From positions 372,001 to 436,000 of the forward strand of contig OX639991.1 of assembly GCA_951828585.1 (NCBI GenBank): 64,000 nucleotides of DNA, written 5' to 3'. The position numbers were made by a program, and so were the translations under genes. Below are positions 1 to 64,000 of the stretch, in pieces. Source of the stretch: Longimicrobiales bacterium (lineage in GTDB: Bacteria; Gemmatimonadota; Gemmatimonadetes; Longimicrobiales; Gaopeijiaceae). The notes beneath the pieces were generated by a model. It worked only from the letters and a program-made list of their open reading frames with translations, had not been told where the DNA came from and ran no database searches. Within the stretch, counting starts at the first letter, position 1; each line of letters starts with the position of its first letter.

Positions 1-7
1 AGTCTCT

Positions 8-733
8 TCATGCTGGTCGGCACCCGACTTCGTCTACGACGAAAGCTGCCACACTGTCGTACCCGTGGAACAATTCGCACCTTCCGTCTTCGTATTCGTG
101 GATTCTGTAGTGCTTTCCCAGACGCAGGTCGGGGCACCCTAACCTTCCGATGTCCAGTTGCTTGCCCTCGCACAGTATACGGTTTCCGTCGCAGACTCGG
201 ACTTCATGCTTCAGGCAAGACACCAGTTCCATCGCCGTCGCTTGGAGCTTTGGGCCGAGTGCAACGAACGCATCGGATGGATCACTGGGCTTGGCAGCCC
301 GGAACTCGTTGAACATCGCCCAGAACCGGGCCAAGTAGTCATTGGCCGGTTCGATTTCGGTAATCCCTTCCCGATCCAGCTCCAGTGGGAGACGACCGAG
401 TAGGGTCCTGAAGAGCCGCGCACTTCGCATCCGGACCCGCAGTTCCGGCCGCGCCACCTCAATGCCCACCTCCGACATCGCTCGTTTTACCTGAGGCTTC
501 ACGCGCCCTCCAAAAGCTGTTTCCCGGGCGCTGAGGCGACCGGGGAGGGCGAGACCACAGCTGAGTCTCCCAAAGAGACCTCTCTCCAGTGTCTCTCTGA
601 TTCCCGCGAAGATGGACCAGATCCCACGCTCCTCCACGAAGGACCCGGAGTGTATTCGGCCTGTGGCATCGTCCACAAGCAACAAGAGGTCCCAATGGTG
701 ACCCGTCGCCCATTCGTTCCGCGAGGCAACTAG
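8..733 (-). pseudogene. ISNCY-type transposase, C-terminal part (split by IS1380-family insertion)
   Basis: This is the C-terminal part of a DDE transposase of the ISNCY (helix-turn-helix plus integrase-core) type. It contains the strand around the first catalytic Asp (LLLLVDDATGRIHSG) and the later segment AMSEVGIEVARP...ITEIEPANDYLARFWAMFNEF, which matches the order of motifs in that family. The stop is at 8-10. The other part lies at 2622-3104. When 734-2617 and one CTAG copy are removed, the two parts join in frame as GMLLHLVASRNEWATGHH. The region between the first Asp and AMSEVGIEV reads less like the family, so the gene may have been decayed before the split. Confidence 0.75.
730..733. 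repeat. Target-site duplication CTAG, left copy
   Basis: CTAG flanks the IS1380-family element on both sides (730-733 and 2618-2621). Keeping one copy restores the ISNCY reading frame exactly, which shows that it is a duplicated target and not part of the inverted repeat. Confidence 0.8.
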
Positions 734-2617
734 GCCCAAAACAAGGACGTTCTTGCCCAGGGTCTGTTAATAGTTACCGGAAAGGCTTATCCTGATTGTA
801 GTTAGAACGATCCGGCGTATATCGCTGGACGCAACCAGGAGGCCTTTCCGGTGAAGACAATATCGCACAGACAGAGCCGCAGGAACAGTGCCCGGCGGAA
901 GCGGAAGGTGAAGGCGCGGCACGCGAGAGGGAGGCGGTGGGGCACCGGGCCGAAGCCGGTGTTCGGGTCCGGCAAGATCCGCTATGAGATCGGGGCGCGG
1001 ATCAACGCGATGAGCTACGGGGGCATCGGCGTGGTTCGGCGGCTGGTGTCGAAGCTCGGGCTGCCCGGCGAGATCAACGGGCGCCTGGGGCTGCTGAAGC
1101 GGCACCTGCCGTACCACGAGTCGGACCACGTGCTGAACATCGCCTACAACCTGCTGTGCGGGGGCACGCGGCTGGAGGACCTGGGCAGCCTGCGCGACAA
1201 CGCGGCCTACATGGACGCTCTGGGCGCGGAGGTGATCCCGAGCCCGACGGCGGCGGGCGATTTCACGCGGCGCTATGACGAGGCGGACGTCCTCGAGCTT
1301 CAGGAGGCCTTCAACGCGGTGCGGCCGCAACTGTGGCTGGGCCGGGGCCGGGATCTGCTGGCCCCGGTGGCCTACATCGACGTGGACGGGACGCTGGCGC
1401 CCACGCTGGGCACGAAGAAGGAGGGGATGGACATGTCCTACAAGGGGGTGTGGGGCTACCACCCGCTCATCGTCTCGCTGGCCAACACGGGCGAGGTGCT
1501 CTATTTGGTGAACCGGCCGGGCAACGTCCCCAGCCACACGGGCGCCGCGGAGTGGATCGACCGGGCGGTCGGCCTGGTGGCGCCCCACGCCGAGCGGGTG
1601 TGCGTGCGCGGCGACACGGACTTCTCGCTGACGGCCCACTTCGACCGCTGGAGCGAGGAGGCGGACTTCATCTTCGGCTACGACGCCCAGCCGGGGATGG
1701 TGAAGCGGGCCGAGGCGCTGGAGGAGGGCGACTGGAAGCCTCTGGAGCGCCGGCCGCGCTACACCTCCCGGACGGGGAAGGCGCGGCGCAGGCGCGAGGA
1801 CGTGAAGGAGCGGATCGTGCGGGAGCGCGGCTACCTGAACAGGAGGCTGAACTGCGAGCATGTGGGCGAGTACGAATACCGGCCGGGCAAGTGCCGCGAG
1901 ACGTACCGGATGGTCGTCGTGCGCAAGAACATCAGCAGGATGAGGGGAGAGAACGCCCTGATCGACGAGCTCCGGTACTTCTTCTACATCACGACCCGGA
2001 GGGACATCAGCGCGGCCGAGGTCGTCCGCCTGGCCAACGCCCGCTGCGACCAGGAGAACGTGGTGGCCCAGCTGAAGAGCGGGGTGGGCGCGATGCGGGT
2101 ACCGGTCTACGACCTGGTGAGCAACTGGGCCTACATGGTGATGGCGGCGCTGGCGTGGAACCTGAAGAGCTGGTTCGCCCTGATGATGCACTTCAAGGCG
2201 GACCGGAAGAAGTACGTCGCCATGGAGTTCAGGACGTTCGTTCGCGAAATGATCCTGCTGCCCTGCCAGGTCATCCGCCGGGCCCGGCAGACGACGCTCC
2301 GCATCATCGGCTGGCAGCCCTCGGCCGACCGGCTGTTCAGCGCATGGCGAACGATCGAACGGACCGCGTTCCAGACCGGATTCGGCTGACGCCGCGCAGC
2401 CTATCCACCCTCCCCGCGCGCCCCGCCGCACCTCCACTGGGACCGGTGTCGCCCGCAGCCAAAATGACCTCGGAACAGCCGGGAAAACCGGCCCCGAAGT
2501 CCCTGTTCATCGTCCTGCAACCCCGCGACACCGCCCCCCATGCCACCTCCAAGTCCGCCCTTTACCCATCCGAACAACCGAAAACCGCCGCCCGTGGCCT
2601 ACTCGCTTGTTTTGGGA
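734..2617 (+). mobile_element. Complete IS1380-family insertion sequence
   Basis: The element is 1884 bp and is bounded by 12-bp inverted ends: GCCCAAAACAAG at 734-745, and the reverse complement TCCCAAAACAAG at 2606-2617 (one mismatch). CTAG is duplicated outside the ends. A single transposase gene fills most of it. About 215 bp after the transposase stop carry no convincing gene. The insertion lies inside an ISNCY transposase gene, so this element is the younger of the two. A 4-bp duplication fits the IS1380 family. Confidence 0.9.
851..2389 (+). CDS. IS1380-family transposase
   Basis: The product is a 512-aa DDE transposase that moves the surrounding element. Family-typical stretches are visible: YIDVDGTLAP (first Asp), KKEGMDMSYKGVWGYHPL, LVNRPGNVPSHTGAAEWID, VCVRGDTDFSLT (second Asp) and ANARCDQENVVAQLK (Glu). 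A basic N-terminus (about residues 8-30) probably helps DNA binding. The start is GTG at 851, nine bases after a full AGGAGG ribosome-binding site at 837-842. No frameshift or stop is seen, so the element may still be active. Confidence 0.93.
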   Translation: MKTISHRQSRRNSARRKRKVKARHARGRRWGTGPKPVFGSGKIRYEIGARINAMSYGGIGVVRRLVSKLGLPGEINGRLGLLKRHLPYHESDHVLNIAYNLLCGGTRLEDLGSLRDNAAYMDALGAEVIPSPTAAGDFTRRYDEADVLELQEAFNAVRPQLWLGRGRDLLAPVAYIDVDGTLAPTLGTKKEGMDMSYKGVWGYHPLIVSLANTGEVLYLVNRPGNVPSHTGAAEWIDRAVGLVAPHAERVCVRGDTDFSLTAHFDRWSEEADFIFGYDAQPGMVKRAEALEEGDWKPLERRPRYTSRTGKARRRREDVKERIVRERGYLNRRLNCEHVGEYEYRPGKCRETYRMVVVRKNISRMRGENALIDELRYFFYITTRRDISAAEVVRLANARCDQENVVAQLKSGVGAMRVPVYDLVSNWAYMVMAALAWNLKSWFALMMHFKADRKKYVAMEFRTFVREMILLPCQVIRRARQTTLRIIGWQPSADRLFSAWRTIERTAFQTGFG

Positions 2618-3104
2618 CTAGGTGGAGCAGCATGCCTTCGCGCGGCCTCTGCGGGATGGGTTCCCGTTGGGCATCTCCCCTCGGGCGTTCCAGCGCGCCA
2701 TTTCGCACACGCTTCTCCACGAGACCAGCAGCCTGAAGGACGTCCTTGACCCAGGAATAGGACCGCGTGCCACCGTGTTCGCTTCGATACTTCTCGTAGA
2801 AGTGCCGAACGCTCCAGCCAGTGTACTGGTCCGAATACAGTGTCCCCAGGCTGGCGCGTTCCCCATCAGGTACGCGGCGGTTGGGGGTGGGACGACGGTA
2901 AGGTCGATCTTTGCACCACCTAGCACCGCGGGCGCGAAATCCGGCTACATGGCGGCGAAACGTCCGCGCTGCCATTCCCAATCGCGCTGCCGCAGCAGTC
3001 TGGGTCACTAGTCCTTGGGACCACTCTTCGTAGACCGATTGGAACTCCGCCTCTTGTATCGGGGCCGGCATGTCGGGTCTGGACTCTCTGGGCTGAGGAA
3101 ACAC
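2562..3104 (-). pseudogene. ISNCY-type transposase, N-terminal part
   Basis: This is the N-terminal part of the transposase whose remainder is at 8-733. It carries a helix-turn-helix (about residues 18-55: VYEEWSQGLVTQTAAAARLG...TFRRHV) and the conserved EGMLLHL stretch just before the integrase core. True transposase sequence ends at 2622; the remaining codons read into the IS1380 end and stop at 2562. The reconstructed protein is about 400 aa, which is near the family norm. I could not find the ISNCY inverted repeats. One end probably lies in 3105-3382 and the other lies beyond the window edge. Confidence 0.75.
2618..2621. repeat. Target-site duplication CTAG, right copy
   Basis: This is the second copy of the 4-bp duplication made by the IS1380-family element (see 730-733). 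Confidence 0.8.
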
Positions 3105-3382
3105 CTTGGAGACCTGAATTGCGACTTCCGGTCTCCTGCTCTCTGTATTCCCTAGATGCCAGGCCAGGCGGTCGCGGAGGGGTCATTTTGCGAAACTGCA
3201 GGGAAAGGGCCCGTTCATCCCCCCGATTTCGCCGCGGGATGGCGCCTTTGGCCCTCCGGTTCGCTCGCCGGTGTGGTTTCGTCCGCGCCCAGAGGTCTGC
3301 CGGGATCCGTCGACTCGCCCGAACCGAAACCCGTGGCTGGGGATGGTTGTCCTGCTGGCAGGTAGCCGCCTGTCGTGCTCCC
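3105..3382. other. Gap between ISNCY 5' end and sigma factor gene
   Basis: I see no convincing gene here. The stretch should contain the outer end of the ISNCY element; the short GGGGTCATTTTGCGAAAC near 3180 is a possible terminus, but I cannot see its partner inside the window. Confidence 0.3.
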
Positions 3383-3967
3383 CTACACCATCCAGTCCAT
3401 AGCCAATTGCTGGACTTCCCGCATGCGCCTCAACCGGAAGATGGCACGCGCAACCAACGATCGCGTGGCTTCGCGGCTCAGCCCCAGCGCACGTGCGGTC
3501 TCCGCGGTATCCCTTTCTTCGAGCATCCGTAAAACGATCGCGTCCCGTTCCCGTTTAGGAAGTTGCCCAAGTGCGCGATACAGGGCATTGCGACGTTCAC
3601 TCAGCGTCACCTCTTCTTCGGGATCCGGAGCTGGGTCCACAACCTCATCGGGCTCCTCAAGGCCCACTTCCCGCCCGCCGGCGCGTTTCGCCTTGCGGAG
3701 CTGCGCCAGGCATACGTTCTCGCTGACGGCAATCGCCCAGCCGACGAACGACCCCCGCCCACCATAGCGGTCGAGCCGCTCGAGGATGGCCTGCCAGCAG
3801 CCCTGCACCAACGCATCCGCATGGTCGTCGTCACGCGCGTAGCGGCGAATCGCCACCCAGATCCGGGAACCAACCTTCTCCACCAGTCGCGCCAGCAGAA
3901 CCGGATCACGGGCTGCAAGGCGTGCTAGGTCGATCGGATCGGTAGGATCGGTGGGGTCAGTGGCCAT
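3383..3967 (-). CDS. ECF-type RNA polymerase sigma factor
   Basis: The 194-aa protein is a sigma-70 family factor of the extracytoplasmic-function type. Region 2 lies at about residues 25-95 (DDDHADALVQGCWQAILERL, then GSFVGWAIAVSENVCLAQLR). Region 4 lies at about residues 125-185 (LPKRERDAIVLRMLEERDTA, then ALGLSREATRSLVARAIFRL). No anti-sigma gene is next to it. The ATG at 3965-3967 is the duplicated target CAT of an IS3-family element, so the native leader and promoter now lie about 1.5 kb away at 5460 and beyond. In the pre-insertion arrangement an in-frame TGA sits three codons upstream, so this ATG is probably the original start. An AGGA in the IS end could serve as a ribosome-binding site. 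The target regulon cannot be read from the sequence. Confidence 0.88.
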   Translation of the reverse strand: MATDPTDPTDPIDLARLAARDPVLLARLVEKVGSRIWVAIRRYARDDDHADALVQGCWQAILERLDRYGGRGSFVGWAIAVSENVCLAQLRKAKRAGGREVGLEEPDEVVDPAPDPEEEVTLSERRNALYRALGQLPKRERDAIVLRMLEERDTAETARALGLSREATRSLVARAIFRLRRMREVQQLAMDWMV

Positions 3968-4124
3968 TGAAGTGGTCCTACTTCGTTGGACAGTCCGAGG
4001 GCAAAGCTAAGGTGGACTCCGACTGGTTCTGAGAGCCCTCGGGAGCTTTCGCTTGGTTCTGTCTTGAAAGGGATGTTAGACGCTGAAGTCCTCTCCGGCA
4101 AGGAGAAGGACGGATGCCGGGATG

Positions 4125-4167
4125 AGCCCCGCTCGCCGGGAGGGGGACCCGACCGGCGAGCGGGGCT
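4125..4167. terminator. Perfect 15-bp hairpin inside the IS3 tail
   Basis: AGCCCCGCTCGCCGG (4125-4139) pairs perfectly with CCGGCGAGCGGGGCT (4153-4167) across a 13-nt loop. It lies downstream of OrfB on the minus strand and between the transposase and the sigma gene. There is no T-tract, so factor-independent termination is uncertain. It could limit read-through from the IS into the sigma gene. Confidence 0.5.
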
Positions 4168-4265
4168 TGGACACCTGTGGCGCGCGGCGCGCAGGATGGG
4201 TGTATCACCCGCTCCCCGCGACTGTCTCGCGAGGGTGTCCGCCAGCCCCCGTGGTGATCCGCAGT

Positions 4266-5081
4266 TCACATCACCCTCGTGCCGTTGCGGTAGGTCTCGC
4301 CTGGCGTGCGCCCGGCCAGCGCCGAGTGCGGGCGTACCTCGTTGTAGAAGTCGATCCACGTCCCGATGAGCCGACCGGCTTCCGTGCCGTCGCGAAGCTC
4401 GTGCAGGTACACCGCCTCGTACTTCAGCGACCGCCACAGTCGTTCGATGAAGATGTTGTCGAGGAAACGGCCCCGGCCGTCCATCGAGAACGCCACGCCC
4501 GCACCCAGCACCCGGTCGGCGAACGCCTCGCTGGTGAACTGCGAGCCCTGGTCCGTATTCAGGATCTCCGGAGTCGTATGGATGAGCGCGTCGTCCAGAG
4601 CCCCGATGCAGAACGAGGCGTCCATCGTGTTGGACAACCGCCAGGAGAGGACGTGCCGGGTGGCCCAGTCCATCACGGCCACAAGGTAGAAAAACCCTTG
4701 CGTCACAGGGATATAGGTGATGTCGGCGCACCACACGTGGTCCGCACGAAAGATCTCGAGGCCGCGCAGCAGATAGGGAAAGATCCGGTGCGCCGGGTTC
4801 GCCACGCTCGTGCGCGGCCGCCGGTAGGTCGCCTCGATCCCCATGAGTTGCATGAGCCGCCGGATCCGGTGCCGGCCAGCCGTGACACCCTCGCGGCGGA
4901 GATGCCGCATCATCTGCCGGCTCCCGTAGAACGGATAGTCCATGTGGAGCTCGTCCATCCGTCGCATCAGGGCCAGGTTCTGCGCGCTCTCCCCCTTCGG
5001 CCGGTAGTAGAGCGACGACCGGCTCACGCCCAGCAGCACGCTCTGCCTCGACAGGCTCAGCGGTCCATCCGGCTCGATCAT
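4266..5081 (-). CDS. IS3-family transposase OrfB (DDE integrase core)
   Basis: The 271-aa reading shows the rve integrase core with the DDE residues: WCADITYIPV (first Asp), ILNTDQGSQFTS (second Asp) and FLDNIFIERLWRSLKYE (Glu). It ends in the usual NEVRPHSALAGRTP segment. The N-terminal HTH_21-like part is LGVSRSSLYYRPKGE and following residues. An ATG at 5081 exists, but the reading frame is open back into OrfA, so the functional product is probably an OrfAB fusion made by -1 frameshifting at 5123-5129. Confidence 0.92.
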   Translation of the reverse strand: MIEPDGPLSLSRQSVLLGVSRSSLYYRPKGESAQNLALMRRMDELHMDYPFYGSRQMMRHLRREGVTAGRHRIRRLMQLMGIEATYRRPRTSVANPAHRIFPYLLRGLEIFRADHVWCADITYIPVTQGFFYLVAVMDWATRHVLSWRLSNTMDASFCIGALDDALIHTTPEILNTDQGSQFTSEAFADRVLGAGVAFSMDGRGRFLDNIFIERLWRSLKYEAVYLHELRDGTEAGRLIGTWIDFYNEVRPHSALAGRTPGETYRNGTRVM

Positions 5082-5101
5082 CCCGAAGCGCTCCGTCCGG
5101 C

Positions 5102-5389
5102 TCAGCGCTTCAACCCGCGCCGAAAAAAATCCCGCTCGACGGTGAGCTCTCCGATCTTGGCGTGCAGGTCGTGGACCTTTGCCTCATGCTCCTTGGCGAG
5201 CTTCCGGCTCCCGCCTTTGGCAAACACCTCCGGCACGGCGTCGAGCAGCTGCCGCTTCCAGGCGCTCACCTGGTTCGGATGAAGTTCATGCCGCGCGGCG
5301 ATCGCCTGCACGCTGTCGCGCTCCTGAAGCGCTTCCAGCGCCACCCGGCCCTTGAACTCCGCTGTGAATCGTCGTCTCTTCCTGGCCAT
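5102..5389 (-). CDS. IS3-family transposase OrfA (helix-turn-helix)
   Basis: The 95-aa protein starts with the typical RRFTAEFKGRVALEALQ and continues with a homeodomain-like HTH (about residues 10-55) and a leucine-zipper-like helix (about residues 60-90). Near its end the run of seven T on the coding strand (5123-5129) lies in codons GAT TTT TTT CGG. A -1 slip there opens OrfB without any stop until its own end, giving SARVEALSRTERFGMIEPD across the junction. This is the usual way IS3 elements make transposase. Confidence 0.9.
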   Translation of the reverse strand: MARKRRRFTAEFKGRVALEALQERDSVQAIAARHELHPNQVSAWKRQLLDAVPEVFAKGGSRKLAKEHEAKVHDLHAKIGELTVERDFFRRGLKR

Positions 5390-5590
5390 CTCGGTGCCTC
5401 CTGTTCAATCCTGGAATCCACCTTAACGACCTGTCCAAAAAACCGGGACCACCTCACATTGCATGTCAATGCCGGAAATAGTGAATGGTACCCAACACAG
5501 CGGATTATCAGGCGCACCCTCTACCGCCTCCGACCACCGGAGCGGTTCAGCCAACTGGATGTGTGTGTTTGGCGAGTTGGGAACCGAGCA

Positions 5591-6400
5591 TCAGCCCCCC
5601 ACACGCTTGAGAATGACGTTCGCTATGTAATCGCTTCCCCCCAATTGGTGGATCTCCGACGGAGCATATCCGAGGATTCCATGCACTAGGCGCCGATAGT
5701 TGGACCGATCCCAAAACCCGATTGCACGGGCGACCGCGCTGAATGGCTGGTGGCTCCATTCGGCAAGCCGGTGGACGGTGAAGATGCGAGCTAGAGCGAT
5801 GAGGACCCTAGGGGGAGGGATCCCCAGCCCCACGCACCGGAGTTCCAGGGTGCGCCTAGTCCGACCGACACGCGCGGCAAGATCGGGTACGGCACAGGGT
5901 CCTGTCGCGAGGTTGAGGGCGTGATCGAACATTTCGAACGCAGCGGGGTCTGCCGCTCTCTTCGTGTGCTCGCGCAGCCGGTGTACACGCTTCGCGTCGA
6001 CGTTTCTCAGGATTGCTGCGTCGATGGCCAGAAAGTCGTCGCCGCCTCCGGGGAGCAAGTTAGTCTCGAGGGTAATACCTGCCCTACTCAGCTGGCGTCG
6101 GTTGGCCCGGTCGAATGGTGCGTACCAGACCACCGTCAGCCACGGGTGGTCAGCGGTGTGCACGCCCGCCATGTCCTCCGCAGGCCGCGTTGGGCTCTCC
6201 CACAATGTGTCGATCACTGCCGGGGATCCCGGGTGGTATGCAGCCAAGGAGCGCAATTGACGCCAATTGGTTGCCGCAATCACCTTGCCAAGAACTTGTG
6301 ACGAGGCACCCATGCTAAGCGCGAGCTGGATCCGGTCGCGAAGCCGGGGATTCGCAAGCAGCGTAAGGAGTGGTGGCTTAGGCGAGGCTGTCAAATCCAT
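5591..6400 (-). CDS. AraC-type helix-turn-helix regulator
   Basis: The 269-aa protein ends in an AraC/XylS DNA-binding domain (about residues 165-260). The second helix-turn-helix is FSAVARAIGFWDRSNYRRL followed by GYAPSEI. The N-terminal 150 residues do not show a cupin motif that I can name, so the effector is unknown. The start is the ATG at 6398-6400; the open frame upstream of it is an antisense or out-of-frame reading of the IS1595 relic. Before the IS3 insertion the sigma factor gene lay directly downstream in the same orientation, so the two may have been co-transcribed. Confidence 0.7.
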   Translation of the reverse strand: MDLTASPKPPLLTLLANPRLRDRIQLALSMGASSQVLGKVIAATNWRQLRSLAAYHPGSPAVIDTLWESPTRPAEDMAGVHTADHPWLTVVWYAPFDRANRRQLSRAGITLETNLLPGGGDDFLAIDAAILRNVDAKRVHRLREHTKRAADPAAFEMFDHALNLATGPCAVPDLAARVGRTRRTLELRCVGLGIPPPRVLIALARIFTVHRLAEWSHQPFSAVARAIGFWDRSNYRRLVHGILGYAPSEIHQLGGSDYIANVILKRVGG

Positions 6401-6434
6401 GACCGGCCATAGCGGATCCGCGCTGTTAGGGCCC

Positions 6435-7210
6435 CTACCTGGGCGGTCGCCGAAGAACCCGGTGCAGGCGCACGATGGGCGATGCCGCCGATGTGGGGCT
6501 TTGCTGGCAATGATCCTGCCTCCGGTATTCCAGAGGGTCGGTGTTCGTGATCCGGCACAGCACGTCCTGGAAGATGTGGTGGTTGTTCCGGTTGTTGAAC
6601 CGCCAACCGAACTCTTCGAGGTAGCGGTCGAGGTGCTTCGCGCTGACCTTGTGGAAGGTGCTGATGGACCGCTTGAACAGACCACACGCCCTCGACAGAG
6701 TTTGGGTGGCAGTCGCCCACCACCCACTCTGAGGCGTGAGGAGGTTTCCTCTCACGTTCAAGACGATGAAACAGGTCCACGCCCGGGGCTCTGTTCCAAG
6801 GTATCCCTTGGGTCGCACCCCGTTGGTCACTGACCATCCCATGGGTACCGGACAGCATGGACCGGCGTTCAGTCCTGGCCACCGGCTCGGTTGCCGCTTG
6901 GTATAAATGAAGCTGCTTGCTTGGTCGCTGCCCGGTGCGGGCGGGCCGTGTCCCCACGGAGATGAAGGCGCAGGGCAGGACATTCCGCGTCTGTTCCCAC
7001 CGTGTCACGCCTTCCCGCCTCCCCTGCGCCGGTTCATTCGTTGCCAATCTCCAGTCGTGTTCCTCATGCGGGGGAGTCCCGTTTTTCCGCTCTTGGCGGC
7101 CTCCGTTGGTCGAACTCATATGAGAAATATCGTTGGGGCGCGTCTGGCCCCGCAATGGGAACGACGGAGCCAGAAGGTGGCAGAAGGGCTCATTTGGAGC
7201 CATTCCAGCA
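6435..7210 (-). pseudogene. IS1595-family (ISXO2-like) transposase relic
   Basis: Family pieces are spread over two frames. One frame reads EWVVGDCHPNSVEGVWS, which matches the HTNxVEGFWS block around a catalytic residue. A second frame continues with LFKRSISTFHKVSAKHLDRY then LEEFGWRFNNRNN, the conserved C-terminal block. A degenerate N-terminal block around the Cys-containing PNGPxCPxCG motif may be present near 7180-7205 in a third frame. At least one frameshift and probably several stops make it inactive. No inverted repeats were found. Confidence 0.65.
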
Positions 7211-7388
7211 GTGGTAATCCGACTGGTATGTGATAGGACGAGAATCGTGAAAACGCCAGCATTTACGGGACTTTTCTTTGTATGTAGCCGTTGACACCAT
7301 GACAGCGCCCGGCACCGATGACCGAAGGCTGACGACCAGGTGCTACCGTAGTCGGCCCGACCACCACCGGACCGAGAGGACTGACCGG

Positions 7389-7541
7389 ATGACCAAACGC
7401 CCCGCCGCCGCCGAAGTGCTTACCTTGTTGCGCGCGATCCTCGCCAGGATCGTGTTGCTCGACGCCAACCTGGAGCGGATCGTCGACCACTTGACCGAGC
7501 CACGAAGGGGCGGCCACAACCCCAACGGAGGAAGAGAATGA
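7389..7541 (+). CDS. Small prophage-type protein, unknown
   Basis: This is a 50-aa, mostly helical small protein. The start at 7389 is chosen because of the GAGAGGA upstream. Its stop overlaps the start of the next gene (ATGA at 7538-7541), so the two form a translationally coupled pair just before a terminase relic. The family is not recognised. In this context it may be a phage head- or packaging-region gene, but that is inference from position only. Confidence 0.45.
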   Translation: MTKRPAAAEVLTLLRAILARIVLLDANLERIVDHLTEPRRGGHNPNGGRE

Positions 7542-7810
7542 CCGAGGCGGAGCAACTCGCGCTGTTGGCAATCATGGAGGAGGCGGTACGAGCCGGGAGG
7601 GATCACCCGAAAGCAACCCCGGAATGCGTCGCGTCACGCTACGAGACGGAGATCGAGGCCATGTGGCGCGCTGCGACGGCCGCCGTGACCGACGTGTTGC
7701 AGGGCAAGGCGAGGCCGGATGACTACACCGACGAAGCCTTTACGGTCGCTGCCGCGCGGGCTGCGGTGGCGCATGTGCTGGGGCGAGGTGTAGGCCATGG
7801 GGACCCCTGA
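7538..7810 (+). CDS. Small prophage-type protein, unknown
   Basis: The protein has 90 aa and is acidic and helical (EQLALLAIMEEAVRAGRDHP at the N-terminus). A strong ribosome-binding site GGAGGAAG precedes the ATG. It lies 55 bp before the start of the terminase relic and overlaps the preceding small gene by four bases. I do not recognise the family. The position is where phages encode small terminase or regulatory proteins. Confidence 0.5.
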   Translation: MTEAEQLALLAIMEEAVRAGRDHPKATPECVASRYETEIEAMWRAATAAVTDVLQGKARPDDYTDEAFTVAAARAAVAHVLGRGVGHGDP

Positions 7811-7865
7811 GCGATCCCCGACCCCGTGAGCACCGGGGCATGATCCCGCCCTGTAGATTTTTCTG

Positions 7866-9235
7866 ATTGAGCCCCTTTCCGACCGCCTGCTGGCCTACAT
7901 CGGCGGCCTGACGATCTCGCAGGGCGAGGGCGTGGGGAAACCCCTTCAGGTGATGCCATGGGAGGCCGATTTCGTGCGCGGGGCGTGTCCAGGTGGCGGC
8001 GCTGACGGTGGCGAGGGGCAACGGGAAGACAGCGTTTTGCGCGGCCATCGGGGCGGCGGCCAGTTCTCAACCAGGCACGCGTGCTGAACGATCACGTCCG
8101 GGCGTTCCTGGAGGCGAAGCACGGCAAGCTGACGAAGGCGAACGGCTGGCGGTCGGTGGACAGTCCGAACCTGGTACTCACCGCGAACCTGGACACCGGC
8201 GCCGACTCCGGGCCATTGCCAGCAATCCGGCCCGAGCTCATGGCCTCGCGCCGTCGCTGGTGTTGGTGGATGAGCCCGCGCAGCATCCCCGGTCGGTTCG
8301 CGACCGGCTGGTGGGCCGCGCTGGCGACCTCGCTCGGGAAGATGCCGGGCAGCCGCGCGATCGTGCTTGGGACGAAGCCGGTCGCCGGGGCCGGTCACTA
8401 CTTCACCGAGATGCTGGAGGGCGGGGCCGACTACTTGCAGGTGCATGACGCGCCCGCCGACGCCGACCCCCAGGACGAGGCCGCTTGGCTGGCCGCCAAT
8501 CCGTCCCTGCCCCTACTTCCCGGCGCTCAGGGCGACGATCGCGCGGGAGGCGAGGCGAGCGGCGGCGAATGGCGAACTACTCCTGGCGTTCCGGGCGCTA
8601 CGGTTGAACGCCGGCGTCCCCGACGTGGACTCCTCCGAACTGGCGAGCGCCGCCGCGTTCCAACGGTGCATCGGCGCTGGACGTGATCGCGGCCTTCCCG
8701 GCGGTGCCGGACCTGGCCGAGCGGGGCCGCAAGGATGGCGTGGGGGACGCCTACGTGCGGATGCGGGACCGGGGGGAGCTACGGGTCCACCCTGGCCATA
8801 CGGTGAAGCTGGAGGCCTTCCTGCGTGATGCCCTGGAGCGGTTCGGGGTGCCGTGCCTCCTCAACTCCACCTTCGCTTTGGGCACGTCGGCGGCCTCCAG
8901 CGTCCATTAGTATTAGTTCGGCCCGGCGGTGGTAGTCCGCCGCGATCAGGTCCGGCTACAATGACGGAGCCGAGGACGTGTCGCGCTTTCGCCGCGCGGT
9001 GCTGGACCGCCGGGTCGTTGTGGCCCGGTCCCTGCTGCTGGCGACGGCCATCGGCCAGGCGCGGACCGTCTCGAACGCTGGGGGTTTGGAGAAGCTCGCG
9101 AAGGCCAACGAGGGCATCCGCCGCCAGTTGGCCCGCGACGATGCAGCGGCGGCGGCCACCGTGGCGGTTGGGATCGCTGAGCAGAACAGGTCGAAGCTGG
9201 AGCGCCCCCGGATCCGGTGGGCGGTGGCCGGGTGA
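7866..9235 (+). pseudogene. Phage terminase large-subunit relic (multiple frameshifts)
   Basis: Readable pieces occur in order across several frames. They are GLTISQGEGVGKPLQVMPWE (about 7910), AALTVARGNGKTAFCAAIGA (Walker A type, about 8000), VLNDHVRAFLEAKHGKLTKA (about 8080), SLVLVDEPAQHP (Walker B type, about 8250), ALATSLGKMPGSRAIVLGTK (about 8320) and TIAREARRAAANGELLLAF (about 8540). The series ends with VIAAFPAVPDLAERGRKDGV (about 8690) and GYNDGAEDVSRFRRAVLDRR to the stop at 9235. Together they resemble a terminase ATPase plus nuclease of about 450 aa. At least four frame changes are needed. It marks a decayed prophage. Confidence 0.7.
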
Positions 9236-9337
9236 GTATAAGCTTTAGCACTTGTCATAGCATAGCACTGGGATTAGCGGTACATGTACTGCTCCGGCAT
9301 AGGACCGGGGCAAACCCTCAAACAAAGGGAGTATACA

Positions 9338-9598
9338 ATGACTGACCTAAAGACGTTGGAGAACCGCGTCCGTCGGACGGCGAAGCGCTTGGGCTACGAA
9401 AAGGTACGCAAGTCGCGTCGAACCGGCCTGTGGTACCTCTATCACACGCACGGCGCATGGGAGGGGAAGGATCTCACGCTGGACGATGTCTGCCAACTCC
9501 TTGAGGCCGACCTCGACGCGGAGAAGCAGCGCACGGAGGACGCCGCCGAGGACCTGATCCTGACTGGAGCCGAGAGGTACCCCCTCCTGCTGGGCTAG
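9338..9598 (+). CDS. Hypothetical small protein
   Basis: The protein has 86 aa when started at 9338, where an AAAGGGAG ribosome-binding site precedes ATG. It is basic at the N-terminus (RVRRTAKRLGYEKVRKSRRT) and acidic at the C-terminus. The segment GLWYLYHTHGAWEGKDLTLD may be a small beta-rich fold. It lies between a terminase relic and an HNH gene and is followed by a good terminator. The family is unknown. Confidence 0.55.
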   Translation: MTDLKTLENRVRRTAKRLGYEKVRKSRRTGLWYLYHTHGAWEGKDLTLDDVCQLLEADLDAEKQRTEDAAEDLILTGAERYPLLLG

Positions 9599-9620
9599 GT
9601 AACCAGCGAAAATCCAAACA

Positions 9621-9666
9621 GGCCCCGGATCCGGCAATGGTCTGGATCCGGGGCCCTGTTTTGGTT
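9621..9666 (+). terminator. Factor-independent terminator
   Basis: A perfect 12-bp stem, GGCCCCGGATCC (9621-9632) with GGATCCGGGGCC (9644-9655), has an 11-nt loop and is followed by CTGTTTTGGTTT. It ends the gene at 9338-9598. Confidence 0.8.
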
Positions 9667-9696
9667 TGAATCCATTTCAGAAAGGAAAGGTTCAAG

Positions 9697-10002
9697 ATGA
9701 GCCGCCATCACGCGCGGTGGGCGTGGCACCGCGCCTCGAAGGCCGCGAAGGTCCGGGCGGAGATCCGTTGTGAGAAGTGCGGGTGGGCTGGCCGCCTCCA
9801 GACGCACCACAAGCGCCCGAAGTGGAAGGGCGGCGACGATTCGCCCGAGAACCTGATCGTGCTCTGCGGGCGGTGCCACCTGGCCGCCCACCGGAGACTC
9901 GGGGCCTCGAGGCCTCGGGATCCGGGCCCGAAACCGGCCTCGGGGGTGCGGAGGGGGCTGTCTCCGGAGTGGCGCGACCTCGTGGACGAACTCGGTCGCT
10001 GA
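9697..10002 (+). CDS. HNH endonuclease
   Basis: This is a 101-aa small HNH nuclease. A zinc-binding CEKCG at about residue 26, the HHKRPKWKGGDDSPENLIVL core (about residues 38-57) and CGRCH make up the ββα-metal fold with its structural zinc. AGAAAGGAAAGG precedes the ATG. Phage HNH proteins of this size often sit beside terminase genes and help packaging or cos cleavage. The neighbouring terminase relic supports a prophage origin. Confidence 0.85.
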   Translation: MSRHHARWAWHRASKAAKVRAEIRCEKCGWAGRLQTHHKRPKWKGGDDSPENLIVLCGRCHLAAHRRLGASRPRDPGPKPASGVRRGLSPEWRDLVDELGR

Positions 10003-10250
10003 ATCGCTGGCGGCACCGGGGGACGGCGGGGCGAACCCGGCCCGGCCCCCGCCGTTGGGCGTCCGGCCCTCCCGAGTGCGTCAGAGGCGGTTTCTCGCGT
10101 TTTTCGGGCGCGCGGCCACCTCGACAGCCCGAAACCGGGGGATCCGCCCGAAAACGTGGCCGTAGGATCGCCTGTAACGCACGATCTCGACCCCCTGAGG
10201 GGTAGGGTACACCCCCGGATACGTGTACTCTTGGACACTTGCGGGTTAGG
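10003..10250. other. Gene-free stretch between HNH gene and tRNA relics
   Basis: No coding region is evident. A 6-bp inverted repeat GTACAC/GTGTAC (10207-10228) lies next to the broken tRNA-Ser. The sequence CGCACGAT (10179-10186) is complementary to the 5' anticodon stem of that tRNA fragment, but I see no matching T-arm. Confidence 0.3.
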
Positions 10251-10288
10251 TTCCAGTCGTGCGCCTTAAGCCACTCGGCCACCCGTCC
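10251..10288 (-). pseudogene. tRNA-Ser(GGA) 5' half, truncated
   Basis: The minus strand reads GGACGGGTGGCCGAGTGGCT then TAAGGCGCACGACTGGAA. This gives the acceptor 5' strand, the D-arm and the anticodon stem-loop with GGA of a serine tRNA. Sequence after the anticodon loop does not provide the 3' anticodon strand in place, a long variable arm, a T-arm or the acceptor partner CCCGTCC. The gene is broken after the anticodon. Confidence 0.65.
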
Positions 10289-10328
10289 TTGGTTGCCGGC
10301 CCTCGTGGTACCAGCTTCCGGCTTGTAA

Positions 10329-10402
10329 TCGGGGCGCCCGAATTCGAACCGGGCACCTCTGCGACCCGAACGTAGCGCTCTACCGGACTGAGCCACGCCC
10401 CG
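10329..10402 (-). tRNA. tRNA-Pro(CGG)
   Basis: The 74-nt cloverleaf on the minus strand has acceptor CGGGGCG/CGCCCCG with discriminator A. The D-arm is GCTC...GAGC, the anticodon loop is TTCGGGT (anticodon CGG), and the T-arm is CCCGG-TTCGAAT-TCGGG. The anticodon stem has one A-C mismatch. CCA is not encoded. It sits between the tRNA-Ser fragment and the tRNA 3' relic on the same strand. Confidence 0.88.
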
Positions 10403-10457
10403 CGAAACTGACCTTCCCCGTCCTCGGGTCAATGGAGCGAAACGGGGGACTTCTGAG

Positions 10458-10490
10458 CGGAGGCGTAGGGACTCGAACCCGCAAGGTGCC
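10458..10490 (-). repeat. tRNA 3'-end relic, probable attachment site
   Basis: The minus strand reads ...TTGCGGGTTCGAGTCCCT then ACGCCTCCG, a tRNA T-loop and acceptor 3' strand. The T-stem loses pairing on its 5' side, and no tRNA 5' half lies upstream; there the sequence is AT-rich. This is the usual pattern of a tRNA-end att core left by an integrated element. A near copy of the core, TTGCGGATTCGAG, occurs in the same orientation at 14516-14528. Confidence 0.55.
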
Positions 10491-10708
10491 AATATGGCAG
10501 ACTCCCGGGAAACTGCGGTATGATATGTTGAGTGATAATCGACAGATTGAGTGATGTCCTAAAGCGCTTTGTTGCAATGAGTTATATTCGCATGTATGAA
10601 AGAAAATGCAGGTATTGTACATGGCAATCTCCAATGGGATGCCCGGCGCGGCGGTGAAGCTACCACATTCGGAAGATGCGCCGGAGAAGGCGGTCCGGTC
10701 CAGTTTCC
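10491..10708. other. AT-rich foreign-looking spacer
   Basis: About 10500-10640 is clearly AT-richer than anything around it and has no gene I can support. It directly follows the tRNA 3' relic, where the attachment region of an integrated element would be expected. Confidence 0.4.
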
Positions 10709-10963
10709 CTACCTGACCTCGCCCGGCAGACCCGGGCGCGGCGGCGCTCCGAGTACGAAGTCCCGCCGGTAGTACAGCGTGCCGCGCTTCACCGTAAGCT
10801 CCACCGAACGAAGGCTCTCCGGGCCGGCCAGCGGGTCCTGCCGCAGGAACACGATGTTGGCGTGCTTGCCGGGCTCGAGCGTCCCGATCGTTTCCTCCAG
10901 CCCCAGCGCGACGGCGCCGTGATGGGTCGCCGCCGTCAGGACATCCATCATCGTCATGCCCAC
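10709..10963 (-). pseudogene. Amidohydrolase C-terminal fragment
   Basis: The 84 readable residues (MTMMDVLTAATHHGAVALGL then GTLEPGKHANIVFLRQDPLA) are the C-terminal end of an imidazolonepropionase-like amidohydrolase. They include the conserved LEPGKxAxIVxL strand. The metal-binding N-terminal barrel is missing; a stop (TAG) lies a few codons upstream in the same frame near 10975. It is a remnant with no catalytic residues. Confidence 0.7.
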
Positions 10964-10975
10964 CCACTCGTACTA

Positions 10976-11208
10976 GGGAGGGGCGCGCGAGCAGGCGGAG
11001 GCCGAGGCCTGCGACGCGCGCTGGCAGGCCACCGAAGCCGGTCAGGTTCGGTGAGTCGGGCACGGCCGCGCCGGCCGGGGACGAGGCGGTCGGACGCGTC
11101 TAATGCCGGGGAGCCAGGATACTCCCCGTGGCCACACTTCGCGTGTCCCCAGGAGAGGCTGGCGGGGGGCCGTGCCCCCTCTGACCCCCGAAACGGAAAC
11201 GGCGCGCC
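10976..11208. other. Gap before the mobilization genes
   Basis: I see no gene in this stretch. It would be the natural place for the origin of transfer recognised by the MobC/relaxase pair, but no nic motif is recognisable by eye. Confidence 0.25.
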
Positions 11209-11547
11209 GTGAGCGCCGGACGCGCCGTTTGGGTGAAGGTCCGCGCCAGCGAGGCGGAGCGTGCCGAGTGGCACGCCAAGGCGCGCGCCGCTGGCCTCAC
11301 GCTGTCGGATCTGGTGCGCCGGTCGGTGGGCCGGACGCGCACCTGGACGGTGGCGCACGCCGAGGTCGAGCGCGAGCGCACCCGCCAGATCGCGCGGATC
11401 GGGAACAACCTCAACCAGATCGCTCGGTGGGCGAACACCCACCGGGGGTCCATCGAAGGCGTCGAGGTGATCGGCCACCTCATCGCCATCAAGCGGACGG
11501 TCGCGGCGCTGGCTCCCGTCGAGAGTTCGGACGCGGATGCTGGCTAA
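11209..11547 (+). CDS. mobC: MobC-type mobilization accessory protein
   Basis: The 112-aa protein has the MobC-like layout. A ribbon-helix-helix-like N-terminus (VWVKVRASEAERAEWHAKAR) is followed by the family hallmark IARIGNNLNQIARWANTHRG at about residues 61-80. Such proteins bind the origin of transfer and help the relaxase nick it. The start is GTG at 11209. The gene overlaps the relaxase gene by 11 bp, the usual coupling. It indicates a mobilizable plasmid or integrative element. Confidence 0.88.
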   Translation: MSAGRAVWVKVRASEAERAEWHAKARAAGLTLSDLVRRSVGRTRTWTVAHAEVERERTRQIARIGNNLNQIARWANTHRGSIEGVEVIGHLIAIKRTVAALAPVESSDADAG

Positions 11548-12448
11548 GTTCCTGGCCCGCGGAACCAGCTCGGCGCGCGACGCGGCCGACTACCTCCTCG
11601 GGGAGCGGGACGCGGCCGGGAAGCCGCGCGAGGGCGTCGAAGTCCTCCGGGGCGATCCGAACGAAGTGGCCGCCGTGGCCGACTCGCTCGACTTCGAGCA
11701 CAGGTACACGTCCGGCGTGATCGCGTGGGCGCCGGAAGACGAGCCCACCGACGCCGAGATCGAGACGGTCCCGGATGCCTTCGAGGACATAGCGTGGACC
11801 GGGCTCGAACCCGACCGCTACGCCTGGGCGGTCGTGCTGCACCGCGAGCGCGGCGGTGGCGCTCACGTCCACATCCTCGCCGCGCGGTGCGACCTGGAGA
11901 CTGGGCGAAGCCTCAACATCGGGCCTCCGGGATGGCGGAGGACGTTCGATCCGCTCCACGACGCCTTCAACCAGCAGATCGCTCGGTCATCGGACGCAGG
12001 CGAAATAGCTCGCAATGCGGCTGACGGTCGTTGGGATCTGCTTGATTGCGGTCGCGGCCTTGGGTGCGGTCATGGGCCTTCTCACCTCGCGCCGTTTGAG
12101 GCCGAAGACCATCGCACACCTCGGAGCCGTGCGGGATCACGATTGGACGGAGAACCAAGCGCGGCTAAACAGGTACAGACACACGGCTCGGAAGGCGGCC
12201 AAGATGGCTCCGGGATCCGTCCGTCACGTCCCCATTGCGGACCGCCGCCTCGACTCGATGCCTTGGATGGGTGTCCTGGTACAGCTGCTGCTGGATTTGC
12301 GGGAGGCCGAATGGTCGCCGACCGCCCATGGGCTGCACCCGACCGCGTTGCGATCCAAGGGTCTGAGTCCCCGGAGTCAGTCGCCAATCGAAGGAAGCGC
12401 GATGACCGAAAGTTACGTTTCGAAGCTCGAACCAAGCCCGCGTCATGA
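11537..12448 (+). pseudogene. MobA/VirD2-like relaxase, truncated after the catalytic domain
   Basis: Residues 1 to about 153 are a relaxase N-terminal domain. They show MLAKFLARGTSSARDAADYL with the usual early region, then WAVVLHRERGGGAHVHILAA with the paired histidines of motif III, and LETGRSLNI. After FDPLHDAFNQQ (about 11985) the frame stays open to 12448, but the sequence no longer resembles a relaxase and looks like antisense or non-coding DNA. The C-terminal half is therefore missing. The element probably can no longer mobilise itself. Confidence 0.75.
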
Positions 12449-12670
12449 TCGGTATCGGTCGCGACAAAGTCGAATCCAACGACATCTCGCTCGCGCTCAG
12501 CACTCCGCGGTGGCCATGCCATTTGCTCCTAACAACGGGTTGCGCAGGGCGTCTTGGAACGCCATATATGTGCCGCGTTAGCGTGATCCGATCTTTTTCC
12601 GGGCAAGTCGGATCGCGAAGAGACTGAGCCCAATGGGGCTTTAGATCACTGACCCGGTTTCGGAAAGAGG
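11998..12670. other. About 670 bp without a supportable gene
   Basis: Long open frames exist on both strands, but none shows a family, a ribosome-binding site or consistent codon use. One plus-strand frame from 12015 begins with a hydrophobic stretch (GICLIAVAALGAVMGLLTS) that could be a membrane helix; I do not consider this enough to call a gene. Confidence 0.35.
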
Positions 12671-13177
12671 ATGACCATGAGCTTGTCCAGAGTATTTCCA
12701 CAGGCAGCGTTGATTGCCAGCGTTGCCACTCTCCTAGCGTTTTCCGCGTGGCCAGCGCCGATTTCCGCTCAGGGGTGCGGTCGTTGTTACTCTCACGTTC
12801 TGTTTGACTACGAATTCTACAGCTTCAGCGCTTGGGGTAGCCCCCTGCCGACGCACCTCTGTGACAATACGGGCGGCTGTCATGTTTGGCCCCACCCGGG
12901 TCCTTGCGACGACTACCACCTACGTTGTTACCTCGCGGAAGTACCGAGCGCCGAATCCGCAATCGTCGAAGGCAACGCCGTGAATCTGAAGGAAGTCCTT
13001 TCCAGTTCGGACAACTGGGATTTTGCGGCGGCAGACCGTGCCCTCTCATTCACATGCTCGCGTTACACTGTGGCCAGGTACGTGCTCCCGGAAGAGTTGG
13101 CTAGGGTGGCGACGAACCTATCGCCAGGAATAAGAGCTGACGCACAGCAAACCGGCGCGGAACCTCGACGAGACTGA
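12671..13177 (+). CDS. Secreted Cys-rich protein, unknown family
   Basis: The 168-aa protein has a signal peptide (residues 1-34, cleavage after PISA-Q). The mature part has cysteines at 36, 39, 64, 70, 79 and 86 and near residue 129. The clusters are GCGRCYSH, LCDNTGGCHVW and PGPCDDYHLRC, with several histidines nearby, so disulfides or metal binding are possible. AGAGG precedes the ATG; a second ATG two codons later is an alternative. The gene is 12 bp upstream of a beta-propeller gene and is probably in its operon. Both lie inside a decayed mobilizable element. The function is unknown. Confidence 0.7.
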   Translation: MTMSLSRVFPQAALIASVATLLAFSAWPAPISAQGCGRCYSHVLFDYEFYSFSAWGSPLPTHLCDNTGGCHVWPHPGPCDDYHLRCYLAEVPSAESAIVEGNAVNLKEVLSSSDNWDFAAADRALSFTCSRYTVARYVLPEELARVATNLSPGIRADAQQTGAEPRRD

Positions 13178-13189
13178 AGATTACCGAGC

Positions 13190-14383
13190 ATGAACTCAGC
13201 AACGGACGTTCCATTGGTGTCCTCTCTGCCGACTGCGGCTACGACTACTGGCGCGGCAGGGAGGGCACCGTGCCTAGCCGGCGCGGCCCTGTTGTCACTA
13301 GCGTCGGTGTTCGGCTCAGGAGTTGCCCAGGAAGTAGTTGAGATTGGCGATCGGATCACCTGTCCCAGTTGCGTGATCGAAGTAGGAACGCCCATAACTC
13401 TCGCTGCCCCGACGCAGCATGTGTATTTCACGAGTCTTCCGCCCCCTATTCTCGCGCGCGACCGCGAGGGCAACTACATCGTAGCTCGCGTCGGCGGGGA
13501 CGCGGTGGTCGCCGTGTTCGGACCGGACGGCAGGTTTAGGTCATCGTATGGAAGGTTAGGCGAGGGTCCGGAAGAGTTCGCCGCCGTTCCGATGGGGATA
13601 GCAGTCGGAGAGAGAGACGTTATATACGCGATTGATCCACAGCATCTCCACACGCTCGCCCCCCAAGCCGAGCGCGGCCTAGATAAAGTCCAGGTGCCTG
13701 TCTTTGCAAATGCCGCCGTGGTCTTGGAGAGCGGAATCGCGGTTCAGGCCACGCTCCGCACAGAGGCCGGAATTACGACCGTTCAGATTCTTCAGCCAGA
13801 CGGGACAATTCAGGCAAGCATTGGAATCGCTGAGACAAAGGACGAGGCGGATCCGCAGTCGGAATCTATCAGCCTGCCGCGCGTCCTGGGGAGATCGAAC
13901 GATGGCGCTGATGTCTGGATTGGACCCTTAGACCGCTACCAGATCATCCGCTTGGGTCCTGACGGAGGAGAACAGACTCGCATCGAAAGGGTTTCCGAGT
14001 GGTTTCAACCTTACTCCAACACACCAGGGGCACCGTTTCGCGCGCCTGCGGGACCGAGGCTAGGGGGCATCCATCAGGATGCGGAAGGGCTGCTCTGGAC
14101 TGCAATCAGTCGGGCTCCTCATGACTTCTCGCCCGCTAGTGAAACCCCGTCTGGTGTCGAGGGACCGCGCCTGGGTCCGTTCATTGACATGAATCGGTTC
14201 CTGCACGTCACAGTGGAGGTACTTGATCCGGTAACAGGGGAACTGATTGCGCGCCATGCCTTCGACGAGTTTGTCCGGTTCGTCAGCACGCCAGATGACG
14301 ATGTCCTAGTATACTCGCTTCATCCGGATTCGCTTGGCAATATCGACTGCGTCATCAGGCCCTTGAAGCTCCAGCGGCCGTAG
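13190..14383 (+). CDS. 6-bladed beta-propeller-like exported protein
   Basis: The 397-aa protein has an N-terminal hydrophobic export segment (about residues 26-46, ending SGVAQ). Next comes a GDRITCPSC motif and then repeated blade strands such as ILARDREGNYIVARVGGDAV, VFGPDGRFRSSYGRLGEGPE, WIGPLDRYQIIRLGPDG and VEVLDPVTGELIARHAF. This resembles the NHL/6-bladed propeller proteins common in Gemmatimonadota and Bacteroidota. It probably works in the periplasm or outside the cell. It shares an operon with the Cys-rich protein just upstream. No enzyme residues are visible. Confidence 0.72.
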   Translation: MNSATDVPLVSSLPTAATTTGAAGRAPCLAGAALLSLASVFGSGVAQEVVEIGDRITCPSCVIEVGTPITLAAPTQHVYFTSLPPPILARDREGNYIVARVGGDAVVAVFGPDGRFRSSYGRLGEGPEEFAAVPMGIAVGERDVIYAIDPQHLHTLAPQAERGLDKVQVPVFANAAVVLESGIAVQATLRTEAGITTVQILQPDGTIQASIGIAETKDEADPQSESISLPRVLGRSNDGADVWIGPLDRYQIIRLGPDGGEQTRIERVSEWFQPYSNTPGAPFRAPAGPRLGGIHQDAEGLLWTAISRAPHDFSPASETPSGVEGPRLGPFIDMNRFLHVTVEVLDPVTGELIARHAFDEFVRFVSTPDDDVLVYSLHPDSLGNIDCVIRPLKLQRP

Positions 14384-14515
14384 CTGGGTTGGGATTCCCG
14401 TGCTGACCCATCTTCGTGATCCGCCCCCAGCCGCTGGCGGCCATTCTGTCGAAGGGTAGCTATGGACCTCCTCGGAGTCCGGCTCCGGCCGGCGGGGCCG
14501 AATACGGTAAGGAGC

Positions 14516-14528
14516 CTCGAATCCGCAA
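14516..14528 (-). repeat. Possible second att-like copy
   Basis: The minus strand reads TTGCGGATTCGAG, 12 of 13 identical to TTGCGGGTTCGAG at 10472-10484 and in the same orientation. Direct repeats of a tRNA T-loop core on both sides of mobilization genes fit an integrated element of about 4 kb. Confidence 0.35.
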
Positions 14529-14559
14529 CACACGACCTTCCGGGAGAGGGTAGGTGATG

Positions 14560-14583
14560 TCTAGTCCCAAAACAAGGACATTC
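14560..14583 (+). mobile_element. Solitary IS1380-type end
   Basis: CTAGTCCCAAAACAAGGACA followed by TTC matches the left end of the IS1380-family element at 730-750 (CTAG then GCCCAAAACAAGGACGTTC) with two differences. No other part of the element is present. It abuts, and changes the last codons of, the integrase fragment. Confidence 0.65.
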
Positions 14584-14815
14584 CATGAGCCGCCGCCGAC
14601 GCTCGAACAGGTACGTGCGTCGGTACGCCGCCTCTACTTGGTTGCGAACCACATGGGCCAACGCCGCCTCGGCAACCTCGCGGGGGTGATCGGTCTCGTC
14701 GGCGGCCCAGTCCCGGAACGATGACCGGAAGCCGTGGGGCACGGCCCCGAGCCTCTTGAGCAGAAAGACAAGTGTATCCGAAAGCCGAACGACATCAAGC
14801 AGAACCCCCCTTCGG
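14584..14815 (-). pseudogene. Tyrosine recombinase (P4-type integrase) C-terminal fragment
   Basis: The minus strand encodes LSDTLVFLLKRLGAVPHGFR then SSFRDWAADETDHPREVAEA and AYRRTYLFERRRRLM. HGFRSSFRDWA holds the catalytic His-x-x-Arg of box II, and AYRRTYLFERRR holds the tyrosine nucleophile region (Y of AYRRT). All earlier parts are gone and the extreme end is replaced by an IS1380-type terminus. P4-type integrases insert at tRNA 3' ends, which agrees with the relic at 10458. Confidence 0.75.
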
Positions 14816-14826
14816 TCCCCCTGAAT

Positions 14827-14878
14827 CTACTCGGAAGGCAACTCTGAATAGACCTCTTCAGACCTCACTTCCGAGTAG
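14827..14878. terminator. Large hairpin at the GH3 3' end
   Basis: CTACTCGGAAG (14827-14837) pairs perfectly with CTTCCGAGTAG (14868-14878), and TCTGAA (14843-14848) pairs with TTCAGA (14857-14862) inside it. The GH3 stop codon (14858-14860) lies within the hairpin. No T-run follows, so it may be an mRNA-end stabiliser or a repeat-borne structure and not a true terminator. Confidence 0.5.
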
Positions 14879-16768
14879 CCGCAATCCGTACCCCCAGGGA
14901 AAGAGCACCTCCCCCCCCACCCACCCCATCCCCAACCGCCCCACAAAGTCAAAGTCCCCAAACAACACATCCGCCACCCCACCCCCCTCCGACCCCGGCA
15001 GCCACGCCACCACAAACCCCGCCGACGCGGCCAGCTCCTCATCCACCACCAGCGGCCGCCCGGAAACCAGCACCGCCACCACCGGTATTCCCCGCCCACT
15101 CAGCCCCCGAATCGTCGCCAGATCCTCCGGGTGCAGCGCCGCCAACTCCAGCGTGTCACCATACGGCTTCAGCACCCCCGCCCCCGCGGGCAAGTGATTC
15201 GTCCCCGGCCGCACCGGACTCTCCTCCCGAATATCCCCCAGCCCCTCGGCATACGGACGCTCCCCGATCACCACAACAGCCACATCAAAATCCCCCTCCT
15301 CGCCCTCGCCCTGCGTCCCCCCTACACCCTCCTCCTCGCCCACACCCTCAACATCCCACGATCCCCCCACCCCCCCCAACACCGCCCCAGGCGCCACCGC
15401 CTCAATCCCCTCCCAAACCGAAGTCCCCCCCTCAATCCGGTCATTCCCCAACACCCCCTGCCACTCCACCGTGAACCCCCCACACAACCGCCCCCGGTCA
15501 TGCGCCCCCCGCCCCGTCACCAGAATCCGCGCACCCTTGTCCAACGGCAGCACCCCACCCTCGTTCTTCAACAACACCAACGACTTCCTCACCGCCTCCC
15601 GGGCCACCTCCCGGTGCTCACGCGACCCAAAGCTGCTCCCATTCGCCCCCCGCCGACCCCACGGCCGCCCCCGCTCGAAAAGCCCACTCACAAACTTCAC
15701 CCGGAGAATCCGCTCAACCGCATCGTCAATCCGTTCCACCGGCACATCCCCCCGCTCCACCCTCTCCCGCAACGCCGCGATGAACGCCTTCCAAGCCTCC
15801 GGCACCATCACCATGTCGATCCCGGCATTCACCGCCATCGCCACCGCATCACCGTAGTCCTCAGCCAGCGGATCCAGCCCGTTCCAGTCCGATACCACGA
15901 AACCCCCGAACCCCATCTCCCCCTTCAGCACGTCCTGGATCAGGTAGCGGTGCGCGTGGCATTTCTCGCCATTCCAGCTGCTCAGCGACACCATGACCGT
16001 CATCGCCCCGGCCTCCAGCGCCGGCACATACGGCGCGATATGCACCCGCCGCAGCTCCTCCTCGTCCACGACCGTGTCGCCCTGGTCCACGCCGTCGCGG
16101 GTCCCCCCGTCCCCCACCCAATGCTTCGCACAGGCCAGGATTCCTTCCGGACCAAGCCCCACGAAATCGCCCACGCCCCCCGCACCCACCACACCCCCAC
16201 CCTGCAACCCCCTCACAATCCGCCCCGCGTATTCGCCCACCACCCCCGGATCCTCCGAGTAGCTCTCGTACGTCCGCCCCCAGCGCGGGTCCTGCGCCAC
16301 CGCTAGCGTGGGCGCGAAGGTCCAGTCCACACCCGCCGCCCGCACCTCCCGCGCCGTGATCCGCCCGATCCGCTCGATCAGCTCGGGGTCCCCCGCCGCG
16401 CCCAGGCCGATGTTGTGCGGGAAGATGGTCGCGCCCAGGACGTTGGCGTTCCCGTGGATCGCGTCCACGCCATAGAGGACCGGGATGGCCAGGTGGTCGT
16501 CGTCCTCCTCCATCGATGCGGACCAGTAGGCGTCGTTCATGGCCACCCAGTCGACCGGGCGGTTGTCGCCCGGGCATGAACCGCCGCCGCTGAGCACCGA
16601 GCCGATGTGGTACCGCTTGACCTCGGAGGGGCTGACGTGCATCCGTTCCGGCTGCGTCATCTGGCCGATCTTCTGGTCTAGGGTCATGCGGGCCAGCAGC
16701 CCGTGGACAAGTCGCGCCTTGCCAGCCCGGCGCCTCGCCACTCTCGGTGCTCGCGGGGCTTTATCCAC
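14858..16768 (-). CDS. Glycoside hydrolase family 3 (beta-glucosidase type)
   Basis: The 636-aa protein removes terminal sugars from beta-linked glucosides or oligosaccharides by a retaining mechanism. The N-terminal barrel has LLARMTLDQKIGQM at about residues 24-37, the substrate-binding KHW at 215-217 and the nucleophile Asp294 in GFVVSDWNG. The C-terminal sandwich begins near 395 (REAVRKSLVLLKNE). Residues about 465-510 form a Gly/Glu-rich insert (GGVGGSWDVEGVGEEEGVGG). No signal peptide is seen; the GTG start at 16768 lies in a repeated sequence (see 16700-16775), so the original N-terminus may have been altered. It follows the GH2-like gene by about 140 bp and probably acts on its products. 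Confidence 0.9.
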   Translation of the reverse strand: MDKAPRAPRVARRRAGKARLVHGLLARMTLDQKIGQMTQPERMHVSPSEVKRYHIGSVLSGGGSCPGDNRPVDWVAMNDAYWSASMEEDDDHLAIPVLYGVDAIHGNANVLGATIFPHNIGLGAAGDPELIERIGRITAREVRAAGVDWTFAPTLAVAQDPRWGRTYESYSEDPGVVGEYAGRIVRGLQGGGVVGAGGVGDFVGLGPEGILACAKHWVGDGGTRDGVDQGDTVVDEEELRRVHIAPYVPALEAGAMTVMVSLSSWNGEKCHAHRYLIQDVLKGEMGFGGFVVSDWNGLDPLAEDYGDAVAMAVNAGIDMVMVPEAWKAFIAALRERVERGDVPVERIDDAVERILRVKFVSGLFERGRPWGRRGANGSSFGSREHREVAREAVRKSLVLLKNEGGVLPLDKGARILVTGRGAHDRGRLCGGFTVEWQGVLGNDRIEGGTSVWEGIEAVAPGAVLGGVGGSWDVEGVGEEEGVGGTQGEGEEGDFDVAVVVIGERPYAEGLGDIREESPVRPGTNHLPAGAGVLKPYGDTLELAALHPEDLATIRGLSGRGIPVVAVLVSGRPLVVDEELAASAGFVVAWLPGSEGGGVADVLFGDFDFVGRLGMGWVGGEVLFPWGYGLRLLGSEV

Positions 16769-16775
16769 GGACTGC
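16700..16775 (+). repeat. Interspersed repeat, copy A
   Basis: This 76-bp stretch begins CCCGTGGACA and ends TCCACGGACTGC. It aligns with 46327-46401; the last 55 positions are about 82% identical. The ends are roughly inverted copies of each other (CCGTGGA / TCCACGG). Here it covers the first codons of the GH3 gene on the opposite strand. Confidence 0.6.
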
Positions 16776-16909
16776 GAGGAGCTCCCTCACCCGCTCCTCG
16801 ATGTCGGGGACTTTTTCGGCCACGGCCTGCCCGTAGCTTGTGAAACCGTTCACAAGCCGCCTCCTGTTCGCGGATCGCGCTTCGAAGCTCACGGGTTCGC
16901 GGTCTCCGC

Positions 16910-19900
16910 CTACAAACCGATGTGCAGGTACGTCCGGATCTCCCACTCCCGTCCGTTCTCGCTGCCGAGGTTGGGGTTGCACGCCATCCGGCCGAAGTCG
17001 TCGGGGCTCATCGCTGGACAGTAGCGGGGCGAATGCTCGTTCAGGCTGCGCACGGTGGCGCGGACGCCGAAGCGCGTCTGGGGCAGGTCGAACCACTGCG
17101 GCGGCCCGAGCGAATACGAGATGTCGCCCATGAGTTGCAGCGGGAAGGTCAGGTTGAAGTCGCGGTGGTAGTCGTACGGTCCCCAGTCATTCACGCGCAC
17201 CATTCCCTGGAACCGGGCCGGGCCGCCGATGAGGCGCAGGTCGATTCCGGCGCGGTTGATCACGCGCTCGTCGTCGCCGTTGGGCTCGCCCTTCCCGGCG
17301 AAGATGTTGGCGATCATGCCCGCCGCCGGCGAACGCTTCGACACGATCCGCGCCTTGAACTCCCACAGGTCGCGCGCCGGGGGAGCATTGGGGAAGGGGA
17401 AGGTGGTGCGGCCGTCGGCGAAGATGCCGATCGCGGCGTCCTGGGTGGTGGGGAAGTTGAAGTAGACGAAGCCGAGCGAGGCCGCGAAGCTCGCGTCCTC
17501 GCGCACGTCGCTGTCCCAGTTGTACATCCAGGTGGCCGGGGTGGGGTCGTAGGTGACGAGGACCTCGGCGGCGCGGGTCTCGCGGTTGCCGCGCACCGCG
17601 AAGGGGTCCTCCAGGATGTTGCGGGGACGTCCGGGCGCGGGCACGCCGGAGGGAACCGGCCCGATCAGCGGCTTGCGCCAGAGGAAGTTGGGCGCGATCT
17701 GCCAGTTGCCCGCGAGGAAGGTGAAACCGGTGATCAGATTGCGCTGGTTGCCGCTGCCGGTGTCCTTCAGCGTCCATCCGGTGTAGGTCTGGATCTGCGT
17801 GAAGCCGCCGTCGGCCACGAGCCCCATTGCGGCGCCCTGCAGGTACCAGTTCAGACGCCCCCGGGTCAGGGAGATCTTCGCCTTGGCGCCGAGGGCGTCG
17901 GACGGCTTGATCTCGTCGGCGAGCACCTCGTAGCTGCCCGGCTCTCCCCTCACGACCTGGAAGGGGTGCCCCTCCTTCGTGCTCCCCGACCAGATCCCGC
18001 CGACTTCGAAGGTCGCGCCGCCGCTCGTCGCCGCGAGGTGCAGCGTGGCCTTGCGGGTGGGGGGCAGGGGGATGGCGAAGGAGCTTGCCGCCGCGCTGCC
18101 CGCCGCCGCGAGGTCCTCCTGGAAGATGGCGGTGGTCTCGAGGGGACCGAGGGCGGCCTGGTACTTGGCCAGCACCGCCGGATTCGCTCCCCACCACAGC
18201 TCCGGCCCGATCGCGACCTTCAGCCCGTTCAGCCCGAGCTTGCCGGTGAACTCCATCCCAACCGGCGCGAGTCCGTTGTAGACGTCGATGTTGGGTCCGT
18301 AGTTGGCCTCCTGGTACAGCCCGAAGAAGTCGCCTTCATAGCCCCAGTGGTAGTGTCCGGTGCGGTAGAAGCCCTGCAGGTTGAACCACTTGTCGTCCCA
18401 CGAGACGTTTGCGTTGTACACCTTGAGGCGCTCGATGTCGTGCAGCGCGACATCCCCGCCGTCGGTCCTCACGCTCTGCGGACGGCCCCGGTTCTCGTAG
18501 AAGATCTCGTCGACGGGGTTCGTGGGGACGTCGCCCAGGATGTTGAACGAGACGGTCGCGAGCATGTTCTTCACGGGCTGCGCCGTCACGTCCGCGTAGA
18601 AGGACTGCATCTTGTCGAAGCCGCGGAAGCTCGGGTAGGAGGGGTTTCGCTCGGGCGCTTCCTCGGGAGTGCTGACGAGCGAGCCGCCCGTGCTGAAGGT
18701 CTCCAGTTCGATGCGGACGCCGCTCAGGTGGACGCGGTCGCGGGCCATGGCCAGGAGGGCGGCACGGTCGCCGAGTGCCTGCAGTCCCATCTCGGCCGGC
18801 TGAATGGCGGCGAAGTGTTCCTGGACAGTGGCCAGGCCGGTGCCCGGTGCGTAAGGATCGAGGGTGTAAGCCTGCTGGAGCGCGTAGTAGGCGGCCCTCG
18901 GATAGAGCTCGTAGAGCCTGTTGTGGTCGGGGGGTCCCTTGGCGACGATCCCCCACCACTCTTCGTTCATGTTGTTGCGGCCCTCGACGAAGTCCTCCAC
19001 GTAGCCGCCGTTCGCCCACGAGGCGTTCGTGTCCTGGATGTCGAGCCGCGACTCCTGCCCGAACTTCCACCAGCCGTCCGACCACTGGAAGGTGAGGCCG
19101 CCGATCGAGTTGCCGACCAGACCCTTCCCCGCCGACTGCTCGTAGATCTCGCGCCACTGCCCGATCAGGTACTTCGCCTGCGTGACCTGGTCCTCGCGCA
19201 TGTCCTTCGCGTTCCACACGTCCGCGCCGAACTCGGTGAACATGACGGGGCGGCCGAGCTTGTCATGCACCTCCTGGAAGAGCTCCCCGAAGGAGATGCC
19301 GCGGTAGACGTTGGTGCCGAAGACATCCAGGTCGGGGACCTCCTCGGCGATGATTTCGAGGTGCCCGAGATCGCCGTTGGCCATCGCGACGGGGCGGGTG
19401 GGGTCGATCTCCTTGATGCGCGTGGCCGCCTCGCCGAAGAGCGAGTACATGTATCGTGCGCGGACCGCGTCGGCCTCTTCGGTGGGCAGGTCCTCGGTCT
19501 CGGCGGAACTCCACACCAGCCCGTAGTTGTTCTCGTTGCCGAGCAGCCACATCAGGAGACCGGGCGTGTCCCTGAAGTCGTCCGCCATCTCCTCGATCTC
19601 GGCCATCACCTGCGCCCGCGCACCCGGGTCCGAGTAGTCCGTGTTCGCGCTGAAGACGCCGTCCACCGTGATCCCGTAGCGCGCCATCGCGTGGTTGAGG
19701 ATCGTGTAGATCCCGTAGCGCTCGTAGATGTGCCTGACCCACTTCGGCGTGATCCCCACATACGTGCGGATCGCGTTGCCGCCCATCGCCTTCAGGAGCG
19801 ACATCTCGCGCTCCAGCGCCGCCTCGATGATGTGGTCGGGCTCGGTCCAGAAGCTGTAGTTGTAGGTGGTCCCGATCGGGAAATAGTCCCAGTTGACCCC

Positions 19901-20089
19901 CTGCACCATCATGTCCTCGCCGTCCACCCGGAGGCGGGTGCCGGAGTCGTCGGTGACGAGTTCGATGACGGGCATGCGGGGTGCTGCGGTTTGCGCCGCC
20001 GCGGAGGGTTGCGCGAGGACCGGAGAGAGTGCCCACAGGGTGGCAAGGACCTTGGCGAACCGGCGGCCTTGCCTGCGGATCGAGCTCAT
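16910..20089 (-). CDS. GH2-like TIM-barrel glycosidase with long barrel-like C-terminal region
   Basis: The roughly 1059-aa exported protein (signal peptide MSSIRRQGRRFAKVLATLWA, cleavage near AAAQ) has a clan-A TIM barrel in residues about 35-430. The acid/base Glu is in LLMWLLGNENNYG (about 186) and the nucleophile Glu in RPVMFTEFGADVW (about 286), as in GH2-type enzymes. About 550 residues follow, made of alternating aromatic and polar strands (WDDKWFNLQGFYRTGHYHWG, LNWYLQGAAMGLVADGGFTQ, REWEIRTYLHIGL at the end). They look like an outer-membrane beta-barrel. If so, the enzyme is anchored at the cell surface. The start at 20089 is chosen for the signal peptide. A perfect palindrome lies about 30 bp upstream. 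The substrate is unknown. Confidence 0.82.
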   Translation of the reverse strand: MSSIRRQGRRFAKVLATLWALSPVLAQPSAAAQTAAPRMPVIELVTDDSGTRLRVDGEDMMVQGVNWDYFPIGTTYNYSFWTEPDHIIEAALEREMSLLKAMGGNAIRTYVGITPKWVRHIYERYGIYTILNHAMARYGITVDGVFSANTDYSDPGARAQVMAEIEEMADDFRDTPGLLMWLLGNENNYGLVWSSAETEDLPTEEADAVRARYMYSLFGEAATRIKEIDPTRPVAMANGDLGHLEIIAEEVPDLDVFGTNVYRGISFGELFQEVHDKLGRPVMFTEFGADVWNAKDMREDQVTQAKYLIGQWREIYEQSAGKGLVGNSIGGLTFQWSDGWWKFGQESRLDIQDTNASWANGGYVEDFVEGRNNMNEEWWGIVAKGPPDHNRLYELYPRAAYYALQQAYTLDPYAPGTGLATVQEHFAAIQPAEMGLQALGDRAALLAMARDRVHLSGVRIELETFSTGGSLVSTPEEAPERNPSYPSFRGFDKMQSFYADVTAQPVKNMLATVSFNILGDVPTNPVDEIFYENRGRPQSVRTDGGDVALHDIERLKVYNANVSWDDKWFNLQGFYRTGHYHWGYEGDFFGLYQEANYGPNIDVYNGLAPVGMEFTGKLGLNGLKVAIGPELWWGANPAVLAKYQAALGPLETTAIFQEDLAAAGSAAASSFAIPLPPTRKATLHLAATSGGATFEVGGIWSGSTKEGHPFQVVRGEPGSYEVLADEIKPSDALGAKAKISLTRGRLNWYLQGAAMGLVADGGFTQIQTYTGWTLKDTGSGNQRNLITGFTFLAGNWQIAPNFLWRKPLIGPVPSGVPAPGRPRNILEDPFAVRGNRETRAAEVLVTYDPTPATWMYNWDSDVREDASFAASLGFVYFNFPTTQDAAIGIFADGRTTFPFPNAPPARDLWEFKARIVSKRSPAAGMIANIFAGKGEPNGDDERVINRAGIDLRLIGGPARFQGMVRVNDWGPYDYHRDFNLTFPLQLMGDISYSLGPPQWFDLPQTRFGVRATVRSLNEHSPRYCPAMSPDDFGRMACNPNLGSENGREWEIRTYLHIGL

Positions 20090-20119
20090 GATGGCGTCCT
20101 TCCTTATGGGCCCCAAAGG

Positions 20120-20144
20120 ACTTTGTTCGGCTACCGAACAAAGT
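20120..20144. promoter_or_regulatory. Perfect palindrome upstream of the GH2-like gene (probable operator)
   Basis: ACTTTGTTCGG, CTA, CCGAACAAAGT: 11-bp arms around 3 nt with no mismatch, ending 30 bp before the GH2 start codon. The position and symmetry fit a repressor site of a dimeric regulator controlling the GH2-GH3 unit. The regulator is not in the window. Confidence 0.6.
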
Positions 20145-20278
20145 GCGGGCGCGGTGGCGCCGTGTCAAGAAGCGGGAGGGACTCGATCTTGTCCTGTCAG
20201 GCTTGTTGGCTCTTCCGGGTGGGCGTCGACACTGATTCGCCCGCCGGGGTCATCAACTGACGCCGTGACGCCGATGTT

Positions 20279-20878
20279 TCATTTCGGCGGATCGCACACG
20301 TGGTCGAAGACCGCGACCGCCATCCTTCCGCAAGCGGCCTTCACCTGCGCCCAGTCCTGCCACTGCGGCGCCAAATCCCTGTACTCGGAGAGATCCCGGG
20401 CGGCCAGGTCGTAAGGAAGCGGGTTGGCCAACTGAGCCTGGAGTTGCTGGAGGGCGGACTCACCGCTCTTCTGGGGATAAAGTTGGTCGAATGACCGCAA
20501 TGCCTCGCCGGTCGATTCGGCTCCCATGTGGGTCGCCAGTGCCACGAAGTCGAGGTAGTCCCTGGTGGCATTGCGTTTGAGGATGAGGACTCCTTTGATG
20601 CGGAGTATCTCCGCTTCGGTCGGGATGGTCAGTGCCGCTCCCTCCCAATCGAGTGTGGTCGTCTCAAGCGGTTCCGTGCGGATCAACTGCCGCACTCCCG
20701 TCTGGACCCCATCCAGACTCCCCAGTATCTGTACAGGCCGCGCCACCCGGGCGGTCCTCCAACCAGCGACGGATTCCAGTTGCTGGCATACCTCGTCGAA
20801 GCGCACCCTCTGCTGGAGACGCGCCGCCGAAGAAAGCAGTCGCTCCCACTCAGGAAGGTGTTCGAGATTGACCGGCAT
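20279..20878 (-). CDS. AbiEii/AbiGii-type nucleotidyltransferase-like protein
   Basis: The 199-aa protein resembles the AbiEii toxin group. The segment LTIPTEAEILRIKGVLILKR followed by NATRDYLDFVAL (about residues 85-120) is the typical helix-rich core in which a Lys and RDYxD are conserved. The classical GS...D metal motif at the N-terminus is not clear, so activity is uncertain. The start (ATG 20878, MPVNLEHLPEWERLL) overlaps the end of the preceding small gene by 29 bp. The pair looks like a toxin-antitoxin-like module. Confidence 0.6.
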   Translation of the reverse strand: MPVNLEHLPEWERLLSSAARLQQRVRFDEVCQQLESVAGWRTARVARPVQILGSLDGVQTGVRQLIRTEPLETTTLDWEGAALTIPTEAEILRIKGVLILKRNATRDYLDFVALATHMGAESTGEALRSFDQLYPQKSGESALQQLQAQLANPLPYDLAARDLSEYRDLAPQWQDWAQVKAACGRMAVAVFDHVCDPPK

Positions 20879-21077
20879 ACAACCTCCAGAAATGATGGCG
20901 CTGTGCGTGCGGATCCCGCTCATACCGGGCACACACCCGCTCAATCCTGTCCAGGACGGACGGATCCCGCCGGGCCGCCTGGCGAAGGTCGGCCCAATCG
21001 CGCCACTGCCCCCGCCCGATGATATCGTCGATCGCGGCGAGGGTCAGCCGGCTGTGGTTGAGGTGGCGGTGGCGCAT
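20850..21077 (-). CDS. Small partner of the AbiEii-like gene (putative antitoxin)
   Basis: The 75-aa protein (MRHRHLNHSRLTLAAIDDII then GRGQWRDWADLRQAARRDPS) is helical and charged. It lies directly upstream of, and overlaps, the AbiEii-like gene. The family is not recognised; the antitoxin role is inferred only from the overlap and size. Confidence 0.55.
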   Translation of the reverse strand: MRHRHLNHSRLTLAAIDDIIGRGQWRDWADLRQAARRDPSVLDRIERVCARYERDPHAQRHHFWRLYAGQSRTPS

Positions 21078-21195
21078 GCTTCGCTCATGGATATGGCACC
21101 CGGACGCCAACTCCGTTGGGGAGGACGACCCGCGAAATGCCGCTCAGTACTTCAAGGTAACATTCGGGGGATGCTCTCCAGTCTCCCGGCGTCAG

Positions 21196-23176
21196 TCACC
21201 GCCTCCACGCATCCGGACCGGGAATCCCCCGACTTGTCCACACTTCGAGCCCCGGCAACGGGAAATGCCCGCCAACCGCCGAACCACGCAGAATCCCACG
21301 AACCTGCCCCGAACGCGGATCGCGCAGGATGACCACCGGCCGATCGGTGTCCACATCCAGCGTCGCACTTCCACCCGGCCCGGACAGCGTGATACTGGCG
21401 AGCTGATCCCCCCACCCCACTTCCACCGGAATGGCAAGGACGAAACTCGACCCACCGTCGCCCCGGTCCACCTCCGGCATTCCCAATCGCAACGAGAACA
21501 ACTCGTCACCGTCGGCGGTCCTGCCCGTGATCTCGTGGTCGCTCCCCGGGGGAGGCGACGCGGGCGGGGCGTCGACCACGAAGGCGGGTTCCAGGTACGG
21601 CGCCCCGTCCGCGCCCGCCCCTCCCCACAGCAGGAGTGACCGGGTCGAGTTCCCTGACCCGATGTCCGCGACCCCTGCATCGATCCGGCGAAACCTGGCC
21701 GCCTTGGCGAAATGGTAGTCGCTGATCCACCGCGGGGCTTCGCACCGGGACATCAGGTCGAGCGTGGTGGGCGAAATCAGTTGGCCGGCGCGGGCATCGT
21801 AGCCCCACGCACCGGTCGATCCGTCCTGGTACGGGTAGTAGCGGTCCCCGTGCGCTTCATCGCAGGGGGCAAAGTGAAGGCCCGAGAGACCACCGACCGC
21901 CTGGGCGAAGCCGATGTCGTCGGGAATCGCAAAGGCGACTCTGGCTCCGCCGTAGGATTCGCTTCCGCCCTCGACGGACCCCGACATCATGCCTGTGTAC
22001 CGGCTCAGTCCGGCAACGTAGCTGCCTTGTTCGAAGATTCGAATGACGGCTGTCTCGGAGAACAACTCGGTCGCAACGTTGGTCGAAGTCCAGACTGGCT
22101 CGTGGACTGCGGCGGTGACTTCGGTGACCGGCAGCGTCGCGCGCATCCGCGAGAACATCTCGTGACTCTCGGGACGCTCGGCCATCTCTTCCACCAATCC
22201 CAGGATCGCCGAATCCGGATCCTCGCTCCACAGGAAGGGAACCAGCGTGAGTGGCAGGTCGGGAACGTCCACCACCCGGACCGGGAGGCGGCCACTCTCC
22301 GGGATCCGCCTCACAACGCCCAACTCGGGCTCGAGTGTCCCCTCGGGGTCGATCTCGATCACCACTTCAAGCCCCGGCTGCACGACCGACCCCGGGATAT
22401 CCGCGTTGGCCGATGTCTGAAGGGACCCCTCGTCGATGGTGACAGGAATCGGGGTGGACTTGCCGGGGATCTCCACCTGGTGCGTCTCGGTCCCATCGAG
22501 GTAGAAGGTGGCTCGCACGGGCGGGAGGCCCGCCTGCGTCGCGCGCTGTGCGGTCGGGAAGACACGCAGAAGCGCATCGCCACCCGCAACCAGGGGGACC
22601 GGGAATTCGCGCGACTGCACGGCCTGGACCAGGTAGGCGGCCCACAATCCACACGAAGGCAACCTGTAGGTGAGCACTCCCCCGAGCCAATCCACAACGA
22701 GGGGGTCGGCGGGGGCGCAGAGGTCCGTGTCGTGGGTGGCCAGTGTTTCGAGCTCGGAAAGCCCCGTCCAACTCAACGGAATCTCGCCCGACAGTCGCGG
22801 GTTCCGGCGCAGATCGAGCCGCGCGAGCCGACGCAGGCTGCCCAGTTCCGCGGGCAACGGGGCCGTCAGATCGTTGTCTGCCAGGTACAGCTCTCCGAGG
22901 TTGTGGGCGTAGAGCAAATCGGTCGGAATCGGACCGGTCAGGGAGTTCCCCGAGAGCCGCAACACGCGCAGTTCCCTCGGGCTCAGGATTTCGGGCGGAA
23001 TTGGCCCCGCAAGATTGTTGTCGGACAGATCCAGGGCGCCAAGGCGTGCAAGTTCGCCAAGTTCGGGCGGAATGGAACCATCGAGGTCATTGTTGCTCAA
23101 GTCGAGCGAGCTTATGTAGACCAGATCACCGAGTTGGCTGGGAATCGGTCCCGTCAGGTTGTTGTCGCCAAGGCTT
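21196..23176 (-). pseudogene. LRR protein, C-terminal part after frameshift
   Basis: This continues the LRR lipoprotein of 23154-24503 in another frame. About five more LRR units come first (SLGDNNLTGPIPSQLGDL, NNDLDGSIPPELGELARLGA and so on). An LRR cap with cysteines (CAPADPLVVDWLGGVLTY) follows, then about 400 residues that contain beta-sandwich-like segments and a peptidase-like or pentraxin-like region I cannot name. An internal ATG at 23100 could start a separate product, but that product would lack an export signal. The combined gene would encode about 1100 aa. Confidence 0.65.
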
Positions 23177-24503
23177 GGGTAACGGGCAGCAGTCCGAGTT
23201 CGGGTGGAATCGAGCCGGTCAATTCGTTTTGCTCGAGTCGGAGGGTTGAAAGATTGGGGGAATAGCCCAGCTCCGCCGGTAGCGGCCCGGTCAGCCGGTT
23301 GCTGATCAGGTTGAGCAGAATCAGGCTCGGGAGCCCGCCCAGTCCCACCGGTATCGACCCCGTCAATCGGTTATGACTCAGATGCAGGTTCCCGAGCCCG
23401 GTCATATCACCCAGCTCCGCCGGTATCGACCCTGTTAGTTGATTGTTCCGAAGATCCAGGCGGTAGAGGCTGGTAAGATCGCTCAGCTCCGCCGGTATCG
23501 ACCCTGTTAGTTGATTGTTCCGAAGATCCAGGGAGTAGAGGCTGGTAAGATCGCCCAGCTCCGCCGGTATCGCACCCGCCAAGTCGTTGTCTTGCAGCGC
23601 CAGACTGGTCAGGGAGGTGAGGTTGCCCAGCGCATCCGGAATCGGACCCGTCAAGTCGTTGTCTCGCAGCTGCAGCCAGGTCAGGGAGGTGAGGTTGCCC
23701 AGCGCATCCGGAATCGGACCCGTCAAATGGTTGCTTGAAAGGTCGAGGTGTGTCAGGGCGGACAGGAGGCGGATCCTCCCGGCAATGGAGCCCTCCAGCT
23801 CGTTTCCCCGGAGGTCCAGATAGTTCAGCCTTTTCAATCCGAAGAGGGCCGACGGGATCGGCCCCGACAGCTTGTTTCCACTAAGGACGAGCACCCGCAG
23901 ACCGGGAAGCTCCCCGAGGATCGGGGGAATCGTGCCCTTCAGGTTGTTCTTCACAAGTCTCAGGCCGGCCACGCGGCCTGTCGCATCGACCTCAACCCCC
24001 TGCCACACGTCGATCGGTTCGTCCGTCAGCCAGTTGTCCTTGCGATACCAGCCGCGTCCATTCATCGCCTCGAAGAGGGAGACCAGCACGACCCAGTCGG
24101 CATTCCTGACCGTCACCTCGAACTCCTGGGATACCACAAGTCCGTCGGGATCCGTGGCGGTGACGTAGATGGTCGCCCTGCCTTGCGCCACCCCGTGCAC
24201 CGTGAGTCGGTTCCCGGAGACCCGGGCGGTCGCTACGGCGGCGTCCGAACTTCCGGCGTAGAAGCTCAACGAGTCTCCATCCGGATCGGCGAAGTACTCC
24301 GAGACATCGATCGTGTCCGCCGTGCCGATGACCACATTCAGATTGGGCATCGCCAGCGACACCTGCGGCGCCTGGTTGCGGGGCTCGACGGGGCCGTCTT
24401 CCCCGCAAGCCGCGAACCAGAACGCGACCATCAGGAGGAATACCGAGGTGCCGCGGGCCCTCCAGGCTGACTTCGAACGTTCGGAGTTTCTTCGATCGAA
24501 CAT
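23154..24503 (-). pseudogene. LRR lipoprotein, N-terminal part (frame broken near 23170)
   Basis: The start at 24503 gives a lipoprotein signal peptide (VFLLMVAFWFAAC lipobox). After a cadherin/Ig-like domain (residues about 40-125, with YFADPDGDSLSFYAGSSDAA) comes an LRR cap (WYRKDNWLTDEPIDVWQGVE). About twelve 24-residue plant-type LRRs of the form LxxNxLTGxIPxxLGxLxxL follow. The frame is lost in the LRR after GSIPPELGLLP; the next LRR resumes in another frame at SLGDNNLTGPIP. The spacing is about seven bases short of a normal unit, so a small deletion is likely. The protein would lie at the cell surface, probably for binding. Confidence 0.75.
23412..23727 (-). repeat. 72-bp tandem DNA repeats coding LRR units
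   Basis: Two nearly identical 72-bp units (23412-23483 and 23484-23555) are followed by a second pair sharing a 49-bp block at 23606-23654 and 23678-23726. Each unit encodes one 24-residue LRR. Near-identity at DNA level shows recent duplication, so the repeat number may change by recombination. Confidence 0.75.
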
Positions 24504-24723
24504 GCGCGGCTCCTCCGCATCCCACGACTTGCCCCCGGGTCGCGCTTCGCCGGTGGATGGGCTGGGCTGGGGAGCGGCTGCGCGGGTCGGGGTCGCCATG
24601 GGAAGACAATATTGCGCCCGTTTAACTCCTACAGAAAATCCGGCGCAATGTTCCGTGTGGGAACCGGTTTTCTTCGATGGGCTACCCTCGGAATGCGTTC
24701 GGGTACGCCAGTCGCATCCCCCC

Positions 24724-27063
24724 TCAGAACGCCTTCAGATACGTCAGCTTGACCACGCCGGTTCGGCGCTGCCACCGCTCCGTTCGGGGATCCAGCAGGT
24801 CGCCCGTCAAATAACCCGTATCGAAGACCACGAAGAGGTCGCTGCCGGGCGTATGGATCCAGTCGATGCGGACGTTGGCCTGCATCACGTTGGAGACATC
24901 GTCGTACTGGATCAGCGCGTTGGCGAAGAGCGAGCGGCTGATTGCGCCAAGGATGGTGACGCCGGTGAGGCGGGTGGTGAAATCGCCGTCATCCACGGGG
25001 AGGCCGACGTCGTTCCAGGTGTAGTCTCCCCCGATCGTGAGGTGGGGGCCGGTCTTCCACATCAAGCCGCCCGACAGTTGGGTGCGCGTGCCACCCCAGA
25101 ACTGTCCCACCGAGAACCCGCCGCGCCCCGAGAAACGGCGGCTGTCGTTGGTGTTGAGGCGGAGCTCCGCGCGGTTGAAGGCGTAGTCGCCGGCGGAGAG
25201 TTCGCGTCCCTGGATCCGCACCGGCCCCTGCAGGGCCTCGGACCGGCGGCTGAGGGTCAGCACCGCGCGGTCGCCGGTCTGGAAGGTCAGCATGTTGCGC
25301 GAGAGCAACACGGTGCTCTGCTTGACTCCATCCAGCCCCGCGATGTGCTCGCCGTACGCGACCGCCAGCAGCTGGCGCGCCCAGCGGCTGCGCTCGAAGC
25401 GCGGAAAGACGGCCAGCGAGCCCGCGGCGCGGCGCATGTCGCGGCGGCGGACGAAGCCCAGGGCGGGGTCGAAGCCTTCCGGGATCCGCGTATAGCCCGC
25501 TCCCACGGACAGCAGACTGTTGCGGAGGTCGGCTTCGACCGAGGCCGCCGTCGCGCTCGAACCGGACAACGAATCGGATGCGTCCGCGCCACGCGAAGAA
25601 CGGGCCACCCAGCCCTGCAGGAAACTGGAGCCCCCGAAACGGACCTGGAGATCGCCCCCCACCACCCTGCTGGTCCGCGCATCGCTATCCAGCGAGGTGA
25701 CGATCCCCCCGACGGTGGTCCGCGGCAGCGGGTCGGCGCGCAGCCGCAGCACCGAATTGAGTCCCCCCGGGAGGGTCTGGCCGCCGGGACCGGTGGCATC
25801 GTCGGTGAACAGGCTCAGCGCCCCCACCGAGACCGGCCCGGCCTGCCCCGTCAGCCGGCCGCCCCCGACGATGTCGTTCGTGATCCCGATCCGGCGGCTG
25901 AAGAAGACCTGCGTCTCCTCCGCGTCGCCGAAGTCGAACAGGCCCGCCCGCTCCAGGAAAAACTCGCGTTTTTCGGGGAAGAAAAGGCTGAACCGGGTGA
26001 GGTTGATCTGGACGTTGTCGGCCTCGACCTGGGCGAAGTCGGGGTTGAGGGTCGCATCGAGGGTCAGGTTCGAGGTGATCGAGTACTTGAAGTCGAGGCC
26101 GAGGTCGTTCAGCGTTTCGGTCGCGCGGTCGGACGCACCGTGGGCACCGATCACGGAGCGCCCGGCGATGGCGAAGGGCTTGATCTCCATGTAGCGGCCC
26201 CGCCGCAGCCCCTCCAGCCCGGTCAGCGTGGCGTACTGGGAGACCTGGGTGAGGCCCTGCCGGAACTCCTGGCCGATGTGCGGAAAGTACACCATCTCGT
26301 TCTTGCGGCGGATGGTGCGCTCCATGAGGATCCCCATCTCGGGCGCTTCGGAGTCGGCGAACCGGATCGTCGTGAAGGGGACGGCCGCTTCCACGACCCA
26401 GCCATCTTCGGTGATCCGGCCCTCGCTCTCGTAGACGCCCTCCCACCACCAGTCCGAGAGCGTCATGGACTCGTCGGTGATTAGCGCGTCGCCCTGGGTG
26501 CCGAAGGGGTTGATCTCGAAGATGTAGGCGTTGCGCTTGTCGTTATAGGTGTCGAGACCGATGCGGATGTTGTCGTCCTGGTCGATGCGGCCCTCGCGGT
26601 GGAGAATGCTCTTCCGGATGCCGCCGGGATCGGAGTCGTGGAGAACGACGGCGAAGTAGAGGTTGTTGTCGTCGAAGGCGACGCGCAGCTCGGTGCGTTC
26701 CGACGAGGGCGCCCCGTCGACGGGGACGCGCTGGCGAAAGTCGGTGACGGGATCGATCTCGTGCCAGAAGGCCTCGTCGAGGACGGCGTCGATGGTGGGG
26801 GGATGGGGGGCGCGGACCGCACGGATGGTGGGAGTCGCCGGGGACGATTCGGGTGAGTCGACAGTAAGCGTATCCTGACGCGCCTGCTCCGCCGGGAAGG
26901 CCACCCCGGATGCGAAGGGATGTGCCGCGCAAGCCGGCACGGGTGACAGCACAACAGGTGACAGAACCGCGGCCAGCGCGGTCAGGAAGGTCCCGCGGAT
27001 GTTCCGGCGCGAGGTCCACCGGGGAGTGCGGGCCAGACGCGTCAGACCGCCCCCCGCCGGACT
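24724..27063 (-). CDS. DUF5916-type outer-membrane protein with CBM9-like domain
   Basis: A signal-like segment (FLTALAAVLSPVVLSPVPA) precedes a CBM9-like sandwich (about residues 45-215 of the mature reading: PTIDAVLDEAFWHEIDPVTD, then ELRVAFDDNNLYFAVVLHDS). A long beta-barrel region follows (FKYSITSNLTLDATLNPDFA, FFPEKREFFLERAGLFDFGD) and ends LTYLKAF with a terminal Phe, typical of outer-membrane barrels. This is the DUF5916 family, abundant in Gemmatimonadota; its role is not established. The frame is open far upstream, but the Cys-rich gene occupies 27062-27367. No ATG exists between 27063 and the signal segment, so the exact start is uncertain (a CTG near 27045 or overlap with the upstream gene). 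Confidence 0.82.
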   Translation of the reverse strand, partial: SPAGGGLTRLARTPRWTSRRNIRGTFLTALAAVLSPVVLSPVPACAAHPFASGVAFPAEQARQDTLTVDSPESSPATPTIRAVRAPHPPTIDAVLDEAFWHEIDPVTDFRQRVPVDGAPSSERTELRVAFDDNNLYFAVVLHDSDPGGIRKSILHREGRIDQDDNIRIGLDTYNDKRNAYIFEINPFGTQGDALITDESMTLSDWWWEGVYESEGRITEDGWVVEAAVPFTTIRFADSEAPEMGILMERTIRRKNEMVYFPHIGQEFRQGLTQVSQYATLTGLEGLRRGRYMEIKPFAIAGRSVIGAHGASDRATETLNDLGLDFKYSITSNLTLDATLNPDFAQVEADNVQINLTRFSLFFPEKREFFLERAGLFDFGDAEETQVFFSRRIGITNDIVGGGRLTGQAGPVSVGALSLFTDDATGPGGQTLPGGLNSVLRLRADPLPRTTVGGIVTSLDSDARTSRVVGGDLQVRFGGSSFLQGWVARSSRGADASDSLSGSSATAASVEADLRNSLLSVGAGYTRIPEGFDPALGFVRRRDMRRAAGSLAVFPRFERSRWARQLLAVAYGEHIAGLDGVKQSTVLLSRNMLTFQTGDRAVLTLSRRSEALQGPVRIQGRELSAGDYAFNRAELRLNTNDSRRFSGRGGFSVGQFWGGTRTQLSGGLMWKTGPHLTIGGDYTWNDVGLPVDDGDFTTRLTGVTILGAISRSLFANALIQYDDVSNVMQANVRIDWIHTPGSDLFVVFDTGYLTGDLLDPRTERWQRRTGVVKLTYLKAF

Positions 27064-27367
27064 ATTCGTCGTCGTGATCCTCGACGACCTCCGCCTCCAT
27101 GTCGCCCCCCTGCCGGCAGCAGCAATGGCCGCAGGTGCAGCCGCAGTCGCCCGTCCAGTCGGCGCAGGCGCTCTCATCTTCCTCGCCGCAGGACCCGCAC
27201 GACCACATCCAGCAACACCCCTTCCCGCACCCCTTGGCGCCGCCCTTCTTGCGCAGCCAGCAGATGATGAGGATGACAAGCAGGATCTGGGGAAGGCCGA
27301 TCCGGAAGGCGGAGCCCCAGAATTCCGCCATGGAGGTCATGTACCAGCTGAGTGCGTCTCCGAACAT
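27062..27367 (-). CDS. Small membrane protein with Cys-rich tail, unknown
   Basis: The 101-aa protein has one membrane helix (about residues 22-38, GLPQILLVILIICWL). A cytoplasmic-type KKGG follows, and then a tail with 12 cysteines in about 40 residues (CGKGCCWMWSCGSCG, GDCGCTCGHCCCRQGG), ending in acidic residues with His. The spacing resembles a metal-binding tail, but no known metallothionein pattern is matched. The stop is at the very start of the DUF5916 frame, so the two are probably co-expressed. Confidence 0.65.
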   Translation of the reverse strand: MFGDALSWYMTSMAEFWGSAFRIGLPQILLVILIICWLRKKGGAKGCGKGCCWMWSCGSCGEEDESACADWTGDCGCTCGHCCCRQGGDMEAEVVEDHDDE

Positions 27368-27478
27368 TGATTTCCGTCCTCCGTTGGGCAGTTGTGGTCG
27401 CAGCTTTGGTTACGTGTGACGACCCCGGCTTGTTTCGTCCGCGCGCGCCGCACGAGAGTCCCGCGGGTGGAACTCCCC

Positions 27479-27670
27479 CTACATCAAGGAATCGGCACGA
27501 AGGCGATAGATGGCAAGGCCCGTCCAGGCCCCCAGCACCCCGCCCCCGACCGTCGCCCACATCGTAGGCGGGAAAAAGATGCCCGACCCCGCGAGTACTC
27601 CCAGCACGAGCGCCCCCGCGGCGCAGTAGATCAGCAGCGTCACGATCGCGCGGCGGCGGGCAGGCGTCAT
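27479..27670 (-). CDS. Small two-helix membrane protein
   Basis: The 63-aa protein starts with MTPARRRAIVTLLIYCAAGA and has two hydrophobic segments (about residues 9-28 and 32-52). Its ATG overlaps the stop of the Clp-N/TolB gene (ATGA at 27667-27670), so it is translationally coupled to it. The family is unknown. Confidence 0.6.
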   Translation of the reverse strand: MTPARRRAIVTLLIYCAAGALVLGVLAGSGIFFPPTMWATVGGGVLGAWTGLAIYRLRADSLM

Positions 27671-29109
27671 TGCCGGTTCCTCACCAGCGCGATCCGCGTC
27701 CCGTCGGCGCTGACCGCGATGCGGGAGATGTCGCCCCCTGCCGCCTCGTCGAGATGCGCCACCTCCCACCACCCCGCATCCGCCGACCAGGCCAGGAGCC
27801 TGGCGCCGTCACCGATGATGATCTCGCCTTCCGGCGTCCACGCGTAGTCCTCGCGGCCGGCCGGCGGCGCCACCAGGCGCGTCGTCTCCCCCGTCGCCGG
27901 ATCGAGCCGCTCGATCCACCACTCGTCCTCGGCGACCTTCCGCACGAACGAGATGTGCTGCGAACCCGGGATCCGGTGGATGGAGCGGCCGGGGTTCTCC
28001 GCCACGACCCGAACCTCGCCGGAGAGCGCGTCGCCGACATGCAGCGTGGCGGGATCGCCGAGGACGAACATGGCCGCGACGGTCTCGTTGGCCCAGGCGT
28101 GATAGCCGACCGGCTCGACGGTTGCGAAGATGGGACCCAGGTCGGAGCCGTCCGCGCCGTAGCGCCACAGGAACTGGCGCCCGCGCTCTTCGCGGATGGC
28201 GGAGAAGGCGTCCTGCGCCGGAATGGGCGATGGTGAAAACTCGCTGGCTCCGGAGGTGTGGGTGACTTGCTCGGCGGCGCCCCCGTCGAGGGGGTAGCGG
28301 AACGTTTCGGTCTGGGTCGAGTCGACGGCCGAGGTGTAGTAGAGGGCCGTGCCCGAGGGGTCGAAGGTGGGCTGGTTGTCGTAGCCGCCGCGGTCGGTGG
28401 CGTTGACGAGGTCCCGTAGCTGGGGGGCGCCCCCGGGGGTGCGCTCGATCCGGCCGACCCAGATGTCGGTCGAGGGGGCGCCGGCGGCGGTGGGGCGGTA
28501 GTCCGCGGGGGCCGGGCCGATCTCGGGGACCGGGCCGTCGGCGGGGGTGGCGGCGAAGGGGTCGGTGGGGGGTGGGGGGGTGTCCGCGCCGGGGTCGGGG
28601 GCGCAGGCGAGGGACAGGGTGGCGGCGAGGAGGAGGGCGGTCGCGGCACCGGAGACGGCCTGAACGGTGTCATCCTTTCCGACCGCCTTCGGCGTGGGCT
28701 GCGGGGCCAGGGCAGTCGCAAGCGCGTTGGCGTTCAGTCCCCAATCGTGCAACGCGGCCGAAGACCGCGGGCCGCCCGCGCGCGCAACGCCCAGTAGCAG
28801 GTGGGTACTCGTGGTGGCGCCGGGTTCCGCCGCGGCAGCCACTCTCACGGCAGCCGCAAGCACCTCGTGAGCCGCGGGGGTGAAGGGAAGGTGACCCTCG
28901 TAGGTCTCCGGGAGGTTGCGCAGCGACTCGGGGAGCGTCTCGGGGTCGAGGTCGAGTTGCGTGAGAATGTCGAGGAGGTTGGGGTCCGCCTGCGAGATCG
29001 TCCCCGCGAGGATGTGGCGGGGTGCGATCGCCTCGCTAGCTTCGCGCGCGGCCGCGGCGGCGGCGCGGTTCAGCGCATGGACGGCATCGTCTTCCAGGTT
29101 TATGGCCAT
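27667..29109 (-). CDS. Clp-N domain fused to a TolB-like propeller
   Basis: The 480-aa protein begins with two Clp-N motifs (residues 1-135: EAIAPRHILAGTISQADPNL and TSTHLLLGVARAGGPRSSAA). These are the fold that receives substrates or adaptors in ClpA/ClpC. A hydrophobic segment (about 155-169) follows with a lipobox-like LSLAC at Cys169. The rest (about 215-480) is a PD40/TolB propeller (DLVNATDRGGYDNQPTFDPS, DGTRIALVRNRQ at the end). This is either an unusual membrane-tethered fusion or a lipoprotein gene fused in frame to a Clp-N gene. The start is ATG 29109. Confidence 0.75.
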   Translation of the reverse strand: MAINLEDDAVHALNRAAAAAAREASEAIAPRHILAGTISQADPNLLDILTQLDLDPETLPESLRNLPETYEGHLPFTPAAHEVLAAAVRVAAAAEPGATTSTHLLLGVARAGGPRSSAALHDWGLNANALATALAPQPTPKAVGKDDTVQAVSGAATALLLAATLSLACAPDPGADTPPPPTDPFAATPADGPVPEIGPAPADYRPTAAGAPSTDIWVGRIERTPGGAPQLRDLVNATDRGGYDNQPTFDPSGTALYYTSAVDSTQTETFRYPLDGGAAEQVTHTSGASEFSPSPIPAQDAFSAIREERGRQFLWRYGADGSDLGPIFATVEPVGYHAWANETVAAMFVLGDPATLHVGDALSGEVRVVAENPGRSIHRIPGSQHISFVRKVAEDEWWIERLDPATGETTRLVAPPAGREDYAWTPEGEIIIGDGARLLAWSADAGWWEVAHLDEAAGGDISRIAVSADGTRIALVRNRQ

Positions 29110-29152
29110 GATGAATCGCCGGTCGAATGCCGGGGGTTTTCTCCGCGGGCTG

Positions 29153-29217
29153 CTAGTGTCGTGTCCCGGAAACTTCTTTGCTATTCGAGCACACGAACTT
29201 CTGGGACACAACACTAG
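29153..29217. mobile_element. 65-bp palindromic mini-element (IS630-like ends)
   Basis: CTAGTGTCGTGTCCCGGAA at 29153 is mirrored by CTAGTGTTGTGTCCCAGAA read from 29217 on the other strand, with CTAG at both outer edges. IS630-family elements insert at TA within such targets, and their tips look alike, so this is probably a non-autonomous derivative or a deletion remnant. The last TAG of the element region is the stop codon of the esterase gene (29214-29216). Confidence 0.6.
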
Positions 29218-30104
29218 TTGCCGAACAACCAGTGCAACATGCCCCGACCGATATCGGCGTTGAAACCCGGAGCGTGCGACCCACCCTCGATCGTCCAAAG
29301 CTCCAGGGCGATCCCGTCTCCGCAACCGGCCGCGTACCGGGTGGGGTGCGTCTCCGCCTCGGGAATGTTGAGAACCAGCTCGAGCGACTCGAGTTCCGCG
29401 GCGGCATCCAGATCGCACCCCGCGCGACCGGCCCAACGTTCCACCGTCTGGGCGGCCCCGGGATAGTGGATGTTACCGGTGGCCGATCCGCGGAACCCGC
29501 CCCCGTACCAAATGGTGCCGTCGCTCGTGCCATGCAGGTGCAGCACCGGAACCGGCGTGGCCCCCTCGCAACGATTCGGGTCGTAGAACGTCGTCCCGGC
29601 CAGACTCACGATCCCTTTCAGTTCCGGCATCGACTCGCAAACCATACGGTATGCCATGAAGCCGCCGTTCGAGTGGCCGAGCAGATACACGCCGTCGGTG
29701 TTGACGTAGGCGGCCGCCTCCTCATACAGGCTGTTCAGGTAGCCCGCGTCGTCGGGGTCGGTGTTCCAGAAATCGCAGCAGTATTCGGTGGCATTCCAGA
29801 ATCTCTGCCCGTTCGGGTTCTTGGAGCCCTCCGGAAGGATCACCGCGAATTGATCGTCGTTTACCCGTCGCGAAATCCCGAAGTACCGATTGATGGCTCC
29901 CGAGTGGCTGTTGTATCCGTGCAACAGGATCACGACCGGAATCGGCGTACCGGCGACGTAGTCCGTCGGGCGGATCAGGGTCGCGGGGCGCAGGCCGCCG
30001 ATCGTGAAGATTGACTGCCCGGGTTCTTCGGTTGGGGGCAGATCGGATTCGCACGCCAGTGGCAGGAGCGCCAGAGGCACCAGAAGCAACCTGAAGGATC
30101 TCAT
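29214..30104 (-). CDS. Esterase lipoprotein of the LpqC/PHB-depolymerase type
   Basis: The 296-aa alpha/beta-hydrolase has a lipoprotein signal (LLLVPLALLPLAC, Cys18), which fixes the start at 30104. The oxyanion region is VVILLHGYNSHSG, the nucleophile Ser145 lies in YLLGHSNGGFM, the Asp side is near PVLHLHGTSDGTIWYGG, and the His is in EGGSHAPGF. Two cysteine pairs may form disulfides (EYCCDFW, RAGCD...AAGCGDG). This group cleaves feruloyl or polyhydroxyalkanoate esters outside the cytoplasm. The substrate is not known. Confidence 0.85.
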   Translation of the reverse strand: MRSFRLLLVPLALLPLACESDLPPTEEPGQSIFTIGGLRPATLIRPTDYVAGTPIPVVILLHGYNSHSGAINRYFGISRRVNDDQFAVILPEGSKNPNGQRFWNATEYCCDFWNTDPDDAGYLNSLYEEAAAYVNTDGVYLLGHSNGGFMAYRMVCESMPELKGIVSLAGTTFYDPNRCEGATPVPVLHLHGTSDGTIWYGGGFRGSATGNIHYPGAAQTVERWAGRAGCDLDAAAELESLELVLNIPEAETHPTRYAAGCGDGIALELWTIEGGSHAPGFNADIGRGMLHWLFGN

Positions 30105-30190
30105 GAGTCCCCTCCTTTCGCTGTCAGCCCGCTGCAGCTCCCCGGCTGCCTGTTCGCGCATCCGGGCTGTCATAATCATGAGCGCCACCT

Positions 30191-33100
30191 TCATTCGGTA
30201 ACATACTGGTCCAATACGTCCTCGCGCACCCTCTCAGGGTTTCGATCGCGCGGATTCCCCAGCCCCCCGCCACCCGGCGTCTCCAGAACGAGCCTGTGCC
30301 CCGGCGGCACCACCTCCCTTCCCTTCACCCGCAGCTCCCCCGCGCCCGGCACGTAGACCTTCCCCGGAGCGCCCGCCCCGCCCCCCTCCCGCCCCCGCGC
30401 GGCGTTGCGCACCCGCTCGAACATCTTGGACACGGCGAATGGGGCTCCATCCGCATGCGACACCTCCATGACCTGGCCCAATCCGCCCCGGTACTCACCC
30501 GGGCCGCCCGAGTCCGCAATGTACTCCTTTCGCCAGAAGATCAGCGGCGCCACCGTCTCGGTGATCTCGATCGGCGTGCTCCTCACCCCCGACGGGAACG
30601 AGGTCGCGCTCAACCCGTCCTTCCCCGGCCGCGCCCCCGTGCCCCCTGTGTGGAACGGATTCACCACAAACGCCTCCGAGTCCCCGTACGCGTACCTCCC
30701 CGTCAGCCCCGGCCCGCCCATGAAGACCGGGTTCCAGAGACACGACGCCCCCTCCGCCGGGACCGAACCGGGCGGCATGGCCTGGCCCAGGCAGCCGAGC
30801 ACGACATCGGGCAGCATCTGACCGATCGAGTGGCGGGCTGAGACGGCGGCGGGCGGTGGCGCGTTGAGGAGACAACCGGCCGGCGCGGTGACCTCGATTG
30901 TGCCGAGCGAACCCGCGTTGTTGGGGACTTCCGAGCCGACGACACACCGCACCCCGAAGGAGCCGTACGCCCGCGTGTAGGTCTCGGGGACGTTGATCCC
31001 GTACGGTGACATGGGCGAGGTGCCGGTGAAGTCGATGTGGATGCCGTCGCGCGAGACGGTGAGGGCGCAGACCAGCTCCAGGTCCTGGTCGTAGCCGTCG
31101 ATGGTCATGCGGTGGCGGTAGGTGCCGGGTTTGAGCGCGCGGATCCGCTCGAGCATGGCGCGGCGCGATGCCGTGAGGATCATCTCGGCCAGTCCGTCGA
31201 GCGAATCGAGTCCGAATTCCTTCATCATGGCGATGAGGCGCTCGCAGCCGGCGCTGTTGCACGCCGCCAGCGAGTACAGGTCGCCCTGGGCCACGTCGGG
31301 GTCGCGCACGTTGGCGCGTACCATCCGCATGAGGGTCTCGTCCACGCGGCCGGCCTTGATGAGGTGGCCGATGGGAATGCGGATGCCCTCTTCGTAGACC
31401 TGGTTCGCGTCGGCGCCGAAGCCGCGCCCGCCCACGTCTGCGATATGGCTGGTGGCGGCGAAGAGCGCGACCGGGCGGCCGTCGAGGAAGGTGGGGGTGA
31501 CGACGGTGAAGTCGTTGAGGTGGCCGGTGCCCTCCCAGGGGTCGTTGGTGACGAGGACGTCGCCTTCGGCCAGGGTCTCGACGGGGTGGTCGCGGAGGAA
31601 GAAGCCGACCGAAGCGGCCATGGCGTTGACGTGGCCGGGTGTTCCCGTGACGGCCTGGGCCAGCATGCGGCCGGAGAGGTCGAAGACGCCGGCAGAAAGG
31701 TCGCCCGCCTCGCGCACGGGGGTGGAGAAGGCGGTGCGTACGAGGGTGCGGGCCTGTTCCTCGACGACCGAGAGGAGGCGGCTCCACATGATCTGGTCCT
31801 GCAGGGCGGAGACGGCGGTCCGGGCGGTCGGGCGAGCGTGCCGTTCGGCGAGCAGATGGCCGCCGGGGAGGACGGTCGCGTGCCAGCCGGCGGGGACGAC
31901 GGTGGTGGTCTGTTCCTCGGCGATCAGGGCGGGGCCGTGGACACTGCTGCCCGCGTACAGATGGTGCCGGCGGTGGACTGCGGCGCGGACGAGTCCTTTG
32001 TCCGTTCCTTCGAATAGCCGGGTCCAGGCGGTTGGAGGGGGACGCCGCGCCTGGGGCGCCGCTGGTTGGGCGGCAGCGGAGTACCCGGGCTCCCCAGGCC
32101 CGCGGTCGGCAGCGGCCGACAGGTCGCCGGGCTCGCCGGGCCCGCCGGCAAGGGAGGCCACGGGATCTCCCGGTGGCGCCGAATCGTCGTCCACGTCAGG
32201 CGCAGAGCCTCCGGGCACCGCGGGGTCAACGCCGTCGGCGTCAAGCGCAGATCCGTCGGAGTCTTCCACCATCCGCGCCGGCGCCGACACCACCAGCGTC
32301 CAGCTGAGCACTTCCACGTCCAGCCCCGGAATCGTGCGTCCGTACACCGCGCGGTAGGCACGGTCGAAGGCCGCCCGGAGCGTGCCAACCGCCTCCGAGT
32401 CTCCTTCAGACCTTGCCTCAGGATTCACTTCAGAGTCCACTTCCGAGTTCGCTTCAGACCTCCCCTCCGACTTTGCCCCACCCCCACCCCTCACCACCTC
32501 GCGCGGCAGCTCCACCCCGATCTCATGCCCCTGTCCCACGTAGCGCATGTATGCGTGGACCCGCTCGGTCGTGGCCGCACCCGGAGCCCCCTCCCCCACC
32601 ACCGCCTCCGCCTCCCCCCTCATCCCGTCCAGCACCTCGCGCACCAGCCCGGGATCGTAGCGCGACAACCGCATGTACCGGCTCCGCACGACCTCGTACG
32701 AGATCGGCGCCAGCAGGAACCCCACCGCCGATCCCACCCCCGCATCGCCCGGCACCAGGAACCTGTCCAGCTCCAGCTTGTCCGCCAGGCGGGCCGCGTG
32801 AATCGGCGCCGATCCCCCGAAGGCGATCACGGTTCGTCCCCCCAGCCCCTTCCCCCACTCGATGGCGTGGGTGCGGGCCGCGTTGGACATGTTCTCGTCC
32901 ACCATCTCGCTGACCCCCAGCGCGGCCATGCGCGCGTCGAGTCCCAGCTTTGCCCCCACGCGGCCCTCGATCACCGCCTCCGCCCGCCCCCGGTCCAGCC
33001 CGATCGCGCCCCCGGCGAAGAGCTCCGGGTCGATCCGGCCCAGCACCACATCGGCATCGGTCACGGTGGGCTCCTCCCCGCCCCGCCCGTACGCCGCCGG

Positions 33101-34183
33101 ACCCGGCTCCGACCCCGCGCTCTCGGGCCCCACATGGATGCGGTCCATGTCGTCCACTCCAGCTATTGACCCGCCCCCCGCCCCGATTTCGACCATCTCG
33201 ATCACGGGGATTCGCACGGGAAGCCCGCTGCCCTGCTTGAAGCGATAGCTGCGCGCCACCTCGAAGGTGCGCGAATGCAGCGGCTCGCCCCCGTCGATCA
33301 TGCAGAGCTTGGCGGTGGTGCCGCCCATGTCGAAGGAGAGCACGTCGCCCAGGTCGAGTTCGCGGGCCAGGTGGCTGGCCAGGATCGCGCCCCCGGCCGG
33401 GCCCGATTCCACGAGGCGGATCGGGGCCATGACCGCGGTGTCGAGGGTGGTGAGGCCGCCGCCGGAGGTCATGAGGAAAAAGGGGCAGGCGAGGCCGCGC
33501 TTCTGCAGCGAGGCCGCGAGACCCGTGAGGTAGCGGGCCATGAGGGGCTGGACGTAGGCGTTGGCGCACGCGGTGGAGAGGCGTTCGTACTCGCGCACCT
33601 CGGGGCAGACGGCGGAGGCGAGGGTGACGGCGAGGTTGGGGCGTTCGGCGGCGAGAATTTCGCCGATGCGCTGTTCGTGGGCAGGGTTGGCGTAGCCGTG
33701 GATGAGGCCGACCGCGACGGATTCGACACCGTGCTCGTCGAGGACGGGGAGGCGGGCGTGGATGGTGTCCTCGTCGAGGGGGACGAGGACACGGCCATGG
33801 CGGTCGACGCGTTCCCGGACGGGGAGGCGGAGGCGGCGGGGGACGAGGGGGGGCGGGCGATCGACGCTGATGTCGTACTGCTCGAAGCGGTTCTCGTGGG
33901 CCATCTCGAGGGCGTCGCGGTGTCCCTCGGTGACGATCAGCGCGGTGCGTGCCCCCTTGCGCTCGATGATGGCGTTGGTGGCGAGGGTGGTGCCGTGGAT
34001 GACGAGCCGCACGGCCGAGGGCGCGACCGACGCCATGTCGAGCACCTTGGCGACCCCGTCGAGGACGCCCCGCTCGGGTGCGGCGCGGGTGGTGAGGACC
34101 TTGGTGGCGACAAGGCGCTCCCCTGCTTCGAGGGCCACGTCGGTGAAGGTGCCGCCGATGTCGATGGCGAGGCGGGCGGGCAT
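30191..34183 (-). CDS. Fused hydantoinase A / hydantoinase B (5-oxoprolinase type)
   Basis: The 1330-aa protein joins HyuA (residues 1 to about 780; LAIDIGGTFTDVALEAG phosphate loop, IHGTTLATNAIIERKG, LSFDMGGTTAKLC) to HyuB (about 800-1330; DQIMWSRLLSVVEEQARTLV, VLVTNDPWEGTGHLNDFTVV). Such enzymes hydrolyse cyclic amides such as 5-oxoproline or hydantoins with ATP. Most bacteria keep two genes; here they are one. Two low-complexity inserts are unusual: a repeat of S-E-V-D type (coded at about 32392-32480) and a Pro/Gly/Asp-rich linker (coded at about 32030-32270). The start at 34183 follows AGGGC. The gene nearly touches the SDR gene upstream. Confidence 0.9.
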   Translation of the reverse strand: MPARLAIDIGGTFTDVALEAGERLVATKVLTTRAAPERGVLDGVAKVLDMASVAPSAVRLVIHGTTLATNAIIERKGARTALIVTEGHRDALEMAHENRFEQYDISVDRPPPLVPRRLRLPVRERVDRHGRVLVPLDEDTIHARLPVLDEHGVESVAVGLIHGYANPAHEQRIGEILAAERPNLAVTLASAVCPEVREYERLSTACANAYVQPLMARYLTGLAASLQKRGLACPFFLMTSGGGLTTLDTAVMAPIRLVESGPAGGAILASHLARELDLGDVLSFDMGGTTAKLCMIDGGEPLHSRTFEVARSYRFKQGSGLPVRIPVIEMVEIGAGGGSIAGVDDMDRIHVGPESAGSEPGPAAYGRGGEEPTVTDADVVLGRIDPELFAGGAIGLDRGRAEAVIEGRVGAKLGLDARMAALGVSEMVDENMSNAARTHAIEWGKGLGGRTVIAFGGSAPIHAARLADKLELDRFLVPGDAGVGSAVGFLLAPISYEVVRSRYMRLSRYDPGLVREVLDGMRGEAEAVVGEGAPGAATTERVHAYMRYVGQGHEIGVELPREVVRGGGGAKSEGRSEANSEVDSEVNPEARSEGDSEAVGTLRAAFDRAYRAVYGRTIPGLDVEVLSWTLVVSAPARMVEDSDGSALDADGVDPAVPGGSAPDVDDDSAPPGDPVASLAGGPGEPGDLSAAADRGPGEPGYSAAAQPAAPQARRPPPTAWTRLFEGTDKGLVRAAVHRRHHLYAGSSVHGPALIAEEQTTTVVPAGWHATVLPGGHLLAERHARPTARTAVSALQDQIMWSRLLSVVEEQARTLVRTAFSTPVREAGDLSAGVFDLSGRMLAQAVTGTPGHVNAMAASVGFFLRDHPVETLAEGDVLVTNDPWEGTGHLNDFTVVTPTFLDGRPVALFAATSHIADVGGRGFGADANQVYEEGIRIPIGHLIKAGRVDETLMRMVRANVRDPDVAQGDLYSLAACNSAGCERLIAMMKEFGLDSLDGLAEMILTASRRAMLERIRALKPGTYRHRMTIDGYDQDLELVCALTVSRDGIHIDFTGTSPMSPYGINVPETYTRAYGSFGVRCVVGSEVPNNAGSLGTIEVTAPAGCLLNAPPPAAVSARHSIGQMLPDVVLGCLGQAMPPGSVPAEGASCLWNPVFMGGPGLTGRYAYGDSEAFVVNPFHTGGTGARPGKDGLSATSFPSGVRSTPIEITETVAPLIFWRKEYIADSGGPGEYRGGLGQVMEVSHADGAPFAVSKMFERVRNAARGREGGGAGAPGKVYVPGAGELRVKGREVVPPGHRLVLETPGGGGLGNPRDRNPERVREDVLDQYVTE
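32392..32480 (-). repeat. 12-nt imperfect repeat coding S-E-x-x units
   Basis: On the coding strand the units follow the pattern TCxGAAGTGGAC with variation and encode SEGR-SEAN-SEVD-SEVN-PEAR-SEGD-SEAV. A related block occurs at 14831-14877 beside the GH3 gene. Confidence 0.6.
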
Positions 34184-34193
34184 GTCAATGGCC

Positions 34194-35012
34194 CTACGCG
34201 CCATCTTCCCGCAGCGGCACGGTGTAGTTGAGCGACAACCGCCCGCCATCCGGGTAGATCGTGTCACCGGTGATGTACGACGCGTAGTCCGAAGCAAGGA
34301 AGACAGCCACGGTCGCCACCTCCGAGGGGTCGCCGATCCGGCCCATCGGCGTCCGGGAGAGAATCGTGCGCCGCGCCTCGTCGTTGGCGATCACCACCTT
34401 GAGCATGTCGGTCAGGATCGTCCCGGGACCGATCGCGTTGACGCGGATGTCGTGCGGCGCGAGCGCCATCGCCATCGCCTTCGTCATCTGCGCGACGCCG
34501 CCTTTCGAGGCCGCGTAGGCGAGCTGTTCGGGGATCGTCACCACGGCGTTGGTGGAGGACATGTTGATGATACACCCCCCGGCGCCGCGCTCGACCATCT
34601 GCCGCGCGACGAGGCGGCCGAGCAGGAACGAACCGCGCAGGTTCACGGCCAGCACGCGGTCGAAATCCTCGACTGCTGCGTCCAGGATCGATCCCGCAAC
34701 GATGATTCCGGCGTTGTTGAGGAGGATGTCGCAGCCGCCGAAGCGCTCCGTGCAGGCGGCGAGCAGGGCGGCGCATTCATCCGGGTCGCTTACGTCGGCG
34801 CGAACGGCCACGGTGGCCGCGCCGGTGTCGGCCGCGATGCTCCGGGCGGTCTCCGCGCACACGTCCTCGATCACGTCGCCCATCACCACGTTCGCTCCGT
34901 GCTCGGCGAAGGCGCGCGCGCAGGCGGCGCCGATCCCCCTCGCCGCGCCGGATACGATTGCGGTCTTCCCCGCGAGAGAGATCAACGTGTTCGGGCTCCG
35001 TGGCAACAGCAA
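34194..35012 (-). CDS. SDR-family NAD(P)-dependent oxidoreductase
   Basis: The 272-aa classical short-chain dehydrogenase has the cofactor motif SGAARGIGAA (residues about 21-30), NNAG (about 99-102), and the catalytic set Ser in INMSSTN, Tyr-x-x-x-Lys in YAASKGG. The C-terminal GDTIYPDGG is typical. Its stop overlaps the region just before the fused hydantoinase gene, so the two form an operon. The reduced substrate cannot be told; a link to the cyclic-amide pathway is inference. Confidence 0.9.
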   Translation of the reverse strand: MLLPRSPNTLISLAGKTAIVSGAARGIGAACARAFAEHGANVVMGDVIEDVCAETARSIAADTGAATVAVRADVSDPDECAALLAACTERFGGCDILLNNAGIIVAGSILDAAVEDFDRVLAVNLRGSFLLGRLVARQMVERGAGGCIINMSSTNAVVTIPEQLAYAASKGGVAQMTKAMAMALAPHDIRVNAIGPGTILTDMLKVVIANDEARRTILSRTPMGRIGDPSEVATVAVFLASDYASYITGDTIYPDGGRLSLNYTVPLREDGA

Positions 35013-35212
35013 GAGGCTCCCCCGATCCCACCCATCCCCACCCAGGCTCGTGGAGGACCTCCGCGCATTGGCGCGGGGTCATCCAGGGCCCGCTGGGAAT
35101 CTCGCACGATTGGCGATGGCTGGCGAGGCGGAGACCGTGGAGGCGTGGACATCGATGGCGTCCAGCCAGTTCCGGCACCCTTCGTCGCCGGTTGCGCACG
35201 GATGCGTGCCGG

Positions 35213-35572
35213 CTATTCTCCGATGTCGGTTGTGATGGACGGCAGCATCCCCGGGCACGGCTCGCCGTTGACCCGTCGCAGCGGGTGAAGCGATACCCGG
35301 TTGGCCGCTCCGTAGAGCATGGTAACGAGCCGTCCATTCCTGTTCTGCTGTTCGCTCTCGCGGCGGAGCACGAGCACACTATCCCTGTAGATCCGTGTGG
35401 CTCTGAGGCTCGCGTCCGGGTTCGTGGCCCGGATCACCGCGTAGCAGCCTCTCCCGGGATCAACGATCGCCCCGGGGGTCGCCACGTCGCGGCCCAGCAG
35501 GACAACGTTGCCCCGGTCATCAAAAAGACAGGTCGAGACGCTGGTTCCAAGTTGGACAGGGGGCGTCCCGGA
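35213..35572 (-). pseudogene. C-terminal coding remnant in frame with the upstream small gene
   Basis: The frame reads STCLFDDRGNVVLLGRDVAT then GRGCYAVIRATNPDASLRAT and LVTMLYGAANRVSLHPLRRV to a stop at 35213. It has good codon bias but no convincing start; GTG at 35485 is the only candidate. It follows the TGA at 35573 in the same frame as 35573-36019, so it is probably the end of one disrupted gene. The family is unknown. Confidence 0.45.
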
Positions 35573-36019
35573 TCACACGGCCCGCGGGGGTTCCTCGTTG
35601 CCGCCTGCACCCCGCCCGTTCATCGGTGTACTCCGCGGGGACATCGAGATGGCTTTCCCTGCCGTCCAGGTGATACACGGACACGGAATCGGGCGCTCCT
35701 TCGTAGCTCCACACGACATACGCCGCATAACCCGAACTCCGTCAGGACCGTATTCGCACCTGATCTCGGATTCGGTGATTGTTGCCCCGACCTGGGTGCC
35801 GAATATCCCGATCCCCTCCTGGTATGTGATCGTTCTGGTGTACTCGCGGGTCAGGTCGCAGGTGATGTCTACGCAGTAGTAGCCCCAATCGAAGTACCAG
35901 CACTCCGTCCCGGTAACGATGAAGTCCGCGCACTCGTGGAGCAAGGCGTCCTCTTCGGTGGCGCATTCCGGGGGAATCCCGGCCTCGCTGGCAGGTGGCG
36001 GCGGCACGAAGGCCATCAT
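35573..36019 (-). CDS. Hypothetical Cys-rich protein, possibly disrupted
   Basis: A strong GAAGGAGAAAG precedes the ATG at 36019. The N-terminus MMAFVPPPPASEAGIPPECA and the Cys-containing core (ECADFIVTGTECWYFDWGYY, CVDITCDL) look real and soluble, with no signal peptide. From about 35755 on, another frame (SGYAAYVVWSYEGAPDSVSV, YHLDGRESHLDVPAEY) looks more protein-like than the annotated one, and it stops at 35520. A small frameshift may have occurred here, with the original reading continuing into 35213-35572. The function is unknown. Confidence 0.5.
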   Translation of the reverse strand: MMAFVPPPPASEAGIPPECATEEDALLHECADFIVTGTECWYFDWGYYCVDITCDLTREYTRTITYQEGIGIFGTQVGATITESEIRCEYGPDGVRVMRRMSCGATKERPIPCPCITWTAGKAISMSPRSTPMNGRGAGGNEEPPRAV

Positions 36020-36234
36020 TGCTTTCTCCTTCAATGGAGTGAATGGGTCCGAGGGGCGAATCCTCTTGGAATCCCGGTTGCGCCGTGTTTCGGCGCCCTC
36101 ACTCACAGACCAGTTCCCAAACCGGAAGCGTGCAATCAGTCCGCAAGCGCCGGCAACGTGTCTCCAGTCGGCCACACCCGTACTTTGACCGACCGTTGTT
36201 TGACGGACACTGCCTCGCGCCTACCTTCCCGCCC

Positions 36235-37641
36235 ATGCGCACCCTCCGTTTCGCCCTCCCGTCGCTGCTCGGCGTGGCGATCTTCCTCGTCCCCTACCCC
36301 ACCGCGGACGGCGTCAACATCGGGCTGGGGATTCTGACCGACGCGACCAAGGCGCTGCTGGGCGACTCGTTGCGCATGATCGTCGGCGTGATCGTTTGCG
36401 TCTCGGCGGCCCTGTCGCTGTTCGTTGCAGTGGCGCGGCCCGCGTGGTCACGACGGCCGGGCGGACTCGCCGCGGTCCTGGCCGGATCCGGGACTTCGGT
36501 GGCGGTTCGCGTCGTGGCCGCAGCCGTCGCGTGCATGATCCTCTTCGGCGCGGGTCCCGCGTGGATCACCTCGGCGGACACCGGCGGGGTCATCCTGAAC
36601 GACCTCATGACGGTGATCGTGGTCGTCTTCGTGTTCGCGTCGTTCCTGCTGCCGGTCCTGACCGACTACGGGCTCATGGAGTTCATCGGCACGCTGGCGC
36701 GGCGCGTCTTTCGTTCCCTGTTCCGGCTTCCCGGCAGGGCGGCGGCGGACGGAGCGGCCTCGTGGTTCGGCTCGTCGATCGTCGGACTCGTGATCACCAC
36801 GGAGCAGTACGACCGCGGCCACTACACCGAGCGGGAGGCGCTGGTCATCGCGCTCAACTTCTCGATCGTGTCGGTTGCGTTCGCCAAGGTGGTGGCCGAC
36901 TTCGCGGGAGTGGGCGAGCACTTCCCCGCGCTCTACGGGGCCGTGATCGCGAGCGGGATGGCGGCGGCGGTGATCATGCCGCGCATCCCGCCTCTGTCCC
37001 GCAAGGCGGACCGCTTCGCGGCCACGGGACCCGCGCCGGAAAGACCGATCGACCTGGATCGCAGCCGGCTCTCGCAAGGACCCGAACGGGCGGGCGAACA
37101 CGCGGCCACAGCCCCGGGGCCGCGTGTTCGACCGCAACCCGGCGTGCTGTCGCGGGGCCTGAGATTGGCCACGGAGCGGGCGGATCGAGCCCCCGGCCCC
37201 CGCGCACTGCTTCGCCACGGCGTACGTACCACCTGCGACATCTGGTTCGGCCTGCTGCCGCTGGTCATGGTAATCGGCACCTTCGCCCTCGCCGTCGCCA
37301 ACCACACCCCCGTCTTCACCTGGCTGTCCTACCCGCTGGTACCGTTCGCCGAGCTGCTGCGGCTTCCCGAAGCGGCCGCCGCGGCCCCCGCGCTCCTGGT
37401 GGGCTTCGCCGACCAGTTCCTGCCCGTCATTCTCGGACAGTCGATCGAGAGCGAAGTCACCCGTTTCGTGATCGCCTGCGCCTCGGTGACGCAGCTGGTC
37501 TACATGTCGGAGGTGGGCGCGTATCTGCTGAAGTCGACGCTGCCGGTCAGCCTGCTGGATCTGTTCGTGGTCTTCCTGCTTCGGACGGTGATCACGGTAC
37601 CGGTCTGCGCGGTCATCGGGCACCTGCTCTTTCTGACTTGA
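36235..37641 (+). CDS. YjiH-type membrane protein with nucleoside-recognition (Gate) domain
   Basis: The 468-aa protein has about ten membrane segments. It fits the YjiH family: LLGVAIFLVPYPTADGVNIG near the start, LVMVIGTFALAVANHTPVF and PALLVGFADQFLPVILGQSI in the Gate domain. The central loop (about residues 265-330) is long, Arg/Pro-rich and hydrophilic. These proteins are predicted transporters, and the transported compound is not established. The start is ATG 36235. The stop lies inside a palindrome (37638-37658). Confidence 0.82.
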   Translation: MRTLRFALPSLLGVAIFLVPYPTADGVNIGLGILTDATKALLGDSLRMIVGVIVCVSAALSLFVAVARPAWSRRPGGLAAVLAGSGTSVAVRVVAAAVACMILFGAGPAWITSADTGGVILNDLMTVIVVVFVFASFLLPVLTDYGLMEFIGTLARRVFRSLFRLPGRAAADGAASWFGSSIVGLVITTEQYDRGHYTEREALVIALNFSIVSVAFAKVVADFAGVGEHFPALYGAVIASGMAAAVIMPRIPPLSRKADRFAATGPAPERPIDLDRSRLSQGPERAGEHAATAPGPRVRPQPGVLSRGLRLATERADRAPGPRALLRHGVRTTCDIWFGLLPLVMVIGTFALAVANHTPVFTWLSYPLVPFAELLRLPEAAAAAPALLVGFADQFLPVILGQSIESEVTRFVIACASVTQLVYMSEVGAYLLKSTLPVSLLDLFVVFLLRTVITVPVCAVIGHLLFLT

Positions 37642-37658
37642 CTAACTTACTTAGTCAA
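37638..37658. promoter_or_regulatory. Perfect 8-bp palindrome TTGACTAA-N5-TTAGTCAA
   Basis: It starts over the YjiH stop codon and lies between two convergent genes. It is AT-rich, so a terminator is unlikely; it looks like a dimeric repressor site without an adjacent promoter. Confidence 0.4.
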
Positions 37659-37721
37659 CTTCATGGTGGCCGCGCCGAAACGTCCGGCGAAAGCCGCCAA
37701 GGGAGGCGCTCCCCCGGCAGG

Positions 37722-38192
37722 TCACCCGTAAATCATACTGGGCACCTTCCCCAGAAGCCGCGCATACACCGTCAGCGCCCCACGATGGTGCGCCGTGTGA
37801 TCCACGATGGGCCCGACAATGGCGGAACGGGGCGCGCCCCGCATGATGCGTTCATCCGGAATGGTCGCCGCGAGGTCTTCGGCGGAGGCCGCCCTGAACG
37901 TCGCGATCGCCTTCTCGAAGGCACGGTTCAGCCACGCGGTGGCCTCTTCCAGCGTCTCCACCGCCCTGGCGGCGGCGATCAGGCCCTCGAAGTCCATGTT
38001 CCACCCTTTCCCGAAGGCGCCTTCGACGAACCATTCGACCGAGTCCGCGGCGTGGGCGATGTGGCCGGCGACCGTGTAGAGTTCGGGCTGCGGGGCGAAC
38101 CCGGCGTCCTCCTCTTCGAAGATCGAAATCGTGCTCTTGATGTACTTGTGGGACGTTTCCAGCTGGGTGACGAGATCCGCGGCCTGCGACAT
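37722..38192 (-). CDS. DinB-family protein
   Basis: The 156-aa four-helix-bundle protein has the three metal-site histidine positions in order: AGHIAHAADSVEWF (about residue 45) and IVDHTAHHRGALTVYARLLG (about residues 130-150). DinB/YfiT-like proteins include thiol-dependent transferases; the substrate here is unknown. ATG 38192 is chosen because family homology begins there. It is divergent from the beta-lactamase-like gene. Confidence 0.88.
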   Translation of the reverse strand: MSQAADLVTQLETSHKYIKSTISIFEEEDAGFAPQPELYTVAGHIAHAADSVEWFVEGAFGKGWNMDFEGLIAAARAVETLEEATAWLNRAFEKAIATFRAASAEDLAATIPDERIMRGAPRSAIVGPIVDHTAHHRGALTVYARLLGKVPSMIYG

Positions 38193-38286
38193 GGACGTCT
38201 TCCTTGGGGTTGGGTGGCTTCGTTGTGATAGGGGGCGGCCAAGTCTAGCTTGGCGATCAACGCTTCTCCAGCCCCAGGGGCAACTC

Positions 38287-39570
38287 ATGCGCTTCGCCTC
38301 GTCCTCCACACGTTGGACCACCGCCCTCCTCCTCCTCACCGCCGCCCTCGCGTGCGGCGCACCCCCAACCGGGGAACTTCCCCGCGTCACCCCCGCCGAC
38401 GCCGGCTTCGCCTCCGAGCGGCTCGAGCAGCTCGGCACGGTACTGGAAGACTATGTCACCAGCGGCAGCCTTCCCGGCGCAGTGGTCATGGTCGTTCGCG
38501 ACGGCGCGGTCGCCTACGAGGAGGCGGTCGGCTTTAGCGACGCGGTCGCGGGCACACCCCTGGCAACCGACGCCATCTTCCGCATCGCTTCGCAGACCAA
38601 GGCGATCGTGAGCGTGGCCGTGATGATGCTGCAGGAGGATGGCGCGCTCCTGATCAGCGACCGGCTGGGGCAGCACCTCCCCGCCTTCGATTCCACCACC
38701 GTGGCCGTGCCCCGCGAGGACGGCGGCTACGACGTTGTCCCGGCCAACCGTCCCGTCACCATCCGCGACCTCCTCACCCACACGGCCGGTATCGGGTACG
38801 GATACGGCCCCGGCGGCGATCGCTGGGCGGAGGCCGGCATCACCGGCTGGTACTTCGCGCACCGCGACGAGCCCGTGCGCGCCACCATCGACCGCATGGG
38901 AGCGCTGCCCTTCCAGGCGCAACCCGGGGAGGGCTTCGTCTACGGCTACGCCACCGACATTCTGGGCGCACTCGTCGAAGAGGTCTCGGGACAGACGCTG
39001 GATGACTTCCTCCGCTCCCGCATCTTCGAACCCCTCGACATGCGGGACACGCACTTCTACCTGCCACCCGAGAAGGAGAGCCGGCTGGCCGCCGTTCACG
39101 GCCACAACCGCGAAGGCGACCTGATCCTCTCTCCCGAAGGCCCCGGCATGAACACGCAAGGAGAGTACGTGAACGGGCCCCGGAAGAGCTTTTCCGGCGG
39201 CGCGGGCCTGCTCTCCACCGCCCGCGACTACGCTCGTTTCCTCCAGATGATGCTGAACGGCGGCACCCTCGGCGACGCGCGCATCCTGTCGCCCGCAAGC
39301 GTGGCGCTCATGACCGCCAATCACGTGGGGGACCTGATGGGTGGCGCAAACGGCTTCGGCCTGGGGTTCCAGGTACGCCTCGACCTGGGCGCCGCCGGCC
39401 AGCCCGGCTCCGTCGGCGACTACGGCTGGGGAGGGGCCTATCACACGACCTACTGGGTCGATCCGGCCGAGCGCATGGTGGTCGTCTACTTCACTCAGAT
39501 CAGCAGCTTCCGGCCGGTCGACGACCATGCGAAGTTGCGGGCCCTTGTCTACGGCGCGCTGGAGAGCTGA
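38287..39570 (+). CDS. Serine beta-lactamase-like hydrolase (lipoprotein)
   Basis: The 427-aa protein has a lipoprotein signal (TTALLLLTAALAC, Cys23) that fixes the start. It has the class C/EstB-type fold: Ser102-x-x-Lys105 in IFRIASQTKAIVS, a Tyr motif in GEGFVYGYATDILG, and a third motif GGAYHTTYWVDP where KTG would be expected. Members hydrolyse esters or D-amino-acid peptides and few act on beta-lactams. It is exported and anchored. Confidence 0.9.
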   Translation: MRFASSSTRWTTALLLLTAALACGAPPTGELPRVTPADAGFASERLEQLGTVLEDYVTSGSLPGAVVMVVRDGAVAYEEAVGFSDAVAGTPLATDAIFRIASQTKAIVSVAVMMLQEDGALLISDRLGQHLPAFDSTTVAVPREDGGYDVVPANRPVTIRDLLTHTAGIGYGYGPGGDRWAEAGITGWYFAHRDEPVRATIDRMGALPFQAQPGEGFVYGYATDILGALVEEVSGQTLDDFLRSRIFEPLDMRDTHFYLPPEKESRLAAVHGHNREGDLILSPEGPGMNTQGEYVNGPRKSFSGGAGLLSTARDYARFLQMMLNGGTLGDARILSPASVALMTANHVGDLMGGANGFGLGFQVRLDLGAAGQPGSVGDYGWGGAYHTTYWVDPAERMVVVYFTQISSFRPVDDHAKLRALVYGALES

Positions 39571-39745
39571 AGGCAGGGACCGCCGTGTCCCGCGGCACCC
39601 TGTCCTACTTGGCGTCTCCACACCAACTTGCCAGATTGGTAGACCGTAACTTGGCAACCCGCGGAAGGAATCCCGCCGACATTCGGACGGGTTCTTCCAC
39701 GGACCGCGACACGACAGCGAGGCCCTCAATCCACAAGGCTGCACG

Positions 39746-40852
39746 TTGATACTGATTGACCGGCACACGCGTGCCGCCAAGGGCCCCTTCCACGCCACCC
39801 TGCGGATCAAGCCCGCGGCGCGCGTCGAACTGATCGATGTTCGCGGCAAGCTCCTCGAGGAGTTCGGCGACGAATTCACCCGCTACACCCGCTCGTTCTA
39901 CATCTCGAACCACACCACCGCGGGGTTTCTGGACCAGCGCCTGGCCGAGCTTCTGGAGCACGACGGCCGCGGCATCAAAGGCTATCTCCAGCTCTTCCAG
40001 GAACTCTTCCCCCCCGGTGCGGACTACGTGCACGACTCGATGCCGTTGCGGACCGAACTCACCGAGGAGCAGCGGGCCCACGAACCGCTGAACGCCGACT
40101 CCCACCTCACCTTCATCGGAGCCGGTCTGCACAACTCGGCCTCCTACGAACTGAACGGCGCCGAGCCCGTCTGGTTCGTGGAGCTGGACGGGGTGCACGT
40201 AGGCGGAATCCGCCACCGGCGCACCACGGTGGTCGCCTACGACCACGAGGAGGAGGTCGAGCAGCGGCGGCTTCGCATCCCCTCCTCGCCCCATCCGATC
40301 GATGCGCAGAACCTGCGCGACCCGGGCCTCGGCTTCCTCGGCGTACTCCAGCGGATGGTCGAGGAACACCAGGTCTCGTTCGGCCGCTTCGACGTCTCGC
40401 TCCCCGACGAGGAGGAGCACGCGGGCCTCACGGTGAACGAGTACGAACCGCTGCTCATGAACTACGATCTGCGCAATGCGCTCCGAAACCCGTTCCGCTT
40501 CATGGCCCGGACCGGGAAGGAGGTGCGGCACGCCCTGCGCGATCCCCGGTCGATCCCGGCCAAGGCCATCAACTTCGCGCAGTTCGACGCGGTCCAGGTC
40601 CTCAACCAGGTGCTCGACCGCGTGCGGCTCCGCGATTCGGTGGTCGAGCGGGTGGTGAACAGGGCCGTGGCGCTGCCGGTTTCGCACTTCCTCCGCATGA
40701 AGCGCGCCTTCAGCTTGCCGGTGCTGGACCGCAGCGGCGACGGTTCGGGCGAGATCGGCTGGGGGACGTACCAGAGCCCGATTCTGGTGCAGTGGAAAGG
40801 GGCGGCGGAGAGCACCAGGACACTGGATGTGAAGCTGGTGAGGTTCGTGTAG
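39746..40852 (+). CDS. YjbQ-like (UPF0047) N-terminal domain protein with long extension
   Basis: The 368-aa protein starts with TTG at 39746. Residues about 10-170 match the YjbQ/UPF0047 layout: FYISNHTTAGFLDQRLAELL, ADSHLTFIGAGLHNSASYEL, VWFVELDGVHVGGIRHRRTT. YjbQ proteins have weak thiamine-phosphate synthase activity, with an unknown main role. Residues 170-368 are an extra region not found in the usual protein of about 140 aa. It is helical, with many Arg, and I do not recognise it. No export signal is present. Confidence 0.7.
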   Translation: MILIDRHTRAAKGPFHATLRIKPAARVELIDVRGKLLEEFGDEFTRYTRSFYISNHTTAGFLDQRLAELLEHDGRGIKGYLQLFQELFPPGADYVHDSMPLRTELTEEQRAHEPLNADSHLTFIGAGLHNSASYELNGAEPVWFVELDGVHVGGIRHRRTTVVAYDHEEEVEQRRLRIPSSPHPIDAQNLRDPGLGFLGVLQRMVEEHQVSFGRFDVSLPDEEEHAGLTVNEYEPLLMNYDLRNALRNPFRFMARTGKEVRHALRDPRSIPAKAINFAQFDAVQVLNQVLDRVRLRDSVVERVVNRAVALPVSHFLRMKRAFSLPVLDRSGDGSGEIGWGTYQSPILVQWKGAAESTRTLDVKLVRFV

Positions 40853-40912
40853 GGGGGGCGCGTGAAATAACCCACGTTGCCCTCTTCCTACCCATGGGCG
40901 AAGTTGCCAGGC

Positions 40913-42077
40913 ATGCGTGAATTTAACACCGCAGGTCCCGTCCACCGGGACAGGCACTACTGCATTCCGCCGCTGAACCGCCTGAACCTGGCCGAGGTCC
41001 TGGCGCTGATCCGCGGCCAGCAGTACTTCGTGCTCCACGCCCCACGCCAGACCGGCAAGACCTCGGCGCTTCTGGCGCTGCGGGACCTGCTCAACGGCGG
41101 CTCGACGAGATCGACGCACTCGTGGGCGACTCGCTGCTGTCCGTGCTGCGGCAGCTCCGGGCCGGATATATCAATCGCCCGGAACGCTTCCCGCAGAGTG
41201 TAGTCCTCTGCGGCGTTCGCGATGTTCGTGACTACCGTATTCACGCGAGCTCGGAGAAGCACGTCATCGCCGGCGGCAGCGCTTTCAACATCAAGGCCAG
41301 GTCGCTGCGCCTGGGCGACTTCAGCGAGAACGAAGTCCGCGTGTTACTTGGCCAACACACCGCCGCCGCCGGCCAGGAGTTCTCCGCGGCAGCCGTCATG
41401 GCGGTGTGGGAGCAGACCCGTGGCCAGCCGTGGCTTGTCAACGCGCTCGCAAAGGAAATGTGCTTCGAGCACGAGGCGATCCGGACGCGCGACAATCCCA
41501 TAGCCGGACGGGACGTCTACAGTGCCCGCGAAGCACTGATTCAACGTCGCGAGACGCACCTGGACCAGCTCGCCGACAAGCTCCGGGAGCCGCGCGTGCG
41601 GCGGGTCATTGAGCCGCTACTGAGCGGTGGCGACGCCAAGTACTCACTCCGGGACTGGGAGTATGTGCGTGACCTGGGCCTGGTCGCCGCGGACGACCCG
41701 GTGCGCATCGCCAACCCGATCTACGCCGAAGTGGTGTCACGCGAACTCACCGAGGTGCTTCGCCAGGCGCTCCGGCAGGAACGGGCGTGGTACATCGACC
41801 CCGACGGCGGCCTGAACCTCGAAAAACTCCTGGCCGCCTTCCAGCAGTTCTTTAGGGAGAATTCCGAGCACTGGGTGGAGAGGGCGGACTACAAGGAGGC
41901 GGGACCGCAACTGGTGTTGCAGGCATTTCTCCACCGGGTGGTCACATGGACTTGTCAGGAGCGGACTCCGGGCACCTGGTCGTATTCGACATGCGCGAGG
42001 GGAGGAGTTGGGAGGAGCGGGTCTTCCGGGAGGAGCGCACCCGGGACGGGAAGCGGATCACGGTTTGGGGGATGTGA
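40913..42077 (+). pseudogene. AAA-ATPase-like protein with two internal deletions
   Basis: The N-terminus REFNTAGPVHRDRHYCIPPL leads to the Walker A motif APRQTGKTSALLAL. After NGG (about 41100) the frame jumps, and LDEIDALVGDSLLSVLRQLR (Walker B region) follows too soon; about 70 residues are missing. The middle part reads well to FLHRVV (41940). A second loss changes the frame, and the end DSGHLVVFDMREGRSWEERV then RTRDGKRITVWGM stops at 42077. This is the class of ATPase with a C-terminal nuclease-like fold often found near mobile DNA. It is inactive as read. Confidence 0.75.
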
Positions 42078-42105
42078 TGGGTCGAATCGATGTGTAATCT
42101 CTACA

Positions 42106-42118
42106 TTACATAATGTAA
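42106..42118. promoter_or_regulatory. AT-rich palindrome TTACATAATGTAA
   Basis: A perfect 6+1+6 palindrome lies in an unusually AT-rich 45-bp stretch with a second half-site (TTTACAT at 42126). It lies between the ends of the ATPase relic and the SDR gene, so it does not control either start. Confidence 0.3.
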
Positions 42119-42155
42119 ATTACACTTTACATTTGGCCGCGTGGGACAGGTCCCG

Positions 42156-42932
42156 TTACACCAGCGACCTCCCCTGCGCCCCGTCCACCGCGATGCACGC
42201 TCCCGTGATCAGGCTCGCCCTCTCCGACGCCAGGAACGTCACAACGTCCCCCACCTCTTCCGCCCGCCCAAACCGCCCAAGCGGCAGGTTGGCTCTTACA
42301 AACGCCCGCATCCCATCCGGGTCGGCCTTCACGCGCTTGTCCCAGCTGCCCCCCTCGAAGCGGATCGACCCCGGCGCGACACAGTTCACGCGAATCCCGT
42401 CCTTCGCCAACTCCAGCGCCATGATCCCGGCGGCGGAGATCAGAGCCGATTTGGTCGTGTTGTAGATCGACAGTCCCGGTCCGCCCTTCTCCCGCCCGAA
42501 GACCGATGAAACGAAGACGATCGAGCCGCCGCCCCGCTCGCGCATCATCGGGATCGCGCCGCGGCTGGCCCTGAACCCCGCCAGCACATTCAGCTCGATG
42601 ATGTCGAGCCAGTCCTGGTCGCTGGTTTCCTCGAACTGGCCGCGACGGTTGCCGCCCACGTTGTTGACGAGAATGTCGAGGGCGCCGTAGCGGTCGCGTA
42701 CGGCGTCGAGCAGCGTGTTCGCGCCGTCCGCCGCCGCGATGTCGCACTGCACGGCCAGCACCTCGGCGCCAAGAGCCCGCAGCGATTCGGCGGCCGCCTC
42801 CAGCCCCTCGGCACCCCGCGCACAGATCGCAAGCCGCGCCCCCTCGCCTGCCAGCGACCGCGCGCTGTAGTAGCCCAGGCCACGACTGCCGCCCGTGACG
42901 ACGGCGACCTTGCCTTTCAGTCCGAGATCCAT
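42156..42932 (-). CDS. SDR-family oxidoreductase
   Basis: The 258-aa protein has TGGSRGLGYY (cofactor loop, about 13-22), NNVGG (about 90), catalytic Ser in VFVSSVFG, and Tyr-x-x-x-Lys in YNTTKSALI. GACIAVDGAQGRS closes the fold. It resembles 3-oxoacyl reductase-like enzymes acting on small ketones or sugars. It starts 3 bp after the stop of the VPS10 gene and is probably co-transcribed with it. Confidence 0.9.
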   Translation of the reverse strand: MDLGLKGKVAVVTGGSRGLGYYSARSLAGEGARLAICARGAEGLEAAAESLRALGAEVLAVQCDIAAADGANTLLDAVRDRYGALDILVNNVGGNRRGQFEETSDQDWLDIIELNVLAGFRASRGAIPMMRERGGGSIVFVSSVFGREKGGPGLSIYNTTKSALISAAGIMALELAKDGIRVNCVAPGSIRFEGGSWDKRVKADPDGMRAFVRANLPLGRFGRAEEVGDVVTFLASERASLITGACIAVDGAQGRSLV

Positions 42933-42935
42933 GGG

Positions 42936-45900
42936 TTAGCGTCCGGCCCCCGCCGAAGCCCCACGGTCATCGGCCTGACCCGCCCCACGCGCCGCGGCCG
43001 ACCCACCGCCACCATCCGAGATATTCGCCCGCAGCAACCGCTCCAACGTCCGAATATGCCCCTGCAACGCCGTGTTCAACTGGTCGTAGCGTCTCACTGC
43101 GTCCTCGCCCGGTTCCTGGTCGGCGCGGGTAAGGTTGCCGTACAGGTACTGCAGCTGGTCGACCAGCATGGGGCGCGAATAGCGCCGCGGCTCCGTGACC
43201 ATTTCCTTCTCCACCGCCTCGATCTCGGCGGCGAGCCGGCCCCCGCCCCGCTCCCGCGCCTCCTCGATGCGGTGCACGGCCAGCCGCGCCTCGCTCAGCG
43301 CGTCCCGCACCTCGAGCGCGAAGTCGACCTGACGACGCACAAGCCCCTCGTCGATCCCCTCCGCCGCGACGCGCGGGTCTAGCATGACCTCGAAGGCGTG
43401 GCTCGCGCTCCAGTCCCCGGCCGACAGACGCGCCGTGTATGTCCCGGGCGGAACCATGGGGCCACCGCGCCCCGATCGTCCCGGGTTGGGGGCCCACGGG
43501 CCCGGATGAGACAGGTCCCAGGTGAAGCGGTGCGTCCCCGCGCCGTCGGGAAGCCGCGGCGTTCCGAAGCGCTCCAGGCGCCACTCGCGCATGCCGGGCT
43601 CGGCGGGGACGGTGTACTCGCCGGGCCCCTCGTTCGAGAAGGAGCGGACCAGGACGCCCGCCGCGTCCACGATGTCCAGGGTGAGCGGACCGGTCACGGC
43701 GTCGGACAGCGTGTAATCGATCTGGGCGCCCGCCTGCGGATAGCTCGGCCGGGCCCCGCTGCGTCCCCCGAAGCCACCGCCGTAACGCAGCCTGTACACG
43801 TCGCGCACCTGGTAGAAGTGTGCGCTAGCGCTGGCTACACGGTCGTCCAGTTCGTGGAGCGGCGCGAGGTTGTCGACGATCCAGAAACCCCGGCCCATCG
43901 TCGACAAAACCAGGTCCCCGTGCACGACCTTCATGTCCGTGACGGGCGTCACCGGAAGGTTGAGCTGGAAGGGCTGCCAGGAGCCGCCGTCGTCGAACGA
44001 GACGAACATCCCGAACTCGGTGCCCAGGTAGAGCAGGCCCTCGCGGTCGGGATCCTCGCGCACGACGCGCACGGGATGGTTGCCCGGGACGCCGTTCTCG
44101 CCGGTCGTGATGCGGGTCCAGGTCGCGCCGTAGTCCTCGGTGCGGTAGGCGTACGGAGCGAAATCGCCCAGCTGGTAACGGAGAATGGCTACATAGGCCT
44201 TCGCGGGATCGTGATGGGACACCTCGATCGTCTGCACGCGTCCGTACGGGTCCATGCCGGGGGGCGTCACGTCGGTCCAGCTGGTGCCGCCGTCGCGGGT
44301 GACGTGCACGGGACCGTCGTTGGCGCCCGCCCAGATCACGCCGGGCTCGAGCACCGACTCCTGGATGTCGTAGAGGACCGAGAAGTGTTCCTCGCCGGTC
44401 ACGTCGAGGGTGATCGGATGTCCCGAAATGACCTGGGTTTCCGGGGTGAAGGCGGTGAGGTCGTCCGAGATGGTCTCCCAGCGCTGGCCGCCGTTGGTGG
44501 TGACGTGCACGAACTGCGAGCCGTGGTAGACCTTGTTCGGGTCGTGCGGCGAAACATGGATGGGGACAACGCGCTGGAAGCGGTACTCCAGGTCGCGCGG
44601 GTTGTGCCCGTAGAGGTTGGCCATGCCCACGTAGTAGTGCTGCTCCTGTCCCGTTCTGCGGTTGTAGAGCCCGAAACGGCCCTTGCAGTTGGCGTAGACG
44701 ATGTCGGGATCGCCGGGCTTGGGGACTACCGGGCCGGTTTCGCAGCCCCCGTGCGACTCCCAGGCGGACTGCGGCCCGCCGGGCTCCGAGCGTTCCGGCA
44801 GGCTGGGCACCGAAATGGTGGAATTGTCCTGCTGGCCGGCGTAGAGGCGGTAGGGGAAGTCGTCCGAGACATCCACCTGGTAGAGTTCGGCGGTGGGCTG
44901 GTTCAGCTGGGTGGACCAGGTCTGGCCCCCGTCGATCGAGACGTTGGCGCCGCCGTCGTTCGACTGGATCATGATGTCCGGATTGTCCGGGTTGATCCAC
45001 AGGTCGTGGTTGTCGCCGTGGGGGGTGCGCCGCGACTGCCAGCTGCGGCCGCCGTCGGTGCTCATCCAGTGGCCCTCGGCCATCCCCCAGAGGATGTCGG
45101 GATCGGTGGGATGACCCTCCAGATTCATGTAGTAGAAGGGCCGGTTGAGGATCGGCTGGAAATCGGTGACCTGCCGCCAGGTGGCGCCCCGGTCGTCGGA
45201 GCGGTAGACGCCGCCGGTGTCGGGGGGCGCCTCAATGAGGGCGTAGACGCGGTCGGGGTCGCCGGGGCTGACCGCCAGGTCGGACTTGCCGCGGAGGCCG
45301 GTGGGCAGCCCGTCGGTGGCCTGGTTCCAGGTGTCGCCGCCGTCGCGCGAAATGTAGATGCCGCCCTCCAGCCCCCCCGAAATGATCGTCCAGGGCTTCC
45401 GCTCGCCGCGCCACATGCTGGCGTAGACGGTGTTCGGGTCGTCGGGGGCGAACTCGAGGTCGACCGCACCGGTGCTGTCCGAGACGAAGAGGACGTTCTC
45501 CCAGTTCGCGCCGCCGTCGCGGCTGCGGTAGACGCCGCGGTCGGGGTTGGGGGCGAAGGGGTTCCCTATGGCCGCGACGTAGACGAGGTCGGGGTCGTCG
45601 GGATGGATGAGGACCGCGCCGCTGTTGCCGGTGAGCTCCAGGCCGAGGTGCTGCCAGGTCTCGCCCGCATCGGTGGACTTGTAGACCCCGTCACCGATGA
45701 TGACGTTGCTGCGGATCCCGTCCGACCCGGTCGACACGTAGACGATGTCCGGGTCCGAGTCCGCCACCCTGATCGCGCCGATCGAGCCTGTCCCGAAATA
45801 GCCGTCGGAGATATTGCGCCAGTTGTGGCCGCGGTCGGTCGTCTTCCAGACGCCGCCGCCGGTGGCGCCCATGTAGAAGGTAGAGGGGTGGGCGCGGTGG

Positions 45901-46091
45901 CCCGCGACCGCCGTGACGCGGCCGCCGCGCGAGGGGCCGACGTAGCGGTAGCGGAGGCTGCCGAATAGGTCGTCGGAGAAGCGGGGGGACGCGGTCTGGG
46001 CGGTGGCGGGGGTGGGGGGAGCGAGGGTGGCGGCGGTGAATAGCACCGCGATCGCGGCAAACGTGACCGGAGACAGGCGCTTCCTGGTCAT
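42936..46091 (-). CDS. VPS10/BNR-repeat exported protein (sortilin-like propeller)
   Basis: The 1051-aa protein has a signal peptide (MTRKRLSPVTFAAIAVLFTA, cleavage near ATAQ). Residues about 40-750 are a large propeller with repeated Asp-box motifs (TDRGHNWRNIS, SRDGGANWENV, STDGGRSWQSR, YGATWTRITTGE). A C-terminal region follows with a FlgD/Ig-like part (LDIVDAAGVLVRSFSNEGPG) and a helical tail. In Gemmatimonadota these are annotated as glycosyl hydrolases, but the activity is not established and no catalytic pair is evident. It probably acts in the periplasm or on the surface. Confidence 0.88.
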   Translation of the reverse strand: MTRKRLSPVTFAAIAVLFTAATLAPPTPATAQTASPRFSDDLFGSLRYRYVGPSRGGRVTAVAGHRAHPSTFYMGATGGGVWKTTDRGHNWRNISDGYFGTGSIGAIRVADSDPDIVYVSTGSDGIRSNVIIGDGVYKSTDAGETWQHLGLELTGNSGAVLIHPDDPDLVYVAAIGNPFAPNPDRGVYRSRDGGANWENVLFVSDSTGAVDLEFAPDDPNTVYASMWRGERKPWTIISGGLEGGIYISRDGGDTWNQATDGLPTGLRGKSDLAVSPGDPDRVYALIEAPPDTGGVYRSDDRGATWRQVTDFQPILNRPFYYMNLEGHPTDPDILWGMAEGHWMSTDGGRSWQSRRTPHGDNHDLWINPDNPDIMIQSNDGGANVSIDGGQTWSTQLNQPTAELYQVDVSDDFPYRLYAGQQDNSTISVPSLPERSEPGGPQSAWESHGGCETGPVVPKPGDPDIVYANCKGRFGLYNRRTGQEQHYYVGMANLYGHNPRDLEYRFQRVVPIHVSPHDPNKVYHGSQFVHVTTNGGQRWETISDDLTAFTPETQVISGHPITLDVTGEEHFSVLYDIQESVLEPGVIWAGANDGPVHVTRDGGTSWTDVTPPGMDPYGRVQTIEVSHHDPAKAYVAILRYQLGDFAPYAYRTEDYGATWTRITTGENGVPGNHPVRVVREDPDREGLLYLGTEFGMFVSFDDGGSWQPFQLNLPVTPVTDMKVVHGDLVLSTMGRGFWIVDNLAPLHELDDRVASASAHFYQVRDVYRLRYGGGFGGRSGARPSYPQAGAQIDYTLSDAVTGPLTLDIVDAAGVLVRSFSNEGPGEYTVPAEPGMREWRLERFGTPRLPDGAGTHRFTWDLSHPGPWAPNPGRSGRGGPMVPPGTYTARLSAGDWSASHAFEVMLDPRVAAEGIDEGLVRRQVDFALEVRDALSEARLAVHRIEEARERGGGRLAAEIEAVEKEMVTEPRRYSRPMLVDQLQYLYGNLTRADQEPGEDAVRRYDQLNTALQGHIRTLERLLRANISDGGGGSAAARGAGQADDRGASAGAGR

Positions 46092-46285
46092 TCGTGCATC
46101 TCTTCCTTTTGGAGGTGGTGTCTGGTTTGCGTGAGCGCACCGTTGGCGCGACTCGGGTTCAACATATCGCGTCGGGGGGGAACCGGAACAGCGAGCCTGC
46201 CGATATTGCTCCGCCCGTCCCCCATTCCTATGCTCCCCCCTGACTCGCGGACGTCACCGGTCACTCGGGCGAAGAGGAGCGAAGG

Positions 46286-49200
46286 ATGCAGCTGCGCCAC
46301 TACCATCGACTCATGGGGGGGCTGGCCCGTGGACAGAATCCCCCCACCAGCCCGACGCCTCGCCGCTCTCGGTACTCGGCCGACTTCGTCCACGGACTGC
46401 TCGCATGCACCCTCATGTTCGCCGCGCCCGCGTCGCCCCAGGAGGCCGACCCGGACACGACCGCAGCACCCCCGGACACCGCCGACGCACTCCCCCTCCA
46501 GACCACACGAACCATCGCGTTCACGACCGACGAGGGCACCTGGATCGATCTGGACGTCAGTCCGGACGGGCGCACGATCGTCTTCGAACTGCTGGGGGAT
46601 CTCTACACGATCCCGGTTTCCGGGGACGCGGCCACGCGCATCACGAGCGGGATCGCCTACGACGCGCAGCCGCGCTTCTCCCCCGGCGGCGACCGGATCG
46701 TCTTCGTCAGCGACCGCAACGGTGGCGAGAACGTCTGGCTCGCCAACGCCGACGGCAGCGAACCCGAGATGCTGACTAATGGGATGACTAACCGCTTCCA
46801 GTCGCCGGAGTGGACGCCCGACGGACACATCGTGGTGTCGAAGGGGCAGGGCAGTTCGAGGGGTGGCGGGTTTCCTTCGCGGCAGTACGACCAGCGTGCC
46901 TACGACATCATGCTCTACGATCTGCGGGGTGGAAGGGGGATCAAGCTTGACCTGGGGGAGACGACGAGTCTCCTCGGAGCGGCTTTCGGCTCCGACCCGC
47001 GCTACCTCTACGTGAGCTCCGACGGTCAGCCCCGCCCCGGCGGATGGAGGATACTCGTCCTGGATCGGGAGACAGGGGAGACCACCCCCGTCGCGAGCAA
47101 TGCGGGCGGCGCGCTCCGTCCCGTGGTCAGTCCGGACGGCCGGTGGCTCGTGTTCGGCGCGCGCGACGAGCATGGGCAGGGGCTCCGCATCCGCGATCTG
47201 GAGACCGGGGAGGAGCGCTGGCTGCACACCGACGTGCAGCGCGACGAGCAGGAGGGGATCTTCTCGCGCGACCTGATGCCCGCCTCGGCCTTCACTCCGG
47301 ACGGCGACGCGCTGATCCTTTACGCCAGCGGGAAGATCCGGCGCATGGCGGTGCCTTCGGGCGAGATGACCGAAATCCCCTTCACCGCGGACATCGAGCT
47401 ACCCGCCGGACCCCTGGTCCGCTTCGACTACCGGATCGAGGACGACACGGTCGAAATCCAGCAGATCCGCGGCGCGCGCCCCTCTCCCGATGGGACAAGG
47501 CTCGTCTTCACCGCCCTCAACAAGCTCTGGCTGATGGATCTGCCCGCGGGCGTACCCCACCGTGTCACCGATGCCGCCGGAGTGGTCGAGCACGACCCGG
47601 TCTGGTCGCCGGATGGTCGTCACATCGCCTACGTGACCTGGCGGGGAGGAACGAATCCGGAGGGGACGGTCCAGAATGTGGCCTTGCCATCGGGGACGGG
47701 GCCGGCCTCGCCCCAACGGCTCACCGAGGAGCCCGGCTTCTACGAAAAGGCGGTCTACTCCGCGGATGGCAGCCGCATCGTGGCCGTGCGGCACTCGGTC
47801 TACGACCGGGCGCAGGGAAGCTTCGGCGGGGACGTGGAACTCGTGTGGCTTCCCGCCGCCGGTGGTTCCGCGACGGTGATTGCCAAGGGGCGCGGCACCC
47901 CGCAGTTCACCGACGACACGTCGCGGGCCTGGGTCAACGTCGGCGACAGACTCGAGTCGATGGAGTGGGACGGGAATGACCGGCGCACCGAACTGACCGT
48001 CTCCGGAGTCCAGCAACTCCTCATCTCGCCCGATCGGCAGTACGCATACGCGCTGGGCGGCGGAGGGCCGCAGGCCTATCTCGTCACGCTTCCCGGGGTC
48101 AGCGGGATCAGCGTTTCGGTGGCCAATCCCGCGGGAGCGTCCGTCCTGGTGAAGAAGATCACGACGATCGGGGCCATGTTCCCCGGTTGGTCCCACGATT
48201 CCGGGAGCGTGCACTACTCGCTGGGGCGGTCCTTCTTCACCCACGACGTCACCGCGGAAGATTCGGTAGCGACGACGCGCACCGATGTCGTGCTGCGCGT
48301 CCCGGCCGACAAGCCCGGCGGGACCGTCGCCCTGCGCGGAGCCCGCATCCTCACCATGAACGGGCGCGAGGTCATCGAGCGGGGCGACATCGTTGTGACC
48401 GACAACCGAATCGTCGCCGTGGGGAGCAGCGGAAGCGTGGACATCCCCACGGGAGCCCGCTCCATCGATGTCTCCGGCAAAACGATTCTGCCGGGCTATG
48501 TCGACAGTCACGGACACGCCGGCGGCTTCGGGCGAGGCGAGGTCATGCGAGACCGGGATTGGACCTTCATGATCATGCTCGCCTACGGGGTCACGACGAT
48601 TCGGGATCCGTCGACGGGCACGGACGTCTTCGGCTACTCCGACCTGCTGAGGGCCGGAGAGATGATCGGTTCGAGGATGTACGCCACCGGTCCCGTGCTG
48701 AGCGGCGGCAACAACATCACGAGCCTCGACGACGCGAGAGACGTGGTCGCCCGCTACGCCGACTTCTACAACACCCGATACATCAAGCAGTACGGGGCCG
48801 GTGAACGACGCGTGCTCCAGTGGCTCCTGCAGGCGGCGGCGGAAAAGGAGGTCACGGCCGTCACCGAGCCCTACTACGATGTGAAGAAGGACGTGAACGA
48901 TGCGCTCGACGGGTATCCGGAGATGGGGCACGGCTGGCCCATCTACCCCGTCTACCGGGATCTGTCCCAACTCCTGGTGCAGACGGGCCAGGTGCACACG
49001 GCCACCCTCACCACCACCTTCGGCGGACCGAAGGGACGCACCTACTTCTTCACCCGCAGGGACTTCCACGACGACCCCAAGCTCCGCCGCTTCATGCCAC
49101 ACGCCGATGTCGACCGGGCGTCCCTGCGCCAATCGAACTGGTACGCCTCCGGCCAGTACATCTTCGTCCAGCACGCGGAGGGGATCCGCACGATGATCGA

Positions 49201-49540
49201 GGACGGGGTGAAGGTCGCGATGGGCGGCCACGGGGACTTCGACGGCCTCGGATTCCACTGGGAGCTGGAGATGCACGCGATGGGGGGCGTGCCCGAATGG
49301 GAGATCCTGAGGGCCGCGACGATCAACGGGGCCGAGGCGATCGGGTTCGGCCGGGACATCGGATCGATCGAGGTGGGGAAGCTGGCGGACCTTCAGGTGC
49401 TCGACCGAAACCCGCTCGACGACATCCTCAACACGCTCGCCATCCGCTACGTGATGAAGAATGGCCGTCTCTACGAGGGCGATACGCTGAGAGAGATCTG
49501 GCCGAGGGAGATGGGCGCGCCCGCGCTCTGGTGGTGGTAG
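46286..49540 (+). CDS. TolB-propeller amidohydrolase
   Basis: The 1084-aa protein has an export segment near residues 30-50 (HGLLACTLMFAAPASP). A TolB/PD40 propeller in residues about 65-640 follows (DLDVSPDGRTIVFELLGDLY, PRFSPGGDRIVFVSDRNGG). The metal-dependent amidohydrolase domain from about 680 has the His-x-His in PGYVDSHGHAGGFG and later KVAMGGHGDFDGLGFHWELE. LADLQVLDRNPLDD is the closing strand. The substrate is unknown. Its first codons lie in the repeat copy at 46327-46401, so the exact start (46286 or 46313) is uncertain. Confidence 0.9.
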   Translation: MQLRHYHRLMGGLARGQNPPTSPTPRRSRYSADFVHGLLACTLMFAAPASPQEADPDTTAAPPDTADALPLQTTRTIAFTTDEGTWIDLDVSPDGRTIVFELLGDLYTIPVSGDAATRITSGIAYDAQPRFSPGGDRIVFVSDRNGGENVWLANADGSEPEMLTNGMTNRFQSPEWTPDGHIVVSKGQGSSRGGGFPSRQYDQRAYDIMLYDLRGGRGIKLDLGETTSLLGAAFGSDPRYLYVSSDGQPRPGGWRILVLDRETGETTPVASNAGGALRPVVSPDGRWLVFGARDEHGQGLRIRDLETGEERWLHTDVQRDEQEGIFSRDLMPASAFTPDGDALILYASGKIRRMAVPSGEMTEIPFTADIELPAGPLVRFDYRIEDDTVEIQQIRGARPSPDGTRLVFTALNKLWLMDLPAGVPHRVTDAAGVVEHDPVWSPDGRHIAYVTWRGGTNPEGTVQNVALPSGTGPASPQRLTEEPGFYEKAVYSADGSRIVAVRHSVYDRAQGSFGGDVELVWLPAAGGSATVIAKGRGTPQFTDDTSRAWVNVGDRLESMEWDGNDRRTELTVSGVQQLLISPDRQYAYALGGGGPQAYLVTLPGVSGISVSVANPAGASVLVKKITTIGAMFPGWSHDSGSVHYSLGRSFFTHDVTAEDSVATTRTDVVLRVPADKPGGTVALRGARILTMNGREVIERGDIVVTDNRIVAVGSSGSVDIPTGARSIDVSGKTILPGYVDSHGHAGGFGRGEVMRDRDWTFMIMLAYGVTTIRDPSTGTDVFGYSDLLRAGEMIGSRMYATGPVLSGGNNITSLDDARDVVARYADFYNTRYIKQYGAGERRVLQWLLQAAAEKEVTAVTEPYYDVKKDVNDALDGYPEMGHGWPIYPVYRDLSQLLVQTGQVHTATLTTTFGGPKGRTYFFTRRDFHDDPKLRRFMPHADVDRASLRQSNWYASGQYIFVQHAEGIRTMIEDGVKVAMGGHGDFDGLGFHWELEMHAMGGVPEWEILRAATINGAEAIGFGRDIGSIEVGKLADLQVLDRNPLDDILNTLAIRYVMKNGRLYEGDTLREIWPREMGAPALWWW
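46327..46401 (+). repeat. Interspersed repeat, copy B
   Basis: CCCGTGGACA at 46327 to TCCACGGACTGC at 46401; see copy A at 16700-16775. Here it lies in the same orientation as the amidohydrolase gene and encodes part of its N-terminal region before the export segment. Confidence 0.6.
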
Positions 49541-49619
49541 GGGCTGCTCTCCCCTCCCGGCGATCACGGCATCATCGTCGGTGAAACCCGGCCGTTTGCG
49601 CCGCCGTAGTCGAGCCATC

Positions 49620-49811
49620 ATGGAACACCCACCACCTGACGCCTGGCGGCCAGACGGTTTGCTGCGCGCACTGCTCCTGGCCGTTGTGTTCGTTCTTCTC
49701 AGGTTTGGCGAACCTGATGGCCTTGGCGACCAGATCGGCGTGGTAGCCGGCATCGGAATCTGGTTCTTGCTGCCGCATGCTCTGAATCCCTGGAACCTCG
49801 TCGCGGAGTGA
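49620..49811 (+). CDS. Small membrane protein
   Basis: The 63-aa protein has two hydrophobic segments (LLRALLLAVVFVLLRFG and GVVAGIGIWFLLPHAL). The ATG at 49620 is the likely start. The family is unknown. It lies 80 bp after the amidohydrolase gene. Confidence 0.4.
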   Translation: MEHPPPDAWRPDGLLRALLLAVVFVLLRFGEPDGLGDQIGVVAGIGIWFLLPHALNPWNLVAE

Positions 49812-49986
49812 CGCGCCGTTGGCGTTGCGGGAGGGCATCAGTCGGAGGGTGTGACTCAAGGCGTAACCGCTGCATCCCTTCGTAGCTCACCAGGCGGACT
49901 TGCGGCACGTCAAGCGCCGACTAGCTTCTCCCCCCGGCAGCCAGTCGGCCGCCGCCCGGCATACCCTTCAGCCCACCACAACACCC

Positions 49987-51564
49987 ATGCCCACCACCCC
50001 CCCATTCAAAGCCCTCCTCACGACGGCCACCGCCCTCTGCACCGCCACCCTTCCCCCCACCCCCCTCACCGCCCAGACCTTCCCCACCAACGACCCCGTC
50101 ATCCAGGCCATGTGGGCCGAGGGCATGGGCGACGGCAGCCAGGTCTTCGCACTCTCCCAGGCCCTGCTCGACTCCATCGGCCCGCGCCTCATGGGCACCC
50201 CTGCCTACGCCCGCTCCGCCGACTGGCTCATCGCGAACTACGAGCGCTGGGGAATCGCCGCCGAACGCCAGAACTACGGCACCTGGACGGGTTGGAACCG
50301 CGGAATCACCCACATCGACCTCATCGAGCCCCGGATCCGCACCCTCGAAGGGATGATCCTGGCGTGGAGTCCCGGCACCGACGGCCCCGTCGAGGGCGAA
50401 GTCGTCGTGGTCCCTCCGATGTCCAGCGCCGAGGAATTCGAAGCGTGGCTTCCGTCCGTCGCTGGCAAGTTCGTGGTCACTACCTTCGCCGAACCCACCT
50501 GCCGCGAGGACCAGTCCTGGCAGGACCACGCCACCCCCGAAACCTTCGAGCGCATGACCGAGGCCCGCAATCAGGCCCGCCAGGAGTGGTCCAGCCAGTC
50601 CCAGCGGTGGCTCGGCGGCGGCGGCACGCAGCGACTCGAGGAAGCCGGCGCCCTCGGCCTACTCACCGGCCGCTGGTCCCGCGGCTGGGGCGTCGACAAG
50701 ATCTTCCGGTCCCAGACCCGCGAAATCCCCTCGGTCCACCTCTCCTGAGAGGACTACTCGCTGGTCTTCCGGCTCGCCGAGCACGGCCAGGGGCCCCGCA
50801 TTCGCCTCGACGCCGACGCCGAGTTCCTGGGCGACGTCCCCGCCTTCAACGTGGTCGCGACCATCCTGGGCACCGAACTCCCCGACGAATACGTCGTCCT
50901 CAGCGCCCACCTCGACTCGTGGGACGGCGCGACAGGCGCCACCGACAACGGCACCGGCACCATCATGATGCACGAAGCGATGCGCATCCTGAAGGCCACC
51001 TACCCGAACCCGCGCCGCACCATCCTGGTGGGGCACTGGGGGGGTGAGGAGCAGGGTTTGATAGGCTCCACCGCCTTCGCCGCCGACAATCCGGAGGTGG
51101 TCGAAGGGCTTCAGGCCGCATTCAACCAGGACAACGGCACCTGGCGGATCGACTACATCCGCATGCAGGGGTTCCTGGGCGCCGGCAAGCACTTCGCCCG
51201 CTGGTTCGAGATCATGCCGCCCGAGATCACGGGGCACATCGAACTGGACATCCCCGGGGTCCCCGAAACCGGCGGCTCGGACCACATGTCCTTCATCTGC
51301 AAGCCCGCGCCGGGGTTCCGTCTCCAGTCCAACTACCCGGACTACCGCCAGTACACCTGGCACACCAACCGCGACACCTTCGACAAGATCGTTTTCGACG
51401 ACCTGCGCAACAACGCGACGCTGGCGGCCATGCTGGTCTACGCGGCGTCGGAGGATCCGGAGCGGCTGGACGTGACGCAGCGGGTGCTGCCGGTCAACGC
51501 GCGGACGGGTCAGCCGGGGACGTGGCCGCGTTGCCGTCCGCCGAGGAGGAGCGCGGGGGGGTAG
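49987..51564 (+). pseudogene. M28-family peptidase interrupted by in-frame TGA at 50746
   Basis: A signal peptide (PFKALLTTATALCTATLPP, cleavage near LTAQ) starts the protein. A PA-like insert lies in about residues 100-250. The frame hits TGA at 50746-50748 and continues in the same frame with EDYSLVFRLAEHGQGPRIRL. The zinc site is complete after the stop: VVLSAHLDSWDGATGATDNG (His, Asp), GHWGGEEQGLIG (Glu-Glu) and HTNRDTFDKI (His). Apart from the TGA the 525-codon frame is intact and well conserved, which suggests a very recent stop, an assembly error or recoding. As read, the first product (253 aa) lacks the catalytic centre. Confidence 0.85.
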
Positions 51565-51573
51565 CGGCCCCCC

Positions 51574-53955
51574 TTACGACACCGGCCTCCTCCCCCGGTA
51601 CTTCACCACGAAGAACCCCTCACCCCCCGACGTCACCACCACGATCCCCGACTTGAAGAAGGGATAGTTGCTCCACGACCCGTTCATCGACGGGGAATCC
51701 TCGCCCGGGACCGTATCGAAGAAGCCCACGGGCCGCGGGTTCTCACGGTCGGCGATGTCGAACACGCGCAGCCCGCTGTTGTAGTTCGACTGGTACATCA
51801 GGTCGCCCACGATGTAGAGGTTGTGGTCGCTGGAGGTGTTCTCGGAGAAGTGCTCCTTGACGAGCAGCGGGTCGTCGAGGTCCGCGACGTCGTAGATCAG
51901 GGTGCGGGTGTTCGACACCTGGCCGCCGGTCTCGTCCAGCTCGTCGTTCATGTAGAACCAGGCCTGGTCCTCGGTCAGCCATCCCTGGTGCGTGTACCCG
52001 ACGTTGGGGTACTCGGCCATCGACAGCGCGATCGGGTTCTCCTTGTCGGTGACGTCGGCGATGCTCAGCGCGGTCTCGTTGGAGCCGAAGCAGATCTCCT
52101 TGCCGTGGTGCTCCTCATCGGGGCCGCTGTAGACGACGCACTGGGCGTCGTGGGAATAACCGGTGCCTGAACGGCCCGTCCTCTCGTCAGCGAAGCAGCC
52201 CGCGAAGGTCGGATTTTTCGGGTCGCGGATGTCGATCATGTGGAGGCCGCCGCCGCAGGAATCCCCACCGCCGCTGGAACCCACCGCGTAGGCGAAGCCG
52301 GTCTCCTCGTTGATCACGATGTTGTGCACGCTGCCGACCTCGTCGTAGAGCGCGTCCTCGGTGAGCGCGAGCGGCTCCCCGGCGTACTCTCTCAGTCTGG
52401 AGAGATCGAAGACCTGCACGCCGTGTCCGGGCGCGTTGTCGGAGACTACGAAGACGTGGTCCTTGTAGACTTTCATGTCCCGCCAACCCGATCTCGGCGC
52501 CCCTTCCGTCCTGGGCAGGTTGCCCACGAGGAACGGGTTGGGCGGATCGGTGACGTCCACGAACGACGTGCCGTCGCTGCGCCCCACGATGGCGTAGTCC
52601 CGGTTGGTCTCCGGGTCGGTCCAGCCCCAGATGTCGTTGACGCGCACCCCGCGCGCGCCACCCAGCTGCGAGACCGGCATGTAGGCCACGAGATCCACCT
52701 CGTTGCAGCCGAAGGCGGTGGCTTCGCCCCCGGCGCAGTCGACCTGGCCGCCCAGCACCGCCTCGATCTCGTCCACGTCCTTGAACACGGTTGAACCCTC
52801 GGACCAGTTGCCCGGGCCGCCGTCCATGATGAAGGCGGTACCCAGGCCGTTGTCGGCCCCGGGGTTGCCCGCGACGAGCACGCCGTCGGCGTAGGCGAGG
52901 CGGGCACCCAGCTGCGACCCGCCGTCCGCGCCGCCGCGCACCCTTTGGACCGGGCCCCAGCCGGTGTCGTCCAGGACGATCTCGTAGATCGCACCCCGTT
53001 GTTCGTCCAGACCGGGGGCGCCTGCCCAGACCATCGCACCGTCGGTGATCAGGGTGGAGCCGAACCGGTCCCGGGCGGCGCCGTCGGGCGCCTGCACGCG
53101 GCCGCTCTCGATCCACCCTTCGCCGTCGCGCTCGAAGGCGAGGACGCGGCCTGGCTGCGTCGTCGGGTTGCCGGCCGAGACGAGGATCCGGTCACCCGCG
53201 ACGGCCACGGCGGCACCGAAGAACGAAGCGGGTCCGTCCGGGCTCGTCAGTTCGCCGGCGACGCTCCAGCCATCCGCACCGGGCTCGTGGACAAAGGCGG
53301 CACCCGCGAGCGCTCCGGCCCGGGACGCGCCGATCACCAACATGTCGTCACCCAGGGCGAGCGAGCTTCCGAAGCGCGACCGCCGGTTGAAGGGAGACTC
53401 CAGCATGGCTTCCTGGACCCACCCGTCGCCCGTGTCGCGGAAGACCAGAACCGGGCCGTCGGACGGCCGCGCGGGCGGCTCCGGGCGCAGGGAGACGGCG
53501 GCCGCGGCCAGATTCCCGCGGAGCACCACATTGCGCAGCAGCGCACCCTCGGGGAGGCCTTCCGGCACGATCGTGCCGTCCGTGGTCCAGCCGTCCGCGG
53601 TCCTGGTGAAGACGTAGATGCGCCCGGCTTCCCCACTGTCCGCATTCGCCGCAACCACCAGCAGGCGTCCCTCCGAAGCGGCCAGGCCCGTGCCGAACCC
53701 GTCGCCGATGGCCGCGTCCGGACTCATGATGGTGCCAGTCTCCGTCCATTCATCGCCGTTCTTCGCGTAGGTGTAGACGCAGCCCCCGGCCACCCCGCTA
53801 CAGCCCGGATGTCCGACCACCACCTCGCCGTCGGCGACCGCAACCACTCTTCCATAACCCTGCGCGAGTGCGTCCGCCCTCGACAGGCCGACGAGGGCCA
53901 GGCTCATCAGGAAAGCAACTCCAGTCACCGTCTTCATGTTGTTCGCCAGGTTCAT
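51574..53955 (-). CDS. Choice-of-anchor-B family protein
   Basis: The roughly 793-aa exported protein has a signal segment VAFLMSLALVGLSRADALAQ. An N-terminal FG-GAP/propeller-like half follows (LLVVAANADSGEAGRIYVFT, ADGVLVAGNPGADNGLGTAF). The C-terminal LVIVD-like half is the choice-of-anchor-B domain (NDIWGWTDPETNRDYAIVGR, DGTSFVDVTDPPNPFLVGNL, NTSSDHNLYIVGDLMYQSNY, GLRVFDIADRENPRPVGFFD). Function is unknown; such proteins are surface or secreted. The start at 53955 has GGAG upstream; 53937 is an alternative. A close paralog is at 60425-62776. Confidence 0.88.
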   Translation of the reverse strand: MNLANNMKTVTGVAFLMSLALVGLSRADALAQGYGRVVAVADGEVVVGHPGCSGVAGGCVYTYAKNGDEWTETGTIMSPDAAIGDGFGTGLAASEGRLLVVAANADSGEAGRIYVFTRTADGWTTDGTIVPEGLPEGALLRNVVLRGNLAAAAVSLRPEPPARPSDGPVLVFRDTGDGWVQEAMLESPFNRRSRFGSSLALGDDMLVIGASRAGALAGAAFVHEPGADGWSVAGELTSPDGPASFFGAAVAVAGDRILVSAGNPTTQPGRVLAFERDGEGWIESGRVQAPDGAARDRFGSTLITDGAMVWAGAPGLDEQRGAIYEIVLDDTGWGPVQRVRGGADGGSQLGARLAYADGVLVAGNPGADNGLGTAFIMDGGPGNWSEGSTVFKDVDEIEAVLGGQVDCAGGEATAFGCNEVDLVAYMPVSQLGGARGVRVNDIWGWTDPETNRDYAIVGRSDGTSFVDVTDPPNPFLVGNLPRTEGAPRSGWRDMKVYKDHVFVVSDNAPGHGVQVFDLSRLREYAGEPLALTEDALYDEVGSVHNIVINEETGFAYAVGSSGGGDSCGGGLHMIDIRDPKNPTFAGCFADERTGRSGTGYSHDAQCVVYSGPDEEHHGKEICFGSNETALSIADVTDKENPIALSMAEYPNVGYTHQGWLTEDQAWFYMNDELDETGGQVSNTRTLIYDVADLDDPLLVKEHFSENTSSDHNLYIVGDLMYQSNYNSGLRVFDIADRENPRPVGFFDTVPGEDSPSMNGSWSNYPFFKSGIVVVTSGGEGFFVVKYRGRRPVS

Positions 53956-54017
53956 CTGCACGTTCTCCATCTTGCTCGGGATTCCGTTTGGAGGGGGGCG
54001 GTGTGGCCGCACCCCCG

Positions 54018-54884
54018 TCAGTTCACCAGCCGCAGCTTCAACACCCCACCCCCCGTCATCGACATCGACGCACCCATCATATCCACCGATCCATCTATGG
54101 TCCGGACCAGGTCCGCGACGGCTACCAGTCCGCGCTCGGCGTCCCAGAGGACGTACCCTTCCACGGTGTTGATCATGTCCGAGCCGACCGGTTCGCCGCC
54201 CTGCTCCAGGGAGGGCCGCTCGGTCATCACGCCGCTCACGGTGATCTTCTGGAGCGTCCGTCGATCGACCAGGGTGTCTCCGACCAGTGCATAGGTGTAG
54301 ACGGTCTTGGTTTCCGAGGTCCCGGTAACCGGAACCGGCAGATCGAGCCCGCCCACGTCCGCCGAAACGGTCACGGTATCGGCCCACGTGTCGCCGGGTT
54401 CGAGCGGACGGCCGGGGAAGCGGGGCAGCAGCGCCCGCGGGTCGAAAGAGATGGGTGTCGCCGGCATGACACCGTCCCCGGGGACTTCGGGTGTCGATAT
54501 CATCTCCACCTCGCCCAGCGGACCGATCACGAACTCGAGACTGCCCGTTACGCCGTCGCCACCCATCTCGATGTTGCCCATCATGGTACTGGCCATCGTC
54601 GACGAGTGGTCCGCCACTGTGCCGGTTGCACGCACGCCGCCGGAGTCCGCCGCAAACGTGAGCTCAATCGTGGTGGCGGATGAGATGGCCATATCCATTT
54701 CGCCCTGGGGCATGGTCATGATCGTGGTCATGGTGTCGGCCAACTGGTAGGTGGCCGTGGGGGGCGCCGGGACATCGTACCGGAACGGATTGTCAGCCGG
54801 CGCCTCGCCGGGGGCGGGTCCGCCGGAGGCGCAGGCGCTGAGAAGTGTGGCGGCCGCGGCCGCGATGAATGGCGTGTGTCGCAA
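54018..54884 (-). CDS. Lipoprotein, DUF6263-like
   Basis: The 288-aa protein has a lipoprotein signal (AAAAATLLSAC, Cys18). The mature part is a beta-rich fold with repeated T-I/T-M strands (TYQLADTMTTIMTMPQGEMD, FDPRALLPRFPGRPLEPGDT) similar to DUF6263-type lipoproteins that bind at the envelope. It lies 60 bp upstream of the choice-of-anchor-B gene on the same strand and is probably co-transcribed. Confidence 0.7.
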   Translation of the reverse strand: MRHTPFIAAAAATLLSACASGGPAPGEAPADNPFRYDVPAPPTATYQLADTMTTIMTMPQGEMDMAISSATTIELTFAADSGGVRATGTVADHSSTMASTMMGNIEMGGDGVTGSLEFVIGPLGEVEMISTPEVPGDGVMPATPISFDPRALLPRFPGRPLEPGDTWADTVTVSADVGGLDLPVPVTGTSETKTVYTYALVGDTLVDRRTLQKITVSGVMTERPSLEQGGEPVGSDMINTVEGYVLWDAERGLVAVADLVRTIDGSVDMMGASMSMTGGGVLKLRLVN

Positions 54885-54907
54885 GGGATCGTTCCTTTCG
54901 GTTCAGT

Positions 54908-55165
54908 TCAGTTTCGATGGTCAGGTTTCACGGCCGCGATGGCCCCTCCGTGGATCGACTCCACGAAGTCCCGCACCTCCCCCTCCCGCCACGGTTCACG
55001 CTCTATGACCGCCTGTACCCGCGGGTCGGCCAGGATGTGACCGGAAGGGTAGGGCCGCCCGAACTCCACGGCCACCTCCACGAACCCCGCCGCGGCCACG
55101 TCGGCCTCGTACTCCGCCACCTCCCAGGTTCGCGCCATCGGGGACGCGGTCGCGCACTGCCGCAC
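54908..55165 (-). CDS. Short protein, possibly a truncated methyltransferase end
   Basis: The 85-aa reading (GTG start 55165) contains AEYEADVAAAGFVEVAVEFG then GHILADPRVQAVIEREPWRE. The AGFVxVxVE strand resembles the C-terminal end of class I methyltransferases, but the cofactor-binding part is missing. An ATG at 55190 overlaps the MFS stop (ATGA) in another frame, so a frameshift may have separated the start from this part. Identity is uncertain. Confidence 0.35.
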   Translation of the reverse strand: MRQCATASPMARTWEVAEYEADVAAAGFVEVAVEFGRPYPSGHILADPRVQAVIEREPWREGEVRDFVESIHGGAIAAVKPDHRN

Positions 55166-55186
55166 GCCGTTCGGTGGCGTCGATGG

Positions 55187-56428
55187 TCATGCTGGACTCG
55201 CTTTCGCGGCGGGCGCCCTGGGGTCGTGTACCCGCTGCAGCAGCACCAGCCCAATCAGGAATAACCCGGTGAGCACCAGGAATCCGGGGCGCTGGTTGCC
55301 CCCCGCCAAATAGGTGACCCCGCCGAAAAGAAGAGGGCCGAGAACGGAGGAGGATCTTCCGCACAGCGCATAGAAGCCGAACAGTTCGGCCTCCCTGCCA
55401 TCGGGAATCAGCGAGGCCATCAGCGCCCGGCTCGCCGACTGCACCGACCCCAGACCGAACCCGGCGGCGACGGCCAGCCCGTAGAACACGCTCGAACTCT
55501 CGACGAAGTACGCGGAGATGCCCGCGGCGACCCAGAGGAAGAGCACCCCCGTCAGCACCTTCTTTGGCCCGACCGTGTCGGCGGGTTTGGCCAGCGCGAA
55601 CGCGCCGGCGAGGGCCGAGAACTGCACGATGAGGAAGAGGATGATCACCTGCTGCTGGTCGAAGCCGAAGGTGCCCTGCGCGATGATCGCAGCCATCACG
55701 ATGATGGTGAGGACCCCGTCGATGTAGAAGAAGAAGGCGAAGAGGAACCGCCTCAGGTTCGTGTAGCCCCAAACCTCGGCGGTAATTCGCTTGAAGTCGG
55801 CGAACCCTTTCGATGCGGCCTGCACGATGCCCATCCCGCCCTTCCGTCCCTTCGGCAGAAACAGGAAGCCCGGGATCGAGAATACGGCGAAGAACGCGAT
55901 GACCGTAAGCCACACGAGTTCAAAGCGCTCCGCCCGTGCGAAGCCGATCACGAGCAGCAGGCCAATCGCCGATCCCAGGTATCCCAGACCGTAGCCGTGG
56001 CCCGAGGTGCGGCCCAGACGTTCGGGCGGAACGATGTCAGGGAGATACGCGTTATAGAAGACGTTCGCGCTCTCGAATCCGACGTTTGCAATGACGAAGA
56101 AGAAGAAGCCGGCGACGATCATCCCCGGCTCCAGGGTGGTCATTAGGGCCACCCCGATCAGGCAGGTGACCACATAGAAAGCCAGAAAGCGCTTGCGGGC
56201 ACCGCTGCGGTCAGCGATAGTGCCCAGAAGCGGCGACGTAAAGGCGACGATGAGCGCCGAAGCGGCCACCGCCCAACCCCACCAGAGTTCTCCCAGTCCC
56301 CCCTCCCCGCCGACGATCCGTCCGCGGTAGAAGATCGGGAACACCGCGGTCGTGACGACCGCCGGGTAGATGGAGTTGGCGAAGTCGTAGAGGACCCACA
56401 CCCGGACGGTTCGCTTGTCGTGGCTCAC
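55187..56428 (-). CDS. MFS transporter, UMF1 type
   Basis: The 413-aa protein has twelve predicted membrane segments. VWVLYDFANSIYPAVVTTAV at the N-terminus and LLGTIADRSGARKRFLAFYV (the MFS motif-A-like loop) are typical of the UMF1/Vps22-like group. ANVFYNAYLPDIVPPERLGR and GSVQSASRALMASLIPDGRE are also conserved in that group. The transported compound is unknown. The start is GTG 56428 (VSHDKRTVRVW); the longer frame upstream lacks support. Confidence 0.9.
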   Translation of the reverse strand: MSHDKRTVRVWVLYDFANSIYPAVVTTAVFPIFYRGRIVGGEGGLGELWWGWAVAASALIVAFTSPLLGTIADRSGARKRFLAFYVVTCLIGVALMTTLEPGMIVAGFFFFVIANVGFESANVFYNAYLPDIVPPERLGRTSGHGYGLGYLGSAIGLLLVIGFARAERFELVWLTVIAFFAVFSIPGFLFLPKGRKGGMGIVQAASKGFADFKRITAEVWGYTNLRRFLFAFFFYIDGVLTIIVMAAIIAQGTFGFDQQQVIILFLIVQFSALAGAFALAKPADTVGPKKVLTGVLFLWVAAGISAYFVESSSVFYGLAVAAGFGLGSVQSASRALMASLIPDGREAELFGFYALCGRSSSVLGPLLFGGVTYLAGGNQRPGFLVLTGLFLIGLVLLQRVHDPRAPAAKASPA

Positions 56429-56489
56429 GGGGGCTGCTCTCTGAATGGTTGCCGGAGGCTGGTGGAACTCCGCACGGGGTCGACGCCGG

Positions 56490-56753
56490 CTACTTCCCCC
56501 TCGCCTGCTTGATGCCGAACGCCACCCCCGAGCCGATGCCCGCGCCCACAATCACTGCCGGCAGCAACGTCACCACCGGCAGGGCAGCTATTGCAACGGT
56601 AGCGACCGCACCTGTAGCCAACCCCATCCCGCTCGCCGACTTCTCCGCAACTTTCGTGTACCGCAGCTTCCGGCGCACGAAGTCCTTTGTCTTTACATGT
56701 CCAAACAACCCCGCCGCTCCCGCCACTCCCAGTCCGATCGACTCGAGTATCAT
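56490..56753 (-). CDS. Small Gly-rich membrane protein
   Basis: The 87-aa protein has AAAGGAACG before ATG 56753. After a basic region (KTKDFVRRKLRYTKVAEKSA) it has one long hydrophobic Gly/Ala/Val stretch (ATGAVATVAIAALPVVTLLP and on), probably a helical hairpin. The family is unknown. It lies between the DUF1232 gene and the MFS gene on the same strand. Confidence 0.6.
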   Translation of the reverse strand: MILESIGLGVAGAAGLFGHVKTKDFVRRKLRYTKVAEKSASGMGLATGAVATVAIAALPVVTLLPAVIVGAGIGSGVAFGIKQARGK

Positions 56754-56825
56754 TTTTCGTTCCTTTCCCGGGGCGAACCCCGTTTTCCATTTCCTACGTC
56801 GTTCGGCGGCGCCTCGTTTCCCCAA

Positions 56826-57338
56826 TCACGACTGGTGCCCCGCCTCGGCCCGCGCACGGGTCACCTGGGTGGAGACATCCTGAAGCGCGAAGATCGACGC
56901 GGCGTCCAGCTTGCGGCTGATTTCTTCCCCCAGGAGCCTCCGCAGGAAGCGCAGCGGCACGGCGAAATCGGTCTCCATGAGCGGTGGGGACCCGCGGTTC
57001 AGGTTCTCCAGGATCCGGAACGCCAGGTAGGTGTCGTCCAGAAGTCCGGCCATTCCCTGGGTCATCTCCGGTATCAGGTCCACCGGGTTGATGAAGTAGC
57101 GCGCGGCGTGGTCCAGTATGGGCATGACCACCGTCGTCAGGCGGTGCTGCTCGGCGGCCTGCGCCGCGCAGGCCAGCACGATCGGCACCATCTCGACCAC
57201 CTCCACGGCAACCTTGGCCGCATCCTCGACCTCATCTTCGGTCGAAGCCGGCGACATGCGCCGGATGAACTCTTCCAGCTTTCCGTCGTCGCGCACCTTG
57301 GCGCTGTCGATCACGGCCTGAATGTCGTCCAGATTCAC
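56826..57338 (-). CDS. DUF1232 (YkvA-like) protein
   Basis: The 170-aa protein carries the YkvA-like signature ARYFINPVDLIPEMTQGMAG then LLDDTYLAFRIL (about residues 84-115), a short membrane-associated module of unknown role. Its ATG overlaps the stop of the FG-GAP gene (57335-57338), so it is translationally coupled. The N- and C-terminal helices are charged. Confidence 0.75.
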   Translation of the reverse strand: MNLDDIQAVIDSAKVRDDGKLEEFIRRMSPASTEDEVEDAAKVAVEVVEMVPIVLACAAQAAEQHRLTTVVMPILDHAARYFINPVDLIPEMTQGMAGLLDDTYLAFRILENLNRGSPPLMETDFAVPLRFLRRLLGEEISRKLDAASIFALQDVSTQVTRARAEAGHQS

Positions 57339-59185
57339 CGCGCACCCCCCTCCGTTCCGAGAAAAACGACCAGCCCGCCCCCGTTCCCTCCCACAACCAG
57401 ATCAATGTCGCCGTCACCATCGATGTCCGCAAACGCCGGAGCGGTGTACGCAGGTACCTCGGGTCCGAACGGCTCGGTTTCGACGAAGACGGGCTCCTGT
57501 CGCGTTCCCTCATTGAGGTAGATCCGCAGACCCGAGATTTCCGACCCGACCGCCAGATCGAGATCCCCGTCCCCGTCCAGATCAACCAGGGTGGGAACGC
57601 TGCGGCGGCCGACGTCGATATCCTGGAACTCGTCCGAGACGAGCTGGAAGTCCGGGGCGCCAGGGCCACCGTCGTTCCGGTAGTAGTTGAGCGCGCCCGA
57701 CGACTCGCCGACAACGAGGTCCAGGTCGCCGTCGCCGTCAAGGTCACCCAGCGTGGGGGTCGTGTTGCGGCCGCGGGTCAGCGTGGCGGCGGCGGAGTCG
57801 ACCAGCGTCCAGCGCGGCAGAAGATCGTTGCGCGAGAACATGCTACGCCCGTCGTTCCGATAGTACGCCATCCGGTCCCGCCACTCGCCCAGCAGCATGT
57901 CGTCGTCGCCGTCGCCGTCCAGGTCGCCGAATGCGGGAGCGAAGTGGTATGCGATGGGAAGGTTCGGGACCTTGCCGCGCGCGTGGAAGGCCGGAGCGGT
58001 CGCGGTGCCGGTATTCTCGAAGACGTAGAGCGCGCCCGTCTCGGAGTCCTCCGGCTCGATCTTGTTGGAGACGAGGAGGTCCAGGTCGCCGTCGCCGTCC
58101 AGGTCGGTGAGGGCGGGGATGGACTCGCTGCCCAGGTCGACGGTGCGGATCAGGCGGGAGGTGACGGCCGTGAAGTTGCCGTCGCCGTCCTGTACGAACT
58201 GGTGGAGGTTCTCGACCGCGGTGCGGGCCGGGCCGAAGGCGCCGCCGAGGACCCCCATGATGAGGTCCAGGTCGCCGTCCTGGTCGATGTCGCCCAGGGC
58301 GGGGGCGTTGTAGCCCGAGGTGGCGACCGGGTCGCCGGGGGGGAAGGGCTGCGGGGTGCCGCGCAGCACCGGGCGGCCGCAGGTCCCCGTGTTCTCGATG
58401 AAGAGAAGGCCGGCTTCGAAGAAGTCGCCCCAGAAGAGGTCGTGGTCGCCGTCCTGGTCGACGTCTCCCAGCGCCATGGTGTTCGCCCCGTGACGGAGCC
58501 CCTGGAAGGCGGCCACGATCTCGATGTCCTGGAAGGAATCGGTGATGTGGCGGAAGCGGGGCACGCCGTTCTCGTCGGTGTCCTCGGCCTCGTAGCGGGT
58601 GATCGTTCCGGTGAGGCGGCCGATGAGCAGGTCCAGCTGGCCGTCGCAGTCGATGTCGGCCGCGTTGGGGATGTTCTGGCGGTCCGAGAAGATGGGTTCG
58701 CCCGCGACGTCCTTCAGGGTGTCGGCCGCGAGGACATAGGCGGCAGGCCCCGAACCACCGTCGTTGCGGTAGTAGCGGATGTAGCTGTAGGGCTCTTCGG
58801 CCAGCAGGTCGAGGTCGCCGTCCAGGTCCACGTCGGTGAACCGGTACCATTCCCCCACCGAGAGACCCTCGAAGGCGTCGGTCATCCAGCGGTAGTCGCT
58901 GGCGCCGGATCCGTCGTTGCGGAAGAACATGATCCGGTCGGAGTGCTCCTGCAGGAACAGGTCGAGGTCGCCGTCGCCGTCCGAGTCGGCCAGCTGCGGG
59001 CGCGGCAGGTTGAAGCCCCCCAGGAAGGGGTGGTCGATGAGGTCGCCGGCTTCGTCGCGCACCTCGATGCCGTAGATGATCCGTTCCCACCGGGCGTCTG
59101 CGGGGGATGACTGGCCGGCCGCGCCGTCCGCGGCGAAGGCGAGGAGCCCGCAGAGCAGCGACACACCCGGGAGCCAGTGGATCAT
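57335..59185 (-). CDS. Exported FG-GAP/VCBS repeat protein
   Basis: The 616-aa protein has a signal peptide (MIHWLPGVSLLCGLLAFAAD, cleavage near AAGQ). About nine FG-GAP/VCBS repeats follow, each with a calcium-binding D-x-D-G-D-x-D loop (DSDGDGDLDLFL, DVDLDGDLDLL, DIDCDGQLDLL, DVDQDGDHDLF, DLDGDGDDDMLLGEW, DIDGDGDIDLVVGG). They should fold as a beta-propeller at the surface. Only short spacers separate the repeats. The start is ATG 59185; the upstream frame is not supported. Confidence 0.9.
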   Translation of the reverse strand: MIHWLPGVSLLCGLLAFAADGAAGQSSPADARWERIIYGIEVRDEAGDLIDHPFLGGFNLPRPQLADSDGDGDLDLFLQEHSDRIMFFRNDGSGASDYRWMTDAFEGLSVGEWYRFTDVDLDGDLDLLAEEPYSYIRYYRNDGGSGPAAYVLAADTLKDVAGEPIFSDRQNIPNAADIDCDGQLDLLIGRLTGTITRYEAEDTDENGVPRFRHITDSFQDIEIVAAFQGLRHGANTMALGDVDQDGDHDLFWGDFFEAGLLFIENTGTCGRPVLRGTPQPFPPGDPVATSGYNAPALGDIDQDGDLDLIMGVLGGAFGPARTAVENLHQFVQDGDGNFTAVTSRLIRTVDLGSESIPALTDLDGDGDLDLLVSNKIEPEDSETGALYVFENTGTATAPAFHARGKVPNLPIAYHFAPAFGDLDGDGDDDMLLGEWRDRMAYYRNDGRSMFSRNDLLPRWTLVDSAAATLTRGRNTTPTLGDLDGDGDLDLVVGESSGALNYYRNDGGPGAPDFQLVSDEFQDIDVGRRSVPTLVDLDGDGDLDLAVGSEISGLRIYLNEGTRQEPVFVETEPFGPEVPAYTAPAFADIDGDGDIDLVVGGNGGGLVVFLGTEGGAR

Positions 59186-59306
59186 TCTGCGCGAGTACCG
59201 AGTGCCGCCGGGCACCGAACTCGCTGCAAGCGCGCGGCCCGCCGCAACGATGGACCGCACACGAGACACGCCATTGCGCGCCAAGGAGTTCTCGACCGAC
59301 ACCGTC

Positions 59307-60428
59307 CTACCCTGCCGGCCCAATCGAAATGCCTGCCGGATAGGCGCCCACTTCGATCGTCTGCACGACCTCGTAGGTCTCCGTGTCGATCTTCACCACG
59401 GTGCCCACGTCGGCGTTGTTCTCGACCTCACGGTTGGGCGTGTAGGTGCCCTTCAGGTTGCGGTTCGACACGAACAGGTAGCGCCCGTCGGCGGTGACGG
59501 CGCTACCGTGCGGCTCCACGATCCCCGGCGCGGTGATCCGCTGCACCACGGTCCACCCGTCGGTCTCGACCACGATCACGGCGTCGTCGTCCTTGGCGCC
59601 GAAGTACACCCGGTCGCCGTCCGGCGAGAAGACGGGGTGCCACGGCTGCGTGCCCACGTCCACCTCGGCCACGAGCCCGGCCGCGGGGTCGGCGGCGTCG
59701 AAGACCAGGAGCTTCCCGGTCAGCTGGGCCGTCGCGACGAGGTGGCGGCGGTCGGGGGACAGCGCGAACTGCACGAAGGTGTGCGGGGGACCGTCGACGT
59801 TGACAAGGTCGAGCTGGCCGGAGCTCTCGCCGAGGACCGCGAAGCGATTCTCGACCAGGGAAGCCGCGAAGACGCGCTCCGTCCCCGGGTCGACGGCCAG
59901 GGCGTGGGGACGCGGGAAGAAGACATCCAGCTCCTCGATGCCCATGTCGACCGGGTGGATCACGCCAATGCGCTGCGGGGGGTTCACCGCCATCATCGAG
60001 CGGCCCACGTAGAGCTTCCGGGACGACGGGTCGACGGCCAGCAGCCCCGGCGTCTCGAAGGGCGCGCGGCCGACCAGCTCGTTCTCGGAGTTGAAGCGCA
60101 GGACGTGCCCCCCGCCGATCAGCGACACGTACCAGTGCCCGCCGTCGGGATCCACCGCCGTGTGATGGGGACGCGAGTTGGCGTCGAACCCGTACTGCAT
60201 CACGTCGATCGTCGCGACCACCTCGCCGGACCCCGCGTCGATCACCGAAACGCTCGCTGAGGACTGGTTCGCGACGTAGACGCGTTCGGCGGCCGGGGGC
60301 GGCTCGGTGGACGGGGCCTCTTCATCGGCCGTACACGCCACTACGCCAATCCCGGCCAGCAGGAGTCCTCCCAACATCCATTTGCCATGCATCGCCATGC
60401 CTCGTTTCAAGACGTTGTCACCTCTCAT
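59307..60428 (-). CDS. YncE-like propeller lipoprotein
   Basis: A lipoprotein signal (MLGGLLLAGIGVVAC) is followed by YVTN-type blades: RVYVANQSSASVSVIDAGSG, FALSPDRRHLVATAQLTGKL, PVFSPDGDRVYFGAKDDDAV, GRYLFVSNRNLKGTY. The propeller faces the periplasm; the ligand is unknown. ATG 60428 overlaps the stop of the choice-of-anchor-B gene (ATGA). A second ATG at 60398 gives a shorter, more usual signal peptide. Either way the two genes are coupled. Confidence 0.85.
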   Translation of the reverse strand: MRGDNVLKRGMAMHGKWMLGGLLLAGIGVVACTADEEAPSTEPPPAAERVYVANQSSASVSVIDAGSGEVVATIDVMQYGFDANSRPHHTAVDPDGGHWYVSLIGGGHVLRFNSENELVGRAPFETPGLLAVDPSSRKLYVGRSMMAVNPPQRIGVIHPVDMGIEELDVFFPRPHALAVDPGTERVFAASLVENRFAVLGESSGQLDLVNVDGPPHTFVQFALSPDRRHLVATAQLTGKLLVFDAADPAAGLVAEVDVGTQPWHPVFSPDGDRVYFGAKDDDAVIVVETDGWTVVQRITAPGIVEPHGSAVTADGRYLFVSNRNLKGTYTPNREVENNADVGTVVKIDTETYEVVQTIEVGAYPAGISIGPAG

Positions 60429-62776
60429 GAGATGGGGGTCCGCCCCCTCTTCTTGACGATGAAGAGTCCTTCCCCCATCGACGTCACGACCACGATCCCG
60501 GACTTGAAGAACGGGTAGTTGCTCCACGAACCGCGCATCGCTGGCGAGTCCGGGCCCGGCAGCGTGTCGAAGAAGCCGACCTCGCGGGGGTTCTCCGCGT
60601 CCGAGACGTCGAACACGCGCAGCCCGCTGTTGTAGTTGGACTGGAACATCAGGTCGCCCACGATGTAGAGGTTGTGGTCGCTCGACGTGTTCTCCGAGAA
60701 GAATTCCTTGGCGAGGATGGGTTCGTCGAGGTCCTTGACGTCCCAGATCAGCGTCCGCGTGTTCGAGACCAGCTGGAACTCGTCCGTTTCGTCGCCCATG
60801 AAGAAGTAGGCCTGGTCTTCGGTGAGCCAACCCTGGTGGGCGTAGCCGATGTTGGGGTAGGTGGCCACCGACAGCGCGAAAGGATTCTCCTTGTCGGTCA
60901 CGTCGGCAATGCTGAGGGCGTTCTCGTTCGCGCCGAAGCAGATCTCCTTGCCGTGGTGCTCCTCGTCGGGCCCACGGTAGAGGACGCACTGCGCGTCATG
61001 GGTGTACCCAGTTCCCGACCGTCCGGTGTTCGCGTCGGCGAAGCATCCCGCGAAGGTGGGGTTCTTCGGATCCCGGATGTCGATCATATGGAGGCCACCG
61101 CCGCAGGTGTCGCCCCCGGCGCTGCTGCCCACGGCGTATGCGAAGCCCGTCTCTTCGTTGATGACGATGTTGTGGACGCTGTTGATGCGGTCGTAGTGGG
61201 CGTCCTCGTCGAAGGTGAGCATGGTTCCCGAGAACTCGCGCAGTCGCGTGAGGTCGAAGACCTGCATCCCGTGATTCCCGGAGATGTCCGACACGACGAA
61301 CACGTGGTCGCTGTACACCTTCATGTCGCGCCAGGAGGTTCCCGGGATGCCTTCGGTCCTGGGCAGGTTCCCCACCACGACGGGGTTGGCCGGGTTCGTC
61401 ACGTCGACGAACGAGGTGCCGTCCATGCGCCCCACGAGGGCGTACTCGCGCTGGGTCTCCGGATCGGTCCACCCCCAGATGTCGTTGAGGCGGGTGCCGC
61501 GCTCGCCGCCCAGTGCGCTGACCGGAAGGTATGCGACGAGATCCATGTCGTTGCAGCCGAACACGGAGGCCTCGCCTTCCGAGCAGTCGAGCTGCCCTCC
61601 GACGACCGGGTCGAATTCCGCGATCTCCGTGAAGACCGACGCGGCGGGGCTCCAGCCGTCTCCATCTCTTTCGAAGATCTGGGCCGTGCCGGCGCCGTAG
61701 TCGGCTCCGGGCATGCCGGACACGAGGACATCGCCGTCCTGGGCGACTACTCTTCCCACTCCGTCGCCGGCCCGCGGGTCCGCTGTGGTGATCTTGCGGA
61801 CCGAGGTCCAGTCGCCGTTGGCATCCGTCGCGAATTCGTAGATGGCTCCCCGGCGCGAGTTCACGCCACCGGCCCCGATCCACAGTGTGCCGCCGTCGCT
61901 GGCCAGGGACGAGCCGAACATGTCTCCGACGCCGCCGTCAAAGGCCATGAATGTCCCCGTCTCGGTCCATTCGCCGTCCTGGCGGGCGAAAGCGGCAACG
62001 GTGCCGGCGGTCTCGCCGAACGGGTTGCCCGCCGCCACCAGAATGCGGTCCCCGACGACCAGAGCCTCGGTGCCGAACCAGGCCCCCGGTCCATCATCGG
62101 ACGTCAATTCGGCGGTCATGGTCCAGCCATCCGCTCCGCGCTCGTAGACGTACGCGGCCCCCGCCGCCGAATCGGCCTGGGTCGCGCCAACCACCAGCAG
62201 GTCGCCCGACAGGGCCAGAGTAACGCCGAATGCGGTGCGTTCCTCTCCCCCGGGAGACTCGAGCACAGCCTCCTGAACCCAGGCGCCGTTCTCATGACGG
62301 AAAACGAGTACGAGGCCGTCTCCCCCGCGCGGTGCAGCCGCATTCAGGGCGGCCCGGTCCCCGCTGAGCACGACGGAACTCCCTACGATCATTCCCTCGG
62401 GCAGGCCTTCGGCGACGATCATTCCGTCTTCCCGCCACTCCGACCCCGTCCGTACATAGACGTGGACGGCGCCACTCGCCGGCGGGAAGGGACTGAAGGA
62501 CGTGACGAGCAGACGGTCTCCCGATGCGGCCACGTCGTTCCCGAAGCCGTCTCCCTCGGCGGGCTCCGGAGCCGTCAACCTGCCCGTCTCCATCCAGCTA
62601 TCGCCGCTCCGGGTGTAGACGTACACCACACCCCCGCTCGGGCCACGGGTCGCGGCCACGAGGATCTGGTCTCCGTTCACGACCACACCCTCACCGAAGC
62701 CCTGGGCGCTCAGCGCCCCGGACAGCAGGCCGATACCGGCCAGGGACACGAACGCGCCCCGGAACACTCTCTTCAT
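60425..62776 (-). CDS. Choice-of-anchor-B family protein (paralog)
   Basis: The 783-aa protein has the same layout as the one at 51574-53955: signal peptide (MKRVFRGAFVSLAGIGLLSG, near ALSAQ), an FG-GAP-like N-terminal half (ILVAATRGPSGGVVYVYTRS), and the LVIVD half (NDIWGWTDPETQREYALVGR, NTSSDHNLYIVGDLMFQSNY, NPREVGFFDTLPGPDSPAMR). The C-terminal halves of the two paralogs are strongly alike. GAGGAAACGAGC precedes the ATG. It leads an operon with the YncE-like lipoprotein. Confidence 0.88.
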   Translation of the reverse strand: MKRVFRGAFVSLAGIGLLSGALSAQGFGEGVVVNGDQILVAATRGPSGGVVYVYTRSGDSWMETGRLTAPEPAEGDGFGNDVAASGDRLLVTSFSPFPPASGAVHVYVRTGSEWREDGMIVAEGLPEGMIVGSSVVLSGDRAALNAAAPRGGDGLVLVFRHENGAWVQEAVLESPGGEERTAFGVTLALSGDLLVVGATQADSAAGAAYVYERGADGWTMTAELTSDDGPGAWFGTEALVVGDRILVAAGNPFGETAGTVAAFARQDGEWTETGTFMAFDGGVGDMFGSSLASDGGTLWIGAGGVNSRRGAIYEFATDANGDWTSVRKITTADPRAGDGVGRVVAQDGDVLVSGMPGADYGAGTAQIFERDGDGWSPAASVFTEIAEFDPVVGGQLDCSEGEASVFGCNDMDLVAYLPVSALGGERGTRLNDIWGWTDPETQREYALVGRMDGTSFVDVTNPANPVVVGNLPRTEGIPGTSWRDMKVYSDHVFVVSDISGNHGMQVFDLTRLREFSGTMLTFDEDAHYDRINSVHNIVINEETGFAYAVGSSAGGDTCGGGLHMIDIRDPKNPTFAGCFADANTGRSGTGYTHDAQCVLYRGPDEEHHGKEICFGANENALSIADVTDKENPFALSVATYPNIGYAHQGWLTEDQAYFFMGDETDEFQLVSNTRTLIWDVKDLDEPILAKEFFSENTSSDHNLYIVGDLMFQSNYNSGLRVFDVSDAENPREVGFFDTLPGPDSPAMRGSWSNYPFFKSGIVVVTSMGEGLFIVKKRGRTPIS

Positions 62777-63011
62777 GCTCGTTTCCTCGGAACTGTTGAA
62801 GGACCTGACAAAGCGTTGCGGTCCATGGGGAACCGATACCGTCCGAACCGTGGACCGCCAGTAAGGCTGGCACGTTTCCAGCCGTCGGACAAGGTTGGCG
62901 GGTGCTGACTGACAGGTTGGGGGGTGCCGGCCTTCCGGTACGGGGCAGCGATCCGCTCAGAGGCACCTCAACTCGACGTTCACGGGAATGGGGGACCGAT
63001 CCCCCCGGCTC

Positions 63012-64000
63012 CTACCCGGCTGCTGCCACCCCTGTGACATCGTCCAGAAGCCTGCTGGCCTCCGACAGGCCCTCGACGACCTTGTTCGTCTGGCGCCGGG
63101 CTTCGGTCATCACAAAGAGGAATCGATCCGATTCCGCCTCCCGCAAGGGCTCCAGCTCGGGCACCCTGGCCAGCTTGGGAAGCGGGGCGCGCGGCGTCGC
63201 CGGATCGTGTTCGAAACGGGCACCCTCCGCGTATCCCAAGTGGACCAGAATCCGGCCCAGCCTGAGAAGCACTTCATTCGCGGCGGCGGGATCCAGATGC
63301 CCCTCCTCGAGGTTCTCGTAGAATGACTCCACCCGTTGCGAGAGGGCGTCGAACGCGGCACGGACGGGAACGAGGTTGAACCCTCTTTTTCCGAGGTCCT
63401 TGGTGATGGTGGCCTCGTAACCCTCGAGCGCTTCGTTCAACTCGGCCATCGTTTCGCGGAAATCCAGAGGGATGATCTCGTCGTCCAGGAATCGCAGGAT
63501 CGCCGTGATGTACACACGCAGGTCGCGCTCGAGATTGTCGCGGTCGGCGACCTCAAGCCGGTCCGCCTCGGTGTGCCAGGCGATGTTGCCGCCACACCCT
63601 CCGACCGGGTAGAACCCGAGCCGCTCCCGCTCCTCGCGCGGCATGTTCGACAGGAGCATGAAGAAAGACGAGATGCCCAGCTCATTAAAGGAGTAGTCCC
63701 CCGCCCTGGGGGGACGCTCGTGTCCGGCCTCGACGCCCGCGACGGACTGGATCGAGGTGCGGCAAGCCTCTCCGGCCTCGGCCATCCATGCCACCTGGTC
63801 GTAGTTCGTAGCGCCCCGGCAGCCCGGCGAGTCGATGTTGACGGTCGCGACGCAGTGCCTGGACAGCTCGAGCCCGAAGTTGTCCGCGTACCAGGCGGAT
63901 CCGCCGTAACGCCCGGTGGAGTGCGCGGGCCACCAGGCCACTCTGAGGGAGCGGCGCAGCTCGTCGCGATGTCCGTGGAAGATGCGGGCGAGTTCCAGAA
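63012..64000 (-). CDS. M28-like metallopeptidase, C-terminal part (runs off the window)
   Basis: At least 329 residues are visible. The reading enters at the window edge (LARIFHGHRDELRRSLRVAW) and shows RYGGSAWYADNFGLEL, CVATVNIDSPGCRGATNYDQ and GGNIAWHTEADRLEVADRDN, where the last zinc histidine would be. A long helical tail follows. It resembles M28 peptidases with a PA insert, such as glutamate carboxypeptidase-type enzymes. The N-terminus and most zinc ligands lie beyond 64000. Confidence 0.8.
   Translation of the reverse strand, partial: LELARIFHGHRDELRRSLRVAWWPAHSTGRYGGSAWYADNFGLELSRHCVATVNIDSPGCRGATNYDQVAWMAEAGEACRTSIQSVAGVEAGHERPPRAGDYSFNELGISSFFMLLSNMPREERERLGFYPVGGCGGNIAWHTEADRLEVADRDNLERDLRVYITAILRFLDDEIIPLDFRETMAELNEALEGYEATITKDLGKRGFNLVPVRAAFDALSQRVESFYENLEEGHLDPAAANEVLLRLGRILVHLGYAEGARFEHDPATPRAPLPKLARVPELEPLREAESDRFLFVMTEARRQTNKVVEGLSEASRLLDDVTGVAAAG

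Follow-up and report, generated by a model that had tools for sequence, protein, structure and literature searches.

Genes at the locus and their surroundings

The window, as the whole analyzed stretch of 64,000 nucleotides is called here, carries on its plus strand two neighboring open reading frames (ORFs), 12671–13177 (168 amino acids) and 13190–14383 (397 amino acids), which form the gene pair under study. The features of the pair and of its borders are:

11209–11547, plus strand: NikA/MobC-like mobilization gene, outside the pair (Pfam PF21983, E = 1.9e-14; PF05713, E = 8.1e-11)
11537–11973, plus strand: N-terminal remnant of a MobA/VirD2-like relaxase gene, outside the pair (PF03432 just below the cut-off; a repeat ends at 11973)
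12671–13177, plus strand: gene of a secreted cysteine-rich protein of 168 amino acids with seven cysteines after the predicted signal peptide (residues 36, 39, 64, 70, 79, 86, and 129); ORF, member of a family of 85 matches
12671–12772, plus strand: predicted signal peptide, approximately residues 1–34, ending in PAPISAQ (sequence and hydropathy script; approximate, made without a dedicated predictor)
12776–12928, plus strand: cysteine/histidine core C36-x2-C39 ... C64-x5-C70-H71 ... C79-x3-H83-x2-C86 (alignment of 71 sequences)
13055–13057, plus strand: codon of C129, the fifth invariant cysteine, in the C-terminal family motif R-x-A-x-Q-x-x-(G)C (alignment)
13178–13189, plus strand: 12-base gap between the stop of the Cys protein gene and the start of the propeller gene (ORF coordinates)
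13190–14383, plus strand: gene of an exported NHL-like six-bladed propeller of 397 amino acids (AlphaFold2 model, structure matches, relatives)
13361–13372, plus strand: N-terminal C-P-S-C motif of the propeller, residues 58–61, just after the signal peptide (sequence)
14320–14742, minus strand: C-terminal remnant of an integrase-like gene, outside the pair (PHROG integrase, E = 0.061, weak)

An earlier note on this DNA had described the 12-base spacing, the cysteine and histidine motifs, and the CPSC motif of the propeller, all of which are present in the two ORFs. Its claim that both products are exported agrees with their signal-peptide-like N-termini, each with a hydrophobic run and a terminal AQ, which were predicted by inspection of the sequence, supplemented by a hydropathy script in the case of the Cys protein, rather than by a dedicated predictor.

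The same note had placed the pair inside a mobile element and had proposed a transferable surface or signaling function for it. The pair indeed is located between the NikA/MobC and relaxase genes (11209–11973) and the integrase-like piece, but relaxase and integrase are remnants, and an intact gene of either type was not found in the stretch examined around the pair. Transferability found no support, as neither the Cys protein nor the propeller matched any of 72,556 plasmid records, and the 162 pattern matches obtained with the propeller profile on viral contigs included no relative. The stretch 11107–11973, which encompasses the MobC gene and the relaxase N-terminus, recurs at G000:C1:1516261–1517127 in the same genome (G000) with 83% identity. 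The third copy, at 1206440, is partial and stops at the same base, 11973, which gives the stretch the appearance of an independent repeat unit. Ten loci compared within the genus share the neighboring glycosidase genes, and their homology with the window reaches left only to approximately 14829–14969. The side of the locus on which the pair resides thus is lineage-specific and the site is variable; a precise empty site was not found among these ten loci. The window pair may have arrived by transfer.

A family of cysteine-rich proteins in the Gemmatimonadota

The Cys protein of the window has no match in Pfam, NCBIfam, PADLOC, or the PDB, and the best hit of a PDB profile search with its family had an E value of 0.61, with unrelated protein names. 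A first scan of genome contigs with this protein as lone query retrieved nothing. A search of 395 genomes of the phylum with the window Cys protein revealed a diverged pair of the same layout in a relative from the same genus (L003), with 47% identity of the Cys protein, 55% identity of the propeller, and the propeller located 10 bases downstream. Several propellers of the window's own genome, identified by means of a propeller profile, were also preceded by unrecognized Cys proteins. A profile built from these proteins retrieved 11 members from the own genome, each with a propeller directly downstream, one of which is a truncated remnant.

At the level of the phylum, profile A5 had matches in at least 36 of the 395 genomes and at least 16 of 138 genera, a distribution that is a lower bound since eight candidates per genome were scored. 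Profile A9 had matches in 15 of the 23 genomes of the genus, with up to 12 copies per genome. The combined census comprises 85 places, namely 63 rows obtained with A5 and 22 A9 rows taken as new places; the remaining A9 rows represent the same places with shifted ends. One further match, G173:C8:52234–52599, was inadvertently omitted from the A9 additions; a propeller follows its ORF at a distance of 13 bases, and its short A5 fragment was counted as lacking an ORF. Most members have a length of approximately 150–230 amino acids and a conserved C-terminal half. They fall into two groups, types I and II, the latter stemming mostly from the A9 search.

The window pair thus is one of numerous diverged representatives of an undescribed Cys protein–propeller unit in the Gemmatimonadota. 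"Undescribed" here means absent from the family libraries used and from the literature on the topics searched. Nothing describing such a system was encountered in the portions of the literature covered on NVEALA, DUF5128, Gemmatimonadota beta-propellers (papers judged by title), and six-bladed propellers of sponge symbionts, and the earlier note's view of the pair as an undescribed system is borne out in this sense, also by the lack of Pfam, NCBIfam, and PDB relatives of the Cys protein.

Conserved adjacency and common descent of the two genes

A six-bladed propeller gene on the same strand, with a gap of at most 600 bases, adjoins the Cys protein gene at 76 of the 85 places (49 downstream, 22 upstream, 5 on both sides). 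When the four places that served as seeds and had first been noticed beside propellers (G000:C1:3812811, 698099, 2848133, and 1370116) are left out, 72 of 81 remain. Two places lack a usable ORF and seven have no neighboring propeller. Among the latter, the one in G068 is the second Cys protein gene in a propeller–Cys–Cys row, the one in G217 is probably a false positive, and about five (G250, G272, G346, G367, and G166:C18) look like real exceptions. The profile search had been proposed by the earlier note, which would have abandoned its reading without conserved co-occurrence in other genomes; co-occurrence with a propeller is what the search recovered.

Propellers are so numerous in the own genome (approximately 172 ORFs, 4.5% of the sequence) that the two genes might lack any functional link, with accidental adjacency or old duplicates that hitch-hike together. 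Against this reading, all 12 Cys protein genes of this genome have an adjacent propeller, compared to one of 26 TonB receptor genes used as a control from the same genome, in which about 4% of each strand falls in or near a same-strand propeller; moreover, adjacency is kept where the gene order flips. We regard the absence of a functional link as highly improbable, and accidental adjacency was rejected on the basis of the receptor control and the gene order flips. The pairwise distances among Cys proteins and among their propellers correlate with r = 0.855 (61 pairs; best of 2000 shuffles, 0.133) and, if only distant pairs are considered, with r = 0.488 (best of 500 shuffles, 0.121). This agreement indicates joint descent of the two genes, and the flips of gene order with retained adjacency argue for functional linkage rather than mere inheritance of a fixed arrangement. 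These analyses show that the Cys protein gene and the six-bladed propeller gene have remained neighbors, with either one first, while the pairs duplicated and diverged deeply. None of the fetched ORFs encodes both a Cys domain and a propeller in one protein.

Fold and classes of the partner propellers

The AlphaFold2 model of the window propeller (mean pLDDT 78.4, pTM 0.80; 23 sequences) matched the NHL propeller of Brat (5ex7_A; Z = 22.1, rmsd 3.2 Å over 260 residues), the Bacteroides DUF4221 protein 3s9j (Z = 20.8, rmsd 3.8 over 318 residues), and Bacteroides BF0058 (4raa; Z = 19.1, rmsd 4.3 over 299 residues). A six-bladed, NHL-like fold is therefore supported by a predicted structure that matches over most of the domain. 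With these proteins and the NHL propellers of TRIM2/3/71 the window propeller shares the fold only, the sequence identity being 9–20%. The eukaryotic ones among them are RNA-binding cytosolic proteins, and several of the NHL structures among the matches were solved with RNA. The model also resembles peptidyl-alpha-hydroxyglycine amidating lyase (3fvz; Z = 19.2), an NHL-type propeller of the secretory pathway with a metal and disulfides, for which to our knowledge no Cys protein partner has been described.

DUF5128 (PF17170) scored 13.4 bits against the window propeller, below the Pfam cut-off of 22.9, which was passed by the propellers of the relatives L020 and L039 (31.7 and 39.2); 8 of 11 related propellers matched at E = 0.01 or better. 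The window propeller differs from this family also by its N-terminal C-x2-C motif and, in pairs, by the Cys protein partner. Its nearest named relative (57% identity) is found in L116 (COS4_bin_2), and most other matches stem from metagenome-assembled genomes (MAGs) of Gemmatimonadetes or Gemmatimonadota, which makes Gemmatimonadota the most likely affiliation of the window's genome. Isolate labels such as COS, RHO, and APA suggest sponge hosts.

The own genome had 140 matches to the propeller profile, and the fetched regions contained 172 propeller ORFs. No paper on a set of well over a hundred exported propellers such as this one was found in the literature searched. Within the 64-kb window there is just one propeller gene, 13190–14383. 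An N-terminal motif resembling C-x2-C occurs in 26 of the 172 ORFs. A type-I Cys protein gene is located beside 10 of these 26 and beside one of the other 146, the latter being a truncated remnant; these counts refer to type I only, and the single type-II gene of this genome (1840211) was not recognized in them. Type-II Cys proteins pair with another propeller class that has an N-terminus like RDSAGIEIVENHAP and mostly lacks C-x2-C, and the motif thus is no general docking site. Many propellers with the motif in named MAGs also stand alone, as do 16 of the 26 in the own genome, and hence the propeller can do without the Cys protein. The association thus is one-sided, since a propeller is to be expected beside a Cys protein gene but not the reverse.

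Some window-type propellers are associated with incomplete genes. L116 has two of them and no full Cys protein gene, with a remnant of a Cys protein C-terminus (YVLPQELRHAVDLLP) upstream of the second. The locus G000:C1:2750517–2752857 (L113, L024, L037) contains a window-type propeller in two pieces approximately 1.8 kb apart, one of which abuts an ORF that we take to be transposase-like; another window-type fragment, at 2470193, adjoins an ORF to which the same applies.

An odd number of cysteines

The number of cysteines after the predicted signal peptide is odd in all 73 family members counted: 5 in 12, 7 in 40, and 9 in 21. The count dropped 12 of the 85 places (2 without ORF, the apparent false positive in G217, and 9 truncated or lacking the core) and includes two sequences whose start lies too far upstream, which adds two cysteines and leaves parity unaffected. 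In the alignment of 71 sequences, from which two badly aligned rows had been removed, five core cysteines are invariant (C36, C39, C79, C86, and C129 in the window protein), and the histidines H71 and H83 are conserved in 97–99%. Extra cysteines number 0 (13 sequences), 2 (39), or 4 (19) in all 71 and most often flank H71, one on each side. By parsimony on the tree the number of cysteines changed at least 16 times, and 15 changes were even-sized; the single odd-sized change was put down to a mis-trimmed sequence that was counted with 4 cysteines and has 7 at full length. Exported propellers of the own genome, counted similarly, have an even number in 110 of 130 cases, including 58 without any cysteine.

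Matches to DsbA-like and VKOR proteins adjoin each other in the own genome, and disulfides are thus expected to form outside the cytoplasm. Exported bacterial proteins are reported to prefer even numbers of cysteines, in B. pseudomallei less strongly than in E. coli (PMC7678975, citing work on E. coli). A set that is always odd implies that one cysteine, or three, have another job, either as a free or reactive thiol or in metal binding by three cysteines and a histidine. The C-x2-C ... H-x2-C spacing would favor a metal site. The AlphaFold2 model of the Cys protein had a mean pLDDT of 52.5 (six sequences) and was poor over the cysteine core, so that no metal geometry can be read from it; its C-terminal part (helix–helix–strands–helix) alone reached approximately 77.

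Three other readings of the cysteines were tried and rejected. A disulfide between the two proteins is at odds with partners' cysteine parities that are uncorrelated and propellers that are mostly even; the first core cysteine is no lipoprotein cysteine, as between a few and approximately 70 residues separate it from the signal peptide; and C-type heme binding is contradicted by the C-x2-C of the Cys protein, which is followed by a variable residue, seldom a histidine.

The odd number in 73 of 73 members, together with the C-x2-C-like motif of many partner propellers, would also suit a redox or folding helper whose unpaired thiol acts on cysteines of its own propeller. Under this explanation it is difficult to see why pairing still holds for type-II partners, whose counted part is often devoid of cysteine (8 of 61 pairs), and a thioredoxin-like match was not found for the Cys protein. 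We consider such a helper unlikely.

Comparison with known systems and possible function

In the Bacteroidota, NVEALA (PF14055) peptides are often encoded beside six-bladed propellers, and their assumed role is that of a precursor with the propeller as receptor or scaffold. The earlier note had likened the layout of the window pair to that of NVEALA loci while stressing the different sequence, and both parts of the comparison stand: a small exported, cysteine-containing product is encoded beside an exported six-bladed propeller, and no protein of the own genome matches PF14055. NVEALA is a short peptide with an N-terminal NVEALA signature, which is absent from the 168-residue window protein, and the Cys family differs further by its five invariant cysteines and two histidines and by the occurrence of both gene orders. 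By analogy, the Cys protein might be a signal peptide or pheromone-like precursor and the propeller its receptor or processing scaffold, as the shared layout and the many diverged pairs would allow. The size of most members (approximately 150–230 amino acids) and their conserved C-terminal half are not those of a short variable peptide, PF14055 finds no counterpart in the genome, and no processing or export gene was seen beside the window pair among the window ORFs or by Pfam search. This analogy seems improbable to us, to about the same degree as the redox helper.

A polymorphic competition pair would consist of the Cys protein as a secreted toxin and the propeller as its exported immunity protein, with lone propellers as orphan immunity genes. 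Tandem arrays exist, such as the row of three pairs at G000:C1:3320707–3325219, whose last propeller is truncated; both partners diverge together; and orphan propellers do occur. This explanation is nevertheless somewhat less probable still, because gene order goes either way, most of the approximately 172 propeller ORFs have no Cys protein gene, and no toxin or immunity domain was matched in Pfam, NCBIfam, or PADLOC, libraries that a novel toxin could escape.

The explanation that we favor, at about even chances, is that the pair represents a dedicated two-protein exported unit, whose products act as a complex with a Cys3His metal site or a free thiol and serve as recognition modules. The two products would meet outside the cytoplasm, where the small Cys protein may dock on its NHL-type partner and act as a specific ligand or a cap. 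Two of the five core cysteines could form a disulfide, for which C79–C129 is our guess, and the other three together with one histidine would hold a metal, probably zinc; C36, C39, H83, and C86 are candidate ligands. The extra pairs of cysteines would provide extra disulfides. Alternatively, the odd cysteine would be a single free, reactive thiol. The many diverged copies might then constitute a repertoire of recognition modules at the surface or in the periplasm. A more far-reaching version of this dedicated unit is tentative and clearly less probable. It posits a new exported system of the Gemmatimonadota, in which a secretory protein that binds metal and whose cysteine number must be odd is matched, copy by copy, to its own NHL propeller, drawn from at least two propeller classes. 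This system would have been amplified, to as many as about a dozen copies in a genome, into a repertoire for recognition at the surface, possibly in association with sponge and coral hosts.

A partner family that is inherited together with its propellers and obeys a strict rule on cysteine number offers a concrete handle, with approximately 75 natural pairs on which joint structure predictions and pull-downs can be performed. The invariably odd number leads to a sharp chemical prediction, a metal or a free thiol, that can be tested on one purified protein, and the census demonstrates that gene adjacency can uncover protein families absent from Pfam and NCBIfam.

Two further gene arrangements were observed in the family. 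The subfamily with the motif CYDNxDGTAHxFG (L061 and L062, in G250 and G272) has no propeller neighbor and is adjoined by a small lipoprotein-like protein, which we take to resemble the periplasmic domain of ExbD/TolR. At L070 and L081 (G339 and G166), which belong to two genera, the propeller and the Cys protein gene are followed by a third gene with the motif RRCDADAGDLCFGGD.
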